Shown here: piece after piece, positions 1 to 48,793 of the stretch
How positions within the stretch are numbered: position 1 is the stretch's first letter
Layout of the letters: every line of letters starts with the position of its first letter
Made by a program: the position numbers and the translations under genes
Notes under the pieces: generated by a model
The model's input: the letters and a program-made list of their open reading frames with translations, nothing else
What the model was told of the DNA's origin: nothing
Database searches by the model: none
Origin: Trueperaceae bacterium
Lineage (GTDB): Bacteria > Deinococcota > Deinococci > Deinococcales > Trueperaceae
Length of the DNA stretch: 48,793 nucleotides
Assembly (NCBI GenBank): GCA_019454765.1
Contig: JACFNR010000006.1
Location: 49,911-98,703 of the forward strand
Direction: 5' to 3'

Positions 1-416
1 CCACCGGCGGTTCCCGGGGGTGCGGTGACCGTCACGGTGAAGCTGGCGTTCAGGCCGGGGCCCCGCACGCTGACGGTGTGGTCGCCGGGCTTCTCGAGGG
101 GCGTGCTGAAGCGCAGCACGCCGGACCTGTCGGTGCGCACCTCGGTGGCGCGAGACGGTTCGCCCGCCGGCGTGACGGTGACGCGGTAGGCGGCGTCGGG
201 CGCCAGCGCGGCGCCGCTCAGGTGCAGGACCTGGCCCACCTCGTACTGGTAGGCGTCCAGGCCGACCGTCGGGGCGGCCTGCGCCAACGCCCGACCGCCG
301 AGCAGCGCCAGCAGGATGGCGGCGACGAGCCTCGACCTCAGCAGGGCGGCTGCGGGCGGCCCCATCAGCTTCGGGAGCACGCTCGCCGGCTTCGGGGCGG
401 CGCGGGAAGTGGACAT
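1..416 (-). CDS. secreted Ig-like protein, 3' end outside window
   Basis: This minus-strand gene runs off the left edge, so only the first 138 codons are visible. The N-terminus has basic residues, then a hydrophobic stretch (about residues 29-43) ending in ALA-QA near residue 46, which reads as a Sec signal peptide with a long n-region. The rest (a VTVTPAG segment, then alternating hydrophobic residues and TVSVRGPGLNASFTVTVTAP) looks like beta-sandwich, Ig-like sequence, so an extracytoplasmic location is inferred. The ATG at 416 is favoured because a TAATGT -10 box ends 6 nt before it. An internal ATG at 365 would give a more ordinary signal length. No specific family or function is recognised. 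Confidence 0.6.
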   Translation of the reverse strand, partial: MSTSRAAPKPASVLPKLMGPPAAALLRSRLVAAILLALLGGRALAQAAPTVGLDAYQYEVGQVLHLSGAALAPDAAYRVTVTPAGEPSRATEVRTDRSGVLRFSTPLEKPGDHTVSVRGPGLNASFTVTVTAPPGTAG

Positions 417-422
417 GCGCTC

Positions 423-428
423 ACATTA
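423..428 (-). promoter_or_regulatory. -10 box TAATGT, leaderless
   Basis: TAATGT on the minus strand ends 6 nt before the ATG at 416, predicting a leaderless mRNA. No -35 box is visible. Confidence 0.5.
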
Positions 429-503
429 CCGCACGCCATGACCCGCCTCGCGGGCGGTCATCCCACGTGGCTTCCTTCGCGTCGCGTCCGACTGGGACGC
501 TGC

Positions 504-509
504 TATAGT
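504..509 (+). promoter_or_regulatory. -10 box TATAGT, leaderless
   Basis: TATAGT ends 6 nt before the GTG at 516. Transcription would begin at or next to the start codon, and no Shine-Dalgarno sequence fits in the gap. Confidence 0.6.
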
Positions 510-515
510 GCCTTC

Positions 516-1283
516 GTGCAGGCCGAAGTCGCTGCCAGACTCGCGCTCCCGCTGCCGCCCGACGCCGCGACGTGGGGAGTGGCGGAGGTGGCGCCGGAGG
601 GCGCGCCGGAGGGCGCGCCGGGGGGCGCGCGCGCCCGACTCTTGCTGTACGCCGCTCGCGAGGCCGTGACGGCTCGCCTCGACGCCGAGTGCGGCCCCCT
701 CGGCTGGTCGTTCACGCTGGCGCCGCTCGGCGCCTCCGCGCTCGTCGCCAACCTCACCCTGCAGGGGGTGACCCGGGCCGTCGTCGTGCCGGCCTTGGCC
801 GTCGGCGTGGCGAGCAGCGGCGACCTGGCCCTCGCGGCCTGCGCCCGCTCGTTCGGGCTGGGCCTGCCGTTCGTCACCGAGCACGAGAGCTACTGGGTCG
901 ACTTCGACCCGGAGTCGAACGAGCCCCTCTACCTGCCCGAGCCCGTCGTTGCGGGGAGGGGAGTCGTGCCCTCCGGTCCACGGGCAGGCGAGGGTGTCGG
1001 CGCGGTCGAGGGCCGAGCCGGAGGTCCGGCGCTGGAGCCGGCCGCCGGCGACGGTGGCACCCTGGCGTTCGAGCAGCGGCTCGAGGCGCGCAACGGCAAC
1101 GCCGGTGCGGGTGCGGGGCATCAGGTGATCGAGAGGCTGGTCGAGCGGCTCAAGGAGCTCGGGCTCGGCAAGGAGGCGGCGCGGCTCGTGATCAGGTACC
1201 AGGGTTACGGCCGCACGCCCGAGGAGTCGCGCGAACTCTACGGGCGGTTGAGGGCGATGTTGCCGGGGGTCGGGGCCCCATGA
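516..1283 (+). CDS. DdrA/Rad52-like single-strand annealing protein
   Basis: A 255-residue protein resembling the Rad52/DdrA family, which binds single-stranded DNA ends and promotes annealing in DNA repair. Residues 39-60 (RARLLLYAAREAVTARLDAECG, split here as RARLLLYAAREA and VTARLDAECG) match the family pattern of a variable-length strand, then a helix ending RLD..xG, followed by W64. Residues 98-118 (VASSGDLALAACARSFGLGL) fit the pattern where family members have S-D-A-L-K-R-A-A-x-x-F-G-I-G. The C-terminus (about 185-250) is a charged helical tail containing RLVERLKELGLGKEAARL. The GTG at 516 is chosen because of the TATAGT box; upstream in-frame codons are not supported. Residues 27-38 are encoded by a 12-bp tandem repeat. 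Family assignment is by pattern only; overall identity looks low. Confidence 0.6.
   Translation: MQAEVAARLALPLPPDAATWGVAEVAPEGAPEGAPGGARARLLLYAAREAVTARLDAECGPLGWSFTLAPLGASALVANLTLQGVTRAVVVPALAVGVASSGDLALAACARSFGLGLPFVTEHESYWVDFDPESNEPLYLPEPVVAGRGVVPSGPRAGEGVGAVEGRAGGPALEPAAGDGGTLAFEQRLEARNGNAGAGAGHQVIERLVERLKELGLGKEAARLVIRYQGYGRTPEESRELYGRLRAMLPGVGAP
594..629 (+). repeat. three tandem 12-bp units in the DdrA-like gene
   Basis: The unit ccggagggcgcg occurs at 594-605 and 606-617, and as ccggggggcgcg at 618-629. It encodes the in-frame series EGAP-EGAP-GGA; unit gain or loss would keep the frame. Confidence 0.85.
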
Positions 1284-1302
1284 CCGACCGCTGGGCGGCC
1301 GC

Positions 1303-2052
1303 GTGATAAAGGTTATCGCCATCGGTGACGTGCACGGCCAGTGGCCCGAGTTGTGGCGCGTCCTCAAGGCGTCGGCGGCCGCAACCGCCACGCTCGAGCC
1401 CACCCAGGCGGTGATCGAGGGCCGCTACCGGGTGGTGTGTGTGGGCGACCTGGTGCATTACAAGGAGGCCCGCGACTACGCCAACGCGGTCGGGGTGGAG
1501 CCGTACGACCCGGACGACGCGGATCACCTGCGGCGCGCCGCCAAGGCGCAGATCAGGGAGCTATACCGCTTCAAGCGTTACGTCGACCAGGCAGCCGGGA
1601 ACGTGACCGTCATCCTGGGTAACCACGACGAGGCGGCGCGCGACCATCGCTACGAGCTGTCGACGAGGGGCGGGATGCGTCACGTGGAGTTCGACCCCGC
1701 CAAGGGCGGGGTGGAGCTGCCCGCGGACCTGAACGACTGGTTCGGCAGCATGCCGCGCGAGGTCGTCCACCACGGGGTGCAGTTCGCGCACGCCGGACCG
1801 CTGCCCGGCATGCAGGTCTTCGACGACTTCTTCTACCACGACCCCGACACGAAGACCTGGTGGTACAACAAGCCCGAACTCGTCAAGCAGGCGGGCCACC
1901 GCTTCGGCGTGTACGGCCACACCGTGATGAAGGACGGCGTCTACGTCGACCGCGACAACGGCTTCGCGATGATCGACGCCCTCGGCAAGCTGCAGTTCCT
2001 CGAGCTCCTCCTCGACGACGAGCGGCTCGAGCTCAGCGTGATGCAACTCTGA
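1303..2052 (+). CDS. calcineurin-like metallophosphoesterase
   Basis: A 249-residue binuclear-metal phosphoesterase of the PPP-like/Ap4A-hydrolase type. The motifs appear in order: GDVHG (residues 8-12), VGDLVH (about 46), GNHDEA (about 105), AHAG (about 163) and YGHTVMKDG (about 205). All canonical metal ligands are therefore present, unlike the homologous fold at 31437-32180. The substrate cannot be deduced; diadenosine tetraphosphate and phosphoprotein are both plausible for this group. The start is a GTG at 1303, 19 nt after the DdrA-like gene, so co-transcription with it is likely. It converges on ftsE with only 4 nt between the stop codons. Confidence 0.75.
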   Translation: MIKVIAIGDVHGQWPELWRVLKASAAATATLEPTQAVIEGRYRVVCVGDLVHYKEARDYANAVGVEPYDPDDADHLRRAAKAQIRELYRFKRYVDQAAGNVTVILGNHDEAARDHRYELSTRGGMRHVEFDPAKGGVELPADLNDWFGSMPREVVHHGVQFAHAGPLPGMQVFDDFFYHDPDTKTWWYNKPELVKQAGHRFGVYGHTVMKDGVYVDRDNGFAMIDALGKLQFLELLLDDERLELSVMQL

Positions 2053-2062
2053 CGGGTCAGAG
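2047..2062. terminator. short palindrome spanning both stop codons
   Basis: CTCTGA (2047-2052) pairs with TCAGAG (2057-2062) around a 4-nt loop, and the arms contain the stop codons of the two convergent genes. With a 6-bp stem and no U-tract, terminator function is only a suggestion. Confidence 0.35.
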
Positions 2063-2737
2063 CGAGTAGCCGCCGCGCGCGTCGTCGCGCACGAGTTCGC
2101 CGTTGCGCAGGACCAGGGTGCGCCGCTTGTAGCTGTCGACGAGGTCGCGGGCGTGCGTGGCCACCAGGATGGTGGTGCCGCGCAGGTTGATGTCGTCGAG
2201 GAGTTCCATGATCTCCAGGGCCGTGTCGGGGTCAAGGTTGCCGGTCGGCTCGTCTGCCAGGAGGAGCGGCGCGTCCGTGACCATCGCGCGCGCGATGGCC
2301 ACCCGTTGCTGCTCGCCGAGGCTGAGCTCGATGGGGTAGGCCTTGCGCTTGTGGACGAGGCCCACCTGCCGCAACACCGTCATGGCGCGTTGCTCGTGGT
2401 TCCCGCGCGCCTGCGTGGCGCGCAGCGCGAACATGAGGTTGTCGAGCGCGGACAGGTGCCCGAGGAGGCGGTGGTCCTGGAAGATCATGCCGATGCTGCG
2501 CCGCAGCAGCGGTAGCCTCGACTCGGCCAGGCGGGCCACGTCCTGCCCGCCGACGCTGACGGTGCCCTCGCTGGCCACCACGCGCCTGAGCATGAGCGAC
2601 AGGAGCGTCGACTTGCCCGCCCCCGAGTGGCCCGTCACGTACACGAACTCGCCCTTGGCGATCTGGAAGTCGACGTCCTTGAGGGCGTGGGTGTGCGTGC
2701 GCGGGTACGTCTTGGTGACGTGACGGAACTCGACCAT
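2057..2737 (-). CDS. ftsE: cell-division ABC ATPase FtsE
   Basis: A 226-residue ABC ATPase of the FtsE type, which with the membrane protein FtsX forms a divisome complex controlling peptidoglycan hydrolases. Visible motifs are Walker [10 protein letters not shown] (about residue 36), Q-loop FQD, signature LSLGEQQR, Walker [10 protein letters not shown] and switch His in VATHA. The N-terminus [12 protein letters not shown] and the short [18 protein letters not shown] ending are typical. The ATG is at 2737. The expected partner ftsX does not follow: the next gene downstream is a convergent metallophosphoesterase, and upstream lies a nucleoside hydrolase. FtsX must be encoded elsewhere if this is a true FtsE; other short LolD-like ATPases are an alternative. 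Confidence 0.85.
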
Positions 2738-2784
2738 GGCGGTGCTATGCGGCTCTGCGCCGCGAGCGCCGCGCGGCGCCGCTC

Positions 2785-3705
2785 TCACCTGGACGCCCCC
2801 AACGCGTCCATCAGGACCTGGAACGCGCCGGCGTCGTCCAGCTTGGTGAGCACCGTGGCGTTCGGCGCCGCGGTGCGCTTGCCGGTGCGGCGGTCCACGA
2901 CGGTCATGCCGCGCGTGACGGTGCCCTCGCACTCCACGACCACATGGCGGCGTTCCGACTCGAACAGGTGCGGGTCGGTGACCGCCAGCACGGAGCAGGG
3001 GTCGTGGAGCGGCCCGAGCGGGGCGCCGTAGGACGCGGCGTAGGCCGCGACGAAGTGCTCGAGCAGGTCGGCGGTGAAGGTGGCGGTGCGAGTGCCGAGC
3101 GCGCGGATCTGGGCGATGCGCTTGCGCTCCATCATGAACTGGTGGGTGAGGTCCAGGCCGGCGAGGACGATGTTGGCGCCGGACTCGAACACGAGTTGGG
3201 CCGCCTCGGGGTCGGCCCAGATGTTGAACTCGGCGGCGGCGGTCACGTTGCCGGGACCGTAGGCTCCACCCATGACGCTGATGCCCGCCAGGCGCTGCGC
3301 CAGTCCGGGCTCCAGCAGGAGGGCGAGGGCGACGTTGGTGAGCGGTCCGACCGCCACCAGCCACAGGTCGTCGCGCGCCTCCGCGGCTTGGAGTATGGCC
3401 GTCACGGCCGGCAGCTCGGCGGCGCCACGCGTGAGCGCCGGGAGCTCCGGGCCGTCGAGGCCCGACTTGCCGTGGATGTACTCGGCGTGTTCTGCGGCGC
3501 GGACGAGCGGCTTGGCGGCGCCGACGTGGAGCGGCGCGCGGACGTCTGCCACCTGGCAGGCGACGAGCCCGTTGCGTTGGGTGAGGGTCAGCGGCGCGTT
3601 GCCGCTGACCACGCTTATGCCGACGAGTTCGGAGCGCTGCGCCGCGAGGAAGATGGCGATGGCGTCGTCGTGCCCGGGGTCGCAATCGAGCCAGATGGGG
3701 AGCAC
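2785..3705 (-). CDS. nucleoside hydrolase (inosine-uridine preferring type)
   Basis: A 306-residue ribonucleoside hydrolase that cleaves the N-glycosidic bond to give base plus ribose for salvage. The N-terminal calcium-binding aspartate cluster DCDPGHDDAIAI (residues 6-17) is intact. Further family features are VAVGPLTNVALAL (about 114), MGGAYGPGNVTAAAEFNIW (about 146) and the C-terminal metal-site GPLHDPCSV (about 234). Length matches the family. The start GTG at 3705 is supported by a TACTAT -10 box 6 nt upstream. It lies between gyrA and ftsE on the same strand but has its own promoter. Base preference cannot be predicted. Confidence 0.88.
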   Translation of the reverse strand: MLPIWLDCDPGHDDAIAIFLAAQRSELVGISVVSGNAPLTLTQRNGLVACQVADVRAPLHVGAAKPLVRAAEHAEYIHGKSGLDGPELPALTRGAAELPAVTAILQAAEARDDLWLVAVGPLTNVALALLLEPGLAQRLAGISVMGGAYGPGNVTAAAEFNIWADPEAAQLVFESGANIVLAGLDLTHQFMMERKRIAQIRALGTRTATFTADLLEHFVAAYAASYGAPLGPLHDPCSVLAVTDPHLFESERRHVVVECEGTVTRGMTVVDRRTGKRTAAPNATVLTKLDDAGAFQVLMDALGASR

Positions 3706-3711
3706 GCCGGC

Positions 3712-3717
3712 ATAGTA
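3712..3717 (-). promoter_or_regulatory. -10 box TACTAT, leaderless
   Basis: TACTAT on the minus strand ends 6 nt before the GTG of the nucleoside hydrolase at 3705. Confidence 0.6.
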
Positions 3718-3740
3718 CCAAGGCGTCCTCCCCGGGTGGC

Positions 3741-6185
3741 TCAACCGAGCGGCGCCAGCTCCTCCTCGCTCGGCATGACGCCGGCGGCCACCACGCGGTC
3801 GCCCTCGCCGAGGCGCATGATGTTCACGCCCTGCGTGGCGCGCCCGTAGGAGCTGACCTCCTTGACGGCGGTGCGGATGAGGATGCCGTTCTCCGACAGG
3901 ACGAACAGCTCCTCGGTGCCCGTGACCGGCTCCAGCGTGACCATGGCGCCGGTGCGATCCGACAGGCGGTGCCCGATGACCCCCTGCCCACCGCGGCCCT
4001 GCACGGGGAACTCGGCGAGCGGGGTGCGCTTGCCGAGGCCCTGCTCCGTGACGCTCAGGAGCTCGGCCCCCTCGCTCTGCGCGGCGGGGATGGCGGCGAG
4101 GCTGACCACCGCGTCGCCCTTGCGGAGGCGGATGCCGATGACGCCCTGCGTGGCGCGACCCGTCTCGCGGGCGCCCTCCTCGGCGAAGCGGATGGCCTGG
4201 CCGTCCTGCGTGCCGAGGATCACGTCCGCGTTGCCGTCCGTGATGCGCACCGCCACCAACTGGTCGCCGTCCAGCAGGTTGATGGCGACGAGGCCCGCCG
4301 CGTTGATGTTGCCGTACTCGCGGATCAGCGTGCGCTTCACAAGGCCGCCACGCGTGGCGAACACGAAGTAGCCGTCCTGGTCGAGGTCCTTGAGCGACAA
4401 CACGGTCTGCACGTTCTCGCCGTCCGTCAGCGGGAGCAGGTTGCGGATGTGGCCACCGCGGGCGGCGCGCTCGAACTCGGGCACATCGTAGATCTTCTCG
4501 CGGTACACCCGCCCGCGGTCGGTGAAGAAGAGGAGGAAGTCGTGCGTGCTGCCCACTAGGAGGATCGAGTTGACGTCGTCCTCCTTCGCCTTGGCGGCGG
4601 TGGCGCCCCGCCCGCCGCGCGCCTGCTGGCGGTAGGCGCTGATGGCCGTGCGCTTGATGTAGCCGCCGCGCGTGAGGGTGACCGCCACCGTCTCCTCGGC
4701 GATCAGGTCCTCCTTGTCGATGTCGTCGGTGAGGTCGGTGATCAGCGTGCGGCGCGGGTCGGCGAACTGCTTCTTGACGTCGAGCAGCTCGCGCCGGATC
4801 ACGCGCCACAGCTCGGCGGCGTCCTCGAGGATGAGCGTGAGGCGCGCGATCTCCTCCAGGAGGCCGCGGTACTCCTCGTCGATCTTCTCGCGCTCGAGGC
4901 CCGTGAGGCGCTGGAGGCGCATGTCGAGGACGGCCTGCGCCTGCGGGTCGGAGAGCCCGAACTCGCGCATGAGCGCCGCCTTGGCCTCGGGCCCGTCCTT
5001 CGAGGCGCGGATGAGGGCGATGACGGCGTCGAGGTTGTCGAGGGCGATGAGGTAGCCCTCGAGGATGTGGGCCCGCTCACGCGCCTTGCGCAGCTCGAAA
5101 TCCGAGCGGCGCCTCACGATCACCACGCGGTGATCGAGGTAATGCCTGAGCATCTCCTTGAGGGAGAGGACGCGGGGGGCGTTGTCGACGATCACCACGT
5201 TGTTGACGGCGAACGTGGTCTGCAACTGCGTGAACTTGTAGAGCTGGTTCAATACCAACTCGGGGATGCTGCCGCGCTTGAGCTCGAACACGATGCGCAT
5301 GCCGTGCCGGTCCGATTCGTCGCGGATGTTGCTGATGTCCTCGATCTTCTTGCCGCGCACCAGTTGTGCCACGTTCTGGATGAGCGACGTCTTGTTCACC
5401 TGGTAGGGGATCTCGGTGACCACGATGGCCGTCTTCTGGTTGTGGTCCTCGATGCGGGCGCGGCCGCGCACGCGGATGGAGCCGCGCCCGGTCTCGAACG
5501 CCTGCCTGATGCCCTCGCGCCCGATGATGCCGCCGGTGGGGAAGTCGGGGCCGTGCACGTGGCGCATGAGCTCGGTGGTCTCTATTGCCGGGTCCTCGAT
5601 CATCGCCAGCAGGCCGTCGACGACCTCGCCGAGGTTGTGGGGCGCCATGTTGGTGGCCATGCCCACCGCGATGCCGGCGGCGCCGTTCACCAGCAGGTTC
5701 GGGACGGAGGCGGGTAGCACCGTCGGCTCCTGCAGGGTGCCGTCGAAGTTGTCGCGGAAATCGATGGTCTCCTTGTCGATGTCCTGCAACATCGCCTCGG
5801 CCACGGTGGTGAGGCGCGCCTCGGTGTAGCGGTAGGCCGCCGCCGGGTCGCCGTCGATGGAGCCGAAGTTCCCCTGACCGTCCACGAGCCGGTAACGCAG
5901 GTTCCAATCCTGCGCCAGGCGCACCATGGCCTCGTAGATGGCCGCGTCGCCGTGCGGGTGGTACTTGCCGATGACCTCGCCCACCACGCCGGCGCTCTTG
6001 GAGTGCTTGCGGTTCGACGCGAGCCCCATCTGGTGCATGGCGAACAGGATGCGCCGCTGCACGGGCTTGAGCCCGTCACGCACGTCGGGAAGCGCGCGTT
6101 CCACGATCACCGACATGGCGTAGTTGATGAAGCTCGTCTTGATCTCGTCCGTGATCTGGACCGGGACGACCTGTCCTTCGTTCAA
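3741..6185 (-). CDS. gyrA: DNA gyrase subunit A
   Basis: An 814-residue GyrA, the breakage-reunion subunit that with GyrB introduces negative supercoils. The N-terminal region is canonical, including [33 protein letters not shown] and the catalytic Tyr120 in [10 protein letters not shown]. The C-terminal beta-pinwheel begins with a degenerate GyrA box, QARGGRG, near residue 520, which favours gyrase over ParC. The quinolone-determining position usually occupied by Ser is Ala81, and the following acidic residue is Glu85. The start is a TTG at 6185, chosen because a GGAGG (6191-6195, minus strand) lies 5 nt upstream and the protein begins as GyrA proteins do. This is one of few SD-led genes here. 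Confidence 0.97.
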
Positions 6186-6315
6186 CGTGACCTCCGAAGC
6201 CTACCGGCCGCTCGGCGAGGCACCACGCCGGAACCGGCCCGGGCCTAACGGGGCCAGCAGGGGTGCGGTGAGTGGTTGCCGGGTGCCGCGCGCGCAGTAG
6301 GCGGCCTGACACGCG

Positions 6316-6321
6316 ATTCTA
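6316..6321 (-). promoter_or_regulatory. candidate gyrA -10 box TAGAAT
   Basis: TAGAAT on the minus strand would give a leader of about 125 nt before the TTG. TAGGCT at 6198-6203 is a nearer alternative. The 262-bp gyrA-purB gap holds no gene. Confidence 0.35.
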
Positions 6322-6433
6322 CCACTTGCCCCGCTGCTCGCGGGCCCGACCCCGCGACGGCCAGGCCGCCGGCGAGCCCGCCCCGGGCCCCGCGGGGACG
6401 ACGGGGTGGCGCGGAGCCGGACCGGGCCCGTGG

Positions 6434-6439
6434 TAGCTT
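6434..6439 (+). promoter_or_regulatory. -10 box TAGCTT, leaderless
   Basis: TAGCTT ends 8 nt before the purB ATG at 6448; this is the weakest hexamer of the leaderless set. Confidence 0.4.
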
Positions 6440-6447
6440 GCCGCCAG

Positions 6448-7752
6448 ATGATAGACCGCTACACCACGCACGACATGCGGCGCCTGTGGAGCGAGGCGGA
6501 GCGCTACCGCACCTGGCTCGAGGTGGAACTCGCCGCCACCGAGGCGTGGGAGGCCGTGGGCGAGGTGCCGGCGGGCACGACCGCGGGCCTGCGCGCCGCC
6601 GCCGCCCACGCCCCCCTCGACGACGCCTTCGCGGAGCGCGTGGCCGCGCTCGAGGCCGAGACCCGCCACGACATCGTGGCGTTCACGCGGGCGCTCAGCG
6701 AGCGCCTCGGCCCGGGCGCGCGCTACGTCCACTACGGCCTGACGAGCACGGACGTGGTCGACACCGCCCAGAACCTCATCCTGCGTCGCGCGCTCGCTCT
6801 CGTCCTGGCCGAGGTTCGCGCCGTGCGCGAGCGGCTCCTCGCGCTGGCGCAACGCCACCGCCACACGCCCTGCGTCGGCCGCACCCACGGAATCCACGCC
6901 GAGCCGATGACCTTCGGGCTCAAGTTCCTGAACTTCGCCGCCGCCTTCGGCCGCGACGAGGCGCGCCTCGAGCGGGCGCGCGAGGCCATCTCCGTGGCCA
7001 TGCTGTCGGGCTCGGTGGGCACCTACGCGCACGTCCCGCCGGGGATCGAGGCGGCGGTGGCGGCAAGCCTGGGGCTGACGCCCGACCCCATCACCAACCA
7101 GACGGTGGCGCGCGACCGTCACGCCGAGGTGATGGCCTCTCTCGCCATCGTGGGCACGAGCATCGAGCGCGTGGCCCTGGAGATACGGCACCTGCAACGC
7201 ACGGAGGTGCGGGAGGCGCAGGAGGGCTTCGCGAAGGGGCAGACCGGCTCCTCCTCCATGCCGCATAAGAAGAACCCGATCGCCAGCGAGAACCTGACCG
7301 GCGTGGCGCGCCTCATGCGCGCCAACCTGCAAGCGGCCCTCGAGAACGTCGCGCTCTGGCACGAGCGCGACATCAGCCACTCCGCCGCGGAGCGCGTCAT
7401 CCTGCCCGACACGACGTCGTTGGCCGTCTACGCCCTCAGGCGCCTGGCGAGCGTGCTCGACGGCCTCGTCGTCGACGAGGCGCGCATGGCCGAGAACCTC
7501 GACGCCTTGGGCGGCCTCGTCTACTCGCAGCGCGCGCTGCACCTGCTCATCGAGGCCGGCATGAGCCGCGAGGCCGCCTACGCCCTCGTGCAGCGCGCGA
7601 GCCTGCGCTGCTGGGAGACGGGCGAACGCCTCAAGGACATCCTCGCCGCCGAACCCGAGGTGCCGCTCGCCTCGGAGCAGCTGGAGGCGGCCTTCAGCCC
7701 CGACTGGTACCTGCGCTTCGTCGACGACGTGTTCGCCCGCAACGGTCTCTGA
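6448..7752 (+). CDS. purB: adenylosuccinate lyase
   Basis: A 434-residue fumarase/aspartase-superfamily lyase that acts twice in purine synthesis, splitting SAICAR to AICAR plus fumarate and adenylosuccinate to AMP plus fumarate. The flexible signature loop [16 protein letters not shown] (about residue 268) contains the catalytic Ser. [15 protein letters not shown] (about 93) and [11 protein letters not shown] (about 146) are the other two conserved regions, giving the catalytic His. The start ATG at 6448 ([14 protein letters not shown]) is typical of the family and is followed 20 nt after the stop by purC-purS, the gene for the preceding enzyme. The two are on one strand but purCS has its own -10 box. 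Confidence 0.97.
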
Positions 7753-7760
7753 GCGCCTGC

Positions 7761-7766
7761 TATCAT
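7761..7766 (+). promoter_or_regulatory. -10 box TATCAT, leaderless
   Basis: TATCAT lies in the 20-nt gap after purB and ends 6 nt before the GTG of purCS. Confidence 0.55.
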
Positions 7767-7772
7767 CCTGGA

Positions 7773-8846
7773 GTGAAGCCGCAACGCACGGAACTGCGCT
7801 ACGAGGGTAAGGCCAAGAAGGTCTACGCCACCACCGACCCGGGCCGGTACGTCGTCGAGTTCAAGGACGACGCCACCGCCTTCAACGCCCGCAAGCGCGG
7901 GACGGTCGAGGGCAAGGGCGTCGTGAACGCCGGCGTGTCGGCGCGCATCTTCGAGTTCCTCGAGCGCGCCGGCGTGCCCACGCACTTCGAGGCGTTGCTC
8001 TCGCCCCGCGAGCAGCTCGTCGAGGCGGTCACCATCGTGCCGCTCGAGGTGGTGGTCCGCAACCGCGCGGCCGGGTCGTTCGCGCAGCGCTACGGCGTGC
8101 CGGAGGGGGGAGTGCTCGAGCCGGTGGTGGTCGAGTGGTGCCTGAAGGACGACGCCCTCGGCGACCCGCCCATCAACGACGCCGCCGCCGTCGCGCTCGG
8201 CGTGGTCACGCCCGAGGTGCTCGAGGAGATGTTCGAGCTGACCACGCAGGTGAACGACCTCCTCGTGCCGTACTTCGCCGCCCGCGGCCTCGACCTCGTC
8301 GACTTCAAGCTCGAGTTCGGGACGAGCGCCGACGGCGAGGTGCTCCTGGCCGACGAGATCAGCCCCGACACCTGCCGGCTCTGGGACCTCGCGACGGGTG
8401 AGAAGCTAGACAAGGACAGGTTCCGGCGCGACCTCGGCGGCGTCGAGGAGGCGTACCAGGAGGTGGCGCGCCGCGTGGCGGAGGGGACGGCCGAGGACGA
8501 CGCCATCCTCCGCCGCGGCGGCCTCGACGACGAGGCGGACGGCGGGCACGCCCACGCGCACGCGCCGGCGCATGGGGCCTCGTGGCGCGCCGAGGTCGAC
8601 GTGATGCTGCGACGCTCCATCCTCGACCCGCAAGGGCGGGCCGTGGAGGCCACGCTGCGGCGGTTGGGCCACGACAACGTCGCCAACGTGCGGGTGGGCA
8701 AGCGCATACTGCTCGACGCCACCGGCGAGTATGGCGCCGTGCTCGAGCAGGTCGAGGAGCTGGCCACCGACCTGCTGGCGAACCCGGTGATGGAGGACGT
8801 GAGCGTCTCCCTCGCCGGCGCTGAGCCCGGAGGGGAGGAGCGCTGA
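7773..8846 (+). CDS. purC: fused SAICAR synthase PurC and FGAM synthase subunit PurS
   Basis: One 357-residue reading frame carries two purine enzymes. Residues 1 to about 240 are PurC, which joins CAIR to aspartate with [31 protein letters not shown] and [14 protein letters not shown] are its hallmarks. After a linker of about 30 residues, which includes the His-rich [12 protein letters not shown], residues 271-348 match a whole PurS ([20 protein letters not shown], then [12 protein letters not shown] and [12 protein letters not shown]). PurS is normally a separate protein of about 80 residues that bridges PurQ and PurL. There is no stop or frameshift between the domains. The GTG at 7773 follows a TATCAT box by 6 nt. 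purQ and purL are not downstream; a hydrolase is. The fusion is directly visible; its enzymology is inferred. Confidence 0.93.
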
Positions 8847-8857
8847 AAGCGCCGCTC

Positions 8858-9712
8858 ATGCCCGCGCGGTCGACCCTGACGGGGCCGGACGGCGCCAAGC
8901 TGGCACTGTACCGCTGGCGGCCCGAGCGGCCCGTCGGGGCGCTCGTGATCGTGCACGGCTACGGGGAGCACGCCACCCGCCACGCCGACCTCGCCCGCAG
9001 CGCCCAGGAGGCGGGCTGGGACGCGGTCGCGTTCGATCAGCGCGGCCACGGCGAGAGCCCCGGCGTGCCCGGCGGCGTGCCCGGTTTCGGACGCACCCTC
9101 GCCGACCTGGAGGAGCTGTTCCGGCTCGTGCGCGCCACCGACCCCCAGCTGCCCGTGCTCCTCTTCGGGCACTCGATGGGAGGCGCCATCGCCCTGCGCT
9201 TCGCCACGCGCCACCCAGCCGAGGTCACCGCCTTGGCGCTCTCCTCGCCGTTCCTGCAGGACGCCGTCAAGCGCCCGGCCCTCCTGGGCGCGCTCGCCGG
9301 CGTCATCGCGCGCCTCCTGCCCAACCTCCCCGTCGCCGCCCTGGACGCGCGCCTCATATCGCGCGACCCCGATGAGGTGGCGCGCTACCGCAACGACCCG
9401 CTCGTCTACCACGGCGGCGTGCGCGCCAACGCGGGTCACACCATGCTCGAGGAGGGCAGGGACCTGCTGGCGCACGCCGACGCCCTCACGGTCCCGACCC
9501 TGGTGGTGGTCGGCACCGCCGACGGCATCGCCGACCCGGAAGGCGCCCGGCGCCTGGCGGCCGCCAACCCCCTCGTGCGGCTCGAGGAGCTGCCGGGCGG
9601 CTACCACGAGCTGCACCACGACGACCCGGGCACCGGCACGCCGCAGCGCTTCAAGCGCCTGATGGTCGAGTGGCTTCAGGCCAACACGCGCAACACCACG
9701 AACTTGAGGTAA
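8858..9712 (+). CDS. alpha/beta hydrolase, monoacylglycerol-lipase-like
   Basis: A 284-residue serine hydrolase of the lysophospholipase/monoglyceride-lipase type. The oxyanion region IVHGYGEHATRH (about residue 30), nucleophile elbow GHSMGGAIAL (about 107), acid in GTADGIAD (about 222) and His in GGYHELHHD (about 248) form a complete triad. No signal peptide is present, so it is probably cytoplasmic. The ATG at 8858 lies 11 nt after purCS, suggesting co-transcription in a place where other genomes often have purQ/purL. The last 37 nt overlap the convergent methyltransferase gene. The substrate is not predictable beyond esters of medium or long acyl chains. Confidence 0.82.
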   Translation: MPARSTLTGPDGAKLALYRWRPERPVGALVIVHGYGEHATRHADLARSAQEAGWDAVAFDQRGHGESPGVPGGVPGFGRTLADLEELFRLVRATDPQLPVLLFGHSMGGAIALRFATRHPAEVTALALSSPFLQDAVKRPALLGALAGVIARLLPNLPVAALDARLISRDPDEVARYRNDPLVYHGGVRANAGHTMLEEGRDLLAHADALTVPTLVVVGTADGIADPEGARRLAAANPLVRLEELPGGYHELHHDDPGTGTPQRFKRLMVEWLQANTRNTTNLR

Positions 9713-10869
9713 CGCCCCTCCGGGAACGACAGCGGCACGGGATGGTCGACGGCGTGGCCGTGCTCGGCCACGACCTGGGCGCGCACGCCGGCCGCGAGCG
9801 CCGCCTCGGCAACCACCTCCCTGAACGCCTCGGGCGACACCTGCGCCGTGCACGACGCGGTGGCAAGCAGCCCCCCCGGGGTGACGAGGCGGAAGGCGTC
9901 GCGGTTGAGCTTCAGGTAGGCGCGGTGAGCGCGGCGCCGCTGCGAGGCCGCGTTCGCCAGCGCCGGCGGGTCGAGGATGACCAGGTCGTAACGCGACCCA
10001 GCCTCGGCCCACACGGGCAGCGACGCGAAGATGTCGGCCGCCAGTGCGCTGTGTTCGCCCTGGAACGGCCCGTTGAGGCGCACGTTCTCCTCCGCCGCCT
10101 CGAGGGCGCCGCGCGACACGTCGACGCTTACGACGGAGCGCGCGCCTCCCGCCAAGGCGTACACGCTGAAGCCGCCGTGGTACGCGAACAGGTTGAGGAC
10201 GCGTCGTCCCGCCGCCAGGCGCCGCACCAGTTGCCGGTTGTCCCGCTGGTCGAGGAACATCCCCGTCTTCTGGCCCAGCCACGGGTCGGCGACGAACCGC
10301 AACCCGTTCTCGCTGGCCGTCAGCTTGGGTGGCGGCAGCTCGCCCCACAGGGCGCTGAGGCCCGCCTGCCTGCCGACTCCCGCCGCCTCCGGGTCGTCGT
10401 CGAGCTCGCCGCGCAGGGCCACGCCCTTCAACTTGAGGCGGGAACCCACCTCCTTGGCAAGGCCAGGCAGCAGCTGATCGACGGAGGCGGCGTAGCGCTT
10501 CATGACCGCGTAGCGGCCGTAGCGGTCGCAGACGACCCCAGGCAGGTAGTCGCCCTCGCCGTTCAGGAGCCGGTAGGCGTCGGTCCCGTCCACGGCAAGC
10601 CCCGAGCGCAACTCGAGGGCGTCGGCGACGCGAGCCGCGAGCGCGCTCGCGGTGGGTCGCTCGCCGCCGAACAGGCGCACGCCGATGGCGCCGTTGGCGT
10701 CGAACAGACCGTAGGCGGCGGCGCGCCCCGCCTCGACGCGCACCCAGTCGCCGCCCCGCAACCGGTGCTCCGGCAGGTGGTTGCGGTAGACCCAGGGATG
10801 GCCCGACCTGAGCGCCGCCTCCAGGCCGGGCGCCAGGCGCAACGTGGGCACCCCGCTACCGTGAGCCAC
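9676..10869 (-). CDS. class I SAM-dependent rRNA methyltransferase, RlmI-like
   Basis: A 397-residue protein with the layout of RlmI/YccW 23S rRNA cytosine-C5 methyltransferases. It has an N-terminal PUA domain (HPWVYRNHLP, GGDWVRVEAGRAAAYGLFD), a linker domain (NGEGDYLPGVVCDRYG), then a Rossmann methyltransferase with motif I VLNLFAYHGGFSVYAL (about residue 216), acidic SVDVSRGALEAAEENVRLN and motif IV LVILDPPALA. The thiol SC in ATASCTAQVS is the usual position of a conserved Cys. The start is a GTG at 10869, just downstream of the aminotransferase on the same strand (57 nt), so it may be second in an operon. Its 3' end overlaps the convergent hydrolase by 37 nt. Confidence 0.87.
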   Translation of the reverse strand: MAHGSGVPTLRLAPGLEAALRSGHPWVYRNHLPEHRLRGGDWVRVEAGRAAAYGLFDANGAIGVRLFGGERPTASALAARVADALELRSGLAVDGTDAYRLLNGEGDYLPGVVCDRYGRYAVMKRYAASVDQLLPGLAKEVGSRLKLKGVALRGELDDDPEAAGVGRQAGLSALWGELPPPKLTASENGLRFVADPWLGQKTGMFLDQRDNRQLVRRLAAGRRVLNLFAYHGGFSVYALAGGARSVVSVDVSRGALEAAEENVRLNGPFQGEHSALAADIFASLPVWAEAGSRYDLVILDPPALANAASQRRRAHRAYLKLNRDAFRLVTPGGLLATASCTAQVSPEAFREVVAEAALAAGVRAQVVAEHGHAVDHPVPLSFPEGRYLKFVVLRVLA

Positions 10870-10926
10870 TTTCCACCCGCCCCGTCCGCCCCGGGCCGGA
10901 CCCGGTGCCGCCCGCCGGCCTCGCCG

Positions 10927-12081
10927 CTAGAGCACCGACGCCAGTCGCTCCAGCGCGGTGTCGAGGATCGTGCGGGACGTGGCGAAGTTGAGGCGGACGA
11001 AACCGGCGCCGCCCTTCCCGAAATCCGAGCCCTCGTTGAGGCCCACCTTCGCGCGCTCGGCCAGCGCCTTGGCGGGCGCGTCGCCCAGCCCGGTGGCCCG
11101 GAGGTCGAGCCACGCGAGGTAGGTGGCGGCCGGCGAATGCACCCCCACCGACGGCAGGCGCTCCCGCACGAAACTCACCACGCGGTCGCGGTTGCCGCGC
11201 AGGTAGCCGAGAGTGCTCTCCAACCAGTCGTTCCCGTGCCGGTAGGCCGCGATGGTGGCCACCTGCGCCAGCACGTTGGGCGCGGGCACCAACCCGCCGC
11301 CGGCGGCCGTGAGGCGCGCGAGCATGGCCGGGTTCTTGGAGACCGCGAACGAGATCTTGAGGCCCGGGATGTTGAACGCCTTGGTGGGTCCGTAAAGCGT
11401 GAGGGTGCGCGCGGCGATCTCCGGCGAGACGGCGGCGAGCGGCAGGTGCTTGCCGTCGAGCAGGAGGTCGGCGTGCAGGTCGTCGCTCACGACCCACAGG
11501 TTGTGGCGGAGCGCGAAAGCCGCCAACGCCTCAACCTCGGCGCGGCTGAACACCTTGCCGATGGGGTTGTGAGGGCTACACAGCATCAGGAGGCGCGTGG
11601 CCGGCGTCACGGCCGCCTCCAAGGCAGCGAAGTCGATGGCGTAGCCTTCGGCCTCGCGCCGCAACTCCACCTCGACGGGCACGCGCCCGGCCCCCTCCAC
11701 CGCCTTCTTGAACGGCGGGTAGAGCGGCGTGAGGAGCAGGACCTCGTCTCCCGGTCCCGCGAACGCCCGTGCGGCCAGGCCCAGCCCGGCGCCGGTGGTC
11801 GGCAGAGGTTCGACCTCCTCGGGAAGGACGCTCAGGCCGTGCCTGCGGCTGAGGCGCTCGGCGACCGCCTCGCGAAGCCCGGGCGCGCCGCTGAACGCCG
11901 GGTAACCCAGGTCGTTGGCGTCGAGGTTCGCGCGGATCGCGTCCTTGACGGCGCCCGCCAACGGGTAGTCCATCTCGGCGACCCACAGGGGCAGCACGTC
12001 GGCGGGGAACAGCGTCCACTTCGCTCCTGGCCGCTCCCGCAGGGCGGCCAACGAGACGTCGTCGTAAGGGTGGTGCGTCAT
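10927..12081 (-). CDS. MalY/PatB-type PLP C-S lyase or aminotransferase
   Basis: A 384-residue fold-type I PLP enzyme. The N-terminal PLWVAEMDYPLA (about residue 31), GYPAFSGAPGLREAV (about 59), CSPHNPIGKVF (about 168), VVSDDLHADLLLDG (about 197) and PLP-binding Lys234 in GPTKAFNIPGLKISF are the MalY/PatB cystathionine beta-lyase set. Members cleave cystathionine or cysteine conjugates, and some act as transaminases. The ATG at 12081 is chosen because a TAGACT box ends 7 nt upstream and MTHHPYDD aligns with the family start; longer in-frame extension is unsupported. It diverges from the esterase leader ORF. Confidence 0.87.
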   Translation of the reverse strand: MTHHPYDDVSLAALRERPGAKWTLFPADVLPLWVAEMDYPLAGAVKDAIRANLDANDLGYPAFSGAPGLREAVAERLSRRHGLSVLPEEVEPLPTTGAGLGLAARAFAGPGDEVLLLTPLYPPFKKAVEGAGRVPVEVELRREAEGYAIDFAALEAAVTPATRLLMLCSPHNPIGKVFSRAEVEALAAFALRHNLWVVSDDLHADLLLDGKHLPLAAVSPEIAARTLTLYGPTKAFNIPGLKISFAVSKNPAMLARLTAAGGGLVPAPNVLAQVATIAAYRHGNDWLESTLGYLRGNRDRVVSFVRERLPSVGVHSPAATYLAWLDLRATGLGDAPAKALAERAKVGLNEGSDFGKGGAGFVRLNFATSRTILDTALERLASVL

Positions 12082-12088
12082 GGAGCAG

Positions 12089-12094
12089 AGTCTA
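12089..12094 (-). promoter_or_regulatory. -10 box TAGACT, leaderless
   Basis: TAGACT on the minus strand ends 7 nt before the aminotransferase ATG at 12081. It faces away from TACACT at 12121-12126, giving a compact divergent promoter. Confidence 0.6.
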
Positions 12095-12120
12095 ACCCCG
12101 GCCCACCGGGCGCCACGGGC

Positions 12121-12126
12121 TACACT
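12121..12126 (+). promoter_or_regulatory. -10 box TACACT, leaderless
   Basis: TACACT ends 6 nt before the GTG at 12133, which opens the 22-codon leader ORF rather than the esterase. Confidence 0.55.
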
Positions 12127-12132
12127 CTCGGC

Positions 12133-12201
12133 GTGACGAAGCGGGAGGGAGACCTCGGCATGGGTGCACACTCCGGGACGAGCGGGCTGGGGTGCGCGTG
12201 A
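12133..12201 (+). CDS. 22-codon leader ORF before the esterase
   Basis: A GTG 6 nt after a TACACT -10 box opens a 22-codon frame (MTKREGDLGMGAHSGTSGL then GCA) ending in TGA at 12199-12201. The stop overlaps the esterase GTG at 12198 as GTGA, the layout of translational coupling. It could be a leaderless leader peptide feeding ribosomes to the esterase. It could also be chance, or mark a one-base error separating an esterase N-terminus. No homology is recognised. Confidence 0.4.
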   Translation: MTKREGDLGMGAHSGTSGLGCA

Positions 12202-13178
12202 AGCGCACGGTGATGGTGCCCGACTGGGCCGAGCAGCTGGCGTCGGACGCGACCGACATGTGGCGCGCCCCCACGAGCCTGCCGCAGCGGGCGCCTCGCC
12301 GGGTCGAGTTCGAGTTCCCGGAGGACGCCTACTTCGAGTACGGCTTCATCGACGCCCAGGGGAAGATCCGCGCCGACCCCGCCAACCCGGTCCGCGCCGA
12401 CAACCCGTGGTACCCGGACGCCAGCGCACTCACCGGGCCCGCCTACGCACCCGACCCGCTCGCCACGCCCGACAGGAGCTTCGAACGCGGCCGGCTCAGC
12501 CGCCTGCGGCTCACCAGCGACGCCCTCGAGGGGCAGCTCAGGCGCGTGGCCGTCTACACCCCCCACGGCCATGACGGCGCGGAGCTGCCGTTGGTGGTCG
12601 TGCAGGACGGCGTCGCCTTCCAGCGCCTGGCCGGGCTGCACGTGGTGGGCGAGGCGTTGGCGCGGACGGGGGAGGCGCGCGCGGCGCGGTTCGCGTTCGT
12701 CGAGCCGGTGGACAGGCGCGCCGAGTACGGCTTCTCCGACGCCTACCTCGACTTCCTGCTGGAGGAGCTCCCGCCGGCGCTCGAGCGGGTTGGGCCCAGC
12801 ACCGGCCGCCACGTCTGGCTGGGCGCCAGCCTCGGCGGGCTCGTGTCGGCCGGTGCCGCGTTGCGGCGCCCCGAGATGACCGCGGCCGTCGTCACCCTGT
12901 CGGGAGCCTTCCTGGGCGAGCCCGTCCACAGGGAGTTCTACGCGACCCGAGACTCGTGGCTGCTGGCGAGGCTGGCCGACCCGGCCACGCGCCTGCCGCC
13001 CCGCTGGTACCTCGAGGTAGGCACCATCGAGTGGCTCACCGACGTGAACCGGCGCGCGGCGTCGGCACTACGGTCACGCGGCGTCGCGACGGGCTACGTG
13101 GAGCGCCACGCCGGCCACAACTGGACCAACTGGCGCAACGGCATGGCGGCGGCGCTGCGGTTCGCGCTCGAGCCGTGA
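12198..13178 (+). CDS. putative esterase, enterochelin-esterase-like
   Basis: A 326-residue protein with an N-terminal beta-sandwich-like region (VEFEFPEDAYFEYGFIDAQG, similar to the E-set domain of Fes/IroD proteins) and a C-terminal alpha/beta hydrolase of the putative esterase family. The nucleophile is Ser211 in LGASLGGLVS, with VFVEP-type strand RFAFVEPVDRRAEYGFSD before it and the likely catalytic His307 in ERHAGHNWTNW. LPLVVVQDG is the characteristic strand before the oxyanion loop. No siderophore genes are nearby, so ferric-enterochelin hydrolysis is not implied. The start is ambiguous (GTG at 12192 or 12198); 12198 is preferred for its GTGA overlap with the leader ORF. Confidence 0.75.
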   Translation: MKRTVMVPDWAEQLASDATDMWRAPTSLPQRAPRRVEFEFPEDAYFEYGFIDAQGKIRADPANPVRADNPWYPDASALTGPAYAPDPLATPDRSFERGRLSRLRLTSDALEGQLRRVAVYTPHGHDGAELPLVVVQDGVAFQRLAGLHVVGEALARTGEARAARFAFVEPVDRRAEYGFSDAYLDFLLEELPPALERVGPSTGRHVWLGASLGGLVSAGAALRRPEMTAAVVTLSGAFLGEPVHREFYATRDSWLLARLADPATRLPPRWYLEVGTIEWLTDVNRRAASALRSRGVATGYVERHAGHNWTNWRNGMAAALRFALEP

Positions 13179-13225
13179 GCGGCCGCCCCGCCGCGGCGCG
13201 GGCCGCCCAACGGCACGCGGCTGGG

Positions 13226-13231
13226 TAGCAT
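13226..13231 (+). promoter_or_regulatory. -10 box TAGCAT for fumC
   Basis: TAGCAT precedes fumC by 54 nt; unlike most genes here, the leader carries a GGAGG Shine-Dalgarno sequence at 13272-13276, 9 nt before the ATG. Confidence 0.45.
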
Positions 13232-13285
13232 GGGGAGCGCGCCCCGCCGCGACCGGCAGGGGCGACCCAACGGAGGCAGGACCAG

Positions 13286-14668
13286 ATGGCTTACCGCGTA
13301 GAGAAGGACACCCTGGGCGAGGTGCAGGTGCCCGAGGAACGCTACTGGGGCGCGCAGACGCAACGCTCGCTCGAGAACTTCAAGATCGGTGGGCAGCGGA
13401 TGCCGATCGAGGTGATCAGGGCGTTCGCCGTCCTCAAGAAGGCGGCGGCCATCACCAACGCCGAACTGACGGACTTCCCGCGCGCCAAGGTCGACCTCAT
13501 CGCCAGGGTGTGCGACGAGATCGCCGCCGGCGAGCTCGACGACGAGTTCCCGCTCGTCGTGTGGCAGACGGGGTCGGGGACGCAGTCGAACATGAACGTC
13601 AACGAGGTCGTCGCGAACCGCGCCAGCGAGCTCATGGGCGAGCCGCGCGGCAGCAAGCGGCCCCTCAACCCCAACGACGACGTGAACAAGAGCCAGTCGT
13701 CGAACGACACGTTCCCCACCGCCATGCACATCGCCGCCTACCGCGTGTTGGCGGAGCGGACGCTGCCCGAGCTGCGCGCCCTGCAGGCCGCGTTGGCCGC
13801 CAAGGCCGACGAGTTCGGCCGCATCGTCAAGATCGGCCGGACCCACCTGATGGACGCCACACCGCTCACGTTGGGTCAGGAGTTCGGTGGGTACGCCACC
13901 CAGGTCCGCAAGAGCGTCGAGGCCATCGAGGCCACGCTCGCCCACCTCGCCGAGCTGGCGCTGGGCGGCACCGCCGTGGGCACGGGCCTGAACACCCCGC
14001 CGGGCTTCGCGGGGCGGGTCGCCGAGGTCATCGCCGACCTGACCGGGCTGCCGTTCCGCACGGCCGACGACAAGTTCGAGGCGCTCTCGGCCCACGACGC
14101 CGTGGTCGAGGCTTCCGGCGCCCTCAAGCGCGCTGCCGTGGCGTTGTTCGCCGTGGCCAACAACATCCGGCTGCTCGGCTCAGGGCCGCGCTGCGGCATC
14201 GGGGAGTTGCGCCTGCCGGAGAACGAGCCCGGCTCGAGCATCATGCCGGGCAAGGTGAACCCGACCCAGGCGGAGGCGCTGACCATGGTGTGCGCCCAGG
14301 TCATCGGCAACGACGCCGCCGTCAGCCTGGCGGGCACCCAGGGGCAGTTCCAGCTGAACGTCTTCAAGCCCGTCATGATCTACAACCTGCTGCAGTCCGC
14401 CAACCTGCTGGCCGACGCCGCCAACAGCTTCCGCGTGCACTGCGTTGACGGCATCGAGGCCGACGAGCGCCGCATCAGGCAGCACCTGGACGATTCGCTC
14501 ATGCTCGTCACGGCCCTGAACACCAAGATCGGCTACTACAAGGCGGCCGAGATCGCGCAGAAGGCGCACCGCGAGGGCACGACGTTGAAGGCCGCCGCGC
14601 TCGCCCTCGGCTACCTCAGCGCCGACGAGTTCGACGCGGCCGTCGTGCCCGAGGAGATGGTCGGCTGA
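13286..14668 (+). CDS. fumC: class II fumarate hydratase
   Basis: A 460-residue oxygen-stable fumarase interconverting fumarate and malate in the TCA cycle. It has the superfamily signature [16 protein letters not shown] (about residue 315), [16 protein letters not shown] (about 93), [15 protein letters not shown] (about 133) and [19 protein letters not shown] (about 184). Fumarase rather than aspartase is favoured by the [10 protein letters not shown] segment and length. The start ATG at 13286 ([16 protein letters not shown]) has a GGAGG SD. It could also recycle fumarate made by purB. The gene ends at a 12-bp perfect inverted repeat shared with the convergent gene. Confidence 0.97.
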
Positions 14669-14669
14669 G

Positions 14670-14713
14670 GGCGCGCCCTTCCCAGGGGCCCTGGCCACCG
14701 CGAAGGGCGCGCC
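14670..14713. terminator. 12-bp perfect inverted repeat between convergent genes
   Basis: The arm 14670-14681 (ggcgcgcccttc) is the exact reverse complement of 14702-14713, around a 20-nt loop that can itself pair weakly. It begins 2 nt after the fumC stop and serves both strands. It has no U-tract. Confidence 0.6.
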
Positions 14714-14720
14714 GCTCGCC

Positions 14721-15458
14721 TCAGTGCCGGTTGTCGATCACCTCGGCGTCGTCGGGCAGGTGCCGGACCTCGGCGGGGTCGAGGCCCTGGTCGAGCATGA
14801 GGTTCTCGGCGTTCAGTTCCGCCAGGACGTGACCGTCCTTCTGGATGAACACCAGTTGCCGCGGCAGCCAGTCAGAGGCCGCGATGCGCGCCCTGACGTC
14901 GAGGATCTGGGCGGTCTGGTCCTTGTTCGTGAAGTTGACGACGTAGACGTCGCCGGCTTCGCCCGCCTCGACGTCGACCAGCTTGGCGTCGTACCCGGCG
15001 AAGATGGCGCCCAGGTCGAAGGAGATCTCGGCGCTGGCGCCGTCCTCGCCCTTGGGTAGGAGTCCGCCCAGGGCGTCGGGGTCGTCGGCGTCGAAGATCA
15101 TGACCTGGTTGGTCAGGAAGGTGTAGTTGTAGACGGCCGCGCCGTCCAGCACGATCTCGTTGTCGGCCAGCGCGTCGGGTTGCACGATGTAGGCGCGCGC
15201 CAGGCTCTCGGGGGGCACGACCTCGATCTCGATCTCCAGGGTGATGGTGGTTCCGTCGGTGTCGACGAGCTTGCCCGTCAGCAGGAACGAGGCATCGTCC
15301 AGCGCGCGTGCCGCGGCCGTCACGTTGTCGAGGACCGTGGTCACGTCGAGTTCCTGAGCCGTCGCGAGGGGCAGCGCGAGCGCGAGGGCGAGGGCGGCCA
15401 GGTGGGCGCGCCGACGCTGGCCGCGGCGGCGGGCGGGGGCTTCGGGAGCGTGATGCAT
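14721..15458 (-). CDS. secreted LolA-like lipoprotein-carrier-fold protein
   Basis: A 245-residue exported protein. An Arg-rich n-region (RRRGQRRR) precedes a hydrophobic core (LAALALALALPLA) with probable cleavage ATA-QE near residue 35. The mature part begins ELDVTTVLDNVTAAARALDDASFLLTG, then repeated strands (TTITLEIEIEVVPPESLARAY, AAVYNYTFLTNQVMIFDAD, QLVFIQKDGHVLAELNAENL). This is the unclosed beta-barrel pattern of LolA/outer-membrane lipoprotein sorting proteins, which bind acyl chains in the periplasm. The ATG at 15458 follows a TAACAT box by 6 nt. It is divergent from the PEGA protein, another exported product. Family assignment is by pattern, so the function stays open. Confidence 0.65.
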   Translation of the reverse strand: MHHAPEAPARRRGQRRRAHLAALALALALPLATAQELDVTTVLDNVTAAARALDDASFLLTGKLVDTDGTTITLEIEIEVVPPESLARAYIVQPDALADNEIVLDGAAVYNYTFLTNQVMIFDADDPDALGGLLPKGEDGASAEISFDLGAIFAGYDAKLVDVEAGEAGDVYVVNFTNKDQTAQILDVRARIAASDWLPRQLVFIQKDGHVLAELNAENLMLDQGLDPAEVRHLPDDAEVIDNRH

Positions 15459-15464
15459 GCAGCG

Positions 15465-15470
15465 ATGTTA
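15465..15470 (-). promoter_or_regulatory. -10 box TAACAT, leaderless
   Basis: TAACAT on the minus strand ends 6 nt before the ATG at 15458. Confidence 0.6.
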
Positions 15471-15539
15471 TCCGGCCGGGCCCCGCGGACCATGAAGAAG
15501 GCTTTAAGGCCCCCATCATGCCGGTCAGGAACGCGGTGC

Positions 15540-15545
15540 TAGGCT
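15540..15545 (+). promoter_or_regulatory. -10 box TAGGCT for the PEGA gene
   Basis: TAGGCT lies 22 nt before the ATG at 15568; the short leader carries an SD-like AGGGGGC at 15556-15562. Confidence 0.45.
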
Positions 15546-15567
15546 TCCACCAGAAAGGGGGCAGGTC

Positions 15568-16806
15568 ATGAAGAGAACGCTCTCGACCATCCTGCTGCTC
15601 GCAGTAGCTTCGACCGTGCTCGCTCAAGGATTCGTGGTCAGCCCACAGGCCATCGTCGTCAACCCCGCACCCAGCTTCGGCGTGCAGGTCTGGTTGGACC
15701 GCGACACGTCGGGCAACGGGACGCCCACCTACCAGTTGGGCGAGGAAGTCAGGATCAGCGTCCGCCCCGACGAGTCGTCCTGGGTCTACGTCTTCGACGT
15801 CCGCCCGAACGGCGACGTCACCCAGATCTTCCCGAACCGCTACGACAGCTCCAACTACGTCAACGGCGGCGAGACGCGCACCTTCCCGCCCTCCGGCGCG
15901 CGCTACGTCTTCAACATCGCGCCGCCAACGGGCCTCTCGAAGGTCATCGCCATCGCCAGTAAGACCCGCCTCGACACCTCGACGTTGGCGCGTTTCCAGC
16001 GCGAGAGCGACCTGTTCGCGCAGTCCAGCATCGGCGAGCAGGGCTTCATCCAGAGCTTCGCCATCGTCGTCCGCCCGGTGCCGCAAGCGGAGTGGGTCTC
16101 CGACACTGTGCTCTACCGCGTGGGTGGGCAGGGTTCCTCGCAGCCCGAGCCGCAGTACGGGACCATCGACGTCCGCTCCACCCCGGCGCGCGCTTCCGTC
16201 TACCTCGACGGCACCTTCATCGGCTACACGCCGCTCACCTACGGCGCCACCGTCGGCCGCCACGACGTCACCGTCGAGAGCGACGGTTACGATACCTACG
16301 CCACCACCGTCGACGTGCGGGCGGGGCGCACCGCGTCGGTCGACGCGCGCCTCAACCAGCAGCGCCGAGCCGGCACGGCCTCGTTCACGAGCTCCCCGAG
16401 CGGCGCCGACGTGTACGTCGACGGCCGCTACGTGGGGACCACCCCAACGGGGCAGGTGCGCTTCGAGGTCGGCAACTACACCGCCCGCTTCGAACTGGCC
16501 GGCTACGACACCACCACCGTGAGCTTCGACGTCCGCAACAACCAGGACCGCACCGTCAACGCGCAGCTGAGGGCTCAGAGCGCCACCGTGACGGTGCAGG
16601 GGAACATTGGCGGCGCCATGGTCTTCCTCGACGGCCGCCAGGTCGGCACGCTTCCCAACGGCAGCGGGCGGCTGCGCATCAGCGACGTCGCGCCCGGCCG
16701 GCACGAGCTCGTGGTGATGGCCCCCGGTTACGCCACCTACGTCACCACGTTCGACGTCGGCGCCGGTCGCGACGTCGAGCTGAACGTCCGGCAGTCGCGC
16801 TTCTGA
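15568..16806 (+). CDS. secreted DUF4384 protein with three PEGA domains
   Basis: A 412-residue exported protein with a clear signal peptide (MKRTLSTILLLAVASTVLA, then Q). Residues 35-165 fit DUF4384: YQLGEEVRISVRPDESSWVYVFDV, then GDVTQIFPNRYDSSNYVNGG. Three PEGA repeats follow at about 203-275, 276-345 and 346-412, each with the S-x-P-x-G/A-A-x-V-Y-x-D-G-x-x-x-G-x-T-P pattern and a G-Y-x-x-x-x-x-x-x-x-V ending. The third repeat has VTVQGNIGGAMVFLDGRQVG. PEGA domains are surface beta modules that bind cell-wall or surface partners; a cell-envelope structural role is inferred. A strong inverted repeat follows the stop. Confidence 0.82.
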   Translation: MKRTLSTILLLAVASTVLAQGFVVSPQAIVVNPAPSFGVQVWLDRDTSGNGTPTYQLGEEVRISVRPDESSWVYVFDVRPNGDVTQIFPNRYDSSNYVNGGETRTFPPSGARYVFNIAPPTGLSKVIAIASKTRLDTSTLARFQRESDLFAQSSIGEQGFIQSFAIVVRPVPQAEWVSDTVLYRVGGQGSSQPEPQYGTIDVRSTPARASVYLDGTFIGYTPLTYGATVGRHDVTVESDGYDTYATTVDVRAGRTASVDARLNQQRRAGTASFTSSPSGADVYVDGRYVGTTPTGQVRFEVGNYTARFELAGYDTTTVSFDVRNNQDRTVNAQLRAQSATVTVQGNIGGAMVFLDGRQVGTLPNGSGRLRISDVAPGRHELVVMAPGYATYVTTFDVGAGRDVELNVRQSRF

Positions 16807-16840
16807 ACCCGACCACTTGGGGCCACCGAGGCCGCTGAAC

Positions 16841-16885
16841 CGACGCGAGCAGCCCGGCGCCCAGCGCGCTGGGCTGCTCGCGTCG
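16841..16885 (+). terminator. 15-bp perfect inverted repeat
   Basis: The arm 16841-16855 (cgacgcgagcagccc) is the exact reverse complement of 16871-16885, with a 15-nt loop. It starts 34 nt after the PEGA gene stop, and the next promoter (16919) lies beyond it. There is no U-tract. Confidence 0.65.
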
Positions 16886-16918
16886 GGGCCGCCGGACGGG
16901 CTCCGCGAGTGGCCGCGT

Positions 16919-16924
16919 TACAAT
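16919..16924 (+). promoter_or_regulatory. -10 box TACAAT, leaderless
   Basis: TACAAT ends 6 nt before the ATG at 16931. Confidence 0.65.
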
Positions 16925-16930
16925 CCGCCC

Positions 16931-17812
16931 ATGCTGGAAGGCAGGGGCCCACTCGTCGCTGTCGTGCTCGCCGGCGGCGGCCCCGGCGACCGCCTGGCGC
17001 GCGCCGTCGGGGCGCCCAGCAAGGCGCTCGTGCCGTACGGCGCGAGGCCCCTCGGCGAGTACGTCCTCGCCGCCCTGCGCGGTTCGGGCGTGGTCGACCG
17101 CACGGTGCTGGTTGGGGAGACGCACGGCCGGTTCGCTGGCCTGTACGACGTGAACGTCCCCTCGGGCGCGCGCCTGGTCGACTCGCTCGCGTTGGGCCTC
17201 GGCGCCGCGCTCGCGCAGGTCCCCGCCGCCGACGACGTGCTGCTCGTGACGGCCGACGTGCCGTGGTTGACCCCGGAGGCCGTGAAGCGCTTCGTGGTGG
17301 CCGCGCGAGCCATGGAGGGCGCCGACGGTGGACGGGCGCAGCTCGTCTACCCGGTGGTCGAGCGCGCGGACGCGGAGGCGCAGTTCCCGGGGCAGCGCCG
17401 CACGTACGCCGGCCTCGAGGACGGTCACTTCACGGGCGGCAACCTCGTGCTCGTGACGCGCGGCGTGGTGCCGGCCCTCCTACCCCTCATCGACCGCGTC
17501 TTCTCGAACCGCAAGAACCCGCTCGCGCTCGCCGGCATCGTCGGCCCGGGCACCTTGGCGCGCTTCCTCCTCGGGCGGGCGCGCGTCGCGCAGCTCGAGG
17601 CGCGCGTGAGCGCCCTGCTCGGGGCGGCGGCGCGCGCCCTCCCGACGCGCGACGCCTGCCTCGCCGCCGACGTCGACGACCCGCGCCACCTCGCAGACAA
17701 GCACGCCCCGCCGGCTACCCTCGCAGGCAGGGGCGGCCCGCCGGCCACCCCCGCCGATTGGCGCGACCCGCCGGCGGCCCCCGCCGGCCCGACCCTCAGG
17801 AGGGACCCGTGA
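16931..17812 (+). CDS. MobA-like NTP nucleotidyltransferase
   Basis: A 293-residue protein with a GT-A/Rossmann nucleotidyltransferase fold. VAVVLAGGGPGDRLARAVGAPSKALVPYG (seen in parts at residues 8-37) is the LAGGxG...K nucleotide-binding loop, and LVTADVPWLTPEAV (about 99) carries the metal-binding Asp. FTGGNLVLVTRG (about 162) is also family-like. Members transfer nucleotidyl groups to sugar phosphates or cofactors; the substrate is unknown here and no molybdopterin genes are nearby. The C-terminus is three degenerate 10-residue repeats. The ATG at 16931 follows a TACAAT box by 6 nt. The stop overlaps the next gene as GTGA, so the pair is probably coupled. Confidence 0.72.
   Translation: MLEGRGPLVAVVLAGGGPGDRLARAVGAPSKALVPYGARPLGEYVLAALRGSGVVDRTVLVGETHGRFAGLYDVNVPSGARLVDSLALGLGAALAQVPAADDVLLVTADVPWLTPEAVKRFVVAARAMEGADGGRAQLVYPVVERADAEAQFPGQRRTYAGLEDGHFTGGNLVLVTRGVVPALLPLIDRVFSNRKNPLALAGIVGPGTLARFLLGRARVAQLEARVSALLGAAARALPTRDACLAADVDDPRHLADKHAPPATLAGRGGPPATPADWRDPPAAPAGPTLRRDP
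17696..17785 (+). repeat. three degenerate 30-bp tandem units
   Basis: Units at 17696-17725, 17726-17755 and 17756-17785 encode DKHAPPATLA, GRGGPPATPA and DWRDPPAAPA. They form a Pro/Ala-rich tail on the nucleotidyltransferase, absent from its catalytic domain. Confidence 0.8.
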
Positions 17813-18369
17813 GACGACCCAACCAACTGCGCGTCGCCGCGCTGCTCGGAGCCTCGGCCGCCGTGGCGTTCGCGCTGCTGATCGCCCTCCTGGCGTTCCT
17901 CGCCCTCGGGCGCGCCGGGCGCCTCGGCTTCGCAGGCTTCAACGCCCCTGGCATCCTCGAGGGCGCCCTGTTCGTGCTGGCGTACTCGGGAGCCTTGATC
18001 TACGTCCGCAGCGCGCTGCGCCTGCCGAGCCCCACCCTCTTGAGCTTCGGGCTGCTCGCCCCGCCCACCACGGGGCGGTCGGCGGCGAAGGTGCCCGTGG
18101 TCGACGCCGCGCAGGTGGCGCAGACGATGATGGCGAACCGGATCGTGATCGTGCAGGACGCCGGCGTGCCCGTCGGCGTCACGGGCCTGCACCACGACCG
18201 CATCACCTCGTGGGAGGAGCTCGTCAAGGTCGAGGCCGACATGGCCGTCACCGACCTGAGGCGACTGCTGGCGCACGAGCAGCTGGTGGTGGTGCTCGAG
18301 GGCGCCGAGGTGAGAGGGATAGTCACGCAGGAGATGTACCTGGCCGGCCTGTGGGGCAGCGTGCGCTGA
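17809..18369 (+). CDS. membrane protein with CBS-like C-terminal domain
   Basis: A 186-residue protein with two hydrophobic N-terminal segments (about residues 9-33 and 45-64), then a soluble region. The latter holds VVDAAQVAQTMMANRIVIVQDAGVPVGVTGL and, near the end, LRRLLAHEQLVVVLEGAEVRGIVT, which look like the two halves of a CBS pair (xxVxDxxxxxGIVTxxxL). CBS pairs sense adenylate nucleotides. The GTG at 17809 overlaps the upstream stop (GTGA) and has an AGGAGGG SD at 17799-17804. Coupling suggests it regulates or anchors the nucleotidyltransferase. The domain match is partial. Confidence 0.55.
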   Translation: MRRPNQLRVAALLGASAAVAFALLIALLAFLALGRAGRLGFAGFNAPGILEGALFVLAYSGALIYVRSALRLPSPTLLSFGLLAPPTTGRSAAKVPVVDAAQVAQTMMANRIVIVQDAGVPVGVTGLHHDRITSWEELVKVEADMAVTDLRRLLAHEQLVVVLEGAEVRGIVTQEMYLAGLWGSVR

Positions 18370-18376
18370 GGCGGGT

Positions 18377-19393
18377 TCAGGCGCCCACCAGGGGCAGGTA
18401 GGGCTCGGCGTCTGCCGCCAGGGGGTTCGGCGACACGCGGCCGGTGGCGAGGCGCGCCGCGGCCGCGAGCGCGATCATCGCCCCGTTGTCGGTGGCCAGT
18501 GCCGGGGGCGGGAAGCTCGCGTCGATGCCCGCGGCCGAGAGCTCGCGCCGCAGGCGCGCGTTGGCCGCCACGCCGCCCGCCACGACGAGGCGGCGCAGGC
18601 CCGTGCGGTGGAGGGCGCGCGTGGTGACGCGCACGAGCGAGTCGACGACCACCCGCTCGAACGACGCCGCGACGTCGGCGCGGTCCACGTCGGGGTGGCG
18701 CTCCAGGAGGAGCGCGACCGCCGTCTTGATGCCGCTGAAGGAGAAGTCGAGGCTCGTGTCGGCCTGCATCGGCACGGGGAGCGTGACGGCGCGGTCGTCG
18801 CCGCTCGCCGCGAGGTCGGCCAGGAGCGCGCCACCCGGGTAGCCCAGGCCCAGGAGCCGCGCGACCTTGTCGAACGCCTCGCCGGCCGCGTCGTCGCGGC
18901 TGCGGCCCAGCTCCTCGACCTCGCCGGGGGCGCGGACCGCGAACAGGGCCGTGTGGCCGCCGGAGGCGAGGAGCGCCACGAACGGCGGCTCGACCGCGCC
19001 CGCCGCCGCCAGGTGGCCCTCGAGATGGTGGACGGGCACGAACGGCACTCCCATGCCCCAGGCTAGGGCCTTGCCGTAGTTGAGACCGACGAGGAGCGCC
19101 CCGACGAGGCCAGGACCGCGGGTGGCCGCCACCGCGTCCACCTCGGCGAGAGCCACGCCGGCCTGCCCCAGCGCCTGCTCGAGCACCTCGTCGATGACCT
19201 CTAGGTGCTCACGGCTGGCGAGCTCCGGCATCACCCCGCCGTAGCGGGCGTGAAGCGCCGTCTGCGACCTGACGACGTTGGCCAGCACCCGCCCGCCCCT
19301 CGCCAGGCCGACGCCCGTGTCGTCGCACGACGTGTCGATGCCCAGCACCAGGGGGGCGGCGTCGGCGGGTCCGGGCGGGGTCCGTCGCGGCAT
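18377..19393 (-). CDS. tsaD: tRNA N6-adenosine threonylcarbamoyltransferase TsaD
   Basis: A 338-residue Kae1/TsaD protein that transfers threonylcarbamoyl to A37 of ANN-decoding tRNAs together with TsaB and TsaE. The ASKHA-fold nucleotide site begins LGIDTSCDDTGVGL. The iron-binding HLEGH motif is in VHHLEGHLAAA (about residue 117), and LLASGGHTALF, FDKVARLLGLGYPGG, FSFSGIKTAV and VVAGGVAANARLRREL are all family segments. The ATG at 19393 is used; a GTG 3 nt upstream is possible. The -10 box TAACGT begins with the thrB stop codon TAA, so the two genes are nearly contiguous. The convergent CBS-like gene ends 7 nt away. Confidence 0.96.
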   Translation of the reverse strand: MPRRTPPGPADAAPLVLGIDTSCDDTGVGLARGGRVLANVVRSQTALHARYGGVMPELASREHLEVIDEVLEQALGQAGVALAEVDAVAATRGPGLVGALLVGLNYGKALAWGMGVPFVPVHHLEGHLAAAGAVEPPFVALLASGGHTALFAVRAPGEVEELGRSRDDAAGEAFDKVARLLGLGYPGGALLADLAASGDDRAVTLPVPMQADTSLDFSFSGIKTAVALLLERHPDVDRADVAASFERVVVDSLVRVTTRALHRTGLRRLVVAGGVAANARLRRELSAAGIDASFPPPALATDNGAMIALAAAARLATGRVSPNPLAADAEPYLPLVGA

Positions 19394-19401
19394 CACGCCG
19401 G

Positions 19402-19407
19402 ACGTTA
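19402..19407 (-). promoter_or_regulatory. -10 box TAACGT containing the thrB stop codon
   Basis: TAACGT on the minus strand ends 8 nt before the tsaD ATG (5 nt before a GTG at 19396). Its first three bases are the thrB stop TAA. Confidence 0.5.
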
Positions 19408-20289
19408 GCACCGCTCGACGGCGTAACCCGTCGCCGGCCTGAGCTCGAGCACCTCGCCGGCCGGCCCGACGAAGCGCTCGAGGGCGGCGCGGCAAGCCGC
19501 CGCGGTCGCGGCGGAGGCCACGGCCCCCACCGTCGGCCCGGCGCCGGACAGGAAGGCAGCGTGCGCCCCCGCCGCGGCCAGGGCGCTCATGGCGGCGCCG
19601 AAGCCCGGCACGAGGTGCTCCCTGTACGGCTGGTGCATCACGTCGAGCGCGGCCGCGGCGAGGAGCTCCGGGCGGTCGAGCGCCACAGCCGCCACCCACA
19701 AAGCGGCGCGCGACGCCGTGAGGACGACGTCCTGACGCGGATAGGTTGCAGGCAGCGCGGCGCGGGCGCCGTCCGTGGCGAGCTCGAAGGCCGGCACCCC
19801 GAACAGGAAGCGCCACGACGGCGGCACCGGCAGGGCGGCGCCCTGGAACTCGCCCGCCGCGTCGCGCGCAGCGACCGTGAAGCCGCCGTACACGCAGGGG
19901 CCGACGTTGTCGGGGTGCCCCTCCAGGGCCGCAGTGACGGCGAACACGCCGCGCCGCCCCAACCGCCCGTCGAGCATGGCGTCGGCGAGGGCCGCGCCGG
20001 CCACCAGTGCGGCCGACGACGAGCCGAGGCCGCGCGCCAAGGGTATGGGGTTGACGACGTCGAGGCTGACGCCCGGCGCCTTCAGGCCAAGGTGGGCGTA
20101 GGCGGCCTTGAAGCCGCGGTGCACGAGGTTGTGGGGCGTGGGCGCGACGTGGCCGCGACCGCCGTAGGTGAACGCGTCCTCGGCGGCGGGGACTGCCGTG
20201 ACCTGCAGGTGCAGGTCGAGCGCGAGGCCCAGGGTGTCGAAACCCGGCCCGAGGTTGGCGCTACTGGCCGGGACGCGCGCGCGGAACAT
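19405..20289 (-). CDS. thrB: homoserine kinase
   Basis: A 294-residue GHMP kinase phosphorylating homoserine for threonine synthesis. VPASSANLGPGFDTLGLALD (residues 5-24) is the N-terminal family motif. The ATP-binding GHMP loop is PLARGLGSSSAALVAGAALA (about 87), LEGHPDNVGPCVYGG (about 122) is motif 2, and AAFLSGAGPTVGAVA (about 245) is motif 3. The ATG at 20289 (MFRARVPASSANLGPG) is preferred to a GTG at 20298 because the protein starts as relatives do and a TACGGT box ends 7 nt upstream of it, overlapping the GTG. Neighbouring thrA or thrC is not present. Confidence 0.95.
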   Translation of the reverse strand: MFRARVPASSANLGPGFDTLGLALDLHLQVTAVPAAEDAFTYGGRGHVAPTPHNLVHRGFKAAYAHLGLKAPGVSLDVVNPIPLARGLGSSSAALVAGAALADAMLDGRLGRRGVFAVTAALEGHPDNVGPCVYGGFTVAARDAAGEFQGAALPVPPSWRFLFGVPAFELATDGARAALPATYPRQDVVLTASRAALWVAAVALDRPELLAAAALDVMHQPYREHLVPGFGAAMSALAAAGAHAAFLSGAGPTVGAVASAATAAACRAALERFVGPAGEVLELRPATGYAVERC

Positions 20290-20296
20290 GAGCGGC

Positions 20297-20302
20297 ACCG
20301 TA
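20297..20302 (-). promoter_or_regulatory. -10 box TACGGT, leaderless
   Basis: TACGGT on the minus strand ends 7 nt before the thrB ATG at 20289 and helps reject the upstream GTG. Confidence 0.45.
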
Positions 20303-20325
20303 CCACCGGGTCGGGCGCCGGCGCA

Positions 20326-21873
20326 TCAGTTCGTCTCCGCCACCCCAGCGAGGGCGGCGGCGCGCGGCAGGGCCTCAGCCAGGTCGCCGGCGGTCAGGCC
20401 CGCGCCGCTCGTGGCGGCGGCCAGCTCGCCCGCCACGCCGTGCAGCCACACGGCCGCGCACGTACGCGAGAACGGGTCGTCGTCGCCGCCGGGCGCCGCC
20501 ACGAGGGCGCCCACCACGCCGGCCAGGACGTCGCCCGTGCCGCCGGTGGCCATGGCCGGGTGGCCCCGCTCCGAGACCGCCACCGCGCCGCCGGGAGCGC
20601 GCACCACGGTCGTCGGGCCCTTCAGCACGACCGTCGCCCCGAACGCCTCCGCCAGGCGTCCGGCCGCGGCGAGCGGGTCGCCAACCACCTCGCTCACGGG
20701 CCGATCGAGCAGCGCGGCCGCCTCGCCCGCGTGAGGGGTCATCACGGCCCGGCCGCGCTCACGCAGCGCCGCGCGCGCCGGCTCGGGCCAGGCGGCCGGA
20801 CGCAAGGCGGAGGCGTCGAGCACGACGGGGCCGGGCGCCAAGCGCAACAGCTCGGGCAGGAGGGGGAGCAGCCGCTCGTCGAGCCCGGGGCCGATCACGG
20901 TGGCCGCCGCGCGCTTGGCCACCCAGGCGGCCGCGAGATCCGTGACCATGGTCGCCGTCTGGCCCGGCGTCAGGGCCGCCGTCCCGCCGAGCGGGGCAAG
21001 TTCCACGAAGATCGTCTCGGGCCAGGCGGCCGGGTGGCGCGCCGGACCCACCAGGGTGACGAGGCCGGCGCCGGCGCGCCACCCTCCGCGACAGGCGAGC
21101 TCGGCGGCGCCCGCGTAGGCCGCCGACCCACCCACGACCGTCACCGTGCCGACCGAGTACTTGTTGGCGTCGGGCGCGCGGCGCGGTAGCCACGCGGCGG
21201 CGTCGGCGGCGCCCAGCAGGACGATCTCGCCGCACGCGGCCAGCACGTCCGCCGGCATCCCGATGTCGGCCAACACCCGCTCGCCGTACGCGCCCCTGGT
21301 GGGGTGGAAGGCGCCGGCCGGCTTCCTGCCGGCGAGCTCGACCGTCACGCTCGCCGTCACGTGCGGTCCGACGAAGCGCGGGGCGTCGGTGCCCACCCCG
21401 CTCGGGACGTCGACGGCCACCACGGGCGCGCCGTGCAGGTGCAACCCGGCGAGCAGCTCGCCGAGCGGTCCGGCGACGGGCCGCGTGAGGCCGCTACCGA
21501 GGAGGGCGTCGACGATCACGTCCGCCGCGCCGAGCGAGGCGGGGCGCGCTCCCTCCAACGGCCCCGGGGCGACGCCCGCCGCGACCAGCTCGGCGCGGGC
21601 GCGCCGCGCGTCGGCCGTGCCGGGCACGGGAGCCACCTCCAGGACGGTGACCGCGACGCCCCGCTCGAAGAGGCGGGCGGCGCACACGTAACCGTCGCCG
21701 CCGTTGTTGCCCTTGCCGCACAGCACGGTCGCCGCCGCGCTCCCCGGGTAACGCCTCAGCACCTCGCGCGCCACGGCCGCACCGGCGGCCGCCATGAGGG
21801 GCCACGACCCCTCGCCGCGCGCGGCGGCGAGGGCGTCCGCCCTGCGCATCTCCTCGGCGCGGTAAAGCCTCAA
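20326..21873 (-). CDS. nnr: bifunctional NAD(P)H-hydrate epimerase and dehydratase
   Basis: A 515-residue Nnr fusion that repairs hydrated NAD(P)H: the N-terminal YjeF domain epimerises R-NAD(P)HX, and the C-terminal ribokinase-like domain dehydrates the S form with ADP. The N-domain shows [19 protein letters not shown] (about residue 41) and [12 protein letters not shown] (about 133). The C-domain shows [20 protein letters not shown] (about 213), [12 protein letters not shown] (about 370) and [20 protein letters not shown] (about 435). The start is taken as TTG at 21873 ([14 protein letters not shown]) because no ATG or GTG precedes in frame within reach. It lies 31 nt after the aldo-keto reductase, so the two probably share a transcript. 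Confidence 0.92.
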
Positions 21874-21904
21874 GCCCCACCGACCCTTCCGGCGCCGGCC
21901 GACC

Positions 21905-22864
21905 CTACGCCAGCGCCCGCTCGATCCGCGCCAGCGCGTCGTCGTCGAGCGCGAGCCCGGCGGCGCCGACGTTCTCCTCGAGTTGCGCCACCCGCGTGGC
22001 GCCCGTGATGACGGACGCAACCTCCCTCTGACGCAACACCCACGCGAGCGCCAGCTGGCTGCGCGTGACGCCCAGGTCGTCGGCCACCTCCGCGAGGCGC
22101 CTCACGCGCGCCGCGTTCTCGTCGGTCAGGAAGCGCTCCTTGAATGTCTCGAAGTTAGCGAAGCGGGAGTCCGCCGGCACGCCAGCGTCGTACTTGCCGG
22201 TGAGCATCCCTTGCGCCAGCGGGCTGAAAGCGACAAGGCCGACCCCCTTGGCCGCGGCGACGGGCAGGATCTCGCCCTCCACGCGGGTGCTCCGCAACAT
22301 CGAGTACTCGGGCTGCTCCGCGATGGGCGCGACGAGGCCGTTCGACTTGGCGAAGGTGACCGCCTCGGCGATCTGCGCTCCGCTCCACATGCTCGTGCCC
22401 CAGTAGTGGGCGCGGCCGGAGCGCACCACGTCGGAGAACGCCTCCACCGTCTCCTCGAGCGGCGTGTCGAGGTCGTAGCGGTGGGCGAAGTAGATGTCGA
22501 GGTAGTCGAAGCCGAGTCGGTCGAGCGACCGGTCGATCGACTCCAGCACGTGCTTGCGACTCAGGCCCCGGTCGTTCACGTTCTCCGACATCGGCCAGTA
22601 GAGCTTGCTGCTCACCACGTGATGGTGGCGCGGCCCGAGCTCGGCGAGGGCGGAGCCCATCATCTCCTCGCACTTGCCCTTGGCGTAGACGTCGGCCGCG
22701 TCGAAGTAGTTGATGCCCAACTCCACCGCGCGCTCGATGATGCGGCGCACCGTCTCCTGCTCCTCGACCGTCTGTCCGAAGGTGGTCCAGCCGCCCAGCG
22801 CGACGCTGCTGACCTTGAGGCCGCTGTTGCCCACCCGCCGGTACGTCATCTTCGTGGTAGCCAT
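21905..22864 (-). CDS. aldo-keto reductase, YghZ/Kv-beta-like
   Basis: A 319-residue NADPH-dependent (beta/alpha)8 oxidoreductase reducing aldehydes or ketones. The catalytic tetrad is visible: Asp and Tyr in [17 protein letters not shown] (about residues 54-70), Lys in [10 protein letters not shown] and His in [27 protein letters not shown] and [14 protein letters not shown] resemble the Kv-beta/YghZ subgroup, and [26 protein letters not shown] is the NADP-binding C-terminus. The ATG at 22864 follows a TAGCCT box by 5 nt. It diverges from the mutase gene and is followed by nnr. Confidence 0.92.
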
Positions 22865-22869
22865 GCCTC

Positions 22870-22875
22870 AGGCTA
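22870..22875 (-). promoter_or_regulatory. -10 box TAGCCT, leaderless
   Basis: TAGCCT on the minus strand ends 5 nt before the aldo-keto reductase ATG. Confidence 0.45.
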
Positions 22876-22915
22876 CCCCAGCCGGGCGTGGGCTCGCGGC
22901 GGCGCGACCCGCCCG

Positions 22916-22921
22916 TATGAT
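22916..22921 (+). promoter_or_regulatory. -10 box TATGAT, leaderless
   Basis: TATGAT ends 6 nt before the mutase ATG at 22928. It and TAGCCT (22870-22875) form a divergent pair within 64 bp. Confidence 0.65.
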
Positions 22922-22927
22922 TGGCGC

Positions 22928-24475
22928 ATGGAGCCCATCTACGACGGGCCGCCGGACGGCCTGGCTGAACGCCTGGGGCGGCCGGGCGAGTACCCCTACA
23001 CGCGCGGCGTCTACCCCAAGATGTACTCGGAGGGCCGCCTCTGGACCATGCGCCAGTACGCCGGCTTCGGGTCGGCGGCCGAATCGAACGCCCGCTACCG
23101 CTACCTGCTCGGGCAGGGGGTCTCCGGCCTGTCGGTGGCGTTCGACCTCCCCACCCAGCTGGGCCTCGACCCCGACGACCCGCTGGCGCAGGGCGAGGTG
23201 GGGCGGGTGGGGGTCAGCATCGCCACCCTTGACGACATGCGTCGGCTGTTCCAGGACATACCCCTGGGCAGCGTAACCACCTCCATGACGATAAACGCGC
23301 CCGCCATGATGCTGCTGGCGCTCTACGTCCTCGTCGGCGAGGAGCAGGGCGTGCCGGCGGCTCGGCTCGGCGGCACCGTCCAGAACGACATCCTCAAGGA
23401 GTACGTGGCGCGCGGCACCTACATCTTCCCGACCGGCCCCAGCATGCGACTGGTGACCGACCTGTTCGCCCACTGCGCGCGCGAGCTCCCGAACTTCAAC
23501 ACCATCAGCATCTCCGGCTACCACATCCGCGAGGCCGGCGCGACCGCCGCGCAGGAGCTGGCGTTCACGCTGGCGAACGCGCGCGCCTACGTGACGGCCG
23601 CGTTGGGCGCCGGGCTCGCGATCGACGACTTCGCGCCGCGCCTCTCGTTCTTCTTCGCCTGCCATAGCCACCTCCTCGAGGAGGTGGCCAAGTTCCGCGT
23701 GGCGCGGCGCCTGTGGGCCCGCATGATGCGCGACGAGTTCGCGGCCGCCGACCCCAGGTCGTGGATGTTGCGCTTCCACACGCAGACCGGCGGCAGCACC
23801 CTCACGGCGCAGCAGCCGGACAACAACGTGGTCCGAACCGCCTACCAGGCGCTGGCCGCGGTGCTGGGCGGCACCCAGAGCCTGCACACCAACGCCCTCG
23901 ACGAGGCGCTCGGCCTCCCGACGCCGGCGAGCGCCAAGCTCGCGCTGCGGACCCAGCAGATCCTCGCCTACGAGACGGGAGTGCCCGCCGCCATCGACCC
24001 GCTGGCCGGCAGCTACTACCTCGAGAACCTCTGCGACGAGCTCGAGGCGGACGCGCTACGGATCATGGCGCAGGTCGAAGACCTGGGCGGCGCGGTGCAA
24101 GCCATCGAAGCGGGCTTCGTGCAGCGCGAGATCGAGGAGTCCGCCTACCGCTTCCAACGGGAGATCGAGTCGGGCGAGCGCGTGGTCGTCGGCGTCAACC
24201 GCTTCGCGGAGGAGAGCGCCGCCGAGGTGCCCATCCAGGCCATCGACCCCGAGCTGGAGAGGAGCCGCGCCGCCGACCTCGCCGCCTTCCGCGAGGGCCG
24301 CGACGGCGCCGCGCTGTCTAGCGCGCTCCGGGACCTGCGCCGCGCGGCGGAGAGCGGCGGCACGGACGGTGCCGCGCCGCTGTTCCCGGTCGTGCAGGCC
24401 GCCCTCGCGCGCCGCGCCACGCTCGGCGAGGTGTGCGGCGTGCTCAGGGAGGCGTGGGGCGAGTACCGCGGCTAG
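22928..24475 (+). CDS. methylmalonyl-CoA-mutase-family large subunit without B12 domain
   Basis: A 515-residue B12-dependent acyl-CoA mutase catalytic subunit, a TIM barrel that rearranges the carbon skeleton of a CoA ester. Family features in order: [20 protein letters not shown] (about residue 21), [19 protein letters not shown] (about 41), [13 protein letters not shown] (about 68), [19 protein letters not shown] (about 151), [17 protein letters not shown], then [20 protein letters not shown] and [19 protein letters not shown]. It ends near residue 515 without the C-terminal DxHxxG cobalamin-binding domain, as in two-subunit types; no partner gene lies nearby. The barrel segment reads [17 protein letters not shown], differing from the HNDFFEE-type sequence I expect, so the substrate may not be methylmalonyl-CoA. 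Confidence 0.88.
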
Positions 24476-24481
24476 GCGCCG

Positions 24482-24865
24482 TCAGGCCGGGCGGACGAGG
24501 AGCGGGCCGAGGGGGCGGCCGCCCAGCAGGTGCATGTGGAGGTGGAACACCTCCTGGTGCGCGTGCTCCTTGCAGTTCACGATGAGGCGGTAGCCGCTCC
24601 CGAGGCCCTCCTGCGCCGCCACCCGGCGGGCGACCGTGAACAGGCGGCCCAACGCGGCCTCGTGGCGCGGCTCGACGTCGTCGGCCGTCGGGATGATCTC
24701 GTTCGTCACTATGAGGACGTGCACGGGCGCCTGCGGGTGGATGTCGCGGAACGCCGTCACCAGCTCGTCCTGGTAGACGATGTCGGCCGGGATCTCCCGG
24801 CGGACGATCTTGGCGAAGAGCGTGTCGTGCGGCGCCCCGGCCGGCTTCTCTGTCTCTTGGCTCAT
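24482..24865 (-). CDS. HIT family hydrolase
   Basis: A 127-residue histidine-triad protein of the HINT group, hydrolysing AMP-lysine or related phosphoramidates. The N-terminus [21 protein letters not shown], the middle [20 protein letters not shown] and the triad [13 protein letters not shown] (about residue 107) are diagnostic. Tail-to-tail with the mutase gene at 7 nt. The ATG at 24865 follows a TAGACT box by 5 nt. Confidence 0.94.
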
Positions 24866-24870
24866 GCCAC

Positions 24871-24876
24871 AGTCTA
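24871..24876 (-). promoter_or_regulatory. -10 box TAGACT, leaderless
   Basis: TAGACT on the minus strand ends 5 nt before the HIT gene ATG. Confidence 0.5.
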
Positions 24877-24911
24877 AGGCGCCTCGGGGTCGGCGCCCGG
24901 CCGGGCCACGC

Positions 24912-25433
24912 TCACGCCGCCTTCAGCTCCGACATCGTGAAGAGCGCCCGCAAGGCCACCCCCTCGGCGGCCAGGGCCCCGGGCCCGCCGGCCTCCCGGT
25001 CTATCACGCACACCGCGTCCGTCACGGTGGCGCCGGCGCCCCGCAGGTCGCGCGTCGACAGCACCACCTGCCCGCCGGACGTGACCACGTCCTCCACCAC
25101 GAGCAGCCGCCGCCCCGCCAACTCGCCACCCTCCGCGAAGCGCCGCGTGCCGTACTCCTTCGCCCTCTTCCTGACGAACAGGGTCGGCAGGCCCGTCACC
25201 TGCGACAACGTCACCGCCAGCGGCACGCCGCCCAGCTCGAGGCCCGCCAGGGCGTCGACGCCCGCGGGCACCAGCGGCGCCATGGCCTCGGCGATCCCGC
25301 GCAGCAGGCGCGGGTCGGACTCGAACATGTACTTGTCGAAGTACTCCTTGCTGGTGGCGCCCGAACGCAGCAGGAACTCGCCGCTGAGGAGCGAGCGGGA
25401 GACGATCGCGCGGGCGAGGTCGTCGCGGGTCAT
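24912..25433 (-). CDS. pyrE: orotate phosphoribosyltransferase
   Basis: A 173-residue PRTase forming OMP from orotate and PRPP in pyrimidine synthesis. [20 protein letters not shown] (about residue 23) is the family N-terminal motif, [15 protein letters not shown] holds the substrate loop, [11 protein letters not shown] is the flexible catalytic loop and [12 protein letters not shown] is the PRPP-binding motif. The ATG at 25433 is supported by a TACCAT box 7 nt upstream; a longer in-frame extension has no family similarity. It diverges from rpmB. Slightly shorter than the E. coli enzyme, as in thermophile-related forms. Confidence 0.94.
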
Positions 25434-25440
25434 GGCGTCG

Positions 25441-25446
25441 ATGGTA
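25441..25446 (-). promoter_or_regulatory. -10 box TACCAT, leaderless
   Basis: TACCAT on the minus strand ends 7 nt before the pyrE ATG. Confidence 0.5.
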
Positions 25447-25496
25447 ACCCCAAGCGGCCACCGGGACGGGCGTGGCAGCCTTCCGGTCCCTTGTGC

Positions 25497-25502
25497 TAAC
25501 AT
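25497..25502 (+). promoter_or_regulatory. -10 box TAACAT for rpmB
   Basis: TAACAT lies 92 nt before the rpmB ATG. The leader of about 85 nt is among the longest here and ends in an SD (GGAGG, 25585-25589). I see no clear regulatory fold or Zur-like palindrome in it. Confidence 0.45.
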
Positions 25503-25594
25503 CAAGCGCTTCAGTGGCGAGGCGTCACCGCCCGCCGAAGACGAGTCATTCAGCCGGGGCACGAGCACGCGGCCCCGTAGCAACGGAGGAGAGA

Positions 25595-25843
25595 ATGCCG
25601 CGCGTCTGTGCCGTGACCGGGAAGCGCACCCGTAGCACCACCACCAGCATCCGCAAGGGTTCCGCCAAGCGCAAGGGCGGGGTCGGCCTCAAGCAGGTCG
25701 GCGTTCACAAGCGCACCCTGAAGCCCAACCTGCAGAAGCGCACGGTGTGGGTCGACGGGCGGCCCATGCGCGTCTGGTTGAGCGCCAAGGCCATCCGCCA
25801 GCTCGACCCCACCATGTTCGTCAACCCGAACAAGCCGGCCTGA
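25595..25843 (+). CDS. rpmB: 50S ribosomal protein bL28, cysteine-poor form
   Basis: An 82-residue bL28. VCAVTGKR opens the protein, [17 protein letters not shown] is the conserved core, and the basic insert [20 protein letters not shown] matches what I recall of Thermus/Deinococcus L28. Only one Cys (residue 5) is present, so the zinc-ribbon CxxC pairs found in some L28s are missing. The ATG at 25595 has a GGAGG SD 5 nt upstream. The zinc/manganese-type ABC ATPase starts 15 nt after the stop, so the three genes look like one operon. Confidence 0.96.
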
Positions 25844-25857
25844 GAAGGCCGAAGGTC

Positions 25858-26619
25858 GTGACGGGCTCGGCGCCGCTCCCCGTGGGCGGCGCCGCTTCGT
25901 TGCGCCTCGAGGGCGTCACGGTGCGGTTCAACGACTTCGTTGCCCTCGACGACGTGTCGTTCGAGGTACCCGCCGGGGCGTCCCTTTCCGTCGTCGGACC
26001 GAACGGGGCGGGCAAGTCGACGCTGGTGAGGGTGATGCTCGGCCTCACGGTGCCCCTTGCCGGCCGCGTGGAGGTGCTCGGGCAGAGGCCCGGCGCCACG
26101 CCCGCGCGCATCGGTTACGTGCCGCAGCTCAAGACGTTCGACCGCACGTTCCCCGCCACGGCGCTGGAACTCGTGACCACGGGGCTGCGCCGCTCTTGGC
26201 CCGGCAGGATCGTGCCGGCCGAGCGGGAACGCGCGCTGGCGGCGCTGAGGCGGGTGGGCGCCGCGCAGCTGGCCGACCGGCCGTTGGCGCGCCTCTCCGG
26301 CGGCGAGCTCCAGCGCGCCTACCTGGCGCGCGCCTTCGTGAGGGAGCCGGCGCTGGTCGTGCTGGACGAGCCCGCCACCGGCGTCGATTTCCTGGCCGAG
26401 CGCGACATCAACGACCTCATGGAGGAGTACCAGGCCGGCAGCGGCGCGACGGTGGTGATGATCACGCACGACCTCGCGGCCGCGCGCTACCACGCCGATC
26501 ACGTGCTCGTCCTGAACCGGCGGGTGTGCGGCTTCGGCGCGCCGGCCGCCGTCATGACGGACGAGACCCTGCAGGCCGCGTTCGGGCACAAGCGTCACCG
26601 TCACGCGGCCGCCCTATGA
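25858..26619 (+). CDS. zinc/manganese ABC transporter ATPase
   Basis: A 253-residue ABC ATPase of the ZnuC/MntB type. It has Walker A GPNGAGKST (about residue 49), GYVPQLKTFDRTFPATALE in the Q-loop region (the FPxTxxE sequence is typical of metal-ion ABC ATPases), signature RLSGGELQRAYLARAF, Walker B LVVLDEPATGVD and switch MITHD. The end GHKRHRHAAAL is His-rich, as in zinc transporter components. The start is taken as GTG at 25858, with weak SD-like GAAGG before it. A permease follows 13 nt later; no substrate-binding protein gene is in the window, so metal specificity is not fixed. Confidence 0.88.
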   Translation: MTGSAPLPVGGAASLRLEGVTVRFNDFVALDDVSFEVPAGASLSVVGPNGAGKSTLVRVMLGLTVPLAGRVEVLGQRPGATPARIGYVPQLKTFDRTFPATALELVTTGLRRSWPGRIVPAERERALAALRRVGAAQLADRPLARLSGGELQRAYLARAFVREPALVVLDEPATGVDFLAERDINDLMEEYQAGSGATVVMITHDLAAARYHADHVLVLNRRVCGFGAPAAVMTDETLQAAFGHKRHRHAAAL

Positions 26620-26632
26620 TCGCCGCGTCGCC

Positions 26633-27502
26633 GTGACCATCCTGGATGCGCTCTCCCTGCCGTTCTTCCAGCGGGCCGTGCTGGCGGGCCTCGCCATCTC
26701 CGTCATGGCGGGCCTGCTCGGCGTGTTCGTGGTGCAGAGGCGCCTGGCGTTCCTGGGCGACGGCCTGGCGCACGCCGCCTTCGGCGGCATGGGCATCGGC
26801 GCGTACGTCATCGTCACGAGCGGGTTGATCGGGGGCGGCAGCGCGCTACTGAGGCACCCGCTGTGGGTGGCGCTGCCGTTCACCCTCCTGGCGGCGCTAG
26901 TGATAGCCGCGCTGCGCAAGCGGACGCGCCTCAGCTCCGACACGGCCATCGGGGTCGCGTTCGCCGTGAGCGTCGCCCTGGGGGTCACGTTCTTCTCGCT
27001 CATACCGCCCGACGTGAACCTCGGCGTGTCGGTCATGGACCTGCTGTTCGGTTCCATCCTGGGAGTGCGGCAGGGGGACCTCGTCGTCATCGCGGTCGTG
27101 GCCGTCATCAGCGTCGTGGCTTCGTTCGCGGCGTGGGGCAGGCTGGGTTACGCGACCTTCGACGAGGAGCTGGCGCGCAGCGACGGCGTGCCGACGGACG
27201 CGCTGGAGCTCGGGCTCTTCCTGCTGGCGTCGATCGTGATCGCGGTCAGTGCGAGCGTGGTGGGCATCGTCCTCATGGCGGCATACCTGGTCATACCCGC
27301 GGCCGCCGCCCGGCTGCTGGCCCGGACCCTCGCGCAGATGACCGGCTTGAGCGTGCTGCTCGGGGTGGCGAGCACCCTCGTCGGCCTGGCGCTCTCCTTC
27401 TACCTCGACGTGCCGAGCGGCGCCACCATCGTGCTCACGCAGGCGGCGCTCTTCGTACCGGCGGCGCTATTCGGGCAGCGCCGGCGCGGGCCGTCGGGTT
27501 GA
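26633..27502 (+). CDS. zinc/manganese ABC transporter permease
   Basis: A 289-residue ABC-3 family integral membrane permease (ZnuB/MntC type). Eight or more hydrophobic segments run through the protein. The motifs GVFVVQRRLAFLGDGLAHAAFGG (in part, about residue 28) and SSDTAIGVAFAVSVALGV (about 102) are family signatures, as is VGIVLMAAYLVIPAAAARLL (about 208). The GTG at 26633 lies 13 nt after the ATPase. The last 36 nt overlap the convergent hflX gene, an antisense overlap at the transcript ends. Confidence 0.88.
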   Translation: MTILDALSLPFFQRAVLAGLAISVMAGLLGVFVVQRRLAFLGDGLAHAAFGGMGIGAYVIVTSGLIGGGSALLRHPLWVALPFTLLAALVIAALRKRTRLSSDTAIGVAFAVSVALGVTFFSLIPPDVNLGVSVMDLLFGSILGVRQGDLVVIAVVAVISVVASFAAWGRLGYATFDEELARSDGVPTDALELGLFLLASIVIAVSASVVGIVLMAAYLVIPAAAARLLARTLAQMTGLSVLLGVASTLVGLALSFYLDVPSGATIVLTQAALFVPAALFGQRRRGPSG

Positions 27503-29182
27503 GGTCGCCGGCGTCAGGTCCGTGGCGGCGCTCGCCGGCCGGCCGCCCAGCTTGGCGGCGAGGTCCGCCTTGAGCGCCGGCAGGCCCTCGCCCGTGACGG
27601 CCGACACGGCCAGCGCGCCGTAGCGCAGCGCGAGCTCGGCGGCCACCTGCGGGTCGGCGGCGTCGAGCTTGTTGAGCACCACCTGCCCCGGCACCTCCAG
27701 CTCGAGGTCGGCGAGCACGCGCTGCACCGCGGCGACCCGATCGGGCGCGCCCGGCGTGGCGGCGTCGACGACGTGAAGCAGCAGGTCCGCGTCGTGCAGC
27801 TCCTCGAGCGTGGCGCGGAACGCGTTGACGAGCTCGTCGGGCAGGTCGCGGATGAAGCCCACCGTGTCCGTGTAGACGACCTTGCCGCCGTACTCGCCAA
27901 GCTCGGGCAGCCACCCTTCGCGCGTGGTCGGCCGCAGCGTCGCGAAGAGCTCGTCGCGGGCCACGACGTCGGCCTTGGCTAGCGCGTTGAACAGGGTCGA
28001 CTTGCCGGCGTTGGTGTAACCGACGAGCGCCACGGTCGGGGTCGTGCCGCGCCGGCGCTGCTTGCGCGTCTCGCTGCGGCGCCGGCTGATGGCGTCGACG
28101 GCGTCTTCCAGGTTCGCGATGCGGTCACGGATCTTGCGGCGGTCGACCTCGAGCTTGGTCTCGCCCGGTCCGCGCGTGCCGATGCCGCCGCCCAGGCGGC
28201 TCATCGCCAGCCCGCGGCCGGCGAGGCGGGGCAACTGGTAATGGAGCTGCGCCAACTCCACCTGCACCTGCGCCTCTAGTCCGCGCGCGTTCTGCGCGAA
28301 GATGTCGAGGATCACCTGCGTGCGGTCGAGCACCTTCAGCTTCGTGAACGCCTCGATCTCCCGCGCCTGGGCGGGGGAGAGCTCGCGGTCGAACACGAGG
28401 AGGTCGGCGTCCTCGTGGAACGCCAGCGCGACCACCTCCTGCAGCTTCCCCTCGCCCACGAGCGTACGGGGGTCGGGGCGGTCGCGGTGCTGCACGGTCG
28501 AGGCCGCCGTGTAGGCGCCCGCGCTCCTGACGAGCTCGGCGAGTTCCGCCATGCGCGAGTCGGACTCGACCGCGCCCTCGCGGCCGACCAGGCCGACGAG
28601 GACGGCGCGCTCCGTGCTGCTAAGGCGCACCTCGCGGCCGCTCGCGTCGCGGGCGAGTTCCTCCTCGAGGGCGCGCAGCCGCTCTAGGAGATCCATGTCC
28701 TCGAGCTCGCGCACGCTCATCGGCCCCTCGACCAACCAGTCCTCGGCGTCGCTGGCGCCGGGCGCCACGAAGGCGAGGTGCGCCGGCCCCACGGCGGCGC
28801 CCTGGTTGCCGCCGTGCGGGGCGCTCACCTCGATGGCGACCATGGCGTCGAGCCGGTTCATGAACAGGGTCGTGAGGTCGGTGCCCGACAGGCCGGTCGG
28901 CCTCAGGTGGGTGTGCACCAGCCGCAGCCCGCTGAGGCGCGAGCGCGCCTCGCCGGTGGTGGGAGGGAGGGGCGTGTCGGCGGCGTCGCCGACGGCCACC
29001 GTGACGACGCGGCCGCGGCGGTCGAGAAGTAGGCACACGCCGCGCCCGAACTCGGTGGTCAGGTCCGCCATGGCGCGCGCCAGCTCGGTGGTCGCGGCCG
29101 CCTGGGGCGGCACGCGCCGCCGGTAGAGGTTGCTCAGGCGCTTCAGCTGGTTGCTCTTGAGACCGCCAGTGCGGCCGTGCAC
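27467..29182 (-). CDS. hflX: ribosome-associated GTPase HflX
   Basis: HflX is an OBG-HflX GTPase that splits stalled or stress-inactivated ribosomes. An N-terminal extension of about 190 residues precedes the usual HflX start and resembles Deinococcus-type proteins. The HflX domain shows DLLVFDRELSPAQAREIE, GRGLAMSRLGGGIGTRGPGE and ETKLEVDRRKIRDRI. The G domain shows G1 GYTNAGKST, switch II YTDTVGFIRDLP and G4 NKLD, all intact. The reported start is the in-frame GTG at 29182. A better placed GGAGGG (29201-29206) is 9 nt upstream of an in-frame ATC at 29191, giving (M)EKVHGRTGGLK, so an AUC start is possible. The 3' end overlaps the permease by 36 nt. Confidence 0.93.
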   Translation of the reverse strand: MHGRTGGLKSNQLKRLSNLYRRRVPPQAAATTELARAMADLTTEFGRGVCLLLDRRGRVVTVAVGDAADTPLPPTTGEARSRLSGLRLVHTHLRPTGLSGTDLTTLFMNRLDAMVAIEVSAPHGGNQGAAVGPAHLAFVAPGASDAEDWLVEGPMSVRELEDMDLLERLRALEEELARDASGREVRLSSTERAVLVGLVGREGAVESDSRMAELAELVRSAGAYTAASTVQHRDRPDPRTLVGEGKLQEVVALAFHEDADLLVFDRELSPAQAREIEAFTKLKVLDRTQVILDIFAQNARGLEAQVQVELAQLHYQLPRLAGRGLAMSRLGGGIGTRGPGETKLEVDRRKIRDRIANLEDAVDAISRRRSETRKQRRRGTTPTVALVGYTNAGKSTLFNALAKADVVARDELFATLRPTTREGWLPELGEYGGKVVYTDTVGFIRDLPDELVNAFRATLEELHDADLLLHVVDAATPGAPDRVAAVQRVLADLELEVPGQVVLNKLDAADPQVAAELALRYGALAVSAVTGEGLPALKADLAAKLGGRPASAATDLTPATSTRRPAPALPE

Positions 29183-29246
29183 CTTCTCGATGTGACGACT
29201 CCCTCCGGTGACGCGCCGCCCTCTGCCGGCGGCGGGCGCTGGCCGC

Positions 29247-29252
29247 ATTCTA
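29247..29252 (-). promoter_or_regulatory. -10 box TAGAAT for hflX
   Basis: TAGAAT on the minus strand gives a leader of about 50 nt holding GGAGGG, so hflX is SD-led. It is back to back with the promoter at 29272. Confidence 0.5.
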
Positions 29253-29271
29253 GCCACCGCCGGGGGCATGC

Positions 29272-29277
29272 TAGGCT
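29272..29277 (+). promoter_or_regulatory. -10 box TAGGCT, leaderless
   Basis: TAGGCT ends 7 nt before the ATG at 29285. Confidence 0.55.
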
Positions 29278-29284
29278 CTGCGCG

Positions 29285-30172
29285 ATGCGGCGACTACGCG
29301 CAGCGCTGCTCTGGCCGGCCCTCCTCGCGGCCGCGCTGTCCGTTGGGGTCGCGGCGGCGCAGAACCACAAGACGGTGCGTGGCGCTCGCGACCTGGGCGG
29401 CGTCTGGGTGGAGCTGCTCGACCTGGCGCGCGCCGCCGGCGTCGTCGCCACCGACGCGGGCACCACGCTCACGTACCGCGGCCCGAATGGCGTCGTGACG
29501 TTCTTCGCCGGCTCGAGCACCCTCCTGCAGCAGCTGCCGGGCGACGCCGGCCCGACGGAGACCGCGGTCTCGGCGCCGCTCGTGGTCGACGGGCGGGATT
29601 GGTGGGCGCCCCTCGACGCCCTCGAGTACCTCGGAGCGCAACCGCTCGACGGGGCGACCGCCCTGAGGTTGGCCGACGGTAGCGTCGCGGCTCTCGCCAT
29701 CGGGCCGTTCCCGGGTCGTCCCCTGGAGGCGGTCGCGCCCGACGTCGCCGCGTGGGAGGCGACGGAACTCGGGCCCGGCGTCACCGTGTTGCGCCTCTAC
29801 GACGAGGGGGTGGAGCTCAGCCTCCTCGACCTGACGCTACTGCCCCTGGCACTGCCAGAACTCACGGCGCAGGTGGACTCCGCCCTCGCCGCCGCCTGGC
29901 GCTCGGGAGCGGGCGCAGACAACGTGCTGCTCCTGCAGGTCGTGGCGCTCGACGAGAAGCCGTGGGACGCTACGCTCAGGTTCGTGCAGTCGGGTCGGGA
30001 GCTGGAGGTGCGCCACCCCTACCGCCTGCTGCTCCAGCAGGGCGATCCCGAGCTGGTCGGTCCGGCGGCGCCCGTGGCCGGGGTGGTGCTGCTGCCGGCG
30101 GCGTTCGACCTCTACCGCCCACTGGGGGTGGAGTGGGCCGGAGTGTCCGCCGAGGTCGCCTTCAGGCGCTGA
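29285..30172 (+). CDS. secreted protein of unknown function
   Basis: A 295-residue exported protein not recognised as a known enzyme. The signal peptide is clear: RRLRAALLWPALLAAALS then VGVAAAQ with cleavage after AAA near residue 25. The mature N-terminus (GVWVELLDLARAAGVVATDAGTTLTYRGPNGVVTFF, read in two parts) and APLVVDGRDWWAPLDALEYLG resemble a copper-amine-oxidase-N-like or stalk beta domain, where paired strands set up a surface module. The second half (LLDLTLLPLALPELTAQVD and later) has no match I know. The ATG at 29285 follows a TAGGCT box by 7 nt. It lies between hflX and a thiolase. Confidence 0.6.
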   Translation: MRRLRAALLWPALLAAALSVGVAAAQNHKTVRGARDLGGVWVELLDLARAAGVVATDAGTTLTYRGPNGVVTFFAGSSTLLQQLPGDAGPTETAVSAPLVVDGRDWWAPLDALEYLGAQPLDGATALRLADGSVAALAIGPFPGRPLEAVAPDVAAWEATELGPGVTVLRLYDEGVELSLLDLTLLPLALPELTAQVDSALAAAWRSGAGADNVLLLQVVALDEKPWDATLRFVQSGRELEVRHPYRLLLQQGDPELVGPAAPVAGVVLLPAAFDLYRPLGVEWAGVSAEVAFRR

Positions 30173-30189
30173 GGGCGGCGCGGCGCCCT
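30172..30189 (+). terminator. 6-bp hairpin after the secreted protein gene
   Basis: AGGGCG (30172-30177) pairs with CGCCCT (30184-30189). The first base is the last base of the stop codon, and the thiolase -10 box begins at 30191. Terminator function is tentative. Confidence 0.35.
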
Positions 30190-30190
30190 G

Positions 30191-30196
30191 TAACGT
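30191..30196 (+). promoter_or_regulatory. -10 box TAACGT for the thiolase
   Basis: TAACGT lies 57 nt before the thiolase ATG; the leader ends with GGAGG (30242-30246), 7 nt before the ATG. Confidence 0.4.
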
Positions 30197-30253
30197 GGAG
30201 TCGAGCTGGGCGGGCGTGGCACGGCCACCGGACCCGCCGCCGGAGGTCACTAG

Positions 30254-31426
30254 ATGAGGTTGGTCATCTCGAGTGCCGTGCGCACTCCTATCGGCGCCTT
30301 CCAGGGCGCCTTCAGCAGCGTGACTGCCGCCGAGCTGGGGGCCGCCGCCGTCGCGGAGGCCGTGAGGCGAGCGGGCGTGGCGCCCGACGGCGTCGACCTG
30401 GCGCTCATCGGCAACGTGCTGCAGGCGGGCCAGGGCCAGGCCCCGGGGCGGCAGGCGGTCATCAAGGCCGGCCTCGCCGAGTCCACCCCGGCCGTCACCC
30501 TCAACAAGATGTGCGGTTCCGGGCTGGAGGCGGTCATCCAGGCGGGCCGCGCCATCCTCGCGGGTGACGCTCAGGTCGTGGTGGCGGGCGGCATGGAGTC
30601 CATGACCAACGCGCCCTACCTGGTGCCCGGCGCGCGGTCGGGCCTGCGCCTCGGCGACGCCAAGCTCATCGACTCGATGATCAAGGACGGCCTGTGGGAC
30701 GCCTACGGCGACAAGCACATGGGGTCGTGCGCCGAGCTGTGCGCGAACAAGTACGCCTTCGGGCGCGAGGCGCAGGACGAGTACGCCGAGCGCTCGTACC
30801 GGCGGGCGCAAGCGGCGGCCGAGGACGGCACCTTCGCGGCCGAGATCGTGCCGGTCGAGGTGCGGGGCAGGCGCGGCAGCGTGATCGTCGAGAAGGACGA
30901 GGGGCCCGACCAGGTCGACTTCGACAAGATGCCGCGGCTCAGGCCCGCCTTCGAGGCCGACGGGACGGTCACGGCCGCGAACGCCAGCACGCTCAACGAT
31001 GGCGCCGCCGCGCTCGTGGTGACGTCCGAGGAGGTGGCGGCGGCGCGCGGCATGCCGGTGGTGGCCCGCATCCACGGCTGGGCGGGCGCGGCGCTCGCGC
31101 CGGAGTGGTTCACGGTCGCCCCGGTCGAGGCCACGACGCGCCTGTTCGACCGGCTGGGTTGGAGCCCGGCCAGCGTCGACCTCTACGAGGTGAACGAGGC
31201 GTTCAGCGTGGTCCCCATGGCCGTCATGCGCGAGTTCGGCCTCGGCGCCGACGTGGTCAACGTGCATGGCGGCGCGGTCGCGCTCGGTCACCCGATCGGG
31301 GCATCGGGCGCGCGCATCCTCGTCACGCTCATCAACGCCTTGCGGCTCAAGGGGAAGAGGCGGGGCGTCGCCAGCATCTGCATAGGCGGCGGCGAGGGGC
31401 TGGCCTTGGGGCTCGAGCTGGCCTGA
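30254..31426 (+). CDS. acetyl-CoA C-acyltransferase (thiolase)
   Basis: A 390-residue thiolase that condenses two acetyl-CoA or cleaves 3-ketoacyl-CoA. The acyl-accepting Cys87 is in LNKMCGSGLEAVIQAG, the catalytic His in NVHGGAVALGHPIGASG (about residue 345) and the second Cys in ICIGGGEGLALGLE (about 376). GGMESMTNAPYL and YEVNEAFSVVPMAV are also conserved. The sequence looks closest to biosynthetic acetoacetyl-CoA thiolases, but direction is not determined by sequence alone. The ATG at 30254 has a GGAGG SD. Other beta-oxidation genes lie 3-5 kb away on the opposite strand. Confidence 0.93.
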   Translation: MRLVISSAVRTPIGAFQGAFSSVTAAELGAAAVAEAVRRAGVAPDGVDLALIGNVLQAGQGQAPGRQAVIKAGLAESTPAVTLNKMCGSGLEAVIQAGRAILAGDAQVVVAGGMESMTNAPYLVPGARSGLRLGDAKLIDSMIKDGLWDAYGDKHMGSCAELCANKYAFGREAQDEYAERSYRRAQAAAEDGTFAAEIVPVEVRGRRGSVIVEKDEGPDQVDFDKMPRLRPAFEADGTVTAANASTLNDGAAALVVTSEEVAAARGMPVVARIHGWAGAALAPEWFTVAPVEATTRLFDRLGWSPASVDLYEVNEAFSVVPMAVMREFGLGADVVNVHGGAVALGHPIGASGARILVTLINALRLKGKRRGVASICIGGGEGLALGLELA

Positions 31427-31440
31427 CGTCCGTCCGTCAG
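31423..31440. terminator. palindrome spanning two convergent stop codons
   Basis: CTGACG (31423-31428) pairs with CGTCAG (31435-31440) around a 6-nt loop; the arms hold the thiolase stop and the stop of the minus-strand phosphoesterase. There is no U-tract. Confidence 0.35.
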
Positions 31441-32180
31441 TCGTGGTCGTCGTCGCCCACGGCGAGCTTGTCGGGCATGCGGCCCATCTGGACGGCCTCG
31501 GCCACCATGGGCGAGATGCCCCAGGCCACGATGTCGAAGGCGACCGCCGCGTAGTCGTACTCGACCTTGTCCATCTCGATCTCGATGCTGCCCTCGTCGA
31601 GCGTGAGGAGGGCGTAGTCGGCGCCCGGCTCGCCGTTGAGCGACAGGCCCACCGAGCCGGGGTTGACGACCAGCCCGCTCGGGCCGACGCGCCTGAAGAA
31701 CGGGACGTGCGTCGCGCCGGAGGCGAGGATGGAGCAGCGGTGCTGCTCCAGCAGGCGCGTCAGGGAGTGCGGGTCCTGGTTGAGGTTGAGGCGGCCGCCC
31801 GAGCTGTCGACGGTGCCGTGGAAGAAGCGGAGCCAACCGGCCGGGGTGTTCACGCGCCTCTGGACGGGCAGGCTCTGCAGGAACGCCAGGTGGTCGGGTT
31901 CCAGCACCCCCTTCGTCCAGCTGAGGATCTCGTCGGCCACGCCGCGCCGGCGCTTGCCGGTGGCCACGAAGTCGTAGGCTAGGCGCTCGTCCGACGCGCC
32001 CAACGTGCAGGCGACGCCCTCCGAGCGGATGAGGGCGATGGTCTCGTTCGGCGCGGGACCGTACCCCACCAGGTCACCGAGGCAGAGGACCATGTCGACC
32101 CCCCGGTCCTTGAGCGCCGCCAGGACGGCCTCCAAGGCGATGACGTTCGCGTGGACGTCGGAGATGAGTCCGATGTTCAC
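31437..32180 (-). CDS. metallophosphoesterase-fold protein with lost metal ligands
   Basis: A 247-residue protein of the YfcE-like metallophosphoesterase fold. It retains SDVHAN (D8, H10), LGDLVGYGP (D36), FFHGTVD (H121), a final His158 in SGATHVPFF and NPGSVG. The usual GNHD or GNCD is GASD (A62, S63), so the Asn metal ligand is lost, and GHTH is GATH (A156), losing another His. Binding of the second metal should be impaired, so it may be mononuclear, sluggish or a binding protein. The start is GTG at 32180 with GAGGT upstream, 37 nt after the M42 peptidase, so it is probably its operon partner. Confidence 0.78.
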   Translation of the reverse strand: MNIGLISDVHANVIALEAVLAALKDRGVDMVLCLGDLVGYGPAPNETIALIRSEGVACTLGASDERLAYDFVATGKRRRGVADEILSWTKGVLEPDHLAFLQSLPVQRRVNTPAGWLRFFHGTVDSSGGRLNLNQDPHSLTRLLEQHRCSILASGATHVPFFRRVGPSGLVVNPGSVGLSLNGEPGADYALLTLDEGSIEIEMDKVEYDYAAVAFDIVAWGISPMVAEAVQMGRMPDKLAVGDDDHD

Positions 32181-32217
32181 CGCGTCACCTCGCCGAGGCG
32201 CCCGCGCGACGGGGCGG

Positions 32218-33285
32218 TCATGGTCGGTCGTGACCGCCGTTCGGGTTCGGTCCGCCCTCGCGGACGAACGCGGTCAGCAGCGTGACGGCGCCGTCCAGGT
32301 CGGACTTGGAGACCATCTCGGTGACGGTGTGGACGTAGCGCGACGGGGTCGAGATCGTGAAGGCCGGGGCGCCCGCACGCCCGCGCTGCAGTGCGGCCGC
32401 GTCGTTGCCGCCGAGCGGCAGCACCTCGAGCTGGTAGCGGACGCCGTGGCGCTCGGCCAGGTCGATGAAGTGGTCGAGGAGCCAGCGGGTGCTGATGATG
32501 CTCGAGTCCATGACCTTGAGCGCCGTGCCCGCGCCGAGCTGGGTGACGCGCAGGTGCTCGCCGATCTCGGGCGTGTCGACCGCAAGGGTCGTGTCGAGGG
32601 CGATGCCGAAATCGGGTTCCACCGCGTAGGCGCCCGTCTGGGCGCCGCGGAGGCCCACCTCCTCCTGCGTGGTGAACACGGCGTAGAGGTCCGAGTTCAT
32701 GTCGGAGCCTTGCAGGCGCTTGATGGTCTCGATCAGGATCCAGCAGCCGGTGCGGTCGTCGAGGGCCTTGCCGGTGACCACGTCGCCCAGGTCCTCGAAC
32801 TGCTGCCGCAGCGTGATCATGTCGCCCACGCGCACCTTGGCCTTGACCTGCTCGCCGCTCAGGCCGAGGTCGACGTAGAACTGATCGAGGGTGGGGACCT
32901 TGGTGCGCTCCTCGGGCGTGCTGATGTGGATCGGCTTGCCCGCCGGGTTCATGACGCCCAGTAGCGTCTCGCCGGAGATGGAGGCGTGCACGTGCACCTG
33001 GCGCGCGAAGAGGTTGCGGGGGTCGAAGCCGCCGAGCTGCTGGACCCTGACGAACCCCTTGTCGTCGACGTGGCGCACGAGGAAACCGATCTCGTCCATG
33101 TGCGCCGCGACCATGACCTTCCGGGCGCCTTCCCTGCCACTCCGCTTGACGGCCGTCAGGTTCCCCATGGCGTCGACCGACAGCTCGTCGACCAGCCCGG
33201 CCAGCTCGGCGCGGACGATGGCGCGCACCTGTTCCTCGCGCCCGGGGACCCCCGGCGCCTCCGACAGTCGTCTAAGCAGATCCAT
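32218..33285 (-). CDS. M42 family metallo-aminopeptidase
   Basis: A 355-residue M42/FrvX-type aminopeptidase that degrades short peptides in a cytoplasmic tetrahedral oligomer. Metal ligands are all present: His62 in AAHMDEIGFLV, Asp in ALDDRTGC (about residue 178), Glu-Glu in FTTQEEVGLRGA (about 213), Asp in IALDTTLAV (about 234) and His in SRYVHTVTEM (about 327). GGNDAAALQRGRAGAPAFTIS is a family motif. The ATG at 33285 follows a TAGACT box by 7 nt. The TAG of that box is the stop of the upstream alpha/beta hydrolase, 11 nt before this start. Confidence 0.94.
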   Translation of the reverse strand: MDLLRRLSEAPGVPGREEQVRAIVRAELAGLVDELSVDAMGNLTAVKRSGREGARKVMVAAHMDEIGFLVRHVDDKGFVRVQQLGGFDPRNLFARQVHVHASISGETLLGVMNPAGKPIHISTPEERTKVPTLDQFYVDLGLSGEQVKAKVRVGDMITLRQQFEDLGDVVTGKALDDRTGCWILIETIKRLQGSDMNSDLYAVFTTQEEVGLRGAQTGAYAVEPDFGIALDTTLAVDTPEIGEHLRVTQLGAGTALKVMDSSIISTRWLLDHFIDLAERHGVRYQLEVLPLGGNDAAALQRGRAGAPAFTISTPSRYVHTVTEMVSKSDLDGAVTLLTAFVREGGPNPNGGHDRP

Positions 33286-33292
33286 GCCGGCG

Positions 33293-33298
33293 AGTCTA
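33293..33298 (-). promoter_or_regulatory. -10 box TAGACT containing the upstream stop codon
   Basis: TAGACT on the minus strand ends 7 nt before the M42 ATG; its first three bases are the stop codon of the preceding alpha/beta hydrolase. Confidence 0.6.
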
Positions 33299-34309
33299 CC
33301 GTGCTGGTAGCGCGCCGGAGCGCAGCCACGCGGTGGTCACGTCGACGAACTGCTGCGGGCACTCCTCCTGCGGCAGGTCGCCGCACTCCTGAAGCTGCAC
33401 CAGCGTCGCGTGCGGGAGCTCCGCGGCCAGCCGCTCCGATTCCGCGAGCGGGACGCTGCCGGGCGCGGCGCCGGCGAGGACCAACGTGGGCGTCGTGACG
33501 TCCGCGACCCTGCCGGCCAGGCTCGCCGGCGCCCCCACGCGCGAGACCTGCCACAGCGCCTCGTCCCAGCCGTCCACCGTGGTGCCGACGGCGCGCGCGG
33601 CGCGCTGCGCGGGCGTGATGGCCGTCGGGTCGAACCAGGCGCCCTCGTACATCTGCGTGCCAGGTGGGCCCGCGACCTGGCGCATGAGCGCGGGGCCGAT
33701 CCGGCGCATCTGCGGCGTGGCGAGCAGCCAGCCGGGCGCGCCCCGCCCCTGGCCGAGGAGGTAGGCGGGGGTGCCAACGAGCACGAGGCCGGACACCAGC
33801 TCGGGGTGCCTCGACGCCAGTTCCAGCGCCAGCACGCCGCCCGAGTTGACCCCCACCACCACGACCCGACCCGGGGGCAGGCGCTCGAGCAGCGCCACCG
33901 TCTGGGCGACCTGCGCGTCCTGCGAGTACGGGTTGGTCCCCGGCGCGAAGTCCGCCGGCAGGGGCCTCCCGGCGAGGCCGAAGCCGGGTCGGTCGAAGGC
34001 CATCACGGCGCCGAGCTGCGCAAGTCCGGCGGTGACGGCGTCGAACGAGAACGCGTTCGAGGCGTAGCCGTGCAGTAGCACGAACGTGAGGGGCGCCTCG
34101 CCGGCCCCGGCGTACGGGGTGTCGAGGGTGTAGAGGTCGACGCCCTCGGCCCGCACGAGCCGTCCGTTCGGCCGGGCGGCGCGCGCCACGGCGGCGGGGA
34201 GCGGGACGGTGTCCGGGGGCGGGGAGATGGGCACCACGAGCGGCACCACCACGACGCTCACCACGAGCAGCAGGATGATGGCGAGCGAGACCTTGATGCG
34301 GAACGGCAT
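33296..34309 (-). CDS. membrane-anchored alpha/beta hydrolase lacking its triad
   Basis: A 337-residue protein with one N-terminal membrane segment (about residues 7-28) and an alpha/beta hydrolase domain, probably extracytoplasmic. The fold landmarks are clear: FVLLHGYASNAFSFD, AFDRPGFGLAGRP, VVVGVNSGGVLALELASRHPE and LVLAGAAPGSVP. All three catalytic positions are altered. The nucleophile elbow GxSxG reads G153-V-N155-S-G157, so Asn occupies the nucleophile position. The acid position is Pro283 (GAAPG instead of GxxD), and the His position is Asp311 in ECGDLPQEE where ECGHLP is usual. Ser156 is one residue off register. A non-catalytic role is inferred. The ATG at 34309 follows a TAGAGT box by 7 nt. 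Confidence 0.85.
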   Translation of the reverse strand: MPFRIKVSLAIILLLVVSVVVVPLVVPISPPPDTVPLPAAVARAARPNGRLVRAEGVDLYTLDTPYAGAGEAPLTFVLLHGYASNAFSFDAVTAGLAQLGAVMAFDRPGFGLAGRPLPADFAPGTNPYSQDAQVAQTVALLERLPPGRVVVVGVNSGGVLALELASRHPELVSGLVLVGTPAYLLGQGRGAPGWLLATPQMRRIGPALMRQVAGPPGTQMYEGAWFDPTAITPAQRAARAVGTTVDGWDEALWQVSRVGAPASLAGRVADVTTPTLVLAGAAPGSVPLAESERLAAELPHATLVQLQECGDLPQEECPQQFVDVTTAWLRSGALPAR

Positions 34310-34316
34310 GGCACCC

Positions 34317-34322
34317 ACTCTA
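34317..34322 (-). promoter_or_regulatory. -10 box TAGAGT, leaderless
   Basis: TAGAGT on the minus strand ends 7 nt before the ATG at 34309; a GTG at 34318 falls inside the box and is rejected as start. Confidence 0.55.
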
Positions 34323-34369
34323 CGCGGGTGCCGCGGCCGGGGCGGGCCGGCGCGCTGCCGCCGACGCGC

Positions 34370-35188
34370 TCAGCTGTCGGACCAGTCCGGGGCGCGCTTC
34401 TCGAGGAAGGCGCTCGTGCCCTCCCGCATGTCGGCAGTGGTGGCGACGAGTCCGAACAGGTCGGCCTCTATCTCGAGACCCTGTTCGAGGGTGACGTCCA
34501 GGCCGCGCACGACGGCCTCCTTGGCGAGCCCCAGGGCGATGGGGGCGTTCCTCGCCGCCTGACGCGCGAGCTCGAGCGCGGCGGCGAGGGCGTCGTCCGC
34601 CACGCGGTTGACGAGCCCCAGCTGCAGGGCCTCCTCCGCCGACACGTGGCGACCCGTGAGGATGAGGTCGAGCGCCCTGCCGAGGCCGATGAGGCGAGGG
34701 AGGCGCTGCGTGCCGCCGAAGCCCGGGATGAGGCCGAGCCCGACCTCGGGCAGCCCCAAGCGCGCGCCTGGCGCCGCCACCCGTAGGTCGGCCGCCAGCG
34801 CCAGCTCGAGCCCGCCGCCGAGCGCGAACCCGTTGATGGCGGCGACGGTCGGGAAGGGGAGCGCGGCGAGGGAGTCGGTGACGTCCTGGCCGCTAAGCGA
34901 GGTGTCGCGGCCGGCGAAGGCGTCGCCGAGGTCGCGCAGCGCGCCGATGTCGGCGCCGGCGACGAAGGCGCGACCGGCTCCCGTGATGACGAGGGCGCGC
35001 ACGGCGCCGTCGGAGCCCGCCAGGTCGAAGGCCGTTCCTAGCTCGACGAGCACCTCTTGATTCAGGGCGTTCAGGGCGGCCTGGCGGTCAACCGTCACGA
35101 CGGCGACCTCGCCGTCGAGCGCGTAGCGGATGTGCTCGAACGCGAACTCCTCGTTGTCTTCGGGCGTTGCGTGGCGGTCGTCACTCAT
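34370..35188 (-). CDS. enoyl-CoA hydratase/isomerase
   Basis: A 272-residue crotonase-fold enzyme hydrating 2-enoyl-CoA in beta-oxidation or its reverse. The oxyanion-hole segments are AFVAGADIGALRDLG and ALGGGLELALAADLRVA; the catalytic glutamates are expected in GGGLELAL and GLPEVGLGLIPGFGG. The 27-residue N-terminus before YALDGEVAVVTVDR is longer than in many relatives (MSDDRHATPEDNEEFAFEHI). The ATG at 35188 has an AGTAGGGA SD-like sequence. It follows the hydroxyacyl-CoA dehydrogenase by 41 nt on the same strand and is probably the last gene of a three-gene operon. Confidence 0.92.
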   Translation of the reverse strand: MSDDRHATPEDNEEFAFEHIRYALDGEVAVVTVDRQAALNALNQEVLVELGTAFDLAGSDGAVRALVITGAGRAFVAGADIGALRDLGDAFAGRDTSLSGQDVTDSLAALPFPTVAAINGFALGGGLELALAADLRVAAPGARLGLPEVGLGLIPGFGGTQRLPRLIGLGRALDLILTGRHVSAEEALQLGLVNRVADDALAAALELARQAARNAPIALGLAKEAVVRGLDVTLEQGLEIEADLFGLVATTADMREGTSAFLEKRAPDWSDS

Positions 35189-35229
35189 GTTCCCTACTCC
35201 TGTCAGCTGGGCGCGGCCGGGGCGCGCGC

Positions 35230-36069
35230 TCAGTAGTTGTAGAAACCTTCGCCGCTCTTGCGGCCGAGGCGGCCGGCCCTCACGAGCTGCCGCAGGACGG
35301 GCGCGACGCGGAACTTGGGGTCGCCGAACTCGCTGAGGAGCGATTCCGTGGCGGCGAGGCAGACGTCGAGCCCGACCAGGTCGGCGAGCGCGAGCGGTCC
35401 GATGGGCATGTTGGCGCCCAGCTTCATGGCCTTGTCGATGTCCTCGGCGCTGGCGACCCCCTCCGCGAGGGCGTGGGCGGCGTCGTTGATGTAGGGGACG
35501 AGCAGCCGGTTGACGATGAAGCCGGGCTTGTCCTCGCACACGATGGGCGTCTTGCCTATGCCCTCGGCGAAGGCGCGGGCCTGCTCCACCGTCTCCTCCC
35601 GCGACCTGAGGCCGCGCACGACCTCCACCAGCGCCATCATGGGAACCGGGTTGAAGAAGTGCATGCCGCAGAAACGTTCCGGCCGACCGCTGAACTCGGC
35701 GATGGCCGTGACGGAGAGGCTCGAGGTGTTGGTGGCGAGGAGGGCGCCGTCGGAGGTGACGGCCGCGAGCTGGCCCCACACCTCGCGCTTGACCTCGAGC
35801 GACTCGAACACCGCCTCGATGACCACCCCGGCGCTCTCGAGCCCGCTGATCCCGTGCCGGAACTCGACGCGCGTGACCGTCTCGACAGCGGCGTCCTCGC
35901 CTATCGACTCCTTCTTGACCATGCGCGCGAGGCTGCTCCTGATGGCGGCGTCGGCGCGCTGGAGCGCCTCGTGGCTCGTGTCGAGGAGCACGACGTCGTG
36001 GCCGGCCAGCGCGCACGTCTGCGCGATGCCCGAACCCATGGTGCCGGCCCCGATGACGGCAACGTTCAT
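35230..36069 (-). CDS. 3-hydroxybutyryl-CoA dehydrogenase
   Basis: A 279-residue NAD(P)-dependent 3-hydroxyacyl-CoA dehydrogenase of the Hbd/PaaH type. The N-terminal Rossmann motif is VAVIGAGTMGSGIAQTCALAG. The catalytic His is in GMHFFNPVPMMALVEVV (about residue 138) with Glu just after; NTSSLSVTAIAEF and DKPGFIVNRLLVPYINDA also fit. The length and the final GEGFYNY are typical of single-domain enzymes. The ATG overlaps the phosphorylase stop as ATGA, so translation is probably coupled. Oxidation or reduction direction depends on the pathway used. Confidence 0.95.
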   Translation of the reverse strand: MNVAVIGAGTMGSGIAQTCALAGHDVVLLDTSHEALQRADAAIRSSLARMVKKESIGEDAAVETVTRVEFRHGISGLESAGVVIEAVFESLEVKREVWGQLAAVTSDGALLATNTSSLSVTAIAEFSGRPERFCGMHFFNPVPMMALVEVVRGLRSREETVEQARAFAEGIGKTPIVCEDKPGFIVNRLLVPYINDAAHALAEGVASAEDIDKAMKLGANMPIGPLALADLVGLDVCLAATESLLSEFGDPKFRVAPVLRQLVRAGRLGRKSGEGFYNY

Positions 36070-36809
36070 GCGCGGCTCCCTTCGCCTCGCGCCTTGGCGG
36101 CGGCGAGGTCGGTGGTGGCGTCGAGCGACGCCCTGATCATGTCCAAGATGGCGGCGTCCAACACCTCGGGAGCCACGAAGGTGGCGTCCCCGATGCGGTT
36201 GCTGGCCACCAGCATGCAGCCGGTGCTGACGCCACGCAGCTTGCCGAGCAGGAAGAGCGCCGAGGCCTCCATCTCGAGCGCCAGCACGCCCTTGGCGGCG
36301 AGGGCGGGCACGGAGCCGGGCGAGGTGGCGTAGAAGGCGTCCTCAGTCTGGATGAGCCCCACGTGCGTGGCGGGGCGTAGGCGCCTGGCGGCGGCGGCCA
36401 GCGCCGCCGTCACCTCGAAGTCGGGCACGGCGCTGTACGGGTCTGCGCCGAGGTACTGACGCGTGGTGCCGTCGTTGGCGACGCTGCCGCTTGCGACGAT
36501 CAGGTCGCCCGGCTCGATGGCCGCGTCGACCACCCCGCTCGTGCCGATGCGCACGAGCGTCTTCGCGCCGAGGCGCACGAGTTCCTCCACGACGATGGCC
36601 AGGCTGGGACAACCCATGCCGGTGGCCTGCACGCTCACGCGGGTGCCGCGGTAGGTGCCCGTGTAGCCGTAGAGGTGGCGGTAGGAGTTGTAACGCTCGG
36701 CCCCCTCGAGGAAGGTGTCGGCCACCAACGTGGCGCGGTCTGGATCGCCGGGTAGGAGGACGATGGGGGCGATGGCGCCCTCTGGCGCGCGCACGTGGAG
36801 CTGTGTCAT
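36066..36809 (-). CDS. nucleoside phosphorylase (PNP/UDP family)
   Basis: A 247-residue phosphorylase splitting nucleosides with phosphate to base and ribose 1-phosphate. VLLPGDPDRATLVADTFLEG (about residue 16), YRHLYGYTGTYRGTRVSV, GTGMG-type segment QATGMGCPSLAIVVEELV and TLVRIGTSGVVD are shared by PNP and uridine phosphorylases. VLALEMEASALFLLG holds the M-E-x-E/A-like ribose site. Purine versus uridine use cannot be settled; SVANDGTTRQYLGADPYSAV favours the DeoD/UDP hexameric group. The ATG at 36809 follows a TATCCT box by 7 nt. It heads an operon with two beta-oxidation genes. Confidence 0.9.
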   Translation of the reverse strand: MTQLHVRAPEGAIAPIVLLPGDPDRATLVADTFLEGAERYNSYRHLYGYTGTYRGTRVSVQATGMGCPSLAIVVEELVRLGAKTLVRIGTSGVVDAAIEPGDLIVASGSVANDGTTRQYLGADPYSAVPDFEVTAALAAAARRLRPATHVGLIQTEDAFYATSPGSVPALAAKGVLALEMEASALFLLGKLRGVSTGCMLVASNRIGDATFVAPEVLDAAILDMIRASLDATTDLAAAKARGEGSRA

Positions 36810-36816
36810 CGGCGCC

Positions 36817-36822
36817 AGGATA
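36817..36822 (-). promoter_or_regulatory. -10 box TATCCT, leaderless
   Basis: TATCCT on the minus strand ends 7 nt before the nucleoside phosphorylase ATG at 36809. It and TAGAGT at 36872 are back to back. Confidence 0.55.
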
Positions 36823-36871
36823 CCAAGCGGGGCGTATGAACCGCCGCACGCCGCCCACCGCGCCCGGGTGC

Positions 36872-36877
36872 TAGAGT
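36872..36877 (+). promoter_or_regulatory. -10 box TAGAGT, leaderless
   Basis: TAGAGT ends 7 nt before the first Roadblock ATG at 36885. Confidence 0.55.
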
Positions 36878-36884
36878 GCCGCCG

Positions 36885-37277
36885 ATGACCGACCTCGAGG
36901 ACATCCTCGCGAGCCTGTGGGCACAACTGCCCGGGTGCAAGGTGGTGGCCGTGGCCGGCATGGACGGCCTCCTGGTCGAACGCCACCCGAGCGACGCTCA
37001 GGCGGCGGAACTCGGTTCCGCGCCCGACGAGGCGGCGCTCGAGCACGTCGCGGCCGACCTCACCACGGTCCTTACCCTGGTGGGCGGCGAGATGAGCCGG
37101 CAGCTCGGGGCGGCCGTGGACGAGCTCGTCGCGCTCGGCGCCAGCGGGGGTTACCTCGCGCGGCGCATAGACCCGGAACTCTTCCTGTTCGTGATCGTGG
37201 GCGCGTCCGCCGACCTCGGCTCCGTGAGACGCGAGGCGGCCGACGTGTGCGGCCGCCTGGCGGGCGCCTTCGCGTGA
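36885..37277 (+). CDS. Roadblock/LC7 domain protein 1
   Basis: A 130-residue single-domain Roadblock/LC7 protein. MTDLEDILASLWAQLPGCK, VVAVAGMDGLLVERHP, ALEHVAADLTTVLTLVGGEM, ELVALGASGGYLARRIDPEL and FLFVIVGASADLGSVRREAA trace the expected helix-strand-strand-helix-strand-strand-strand-helix order. Roadblock proteins of bacteria (MglB type) are often GAPs or regulators of small GTPases such as MglA, but none is encoded here. It is followed by a second Roadblock gene that overlaps it by GTGA, so the two probably make a heteromeric pair. The ATG at 36885 is supported by the TAGAGT box. Confidence 0.78.
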   Translation: MTDLEDILASLWAQLPGCKVVAVAGMDGLLVERHPSDAQAAELGSAPDEAALEHVAADLTTVLTLVGGEMSRQLGAAVDELVALGASGGYLARRIDPELFLFVIVGASADLGSVRREAADVCGRLAGAFA

Positions 37278-37672
37278 CGGCGCAACCGGACCCGGTGCAG
37301 GAGCTGCTCGACGAGCTCCTGGCCGTGCGCGGCGCCACCGTGGCCGCCCTGGTCGACGGTGCGGGGGACCTGCTCGCCAGCCGCGCCCACGACGATGACG
37401 CCCTGGAACGCGCCTCCGCCCTGTTGACGAGCGCGCTGGCCGCCGCCACGGCGCTGGGCGGACTCCTGCCGGACGACGGCGGTGGGCCGCGGCCCAAGCA
37501 GGTGATGGTGAACCTCGACACGGGGCCCCTGCTCTTCGTCCCGCTAAGTGGCAGCGACCGGGTGGTCGTCGTGGCGGTGCGCGACGACGCGGACCTGGGC
37601 AGGGCGCGCCTGGCGGTCAAGGGTCGCCTGCGGCGGTTCGAGGAACTGACGGCGGGCGCCGCGCGCGCCTGA
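37274..37672 (+). CDS. Roadblock/LC7 domain protein 2
   Basis: A 132-residue protein whose GTG at 37274 overlaps the previous stop as GTGA. DPVQELLDELLAVRGATVAA, LVDGAGDLLASRAH, ERASALLTSALAAATALGGLL, QVMVNLDTGPLLFVPLSGSD and VVVVAVRDDADLGRARLAV follow the Roadblock order. It is more divergent than its partner. Coupled translation and unequal sequence suggest a stoichiometric heterodimer, an inference. A weak inverted repeat (cgccc-gct-gggcg, 37681-37693) follows it. Confidence 0.7.
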   Translation: MTAQPDPVQELLDELLAVRGATVAALVDGAGDLLASRAHDDDALERASALLTSALAAATALGGLLPDDGGGPRPKQVMVNLDTGPLLFVPLSGSDRVVVVAVRDDADLGRARLAVKGRLRRFEELTAGAARA

Positions 37673-37712
37673 GCGGCGTTCGCCCGCTGGGCGTCGCCCC
37701 GCGCTCGGCGGG

Positions 37713-37718
37713 TAGCCT
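37713..37718 (+). promoter_or_regulatory. -10 box TAGCCT, leaderless
   Basis: TAGCCT ends 5 nt before the DUF3467 ATG at 37724. Confidence 0.45.
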
Positions 37719-37723
37719 GGGGC

Positions 37724-38026
37724 ATGAACCCACTCAAGTTCGAGATCGACAAGGAGACGGCGCGGGGCCGGCCCACGAACGGTGCCGTCATCGCGCACAC
37801 GCCCGACGAGTTCCTGCTCGACTTCGTGTTGGTGGTGCCCGGCCAGCAGCCGGTCGTGACGTCCCGGCTCGTCACCAGCCCGCGTCACGCCAAGGCGCTG
37901 CTGCGGAGCCTCGAGGACAACTTGGCCCGCTACGAGGCGAGGTTCGGCCCCATACCCGAGCCGCCCCAACGCGACGACGCCGCGGCGCGGGCGCCCGGCG
38001 ACGACGGCGGAACCGACTCCAACTGA
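37724..38026 (+). CDS. DUF3467 domain protein
   Basis: A 100-residue protein matching the DUF3467 pattern: TNGAVIAHTPDEFLLDFVLVVPG (seen in parts from residue 18), then a conserved R-x-V-x-S-P-x-H-A-K segment (SRLVTSPRHAKALLRSLEDN, about 47) and NLARYEARFGPIPEP. The C-terminal 20 residues are acidic and disordered. The function of the family is unknown. It has its own -10 box 5 nt before the ATG. Confidence 0.75.
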   Translation: MNPLKFEIDKETARGRPTNGAVIAHTPDEFLLDFVLVVPGQQPVVTSRLVTSPRHAKALLRSLEDNLARYEARFGPIPEPPQRDDAAARAPGDDGGTDSN

Positions 38027-38081
38027 CGCGCCTGTGTCTTCCACTACCCGGCGGCGCCGGAGCCGATGATGTAGTGACGCC

Positions 38082-38714
38082 ATGCGCGAACGCGTCACCG
38101 TCTACTTCGACTACGTCTGCCCGTTCTCGTGGCGCGCCGCGGAGCTCATCGCCCTGATAGAGAAGCCACTTGGGCTGGAGGTCGCCTGGGAGCACTTCTC
38201 GCTGTTCCAGAGCGAACACGCGCGCGTCGCGGGGGAGAACGGTGGCGCCTGGCAGCTCTGGAACGAGCCGCTGGACCGCGCCGACAAGAGCGGCTGCAAG
38301 GGCCTGCTGCCGTTCCTCGCGTCACTGGCGGCCCGCAAGCAGGGGCCCGAGGCGCACGACGCCTACCGTCTGGCGTTGCAGCGCGCCAACCACCTGCGTT
38401 ACCAACCGTTCGACTTCGCGACCGTCACCGGCGTCGCGCGCCAGGTGGGCCTCGACCTGGCGCGCTTCGAGCACGAGCTGGCGAACCCGGAGGGCCGCAC
38501 CGCACTGGCCGTGGAGCACATGAGAGCGGCCGCGCAGGACGTGTTCGGCACCCCCACCCTCGTGTTCCCTGGCGGGCAGACGGCCTACCTGCGGCTGCAG
38601 CAGGTCCCGAGCGGGGTGGAGGAGGCGGTGGGGCTATTCACCGACGTCAGGCGCATGCTCGAGCGCTACCCGTACCTGCAGACGGTGAGGCGGCCACGCG
38701 CCAAGGGCAACTGA
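38082..38714 (+). CDS. DsbA-family thioredoxin-fold oxidoreductase
   Basis: A 210-residue protein of the DsbA/FrnE/2-hydroxychromene-2-carboxylate isomerase group. VTVYFDYVCPFSWRAAELI (residues 5-23) gives a CPFS active-site-like motif, with a second-position Ser replacing the resolving Cys. DVFGTPTLVFPGGQTAYL (about 163) contains the cis-Pro loop. No signal peptide is present, so a cytoplasmic isomerase- or FrnE-like role is more likely than periplasmic disulfide formation. The start ATG at 38082 is at family length. The promoter is unclear; TGTAGT (38070-38075) is 6 nt upstream but lacks the usual second A. Confidence 0.8.
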   Translation: MRERVTVYFDYVCPFSWRAAELIALIEKPLGLEVAWEHFSLFQSEHARVAGENGGAWQLWNEPLDRADKSGCKGLLPFLASLAARKQGPEAHDAYRLALQRANHLRYQPFDFATVTGVARQVGLDLARFEHELANPEGRTALAVEHMRAAAQDVFGTPTLVFPGGQTAYLRLQQVPSGVEEAVGLFTDVRRMLERYPYLQTVRRPRAKGN

Positions 38715-38751
38715 GCAGCGGCTAGCGCGGCCAAGGCGCGCCGCCACAATG

Positions 38752-38757
38752 TAGACT
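38752..38757 (+). promoter_or_regulatory. -10 box TAGACT, leaderless
   Basis: TAGACT ends 6 nt before the PP2C GTG at 38764. Confidence 0.6.
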
Positions 38758-38763
38758 CGGGGT

Positions 38764-39531
38764 GTGCGGCTCGGTCACAACGTGGGCCACGGCTCGGACG
38801 TGGGTCGTGTGCGGCCATTCAACGAGGACTTCCACCGTGTCTGGAGCTTCCCGCTCGACGGCGGTGATCTCACGTTGCTGGCGGTCGCGGACGGCATGGG
38901 CGGCGCGGCGGCCGGCGAGGTCGCGAGCAAGCTCGCCACCGAGGTGCTCGACGAGTCGTTCTCCCGCTACGTCGAGGAGCTGCGGGCCCACCGGCCCGTG
39001 GTGGGGGTCGGCAGCCTCATCGACAAGGCCATGCGGCTCGCCAACCGGCGCGTGTACGCCGCGGCCATCAAGCAACCGAACCGGCGCGGAATGGGTAGCA
39101 CGCTCACGTGCGTGGCCATCCTGAAGGGGCGCGCCTACCTGGGTCACGTGGGCGATTCGCGCGCCTTCCTGGTGCGCGGCAGCAAGATCTACCAGTTGAC
39201 CAAGGACCACTCGTGGGTGGAGGAGCAGCTCGAGAAGGGCCTCCTGAACGAGGAGGAGGCCGAGAGCCACGAGTGGCGCAACCTGATCACGCGCGTGCTC
39301 GGCACGCGGCCGCAGGTGGCGCCCGACGTGATCGAGCTGGCCATCGAGCCTGGCGACGTGCTCGTGCTCTCCACCGACGGGCTGCACGGCCTGGTCAAGC
39401 CGGAGGAGATACTCGCCGAGATCAGGTCGAACTCCGACCGGCAGTTGAACGTGGAGATGCTCATCGCCCTTGCCAACGAGCGTGGCGGGCCGGATAACAT
39501 CACGACAGTCGTGTTCGGGGTGGAGCCATGA
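38764..39531 (+). CDS. PP2C-type Ser/Thr protein phosphatase
   Basis: A 255-residue soluble PPM phosphatase, the probable counter-enzyme of the kinase that follows. The metal and phosphate motifs are complete: RPFNEDFHRVW, VADGMGGAAAGEVAS, GMGSTLTCVAIL, GHVGDSRAFLVRG, LSTDGLHGLVKPEE and GGPDNITTVVFGVEP. The start GTG at 38764 follows a TAGACT box by 6 nt. Its stop overlaps the kinase ATG as ATGA (39528-39531), so the two are co-translated. Confidence 0.94.
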   Translation: MRLGHNVGHGSDVGRVRPFNEDFHRVWSFPLDGGDLTLLAVADGMGGAAAGEVASKLATEVLDESFSRYVEELRAHRPVVGVGSLIDKAMRLANRRVYAAAIKQPNRRGMGSTLTCVAILKGRAYLGHVGDSRAFLVRGSKIYQLTKDHSWVEEQLEKGLLNEEEAESHEWRNLITRVLGTRPQVAPDVIELAIEPGDVLVLSTDGLHGLVKPEEILAEIRSNSDRQLNVEMLIALANERGGPDNITTVVFGVEP

Positions 39532-41579
39532 TCGTCTTGTGGGTCGTCGGGGCGCTCCTGCTCGCCCTGCTGCTGCGCGCCCCCGCCTGGCTGCTCGGGG
39601 CGCTCCTGTCGCTCGCCGTCCTCCTCACCGTGGCCGTGCTGTGGCTGGGCGGGGCGGAGCGCGCCATGGCGCCGCTGATCCTCTCAGCGCTGGCGCTCGG
39701 CCTCCTCGTGCCGGCGACCGTGCAGGTCGCCAAGAGCAGCCGGGTCGCACCGGCCAGCCGCAGGCGCCGGCAGGTCGGCGAGGCGCGCGCCGCCACGAGC
39801 GGGTCCTCGCCGCAGTTCGACGCGGCCGACGTGCCCGGCTACACGCTGCTAGAGAAGGTCGGTTCGGGCGGCATGGCCAGCGTGTACCGCGCCAAGCGCC
39901 TGTCGGACGGTCAGGTGGTGGCGCTCAAGATCCCCATGGAGCAGTACGTCGCCGACGCCAAGTTCATCAGGCGCTTCCACCGGGAGGCGGAGGTGGCGCA
40001 GCGCCTGAACCACAAGAACATCGTGAGCACCTTCGAGCACGGCGCCGTGGGCGTGCAGCACTACATGGTCATGGAGTTCGTCGACGGGCGCTCGCTCGAG
40101 GGGTACATCGAGGCGCACGAGCTCGACATCCCGCTGTCGGTGGAGATCATGCAGCTCGTCGTGCGCGCGCTGCAGCACATCCACTCCGCCGGGATCATCC
40201 ACCGCGACATCAAGCCTGCCAACGTGATGATCACCCGCGGCGGCATCAGGCCAGCGGACGGCAAGGACGGCAGCCGCCTCAGGCCCGACGCGGTCAAGCT
40301 CATGGACTTCGGCATCGCTGGCGGCAAGGTGCTGTCGCGCCTCACCATGACGGGCGCGCGCGTCGGCACCCCCGTCTACATGTCGCCGGAGCAGGCGCGC
40401 GGACTCAAGATCGACCACCGCTCGGACATCTACTCCCTCGGGCTGGTGTTCTACGAGATGCTCACCGGCCAGACCGCCTTCAAGGGCGGGTACGAGGCCA
40501 TCGTCCACCAGCAGATCTTCCAGACCCCGCCGCCGCCGAGGCAGGTGGAGTTGCGGGTGCCCAAGGCCCTCGATCAGCTGGTGATGCGGATGATCGCCAA
40601 GGACCCCGACGACCGGCCCACCCTCGACGAGGTGTACGACACGCTGCAGAGCGTCGACCTGGAGGTCGACGAGTCGGGCAGCCTGCCCACGCGCCTCGTC
40701 GTGACGGTCTCGGCGCGCCAGGGCGTGTTGCGGATCCTCGATCCCGAGGGCAACCTGCACAGCTCCGTGGGCGACATCGGGGTGGGCGAGGGGAACTTCT
40801 CGGCGGCGCCACTGTCGGTGGGCGTGGACTCGGGCGGCGACCTGTTCGCGGCGATCTTCGAGTACCGGGTGGGCCAGCAGAGCCACAAGATGATCCACAA
40901 GCTGGCGCCGGACGGCAGCGTGAAGCTTTCCTTCGGCGCCTACGGCATGCAACCGGGCGAGTTCCTCTACCCGGTGGCGCTGGCGGTGGCGCCCGACGAC
41001 ACGGTGTACGTCCTCGACAGCGAGACTCACCTGGTGTCGCGCTTCACCAACGACGGGCGTTACCTCGCCAGCTTCGGGGGGCCGGGCAAGGGGCACGGGA
41101 CGTTCAACGACCCGCGCGACCTGGCCGTCGACCTGAAGGGGAACGTATACGTGCTGGATTACGGCAACCGTCAGGTGCAGCGCTTGGGCGAAGACGGTGA
41201 GTACCAGACGCGCTGGGCGTTCAAGGTGTCGGCCGAGCAACCCGGCCTGCGCCTGCTAGACGGCATGGCGGTCGACGCCGATTGCAACGTGTACATCTCC
41301 GACGCGGGCGCCAGCAAGGTCCGCAAGGTCACGGCCGACGGCCGCGTGGGCGTCTCGTTCGCCCTCGACGCACGCCAGGGCGAGGTCACGGACACGCTCG
41401 TCGACCTGGGCGTCGACGACTCGGGTTACCTGTACGCGGGGCGCCGCGGCGGTCACCTCATCAGGAAGTTCGATCCGGCGGGTCGGCTGCTCGAGACCTT
41501 CGAGACGTACGCCCCGCTCGTGCAGATGATGGTCGACGTGAGGGAACGCAGCGCGCCGCTCGTCGACACGGCGAGTTGA
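39528..41579 (+). CDS. Ser/Thr protein kinase with N-terminal membrane domain and NHL propeller
   Basis: A 683-residue PASTA-less bacterial Ser/Thr kinase. Residues 2-16, 21-40 and 47-66 are hydrophobic, giving two or three N-terminal membrane helices. The kinase spans about 105-375, with G-loop VGSGGMASVY, catalytic Lys134 (VALKI), HRD Asp227 (IIHRDIKPANVM), DFG Asp260 (MDFGIAGG) and MSPEQARG. From about 395 to 670, repeats such as GEFLYPVALAVAPDDTVYVLD, FNDPRDLAVDLKGNVYVLD and LLDGMAVDADCNVYISD form an NHL-type beta-propeller. Because no helix lies between kinase and propeller, both are on the same, presumably cytoplasmic, side. PP2C is coupled upstream. The ligand is unknown. Confidence 0.92.
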   Translation: MIVLWVVGALLLALLLRAPAWLLGALLSLAVLLTVAVLWLGGAERAMAPLILSALALGLLVPATVQVAKSSRVAPASRRRRQVGEARAATSGSSPQFDAADVPGYTLLEKVGSGGMASVYRAKRLSDGQVVALKIPMEQYVADAKFIRRFHREAEVAQRLNHKNIVSTFEHGAVGVQHYMVMEFVDGRSLEGYIEAHELDIPLSVEIMQLVVRALQHIHSAGIIHRDIKPANVMITRGGIRPADGKDGSRLRPDAVKLMDFGIAGGKVLSRLTMTGARVGTPVYMSPEQARGLKIDHRSDIYSLGLVFYEMLTGQTAFKGGYEAIVHQQIFQTPPPPRQVELRVPKALDQLVMRMIAKDPDDRPTLDEVYDTLQSVDLEVDESGSLPTRLVVTVSARQGVLRILDPEGNLHSSVGDIGVGEGNFSAAPLSVGVDSGGDLFAAIFEYRVGQQSHKMIHKLAPDGSVKLSFGAYGMQPGEFLYPVALAVAPDDTVYVLDSETHLVSRFTNDGRYLASFGGPGKGHGTFNDPRDLAVDLKGNVYVLDYGNRQVQRLGEDGEYQTRWAFKVSAEQPGLRLLDGMAVDADCNVYISDAGASKVRKVTADGRVGVSFALDARQGEVTDTLVDLGVDDSGYLYAGRRGGHLIRKFDPAGRLLETFETYAPLVQMMVDVRERSAPLVDTAS

Positions 41580-41601
41580 CGGACTAGGACGCGGTCACGG
41601 G

Positions 41602-41621
41602 GGCCGCCGCCGCCGGCGGCC
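41602..41621. terminator. hairpin between convergent genes
   Basis: GGCCGCCG (41602-41609) pairs with CGGCGGCC (41614-41621) over a 4-nt loop, between the kinase stop and the S2P-like stop. An 8-bp GC stem makes it a plausible bidirectional terminator despite no U-tract. Confidence 0.55.
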
Positions 41622-41628
41622 GGGCGCG

Positions 41629-42261
41629 TCAGAGCCCGGGGATCAGGCCGATGATGCGGGAGAACAGCAGCTCGAAGAACCGCATGAGTCGCGGGATGAC
41701 GCCGGTGGCGCTCAGCACGAAGAAGAAGACCATGAAGCCGAGCACGCCGAACTGCGCCACCTGCATGATGACGCGGCGCACGTCGGGGTGACCCCACGCC
41801 AGGGCGGCCCGCCCCATGTCGAGCGGCAGTAGCGGGAAGAGGTTCACCACCGCGTGCAGGAGCGAGTAGCTGGCGGCCACCTCGAAGGCGAGGTCGAGCA
41901 CTGGGCTGTTGAGCGAGCGGAAGAGGGCGGCGAGGAGGAGGCTCACGAAGGCGACGACAAGGTAGGCGCCGATGCCGGCGAGCCACACCCACGCCTCCGC
42001 CCTGCCGCGGCCGCGGTAGTTGCGGGAGTTGACGGGAACCGACCTGGGCCACCCGAAGCCGAGCAGCAGCAGGAACAGGACCCCGAACGGGTCGAGCTGG
42101 CGTTGCGGCTCGAAGGCGGCGAAGCCGGCCAGGCGCGGGCTGCGGTCGCCCAACCGCTCGGCCACGAGCGCCTGCACGATGTTGTGGAAGATCAGCGCCA
42201 TCAGCATGACGATGGCTGCGATGACCAGGATGCTGGGTTGGCTGATGAGCCTCAAGAACAT
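41629..42261 (-). CDS. site-2-protease-like membrane protein with destroyed HExxH
   Basis: A 210-residue polytopic protein with the M50/site-2-protease layout: LDPFGVLFLLLLGFGWPRSV then PVNSRNY match the family's LDPxG...GWAKPVPVN, and VVNLFPLLPLDMGRA (Asp148) corresponds to the N-x-x-P-x-x-P-L-D-G/x-G motif. The zinc motif is altered: where HEFAHAxxAxxLGD is expected it reads H26-N-I-V-Q30 then ALVAERLGD. Glu is Asn and the second His is Gln, so proteolysis is unlikely. Comparable inactive homologues act as binding or trafficking proteins. The ATG at 42261 has GGAG upstream, 4 nt from the cca-type stop, so it is the distal gene of that operon. Confidence 0.82.
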   Translation of the reverse strand: MFLRLISQPSILVIAAIVMLMALIFHNIVQALVAERLGDRSPRLAGFAAFEPQRQLDPFGVLFLLLLGFGWPRSVPVNSRNYRGRGRAEAWVWLAGIGAYLVVAFVSLLLAALFRSLNSPVLDLAFEVAASYSLLHAVVNLFPLLPLDMGRAALAWGHPDVRRVIMQVAQFGVLGFMVFFFVLSATGVIPRLMRFFELLFSRIIGLIPGL

Positions 42262-42265
42262 CGCG

Positions 42266-44812
42266 TCACTCCAGACCGCCGGCGTGGCGTTCGGCGCTCA
42301 CCAAACGCCTCGCAAGGTCGAGTTCCTCTTCGAAGGTCGAAACCCGGTGCTCGGCGCGGGCGCGGGCGACTTCGTCCAGCACGTGCCCGATGCGGGGTCC
42401 CGGCCGCAGGCCCAAGGCTACCACATCGCTTCCACGCAGCTTCCGGCGGGGCGGGGCGGTCTCGAGCCGTTCGAGGCGCAGAGCCAGCTCCGGGTCGATG
42501 GCGCGCAGCAGCCAGCGGGCGGCCGGGTCGAGGGCCTCGAGTTCCTCGTCGCGCAGCGCCTCCGGCCTGCCCTGGTGCGTGGGGCGGAGGGCAGGCCGAA
42601 GCACGCGCAGTACCCGCTCCACGCTCACGAGGTGGCGCCTGGGCCAGTTGAACTCGTCCACGTGCGCCTGCAGCTCCGCCTCGTCGACGCCGACCATGAG
42701 GCCGAGGAGGTACGCCTCGCTCGGAACCGGTCCGGCCTCGCGCAGGGCGTCGAGGGCCGTGGCCAGTGCGAGCGGGTCGAGCAGGCCCGTGGCGCGCGGC
42801 AGCCCGAACATCGCCTCGAGGGCGTGCAGCTCCGTCAGGACGGTCAGCGCCGGCGCGACCCGCGGCTCGTCGAGGGTCAGCTCCAGTTCGGCCCGTAGCC
42901 GGGAGCGACTCACGTTGCCGAGGAAGCGCGGGTCGAGGGCGGCGTTCGCCTGCGCGAGCGTGCCGCGCTCGAAGCGGAAGCCCAACCTGCCGGCGAGCCG
43001 GGCGCCGCGCAGGATGCGGGTGGGGTCCTCGACGAACGAGAGCGGGTGCAGCACGCGCAACTGGCGCGCCTCCAGGTCGGCGGCGCCCCCGAACGGGTCG
43101 ATCAGTTGGTGGGGGAGGGGCTGGAGCCTCAGCGCCAGGGCGTTCACGCTGAAGTCGCGGCGCGCCAGGTCCTTGCGCAGCGAACTCGGGGTGACGGCGG
43201 GGAGCACGCCCGGTCTGGCGTAGGTCTCCTCGCGGGCCGTGGCGAGGTCGAGCATGACGCCGCCGTCGAGGGCGAGCGTGCAGGTGCCGAAGTCGACGTG
43301 GCAAGACAGCGTGCCGCCCAGCCGCGCCTGAAGCCGCATGCCGAAGCTCTCGGCGCTCTCGCCCTCGACGACGAGGTCGACGTCCTTGACGCCCGCGCCG
43401 AGGAGGAGGTCGCGGACGGTGCCGCCCACCAGGTAGAGCGGCATGGCGCCGGCGGTGGCCGCCGCCTCGTCGAGCACCCGCTTCACGCTGTTCGGCAGGC
43501 GCGGCAGCAGCCGGGCGGCGAGGTCGTCGGTCGTGTCCGACCGGTGCCGCGCGCCGATCAGGTCCGTGCGCGTGACGATGCCGACGAGGCGGCCGTCATC
43601 GACGACGGGTATGCGCCCGATGTTGTGGGCGAGGACGAGCGCCTCCAGCTCCGGGAGGGTGGCGCCGGGCGGCGCGCTGACGACCTCGCGGGTCATGAAC
43701 CCGCTGACCTGCGAGTCGGCCAGGCCGAGGCGGACGGCGCGGTCGAGGTCGCGGCGCGACACGACGCCGAGTACCTGGCCCGAGTCGTCGAGGACGGGCA
43801 TCCCGTTGTGCCCGAACGTCAGCAGCTTGCTGCTCGCCTCCGCCACGGTGGTGTGCTGCGTGACGGTGCGCACGGGCGTCGTCATGAGCTCGCGCGCCGT
43901 GAGGGCGGGGGTGGCGTGATGTGCGAGCGCGGCCGTCACCCGCTGCAGGGCCGCCTCGGGCGGTTCGTCGGTCTTGCCGAAGGCGGCGCCGGGGTGGCCC
44001 GCCCCGCCTATCGCCTCCTCGAGGGCGGCAGCGCAGTCGAAGCGCTCGTTGCTGCGCGCGAACACGAGCGTCCGGGCGTCCATGCGCACCGCGGCCACGG
44101 CGGCGTCCGCGCCGTAGAGGTCGAGGAGGTCGTTGACGGTCGCGCTCACGCCACCGACGTAAGGGTGCGTGAAGGCTGCCACCGCCACGGGGCGCCGCGC
44201 CACCCGCTCGAGCCGCGCGTTCGCGAGGAGCGCGTCGCGGAAGGCGCTCTGGGCGGCGTCAAGGCTGGTGTGTGCGAAGCGGCGCACCACCTGCAAGTTC
44301 GCGCCGGCGGCGAGGAGGTGGGCAGCGGCGCGGTAGTCGTCGGCGCGGGTCTGGTCGAAGGTCAGGTTGCCGGTGTCCTCGTGGATGGCCAGGAGGGCGA
44401 GGGTGGCGACGGGCGGGGGGATGACGATGGCGGTCGCCATCAGCTCGCGGGTGAGGAGGCTGGCGGTGGCGCCGATGCGCTCGCTGATGCCGCGCGCCGC
44501 GGCGATGCTCCCGGGCCCCTGCGGGTGGTGGTCGTAGAGCGTGACCGGCACGCGCCCGAGCAGGGCGTCGAACGGGCGGATGCGCTTGGGGTCGTTCGTG
44601 TCGACGACGATGAGCTCCTCGACGGCGCCCTGGTCCACCTGATCCGCGGGGGTGAGGTCGAGCTCGTCGCGGTAGAGGCGCAGGAAGGCGCCGATCTGCC
44701 GGCTGAGCGCGCCCTGGATGGTCGCGGTGGAGCCGGGGTAGAGGAGCTTCGCGAGCGCCAGGCTGGCCAGGGCGTCGAAGTCGGGCTGCTCGTGGGTGAC
44801 TATCAGCCGCAT
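42266..44812 (-). CDS. tRNA nucleotidyltransferase with DHH and CBS domains
   Basis: An 848-residue multidomain protein. Residues 1-310 form a DHH-type domain: THEQPDFDALASL, VVDTND, YDHHPQGPG and LLAIHEDTGN. About 316-430 is a CBS pair (ARELMTTPVRTVTQHTTV, GHNGMPVLDDSGQVLGVVSRR; SGFMTREVVSAPPGATLPE, NIGRIPVVDDGRLVGIVTR). From about 455 comes a class II nucleotidyltransferase head (YLVGGTVRDLLLGAGVKDVDLVVEG, DLARRDFSVNALAL, PTRILRGARLAGRLGFRF). In Deinococcota and Aquifex such proteins serve as A-adding or CC-adding enzymes for tRNA 3' CCA; which is not decided here. A possible oligonucleotide or phosphodiester hydrolysis by the DHH part is unproven. The ATG is at 44812. Confidence 0.9.
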   Translation of the reverse strand: MRLIVTHEQPDFDALASLALAKLLYPGSTATIQGALSRQIGAFLRLYRDELDLTPADQVDQGAVEELIVVDTNDPKRIRPFDALLGRVPVTLYDHHPQGPGSIAAARGISERIGATASLLTRELMATAIVIPPPVATLALLAIHEDTGNLTFDQTRADDYRAAAHLLAAGANLQVVRRFAHTSLDAAQSAFRDALLANARLERVARRPVAVAAFTHPYVGGVSATVNDLLDLYGADAAVAAVRMDARTLVFARSNERFDCAAALEEAIGGAGHPGAAFGKTDEPPEAALQRVTAALAHHATPALTARELMTTPVRTVTQHTTVAEASSKLLTFGHNGMPVLDDSGQVLGVVSRRDLDRAVRLGLADSQVSGFMTREVVSAPPGATLPELEALVLAHNIGRIPVVDDGRLVGIVTRTDLIGARHRSDTTDDLAARLLPRLPNSVKRVLDEAAATAGAMPLYLVGGTVRDLLLGAGVKDVDLVVEGESAESFGMRLQARLGGTLSCHVDFGTCTLALDGGVMLDLATAREETYARPGVLPAVTPSSLRKDLARRDFSVNALALRLQPLPHQLIDPFGGAADLEARQLRVLHPLSFVEDPTRILRGARLAGRLGFRFERGTLAQANAALDPRFLGNVSRSRLRAELELTLDEPRVAPALTVLTELHALEAMFGLPRATGLLDPLALATALDALREAGPVPSEAYLLGLMVGVDEAELQAHVDEFNWPRRHLVSVERVLRVLRPALRPTHQGRPEALRDEELEALDPAARWLLRAIDPELALRLERLETAPPRRKLRGSDVVALGLRPGPRIGHVLDEVARARAEHRVSTFEEELDLARRLVSAERHAGGLE

Positions 44813-44877
44813 CGGCCGCCGCCGAAGTCGGGGTTCGGTCGGCCCCGGCGCGGGCGCCTGCCTTCAGCCGTCACGCG

Positions 44878-45480
44878 TCAGCCGTGCTCCTGGTTCCGCC
44901 CTCGTGGCGGCGTGACCGCCGTGCCGGCCTGGGGCGGCGGCGGTGGCGACGGCTGCGGTGCGGTGCGGCCGTCGGGTGGGCGGCGGGAGTTGTTGAGGTA
45001 GAGCATGATGGCGCCGGCCACGATGAGGCCTATCGGGACGAGCCACCGCAGGAAGCCGCCGCGGCTCCCGAAGATGAGAAGTTCGAAGAAGAGCGCGAGA
45101 ACGATGAAACCGATCAAGCCCCACACGGCGGTGCGGGTGCCCGCGCTGCGTTGGTGCGGGTTGTCGGTGAGGACGCCTTGCAGGTACGTGCCCACACCGG
45201 TGGCGGCGAGGATGAGGGTCCAGGCGTAGGCCCAGCCCTGCCAGTGGGAGATCAGCGTGAAGACGAGCAGCATGAGGCCGATCGTGGCGAGGATGGTGCC
45301 GGGGACGGCGAGAGCGGCGTTGGTGGCGGGCATGGTGAACGCCAGGAAGATGAGGACGGCGCCGGGGACGATGATGAAGAACGGCCATCCGACCTGCGCC
45401 AGGTTGAGAGCCGGGCCCAGCAGGAACAGCACGCCGAGCACGATGAGTCCGATGCCGATCAACAGGTCGCGCTGCTTCAT
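44878..45480 (-). CDS. small polytopic membrane protein
   Basis: A 200-residue protein with about five hydrophobic segments: IGIGLIVLGVLFLLGPALNLA (residues 9-29), VGWPFFIIVPGAVLIFLAF, AVPGTILATIGLMLLVFTLI, WAYAWTLILAATGVGTYL and TAVWGLIGFIVLALFFELLI. It ends in a Pro-rich cytoplasmic-looking tail (SPPPPPQAGTAVTPPRGRN). The LiaI/DUF5668-like arrangement of short hairpin helices suggests a stress or envelope-sensing accessory, not a transporter, but no family is certain. The ATG at 45480 has GGGAGG upstream and a TAGACT box at 45501. Confidence 0.6.
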   Translation of the reverse strand: MKQRDLLIGIGLIVLGVLFLLGPALNLAQVGWPFFIIVPGAVLIFLAFTMPATNAALAVPGTILATIGLMLLVFTLISHWQGWAYAWTLILAATGVGTYLQGVLTDNPHQRSAGTRTAVWGLIGFIVLALFFELLIFGSRGGFLRWLVPIGLIVAGAIMLYLNNSRRPPDGRTAPQPSPPPPPQAGTAVTPPRGRNQEHG

Positions 45481-45500
45481 GACGTCGACCTCCCGTGACG

Positions 45501-45506
45501 AGTCTA
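45501..45506 (-). promoter_or_regulatory. -10 box TAGACT with SD leader
   Basis: TAGACT on the minus strand lies about 20 nt before the ATG at 45480; the leader carries GGGAGG, so this gene is not leaderless. Confidence 0.5.
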
Positions 45507-45566
45507 GCGCCCCGGCGGGGCGCGCGGAGTGACGACCCGCGGCGCCCCGCCGGCGCGGCGGGAGGC

Positions 45567-46631
45567 TCAGCTCCTGAGCGGGGCGTCGCGCCGCCCGGCC
45601 GCCGCCGGCCGGTCCTTGCGGGGGCCCGCCAGGCGACCGCTGATGGTGGCCAGGGCCATGCGGGCGTGGATCAGGCCGTTCTCGATGAACACGTCCGACG
45701 TGCGCGTGCCGCAGCCGGCCGAGCCGATCACGAACAGCCCGGGGACGTTGCTCTCGAACGTGGCGGGGTCGAGCGCGGCCGCGAGCGTGCCCTCGTCTAC
45801 CCGCACGCCGGCGCCCCTCAGGAGTTCGGGTGGGGCGTAGTAACCCGTCAGGAGGAAGACGCGGTCGGCCGGGAGGCGCAGCTCCGCCCCGCCCTGGTCG
45901 ACGACCACATCGTGGGGCGTGATGGTCTTGACGACGGTCCCGAAGTGGGCCGCGATGGAGCCCTCCTTCACGCGGTTCTCGAGGTTCGGGCGGATCCAGT
46001 ACTTGAGACTGCGCCTGAAGTCGTGGCCGCGGTGGACGATGGTCACGAGAGCCCCGGCGCGGTGGAGGTCGAGGGCGGCGTCCGCGGCGCTCGAGCCAGC
46101 ACCGACGATGACGACGCGACGCCCGAAGTGGGCGTGGCCCTCGTCGTAGTAGTGCGACACGTGTGGGAGGTCCTCGCCCGGCACGCCCAGCAGCTTCGGG
46201 GTGTCGAAGTAGCCGGTGGCGACCGCCACGTAGCGGGCGGTGGTCTCCTCGAGCGGCTCGCCCGCCCGGCGGCGCCACGCCTCGGCGGGCCGGCTGCGGA
46301 GCGTGAAACCGCCGCGACCGCCTGGGCGCGGCGCGGCGATGCCGACCACCTCCGTGAAGGTGGCCACGTCGAGCTCCTCGTTGGCCACGACCTTGCGGTA
46401 GTAGTCGATGGCCTCCTTGCGCGTAGGCTTGTCGGTGGCGGTGACGAGCGGGTGGCCGCCCACCTCGAGCCGCTCCGACGTGGTGAAGAAGAGCATGTTG
46501 GTCGGGTAGCGCCTGATGGCGTCGACGACGGCGCCCTTGTCGAAGAGCCGGCAGGTCAGGCCTGCTCGCTTGGCGAGGATGGCGGCCTCGATGCCGATGG
46601 GGCCCGCGCCGACGATCGCGAGGTCGATCAT
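45567..46631 (-). CDS. ypdA: YpdA-type NAD(P)H thiol-disulfide reductase
   Basis: A 354-residue two-dinucleotide-binding flavoprotein. FAD-binding VGAGPIGIEAAILA (residues 7-20), NAD(P)-binding VVIVGAGSSAADAALDLHR (about 172) and the family segments RRYPTNMLFFTTSERLEVGG and SVFIENGLIHARMAL-like VFIENGLIHARMALATISG mark YpdA. Enzymes of this type reduce bacillithiol disulfide; their presence implies bacillithiol or a similar thiol. The reductase carries no CxxC pair, as expected for YpdA; a conserved Cys is in SAGCGTRTSDVF. The ATG at 46631 follows a TAGGTT box by 6 nt. Confidence 0.87.
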   Translation of the reverse strand: MIDLAIVGAGPIGIEAAILAKRAGLTCRLFDKGAVVDAIRRYPTNMLFFTTSERLEVGGHPLVTATDKPTRKEAIDYYRKVVANEELDVATFTEVVGIAAPRPGGRGGFTLRSRPAEAWRRRAGEPLEETTARYVAVATGYFDTPKLLGVPGEDLPHVSHYYDEGHAHFGRRVVIVGAGSSAADAALDLHRAGALVTIVHRGHDFRRSLKYWIRPNLENRVKEGSIAAHFGTVVKTITPHDVVVDQGGAELRLPADRVFLLTGYYAPPELLRGAGVRVDEGTLAAALDPATFESNVPGLFVIGSAGCGTRTSDVFIENGLIHARMALATISGRLAGPRKDRPAAAGRRDAPLRS

Positions 46632-46637
46632 GTGGTC

Positions 46638-46643
46638 AACCTA
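46638..46643 (-). promoter_or_regulatory. -10 box TAGGTT, leaderless
   Basis: TAGGTT on the minus strand ends 6 nt before the ypdA ATG, in the 119-bp gap after nth. Confidence 0.5.
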
Positions 46644-46750
46644 CCAGCCGCGCCGCGCCCGGGCGAGCGCTACCCGTACCCGTGCCTAGGCGTGCTGGGC
46701 GCCGACGCGGCTCACCGAGGGCCCCGGGCTCGGGCTCTGCCCGCCGCGCC

Positions 46751-47410
46751 TCACACTTTCCCGCACGAGGGGCAGTCGGCGCAGAGGGGGCAGTGCTCGC
46801 AGTCGGGTCGGCGCGCCGTGCACACGCGCCGACCGTGGAGGATCAGGGCGTGGTGAACGAAGATCCACTCGTCGCGCGGGAACGTCTTGGTGAGGTCGAG
46901 TTCCACCTTGTCAGGGTCCGTCTCCGTGGTGAAGCCGAGGCGACGCGCCACGCGGCCGACGTGCGTGTCGACGGCGATGGTCGGCACGCCGAAGGCGTTG
47001 GCCAGCACCACGTTCGCCGTCTTGCGCCCCACGCCCGGCAGCGCGATCAGCTCCGCCATGGTGCCAGGCACCTCCCCGCCGTGCCGCTCCACGAGCAGCC
47101 TGGCCGTCGCGACCGCGTTCTTGGCCTTCGTCCTGAATAGCCCGATGGTCTGGATGTAGGGCTCGACCTCTTCGGGGGTGGCGGTCGCGAGCGCAGCCGC
47201 GTCGGGGTAGGCGGCGAACAGGGCCGGCGTCGCCAGGTTGACGCTCACGTCGGTCGCCTGGGCGGAGAGCAGCGTGGCGATGAGGAGCTGGAACGACGAG
47301 CCGAACTCGAGCTCCGTCCGCGCGTCGGGGTATCGCCGCTTGAGCTCGCTCAGCACCCTCTGCGCCCGGGCGCGGCGCGCGCTGAGCGACTCCCGGCGTG
47401 AGGCGGCCAT
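46751..47410 (-). CDS. nth: endonuclease III
   Basis: A 219-residue bifunctional DNA glycosylase/AP lyase that removes oxidised pyrimidines. LLSAQATDVSVNLATPALF opens the glycosylase core, the helix-hairpin-helix with catalytic Lys is ALPGVGRKTANVVLANAFG (about residue 116), the catalytic Asp is in VDTHVGRVARRLG (about 139) and the 4Fe-4S cluster is held by C-x6-C-x2-C-x5-C near 197-213. The start ATG at 47410 (MAASRRESLSARR) is preferred to the ATG at 47419, which lies inside the TAGCAT box. It diverges from pilC. Confidence 0.95.
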   Translation of the reverse strand: MAASRRESLSARRARAQRVLSELKRRYPDARTELEFGSSFQLLIATLLSAQATDVSVNLATPALFAAYPDAAALATATPEEVEPYIQTIGLFRTKAKNAVATARLLVERHGGEVPGTMAELIALPGVGRKTANVVLANAFGVPTIAVDTHVGRVARRLGFTTETDPDKVELDLTKTFPRDEWIFVHHALILHGRRVCTARRPDCEHCPLCADCPSCGKV

Positions 47411-47417
47411 GTGGCGC

Positions 47418-47423
47418 ATGCTA
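47418..47423 (-). promoter_or_regulatory. -10 box TAGCAT, leaderless
   Basis: TAGCAT on the minus strand ends 7 nt before the nth ATG at 47410 and overlaps the upstream ATG at 47419. Confidence 0.55.
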
Positions 47424-47496
47424 CCGCTTGCGACAGTGTGCCGCTGGGCCCGGGGCTAAGTGACCTATCCACCAGCTCTACGCGCCCGCGCTCGGG

Positions 47497-47522
47497 TAGG
47501 CTGGGCGCGGCCCGGGTAGCGT
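47497..47522 (+). promoter_or_regulatory. two candidate pilC -10 boxes
   Basis: TAGGCT (47497-47502) and TAGCGT (47517-47522) both precede the pilC leader of about 45-65 nt, which carries GGGAGG (47558-47563). Confidence 0.4.
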
Positions 47523-47567
47523 CCTGAAGTGCAGACGGGGCGCGATCCGCGCGAGCTGGGAGGCAGG

Positions 47568-48793
47568 ATGCCGGTTTTCGAGTACAAGGTCCGTGACCGG
47601 AGCGGCAAGGTGATCGCTGGCACCACGGAGGCGATCTCCGAGCGCGACGTGGCGTCGGCGCTCAGACAGAAGGGCTACTTCGTCACCGAGATCAAGGCCC
47701 CCAAGTCGGGCCTGTCGGCCGACATCAAGCTCCCGAAGTGGCTCGACTTCGGCAGCATCCCCACCGTGCGCGACATCACCATCTTCTCGCGCCAGTTCGC
47801 CACCGTCATCAACGCCGGCCTCCCCGTCGTGCAGAGCCTCGCCATCCTGCAACGGCAGGCGCCCAAGCAGGGCCTCAAGGACGCGCTGAAGCAGGTGCGC
47901 GAGGACGTCGAGACGGGCCAGCAGCTCTCCGACGCCCTCGCCAAGCACCCGCGCCTATTCAACAAGCTCTACATCTACCTGGTGCGCGCCGGCGAGGTGT
48001 CGGGCAACCTCGACGGGATCCTCGACCGCATCGCCGCGTACATGGAGAAGCAGGCCGCGCTCAGGGGCAAGATCAAGACGGCGCTCACCTACCCGACCGT
48101 CGTCCTCGTCATAGCTCTGGCCGTGACGTGGTTCCTGCTCACCGGCATCGTCCCGCAGTTCGCACAGATCCTCGACCAACTCGGCGGCGACCTGCCCGTC
48201 ATCACCAAGGCGCTGATCGCCGTCTCCGACTTCCTCCGCTACCAGTGGTACGTGATGATCGGCCTGATCGTCGCCATCGTAGTCGGCCTCGGGCTCTTCT
48301 ACCGGACCAAGAACGGCAGGCGAGTGATGGACGGCTTCACGCTGCGCATGCCCATCGTGGGCACGCTCGTGCAGAAGAGCGCCATCGCCAGCTTCTCCAA
48401 CACGTTCGGGTTGCTGCTGCGCTCCGGCGTCAACATCATCGAGTCGATCGAGATCACCAAGGGCACGGCCGGCAACGCCATCATCGAGGACATCCTCGAC
48501 GAGACGAAGGACAACGTCCAGCGCGGCGAGCAGATCAGCACCACCCTCATCAAGTACCCGGCGGTGTTCCCGCCCATGGTCTCGTCCATGATCTCCATCG
48601 GCGAGGAGACGGGCGCCGTGGATCACATGCTCGAGAAGGTGGCCGGGTTCTACGAACGCGAGGTCGACGAGGCCGTCGACAGCCTCACGGCCGCCCTCGA
48701 GCCCATGCTCATCGTGTTCCTCGGGATCATCGTCGGCTTCATAGTGGCCGGCATGTTCCTGCCGATGTTCTCGATCATCGGGCAGTTGAGCGG
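47568..48793 (+). CDS. pilC: type IV pilus / type II secretion inner-membrane protein PilC, 3' end outside window
   Basis: A GspF/PilC protein, the polytopic platform of type IV pilus or type II secretion machines, cut by the right edge with 408 codons seen. It has two T2SSF domains (FSRQFATVINAGLPVVQSL and FSNTFGLLLRSGVNIIESIE), each followed by a Y-x-x-x-x-x-x-A-x-x-G-E-x-S/T-G-x-L-like helix (YLVRAGEVSGNLDGIL; MISIGEETGAVDHMLEKVA). Three membrane helices are predicted at about 172-195, 225-245 and 378-400. The ATG at 47568 has GGGAGG upstream. The visible part ends in MFLPMFSIIGQLSG-like sequence typical of the C-terminus, so few codons are missing. The neighbouring pilB and other pilus genes lie beyond the window. 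Confidence 0.95.
   Translation, partial: MPVFEYKVRDRSGKVIAGTTEAISERDVASALRQKGYFVTEIKAPKSGLSADIKLPKWLDFGSIPTVRDITIFSRQFATVINAGLPVVQSLAILQRQAPKQGLKDALKQVREDVETGQQLSDALAKHPRLFNKLYIYLVRAGEVSGNLDGILDRIAAYMEKQAALRGKIKTALTYPTVVLVIALAVTWFLLTGIVPQFAQILDQLGGDLPVITKALIAVSDFLRYQWYVMIGLIVAIVVGLGLFYRTKNGRRVMDGFTLRMPIVGTLVQKSAIASFSNTFGLLLRSGVNIIESIEITKGTAGNAIIEDILDETKDNVQRGEQISTTLIKYPAVFPPMVSSMISIGEETGAVDHMLEKVAGFYEREVDEAVDSLTAALEPMLIVFLGIIVGFIVAGMFLPMFSIIGQLS

Follow-up and report, generated by a model that had tools for sequence, protein, structure and literature searches.

A homologue of the site-2 proteases (S2P, family M50), in which the HExxH zinc motif is replaced by HNxxQ, is carried across the phylum Deinococcota and is probably a kept helper or substrate-holder, not a decaying enzyme. 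The chances appear about even that this gene, referred to here as A, encodes an ancient non-cleaving S2P paralogue with its pocket still in use, binding or holding a membrane segment. The copy from which the analysis started lies in a window of 48,793 nucleotides, the whole stretch of DNA that was analysed, from the genome of a Trueperaceae bacterium (Table 1).

Table 1. Location of gene A, its principal motifs and its neighbours within the window
Feature	Position	Strand	Basis
Gene A, S2P homologue with HNxxQ (pseudoprotease), 210 aa	41629..42261	-	sequence, profiles, predicted fold
Codons of H26-N27-I28-V29-Q30, replacing HExxH	42172..42186	-	translation; H, N and Q kept in 102/102 relatives
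GFGWPRSVPVN, residues 68-78; counterpart in the active sister family GFGWAKPVPI	42028..42060	-	
Second metal motif NLFPLLPLD, residues 140-148; D148 in 98/99 relatives	41818..41844	-	
Convergent Ser/Thr protein kinase gene with NHL repeats, at the site of B loss in family f1	39528..41579	+	
DHH-CBS-polyA_pol-head tRNA nucleotidyltransferase, immediately upstream of A, 4-base gap, shared operon	42266..44812	-	

The open reading frame of A is intact at 210 codons, the strand and coordinates first assigned to it are exact, and its translation contains QLDPFG, GFGWPRSVPVN and NLFPLLPLD, the M50 landmarks that had been described as kept. Pfam M50 matched the window protein weakly (15.4 bits, below the cut-off of 27.2), and 26 of the 30 members of the A alignment matched it at E<=1, the best at 2.5e-7. 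Profile-profile alignment (hhalign) between the A family and the HExxH sister family, referred to here as B, gave a probability of 99.9 and an E-value of 2.7e-36, placing HN..Q over HE..H and the LD pair over the LD of LDG. The AlphaFold2 model of A (mean pLDDT 94.8) has the membrane fold of the S2Ps; its top Foldseek match was the M. jannaschii S2P 3b4r (probability 0.97, with an E-value of only 0.12), and the seven best rows from VIA-align were all S2Ps, with Z from 9.8 to 7.3. Homology of A to the S2P/M50 family, settled by the profile comparison with B together with the predicted fold, is therefore regarded as secure despite the sub-cut-off Pfam score. The HExxH zinc motif of an active M50 protease is absent from all 102 A genes, and the metal-ligand Asp of LDG is retained as D148, the window copy reading LDM at a site where Gly is found in 91/99. 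The claim of the original prediction, that this S2P homologue has lost both the catalytic Glu and the second zinc His, is borne out.

Of 111 Deinococcota genomes searched, 104 gave matches, and genes were assigned to class A or B by profiles with the three columns of the motif masked. HNxxQ was present in 102/102 of the A genes so assigned, and there were no close relatives with HExxH at this locus. Sequencing error or a mutation confined to a single species was thereby ruled out as the origin of HNIVQ. Nine genomes lack A (G002, G015, G017, G018, G020, G043, G073, G087 and G100), and eight of them are less than 90% complete. G100, at 96% completeness, has neither A nor a tRNA-nucleotidyltransferase match, a double absence that fits either an assembly gap or the loss of both genes, and in G043 the sole match is incomplete, lies at the edge of a contig and could be assigned to neither class. 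Separately, two of the 102 A genes, L083 (G052) and L084 (G065), both in family f5, are split by a frameshift; G052 is a single-contig assembly and G065 is of low completeness, and either some Thermus can do without A or these two sequences contain read errors.

The replacement residues are also those at which the protein has changed least. When 211 sites were ranked by rate over 99 intact A sequences, which have a median identity of 42% between pairs, Q30, N27 and H26 were the three slowest, in ranks 1-3, with further invariant sites close behind, and D148 took rank 8, being kept in 98/99. The intervening residues 28 and 29 ranked 103 and 108 for slowness. A chance occurrence of the motif was excluded by the slowness of H26, N27 and Q30. 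Synonymous variation was present in the motif codons across the 102 genes (Asn as AAC in 96 and AAT in 6, Gln as CAG in 72 and CAA in 30), which indicates that the constraint acts on the protein. Purifying selection on A is also evident from dN/dS values of 0.07-0.15 across six pairs from four genomes of the window's genus. The Asn of NxxPxxPLD is variable in the family (Y 37, N 31, F 27 and H 4 of 99), so the pocket of A is not fully ancestral.

The original prediction missed the HExxH sister gene found downstream of A in most Deinococcota genomes, as well as the loss of that gene from the family to which the window belongs. B is directly downstream of A in 67/102 genomes and absent from 35/102 A loci, and all 67 adjacent copies carry HExxH under the motif-masked profiles. 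Among 50 pairs for which the distance from the A stop to the B start was measured, it lay between -4 and +16 bases in 47, an overlap or abutment that suggests coupled translation. Adjacent B was found in 3/3 loci of family f2, 2/4 of f3, 10/10 of f4 and 49/49 of f5, the last linked with Thermus, Meiothermus and Calidithermus, and in 3/36 of f1, the window's family, which is linked with Trueperaceae records. A search of 39 whole f1 genomes with the B profile gave strong matches in the same three only, and HNxxQ is retained by 33/33 of the B-less A genes of f1. B is thus not the sole reason for the presence of A, being absent from 35 of its 102 loci. The notion of A as merely a subunit of B was rejected, A being kept in 33 B-less genomes.

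Where B is missing, the kinase gene is usually found directly after A. In the window, a phosphatase-like gene (PP2C-like by eye) overlaps the start of the kinase gene, the two spanning 38764-41579 (+), and this pair of phosphatase-like gene and kinase gene with C-terminal NHL repeats is kept downstream of A in most f1 genomes. The profile search of the window genome found no B. The same genome does encode canonical M50 proteins, whose presence elsewhere the original prediction had left to be checked; there are two, of 357 aa (HELAH) and 421 aa (HELGH), both on contig C32, the C-terminus of the longer being CBS-like by eye.

A sixty-eighth B, with HEYGH, was located in G006 on a different contig from A. 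B of family f3 is divergent and carries HEYGH (L080:5276-5974(-), L356), in addition to being unlinked from A in G006, and from these sequences the A-B pair is apparently breaking up in f3 as well. A third S2P-like paralogue, apart from A, was observed in 3/39 f1 genomes, at L273:2997-3626(+), L272:3882-4505(-) and L274:2854-3576(-) in G083, G100 and G082, respectively. It has neither HExxH nor the metal Asp, reading either HGxxL...PLTG or, with no His at the first motif, QTTG at the second, and looks even more thoroughly inactivated.

The original prediction had described A as the second gene of a tRNA-nucleotidyltransferase operon and the pairing as odd. The operon placement was confirmed by the 4-base gap, and a nucleotidyltransferase match was found in the fetched stretch of 72/101 A-bearing Deinococcota genomes, directly upstream of A wherever positions were printed. 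In the Thermaceae loci L060 and L078, which have no nucleotidyltransferase, the A-B pair lies amid unrelated genes. The pairing was found not to be odd, as canonical HExxH S2Ps in other phyla also directly follow a DHH-CBS-polyA_pol gene (L165, Desulfacinum; L271, genome G222). A class-I W/Y-type tRNA synthetase gene (PF00579) adjoins or lies near the canonical S2P in L165, L262 and L271, and an ScpA gene adjoins it in L267. A link to tRNA maturation was ruled out as the cause of the pairing because canonical S2Ps share that neighbour, and the nucleotidyltransferase reflects inherited operon order, carrying no clue to function.

In an unrooted tree of 64 rows, with eight canonical S2Ps from other phyla as the outside set, A (100/100), B (99/94) and the canonical S2Ps (93/80) each formed one clade. 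The simplest reading of this topology would be one duplication before the Deinococcota families split, followed by one inactivation. In a named-genome scan with a pattern from the second motif, limited to the best 80 of 509 matches and so short of a full survey of 84,980 species, HExxH was present at 55/55 loci outside the phylum, and the ten best matches read from 279 non-Deinococcota genomes were all HExxH. The DNA pattern HN-x-x-QA-x-x-A, run over 390 genomes, matched in 93, including nine hits in eight genomes outside the phylum; a reversed control of the pattern matched in six genomes outside it. None of the eight outside hits whose sequence was inspected fits either S2P profile, and the ninth (G198) has a stop within the matched letters. 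Outside the Deinococcota, HExxH relatives only were seen in these partial surveys.

In the proposed mechanism, A would have a single origin, no later than the base of the Deinococcota. It would have retained the S2P fold and the GFGW-P-x-P segment together with H26 as first metal ligand and D148 as metal Asp, with the water-activating Glu changed to Asn and the second His to Gln and both changes then fixed. The protein would make no peptide-bond cuts, and its preserved pocket would bind and hold a segment within or beside the membrane, in the manner of true S2Ps mutated from Glu to an amide. A precedent is provided by SpoIVFB, in which E44Q abolishes cleavage, yet mutant and wild type form complexes with pro-sigmaK that can be superimposed, and neither complex contains zinc (PMC11486902). 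On this evidence, holding of the substrate needs neither the Glu nor the metal, and a substrate can be bound with an amide in place of the Glu and with the metal site empty. In genomes with B, the two proteins might form one complex in which A serves in substrate recruitment, in hand-over or as a brake; where B has been lost, A could act by itself or together with either of the two M50 proteases that are left, and stabilise or retain a client. That A traps or presents substrates, as was originally proposed from inactive rhomboids, is an inference, and the most economical reading would have A holding a membrane segment uncut, beside B where B exists.

Other explanations bear on the same observations. 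A may be a regulatory subunit that forms an obligate hetero-oligomer with B and inhibits or activates it through contact, with no substrate binding of its own, and both the adjacency of the two genes in 67/102 genomes and their overlap or abutment in 47/50 measured pairs speak for this, as do iRhom-like precedents among dead intramembrane protease homologues (PMC3149277). However, 33 of the 36 A-bearing f1 genomes have no adjacent B and B-level matches occur in 3/39 f1 genomes, yet H, N and Q are fixed; one would not expect residues of the pocket to be frozen by contact surfaces alone, and such a role seems unlikely. The invariance of H26, N27, Q30 and D148 would also be in keeping with a metal site or a new chemistry. 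In the former case H26, Q30 and D148 would bind metal, and in the latter these residues and N27 would do other chemistry, so that A would sense a metal or be an enzyme other than a protease. This reading is rather improbable: zinc is only uncommonly bound by Gln, although the three S2P metal-ligand positions and N27 are among the eight slowest sites. In another fold, the bacterial pseudoprotease MamO offers a precedent for repurposing with metal binding (PMC4794232).

It is very unlikely that A remains a protease with an unorthodox active site, despite the retained fold, H26, D148 and GFGW-P-x-P segment, because the water-activating Glu is gone in 102/102 genes, the second zinc His is also gone and, in SpoIVFB, the single change E44Q suffices to abolish activity (PMC11486902). 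That A is a decaying relic without function is scarcely credible. The two frameshifted copies would agree with decay, but the selection data contradict it, given the low dN/dS, the presence of A in 102/111 genomes with all but one of the nine exceptions below 90% completeness, and the motif residues being the slowest sites. A relic would be expected to drift at positions it no longer needs, and A appears instead to have frozen them.

The reading of A as a non-cleaving holder of membrane segments can be extended, tentatively and at less than even likelihood, to a new bacterial class of intramembrane pseudoprotease, in which the Glu-to-amide change familiar from laboratory mutants became fixed as a phylum arose. 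The pocket formed by H26, N27, Q30 and D148 would capture segments uncut and hand them to, or shield them from, a co-translated active twin, and in one family A would have outlived the twin as a stand-alone chaperone or sensor. No report of a bacterial S2P pseudoprotease was found in searches of open-access papers, and a term search of a review of metallopeptidase pseudoenzymes (PMC11266112) found no mention of M50, S2P or EGY3. What appears to be new in A, judged from its sequences, is an S2P-family pseudoprotease that is bacterial, phylum-wide and marked by a fixed replacement motif. Dead rhomboids altered views of what intramembrane protease folds can do, and for the site-2 proteases the pseudoprotease case described in the available sources is plant EGY3. 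With A beside an active twin in Thermus and its relatives and alone in f1, the phylum offers a natural experiment on what the fold does without cutting. The question A poses is why the changed catalytic positions are the most constrained residues, and it is testable because Thermus is genetically tractable.

Like the iRhoms and inactive rhomboids, A is a dead intramembrane protease homologue proposed to bind the clients of active relatives. Rhomboids differ in having a serine-protease fold, and we know of no homology between them and A, whose best fold matches in Foldseek and VIA-align were S2Ps. With the small S2P/M50 forms (B-type proteins, 3b4r and SpoIVFB), A shares its predicted fold, motif order, metal Asp, GFGW-P-x-P segment and operon neighbourhood, and differs from them in the change of HExxH to HNxxQ in every A gene, such that proteolysis is not expected of it. 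EGY3, a chloroplast S2P pseudoprotease of plants, is likewise an S2P homologue without the zinc-binding motif that is kept across a large clade and stabilises other proteins (PMC9355673, PMC10978774); it is a plant thylakoid protein, whereas A is found in bacteria, retains D148 and in most genomes has an active sister gene beside it. SpoIVFB E44Q also has an amide at the Glu of HExxH, and its active site continues to hold the substrate (PMC11486902), but it is a laboratory mutant with both His kept, whereas A occurs naturally and no longer has the second His.
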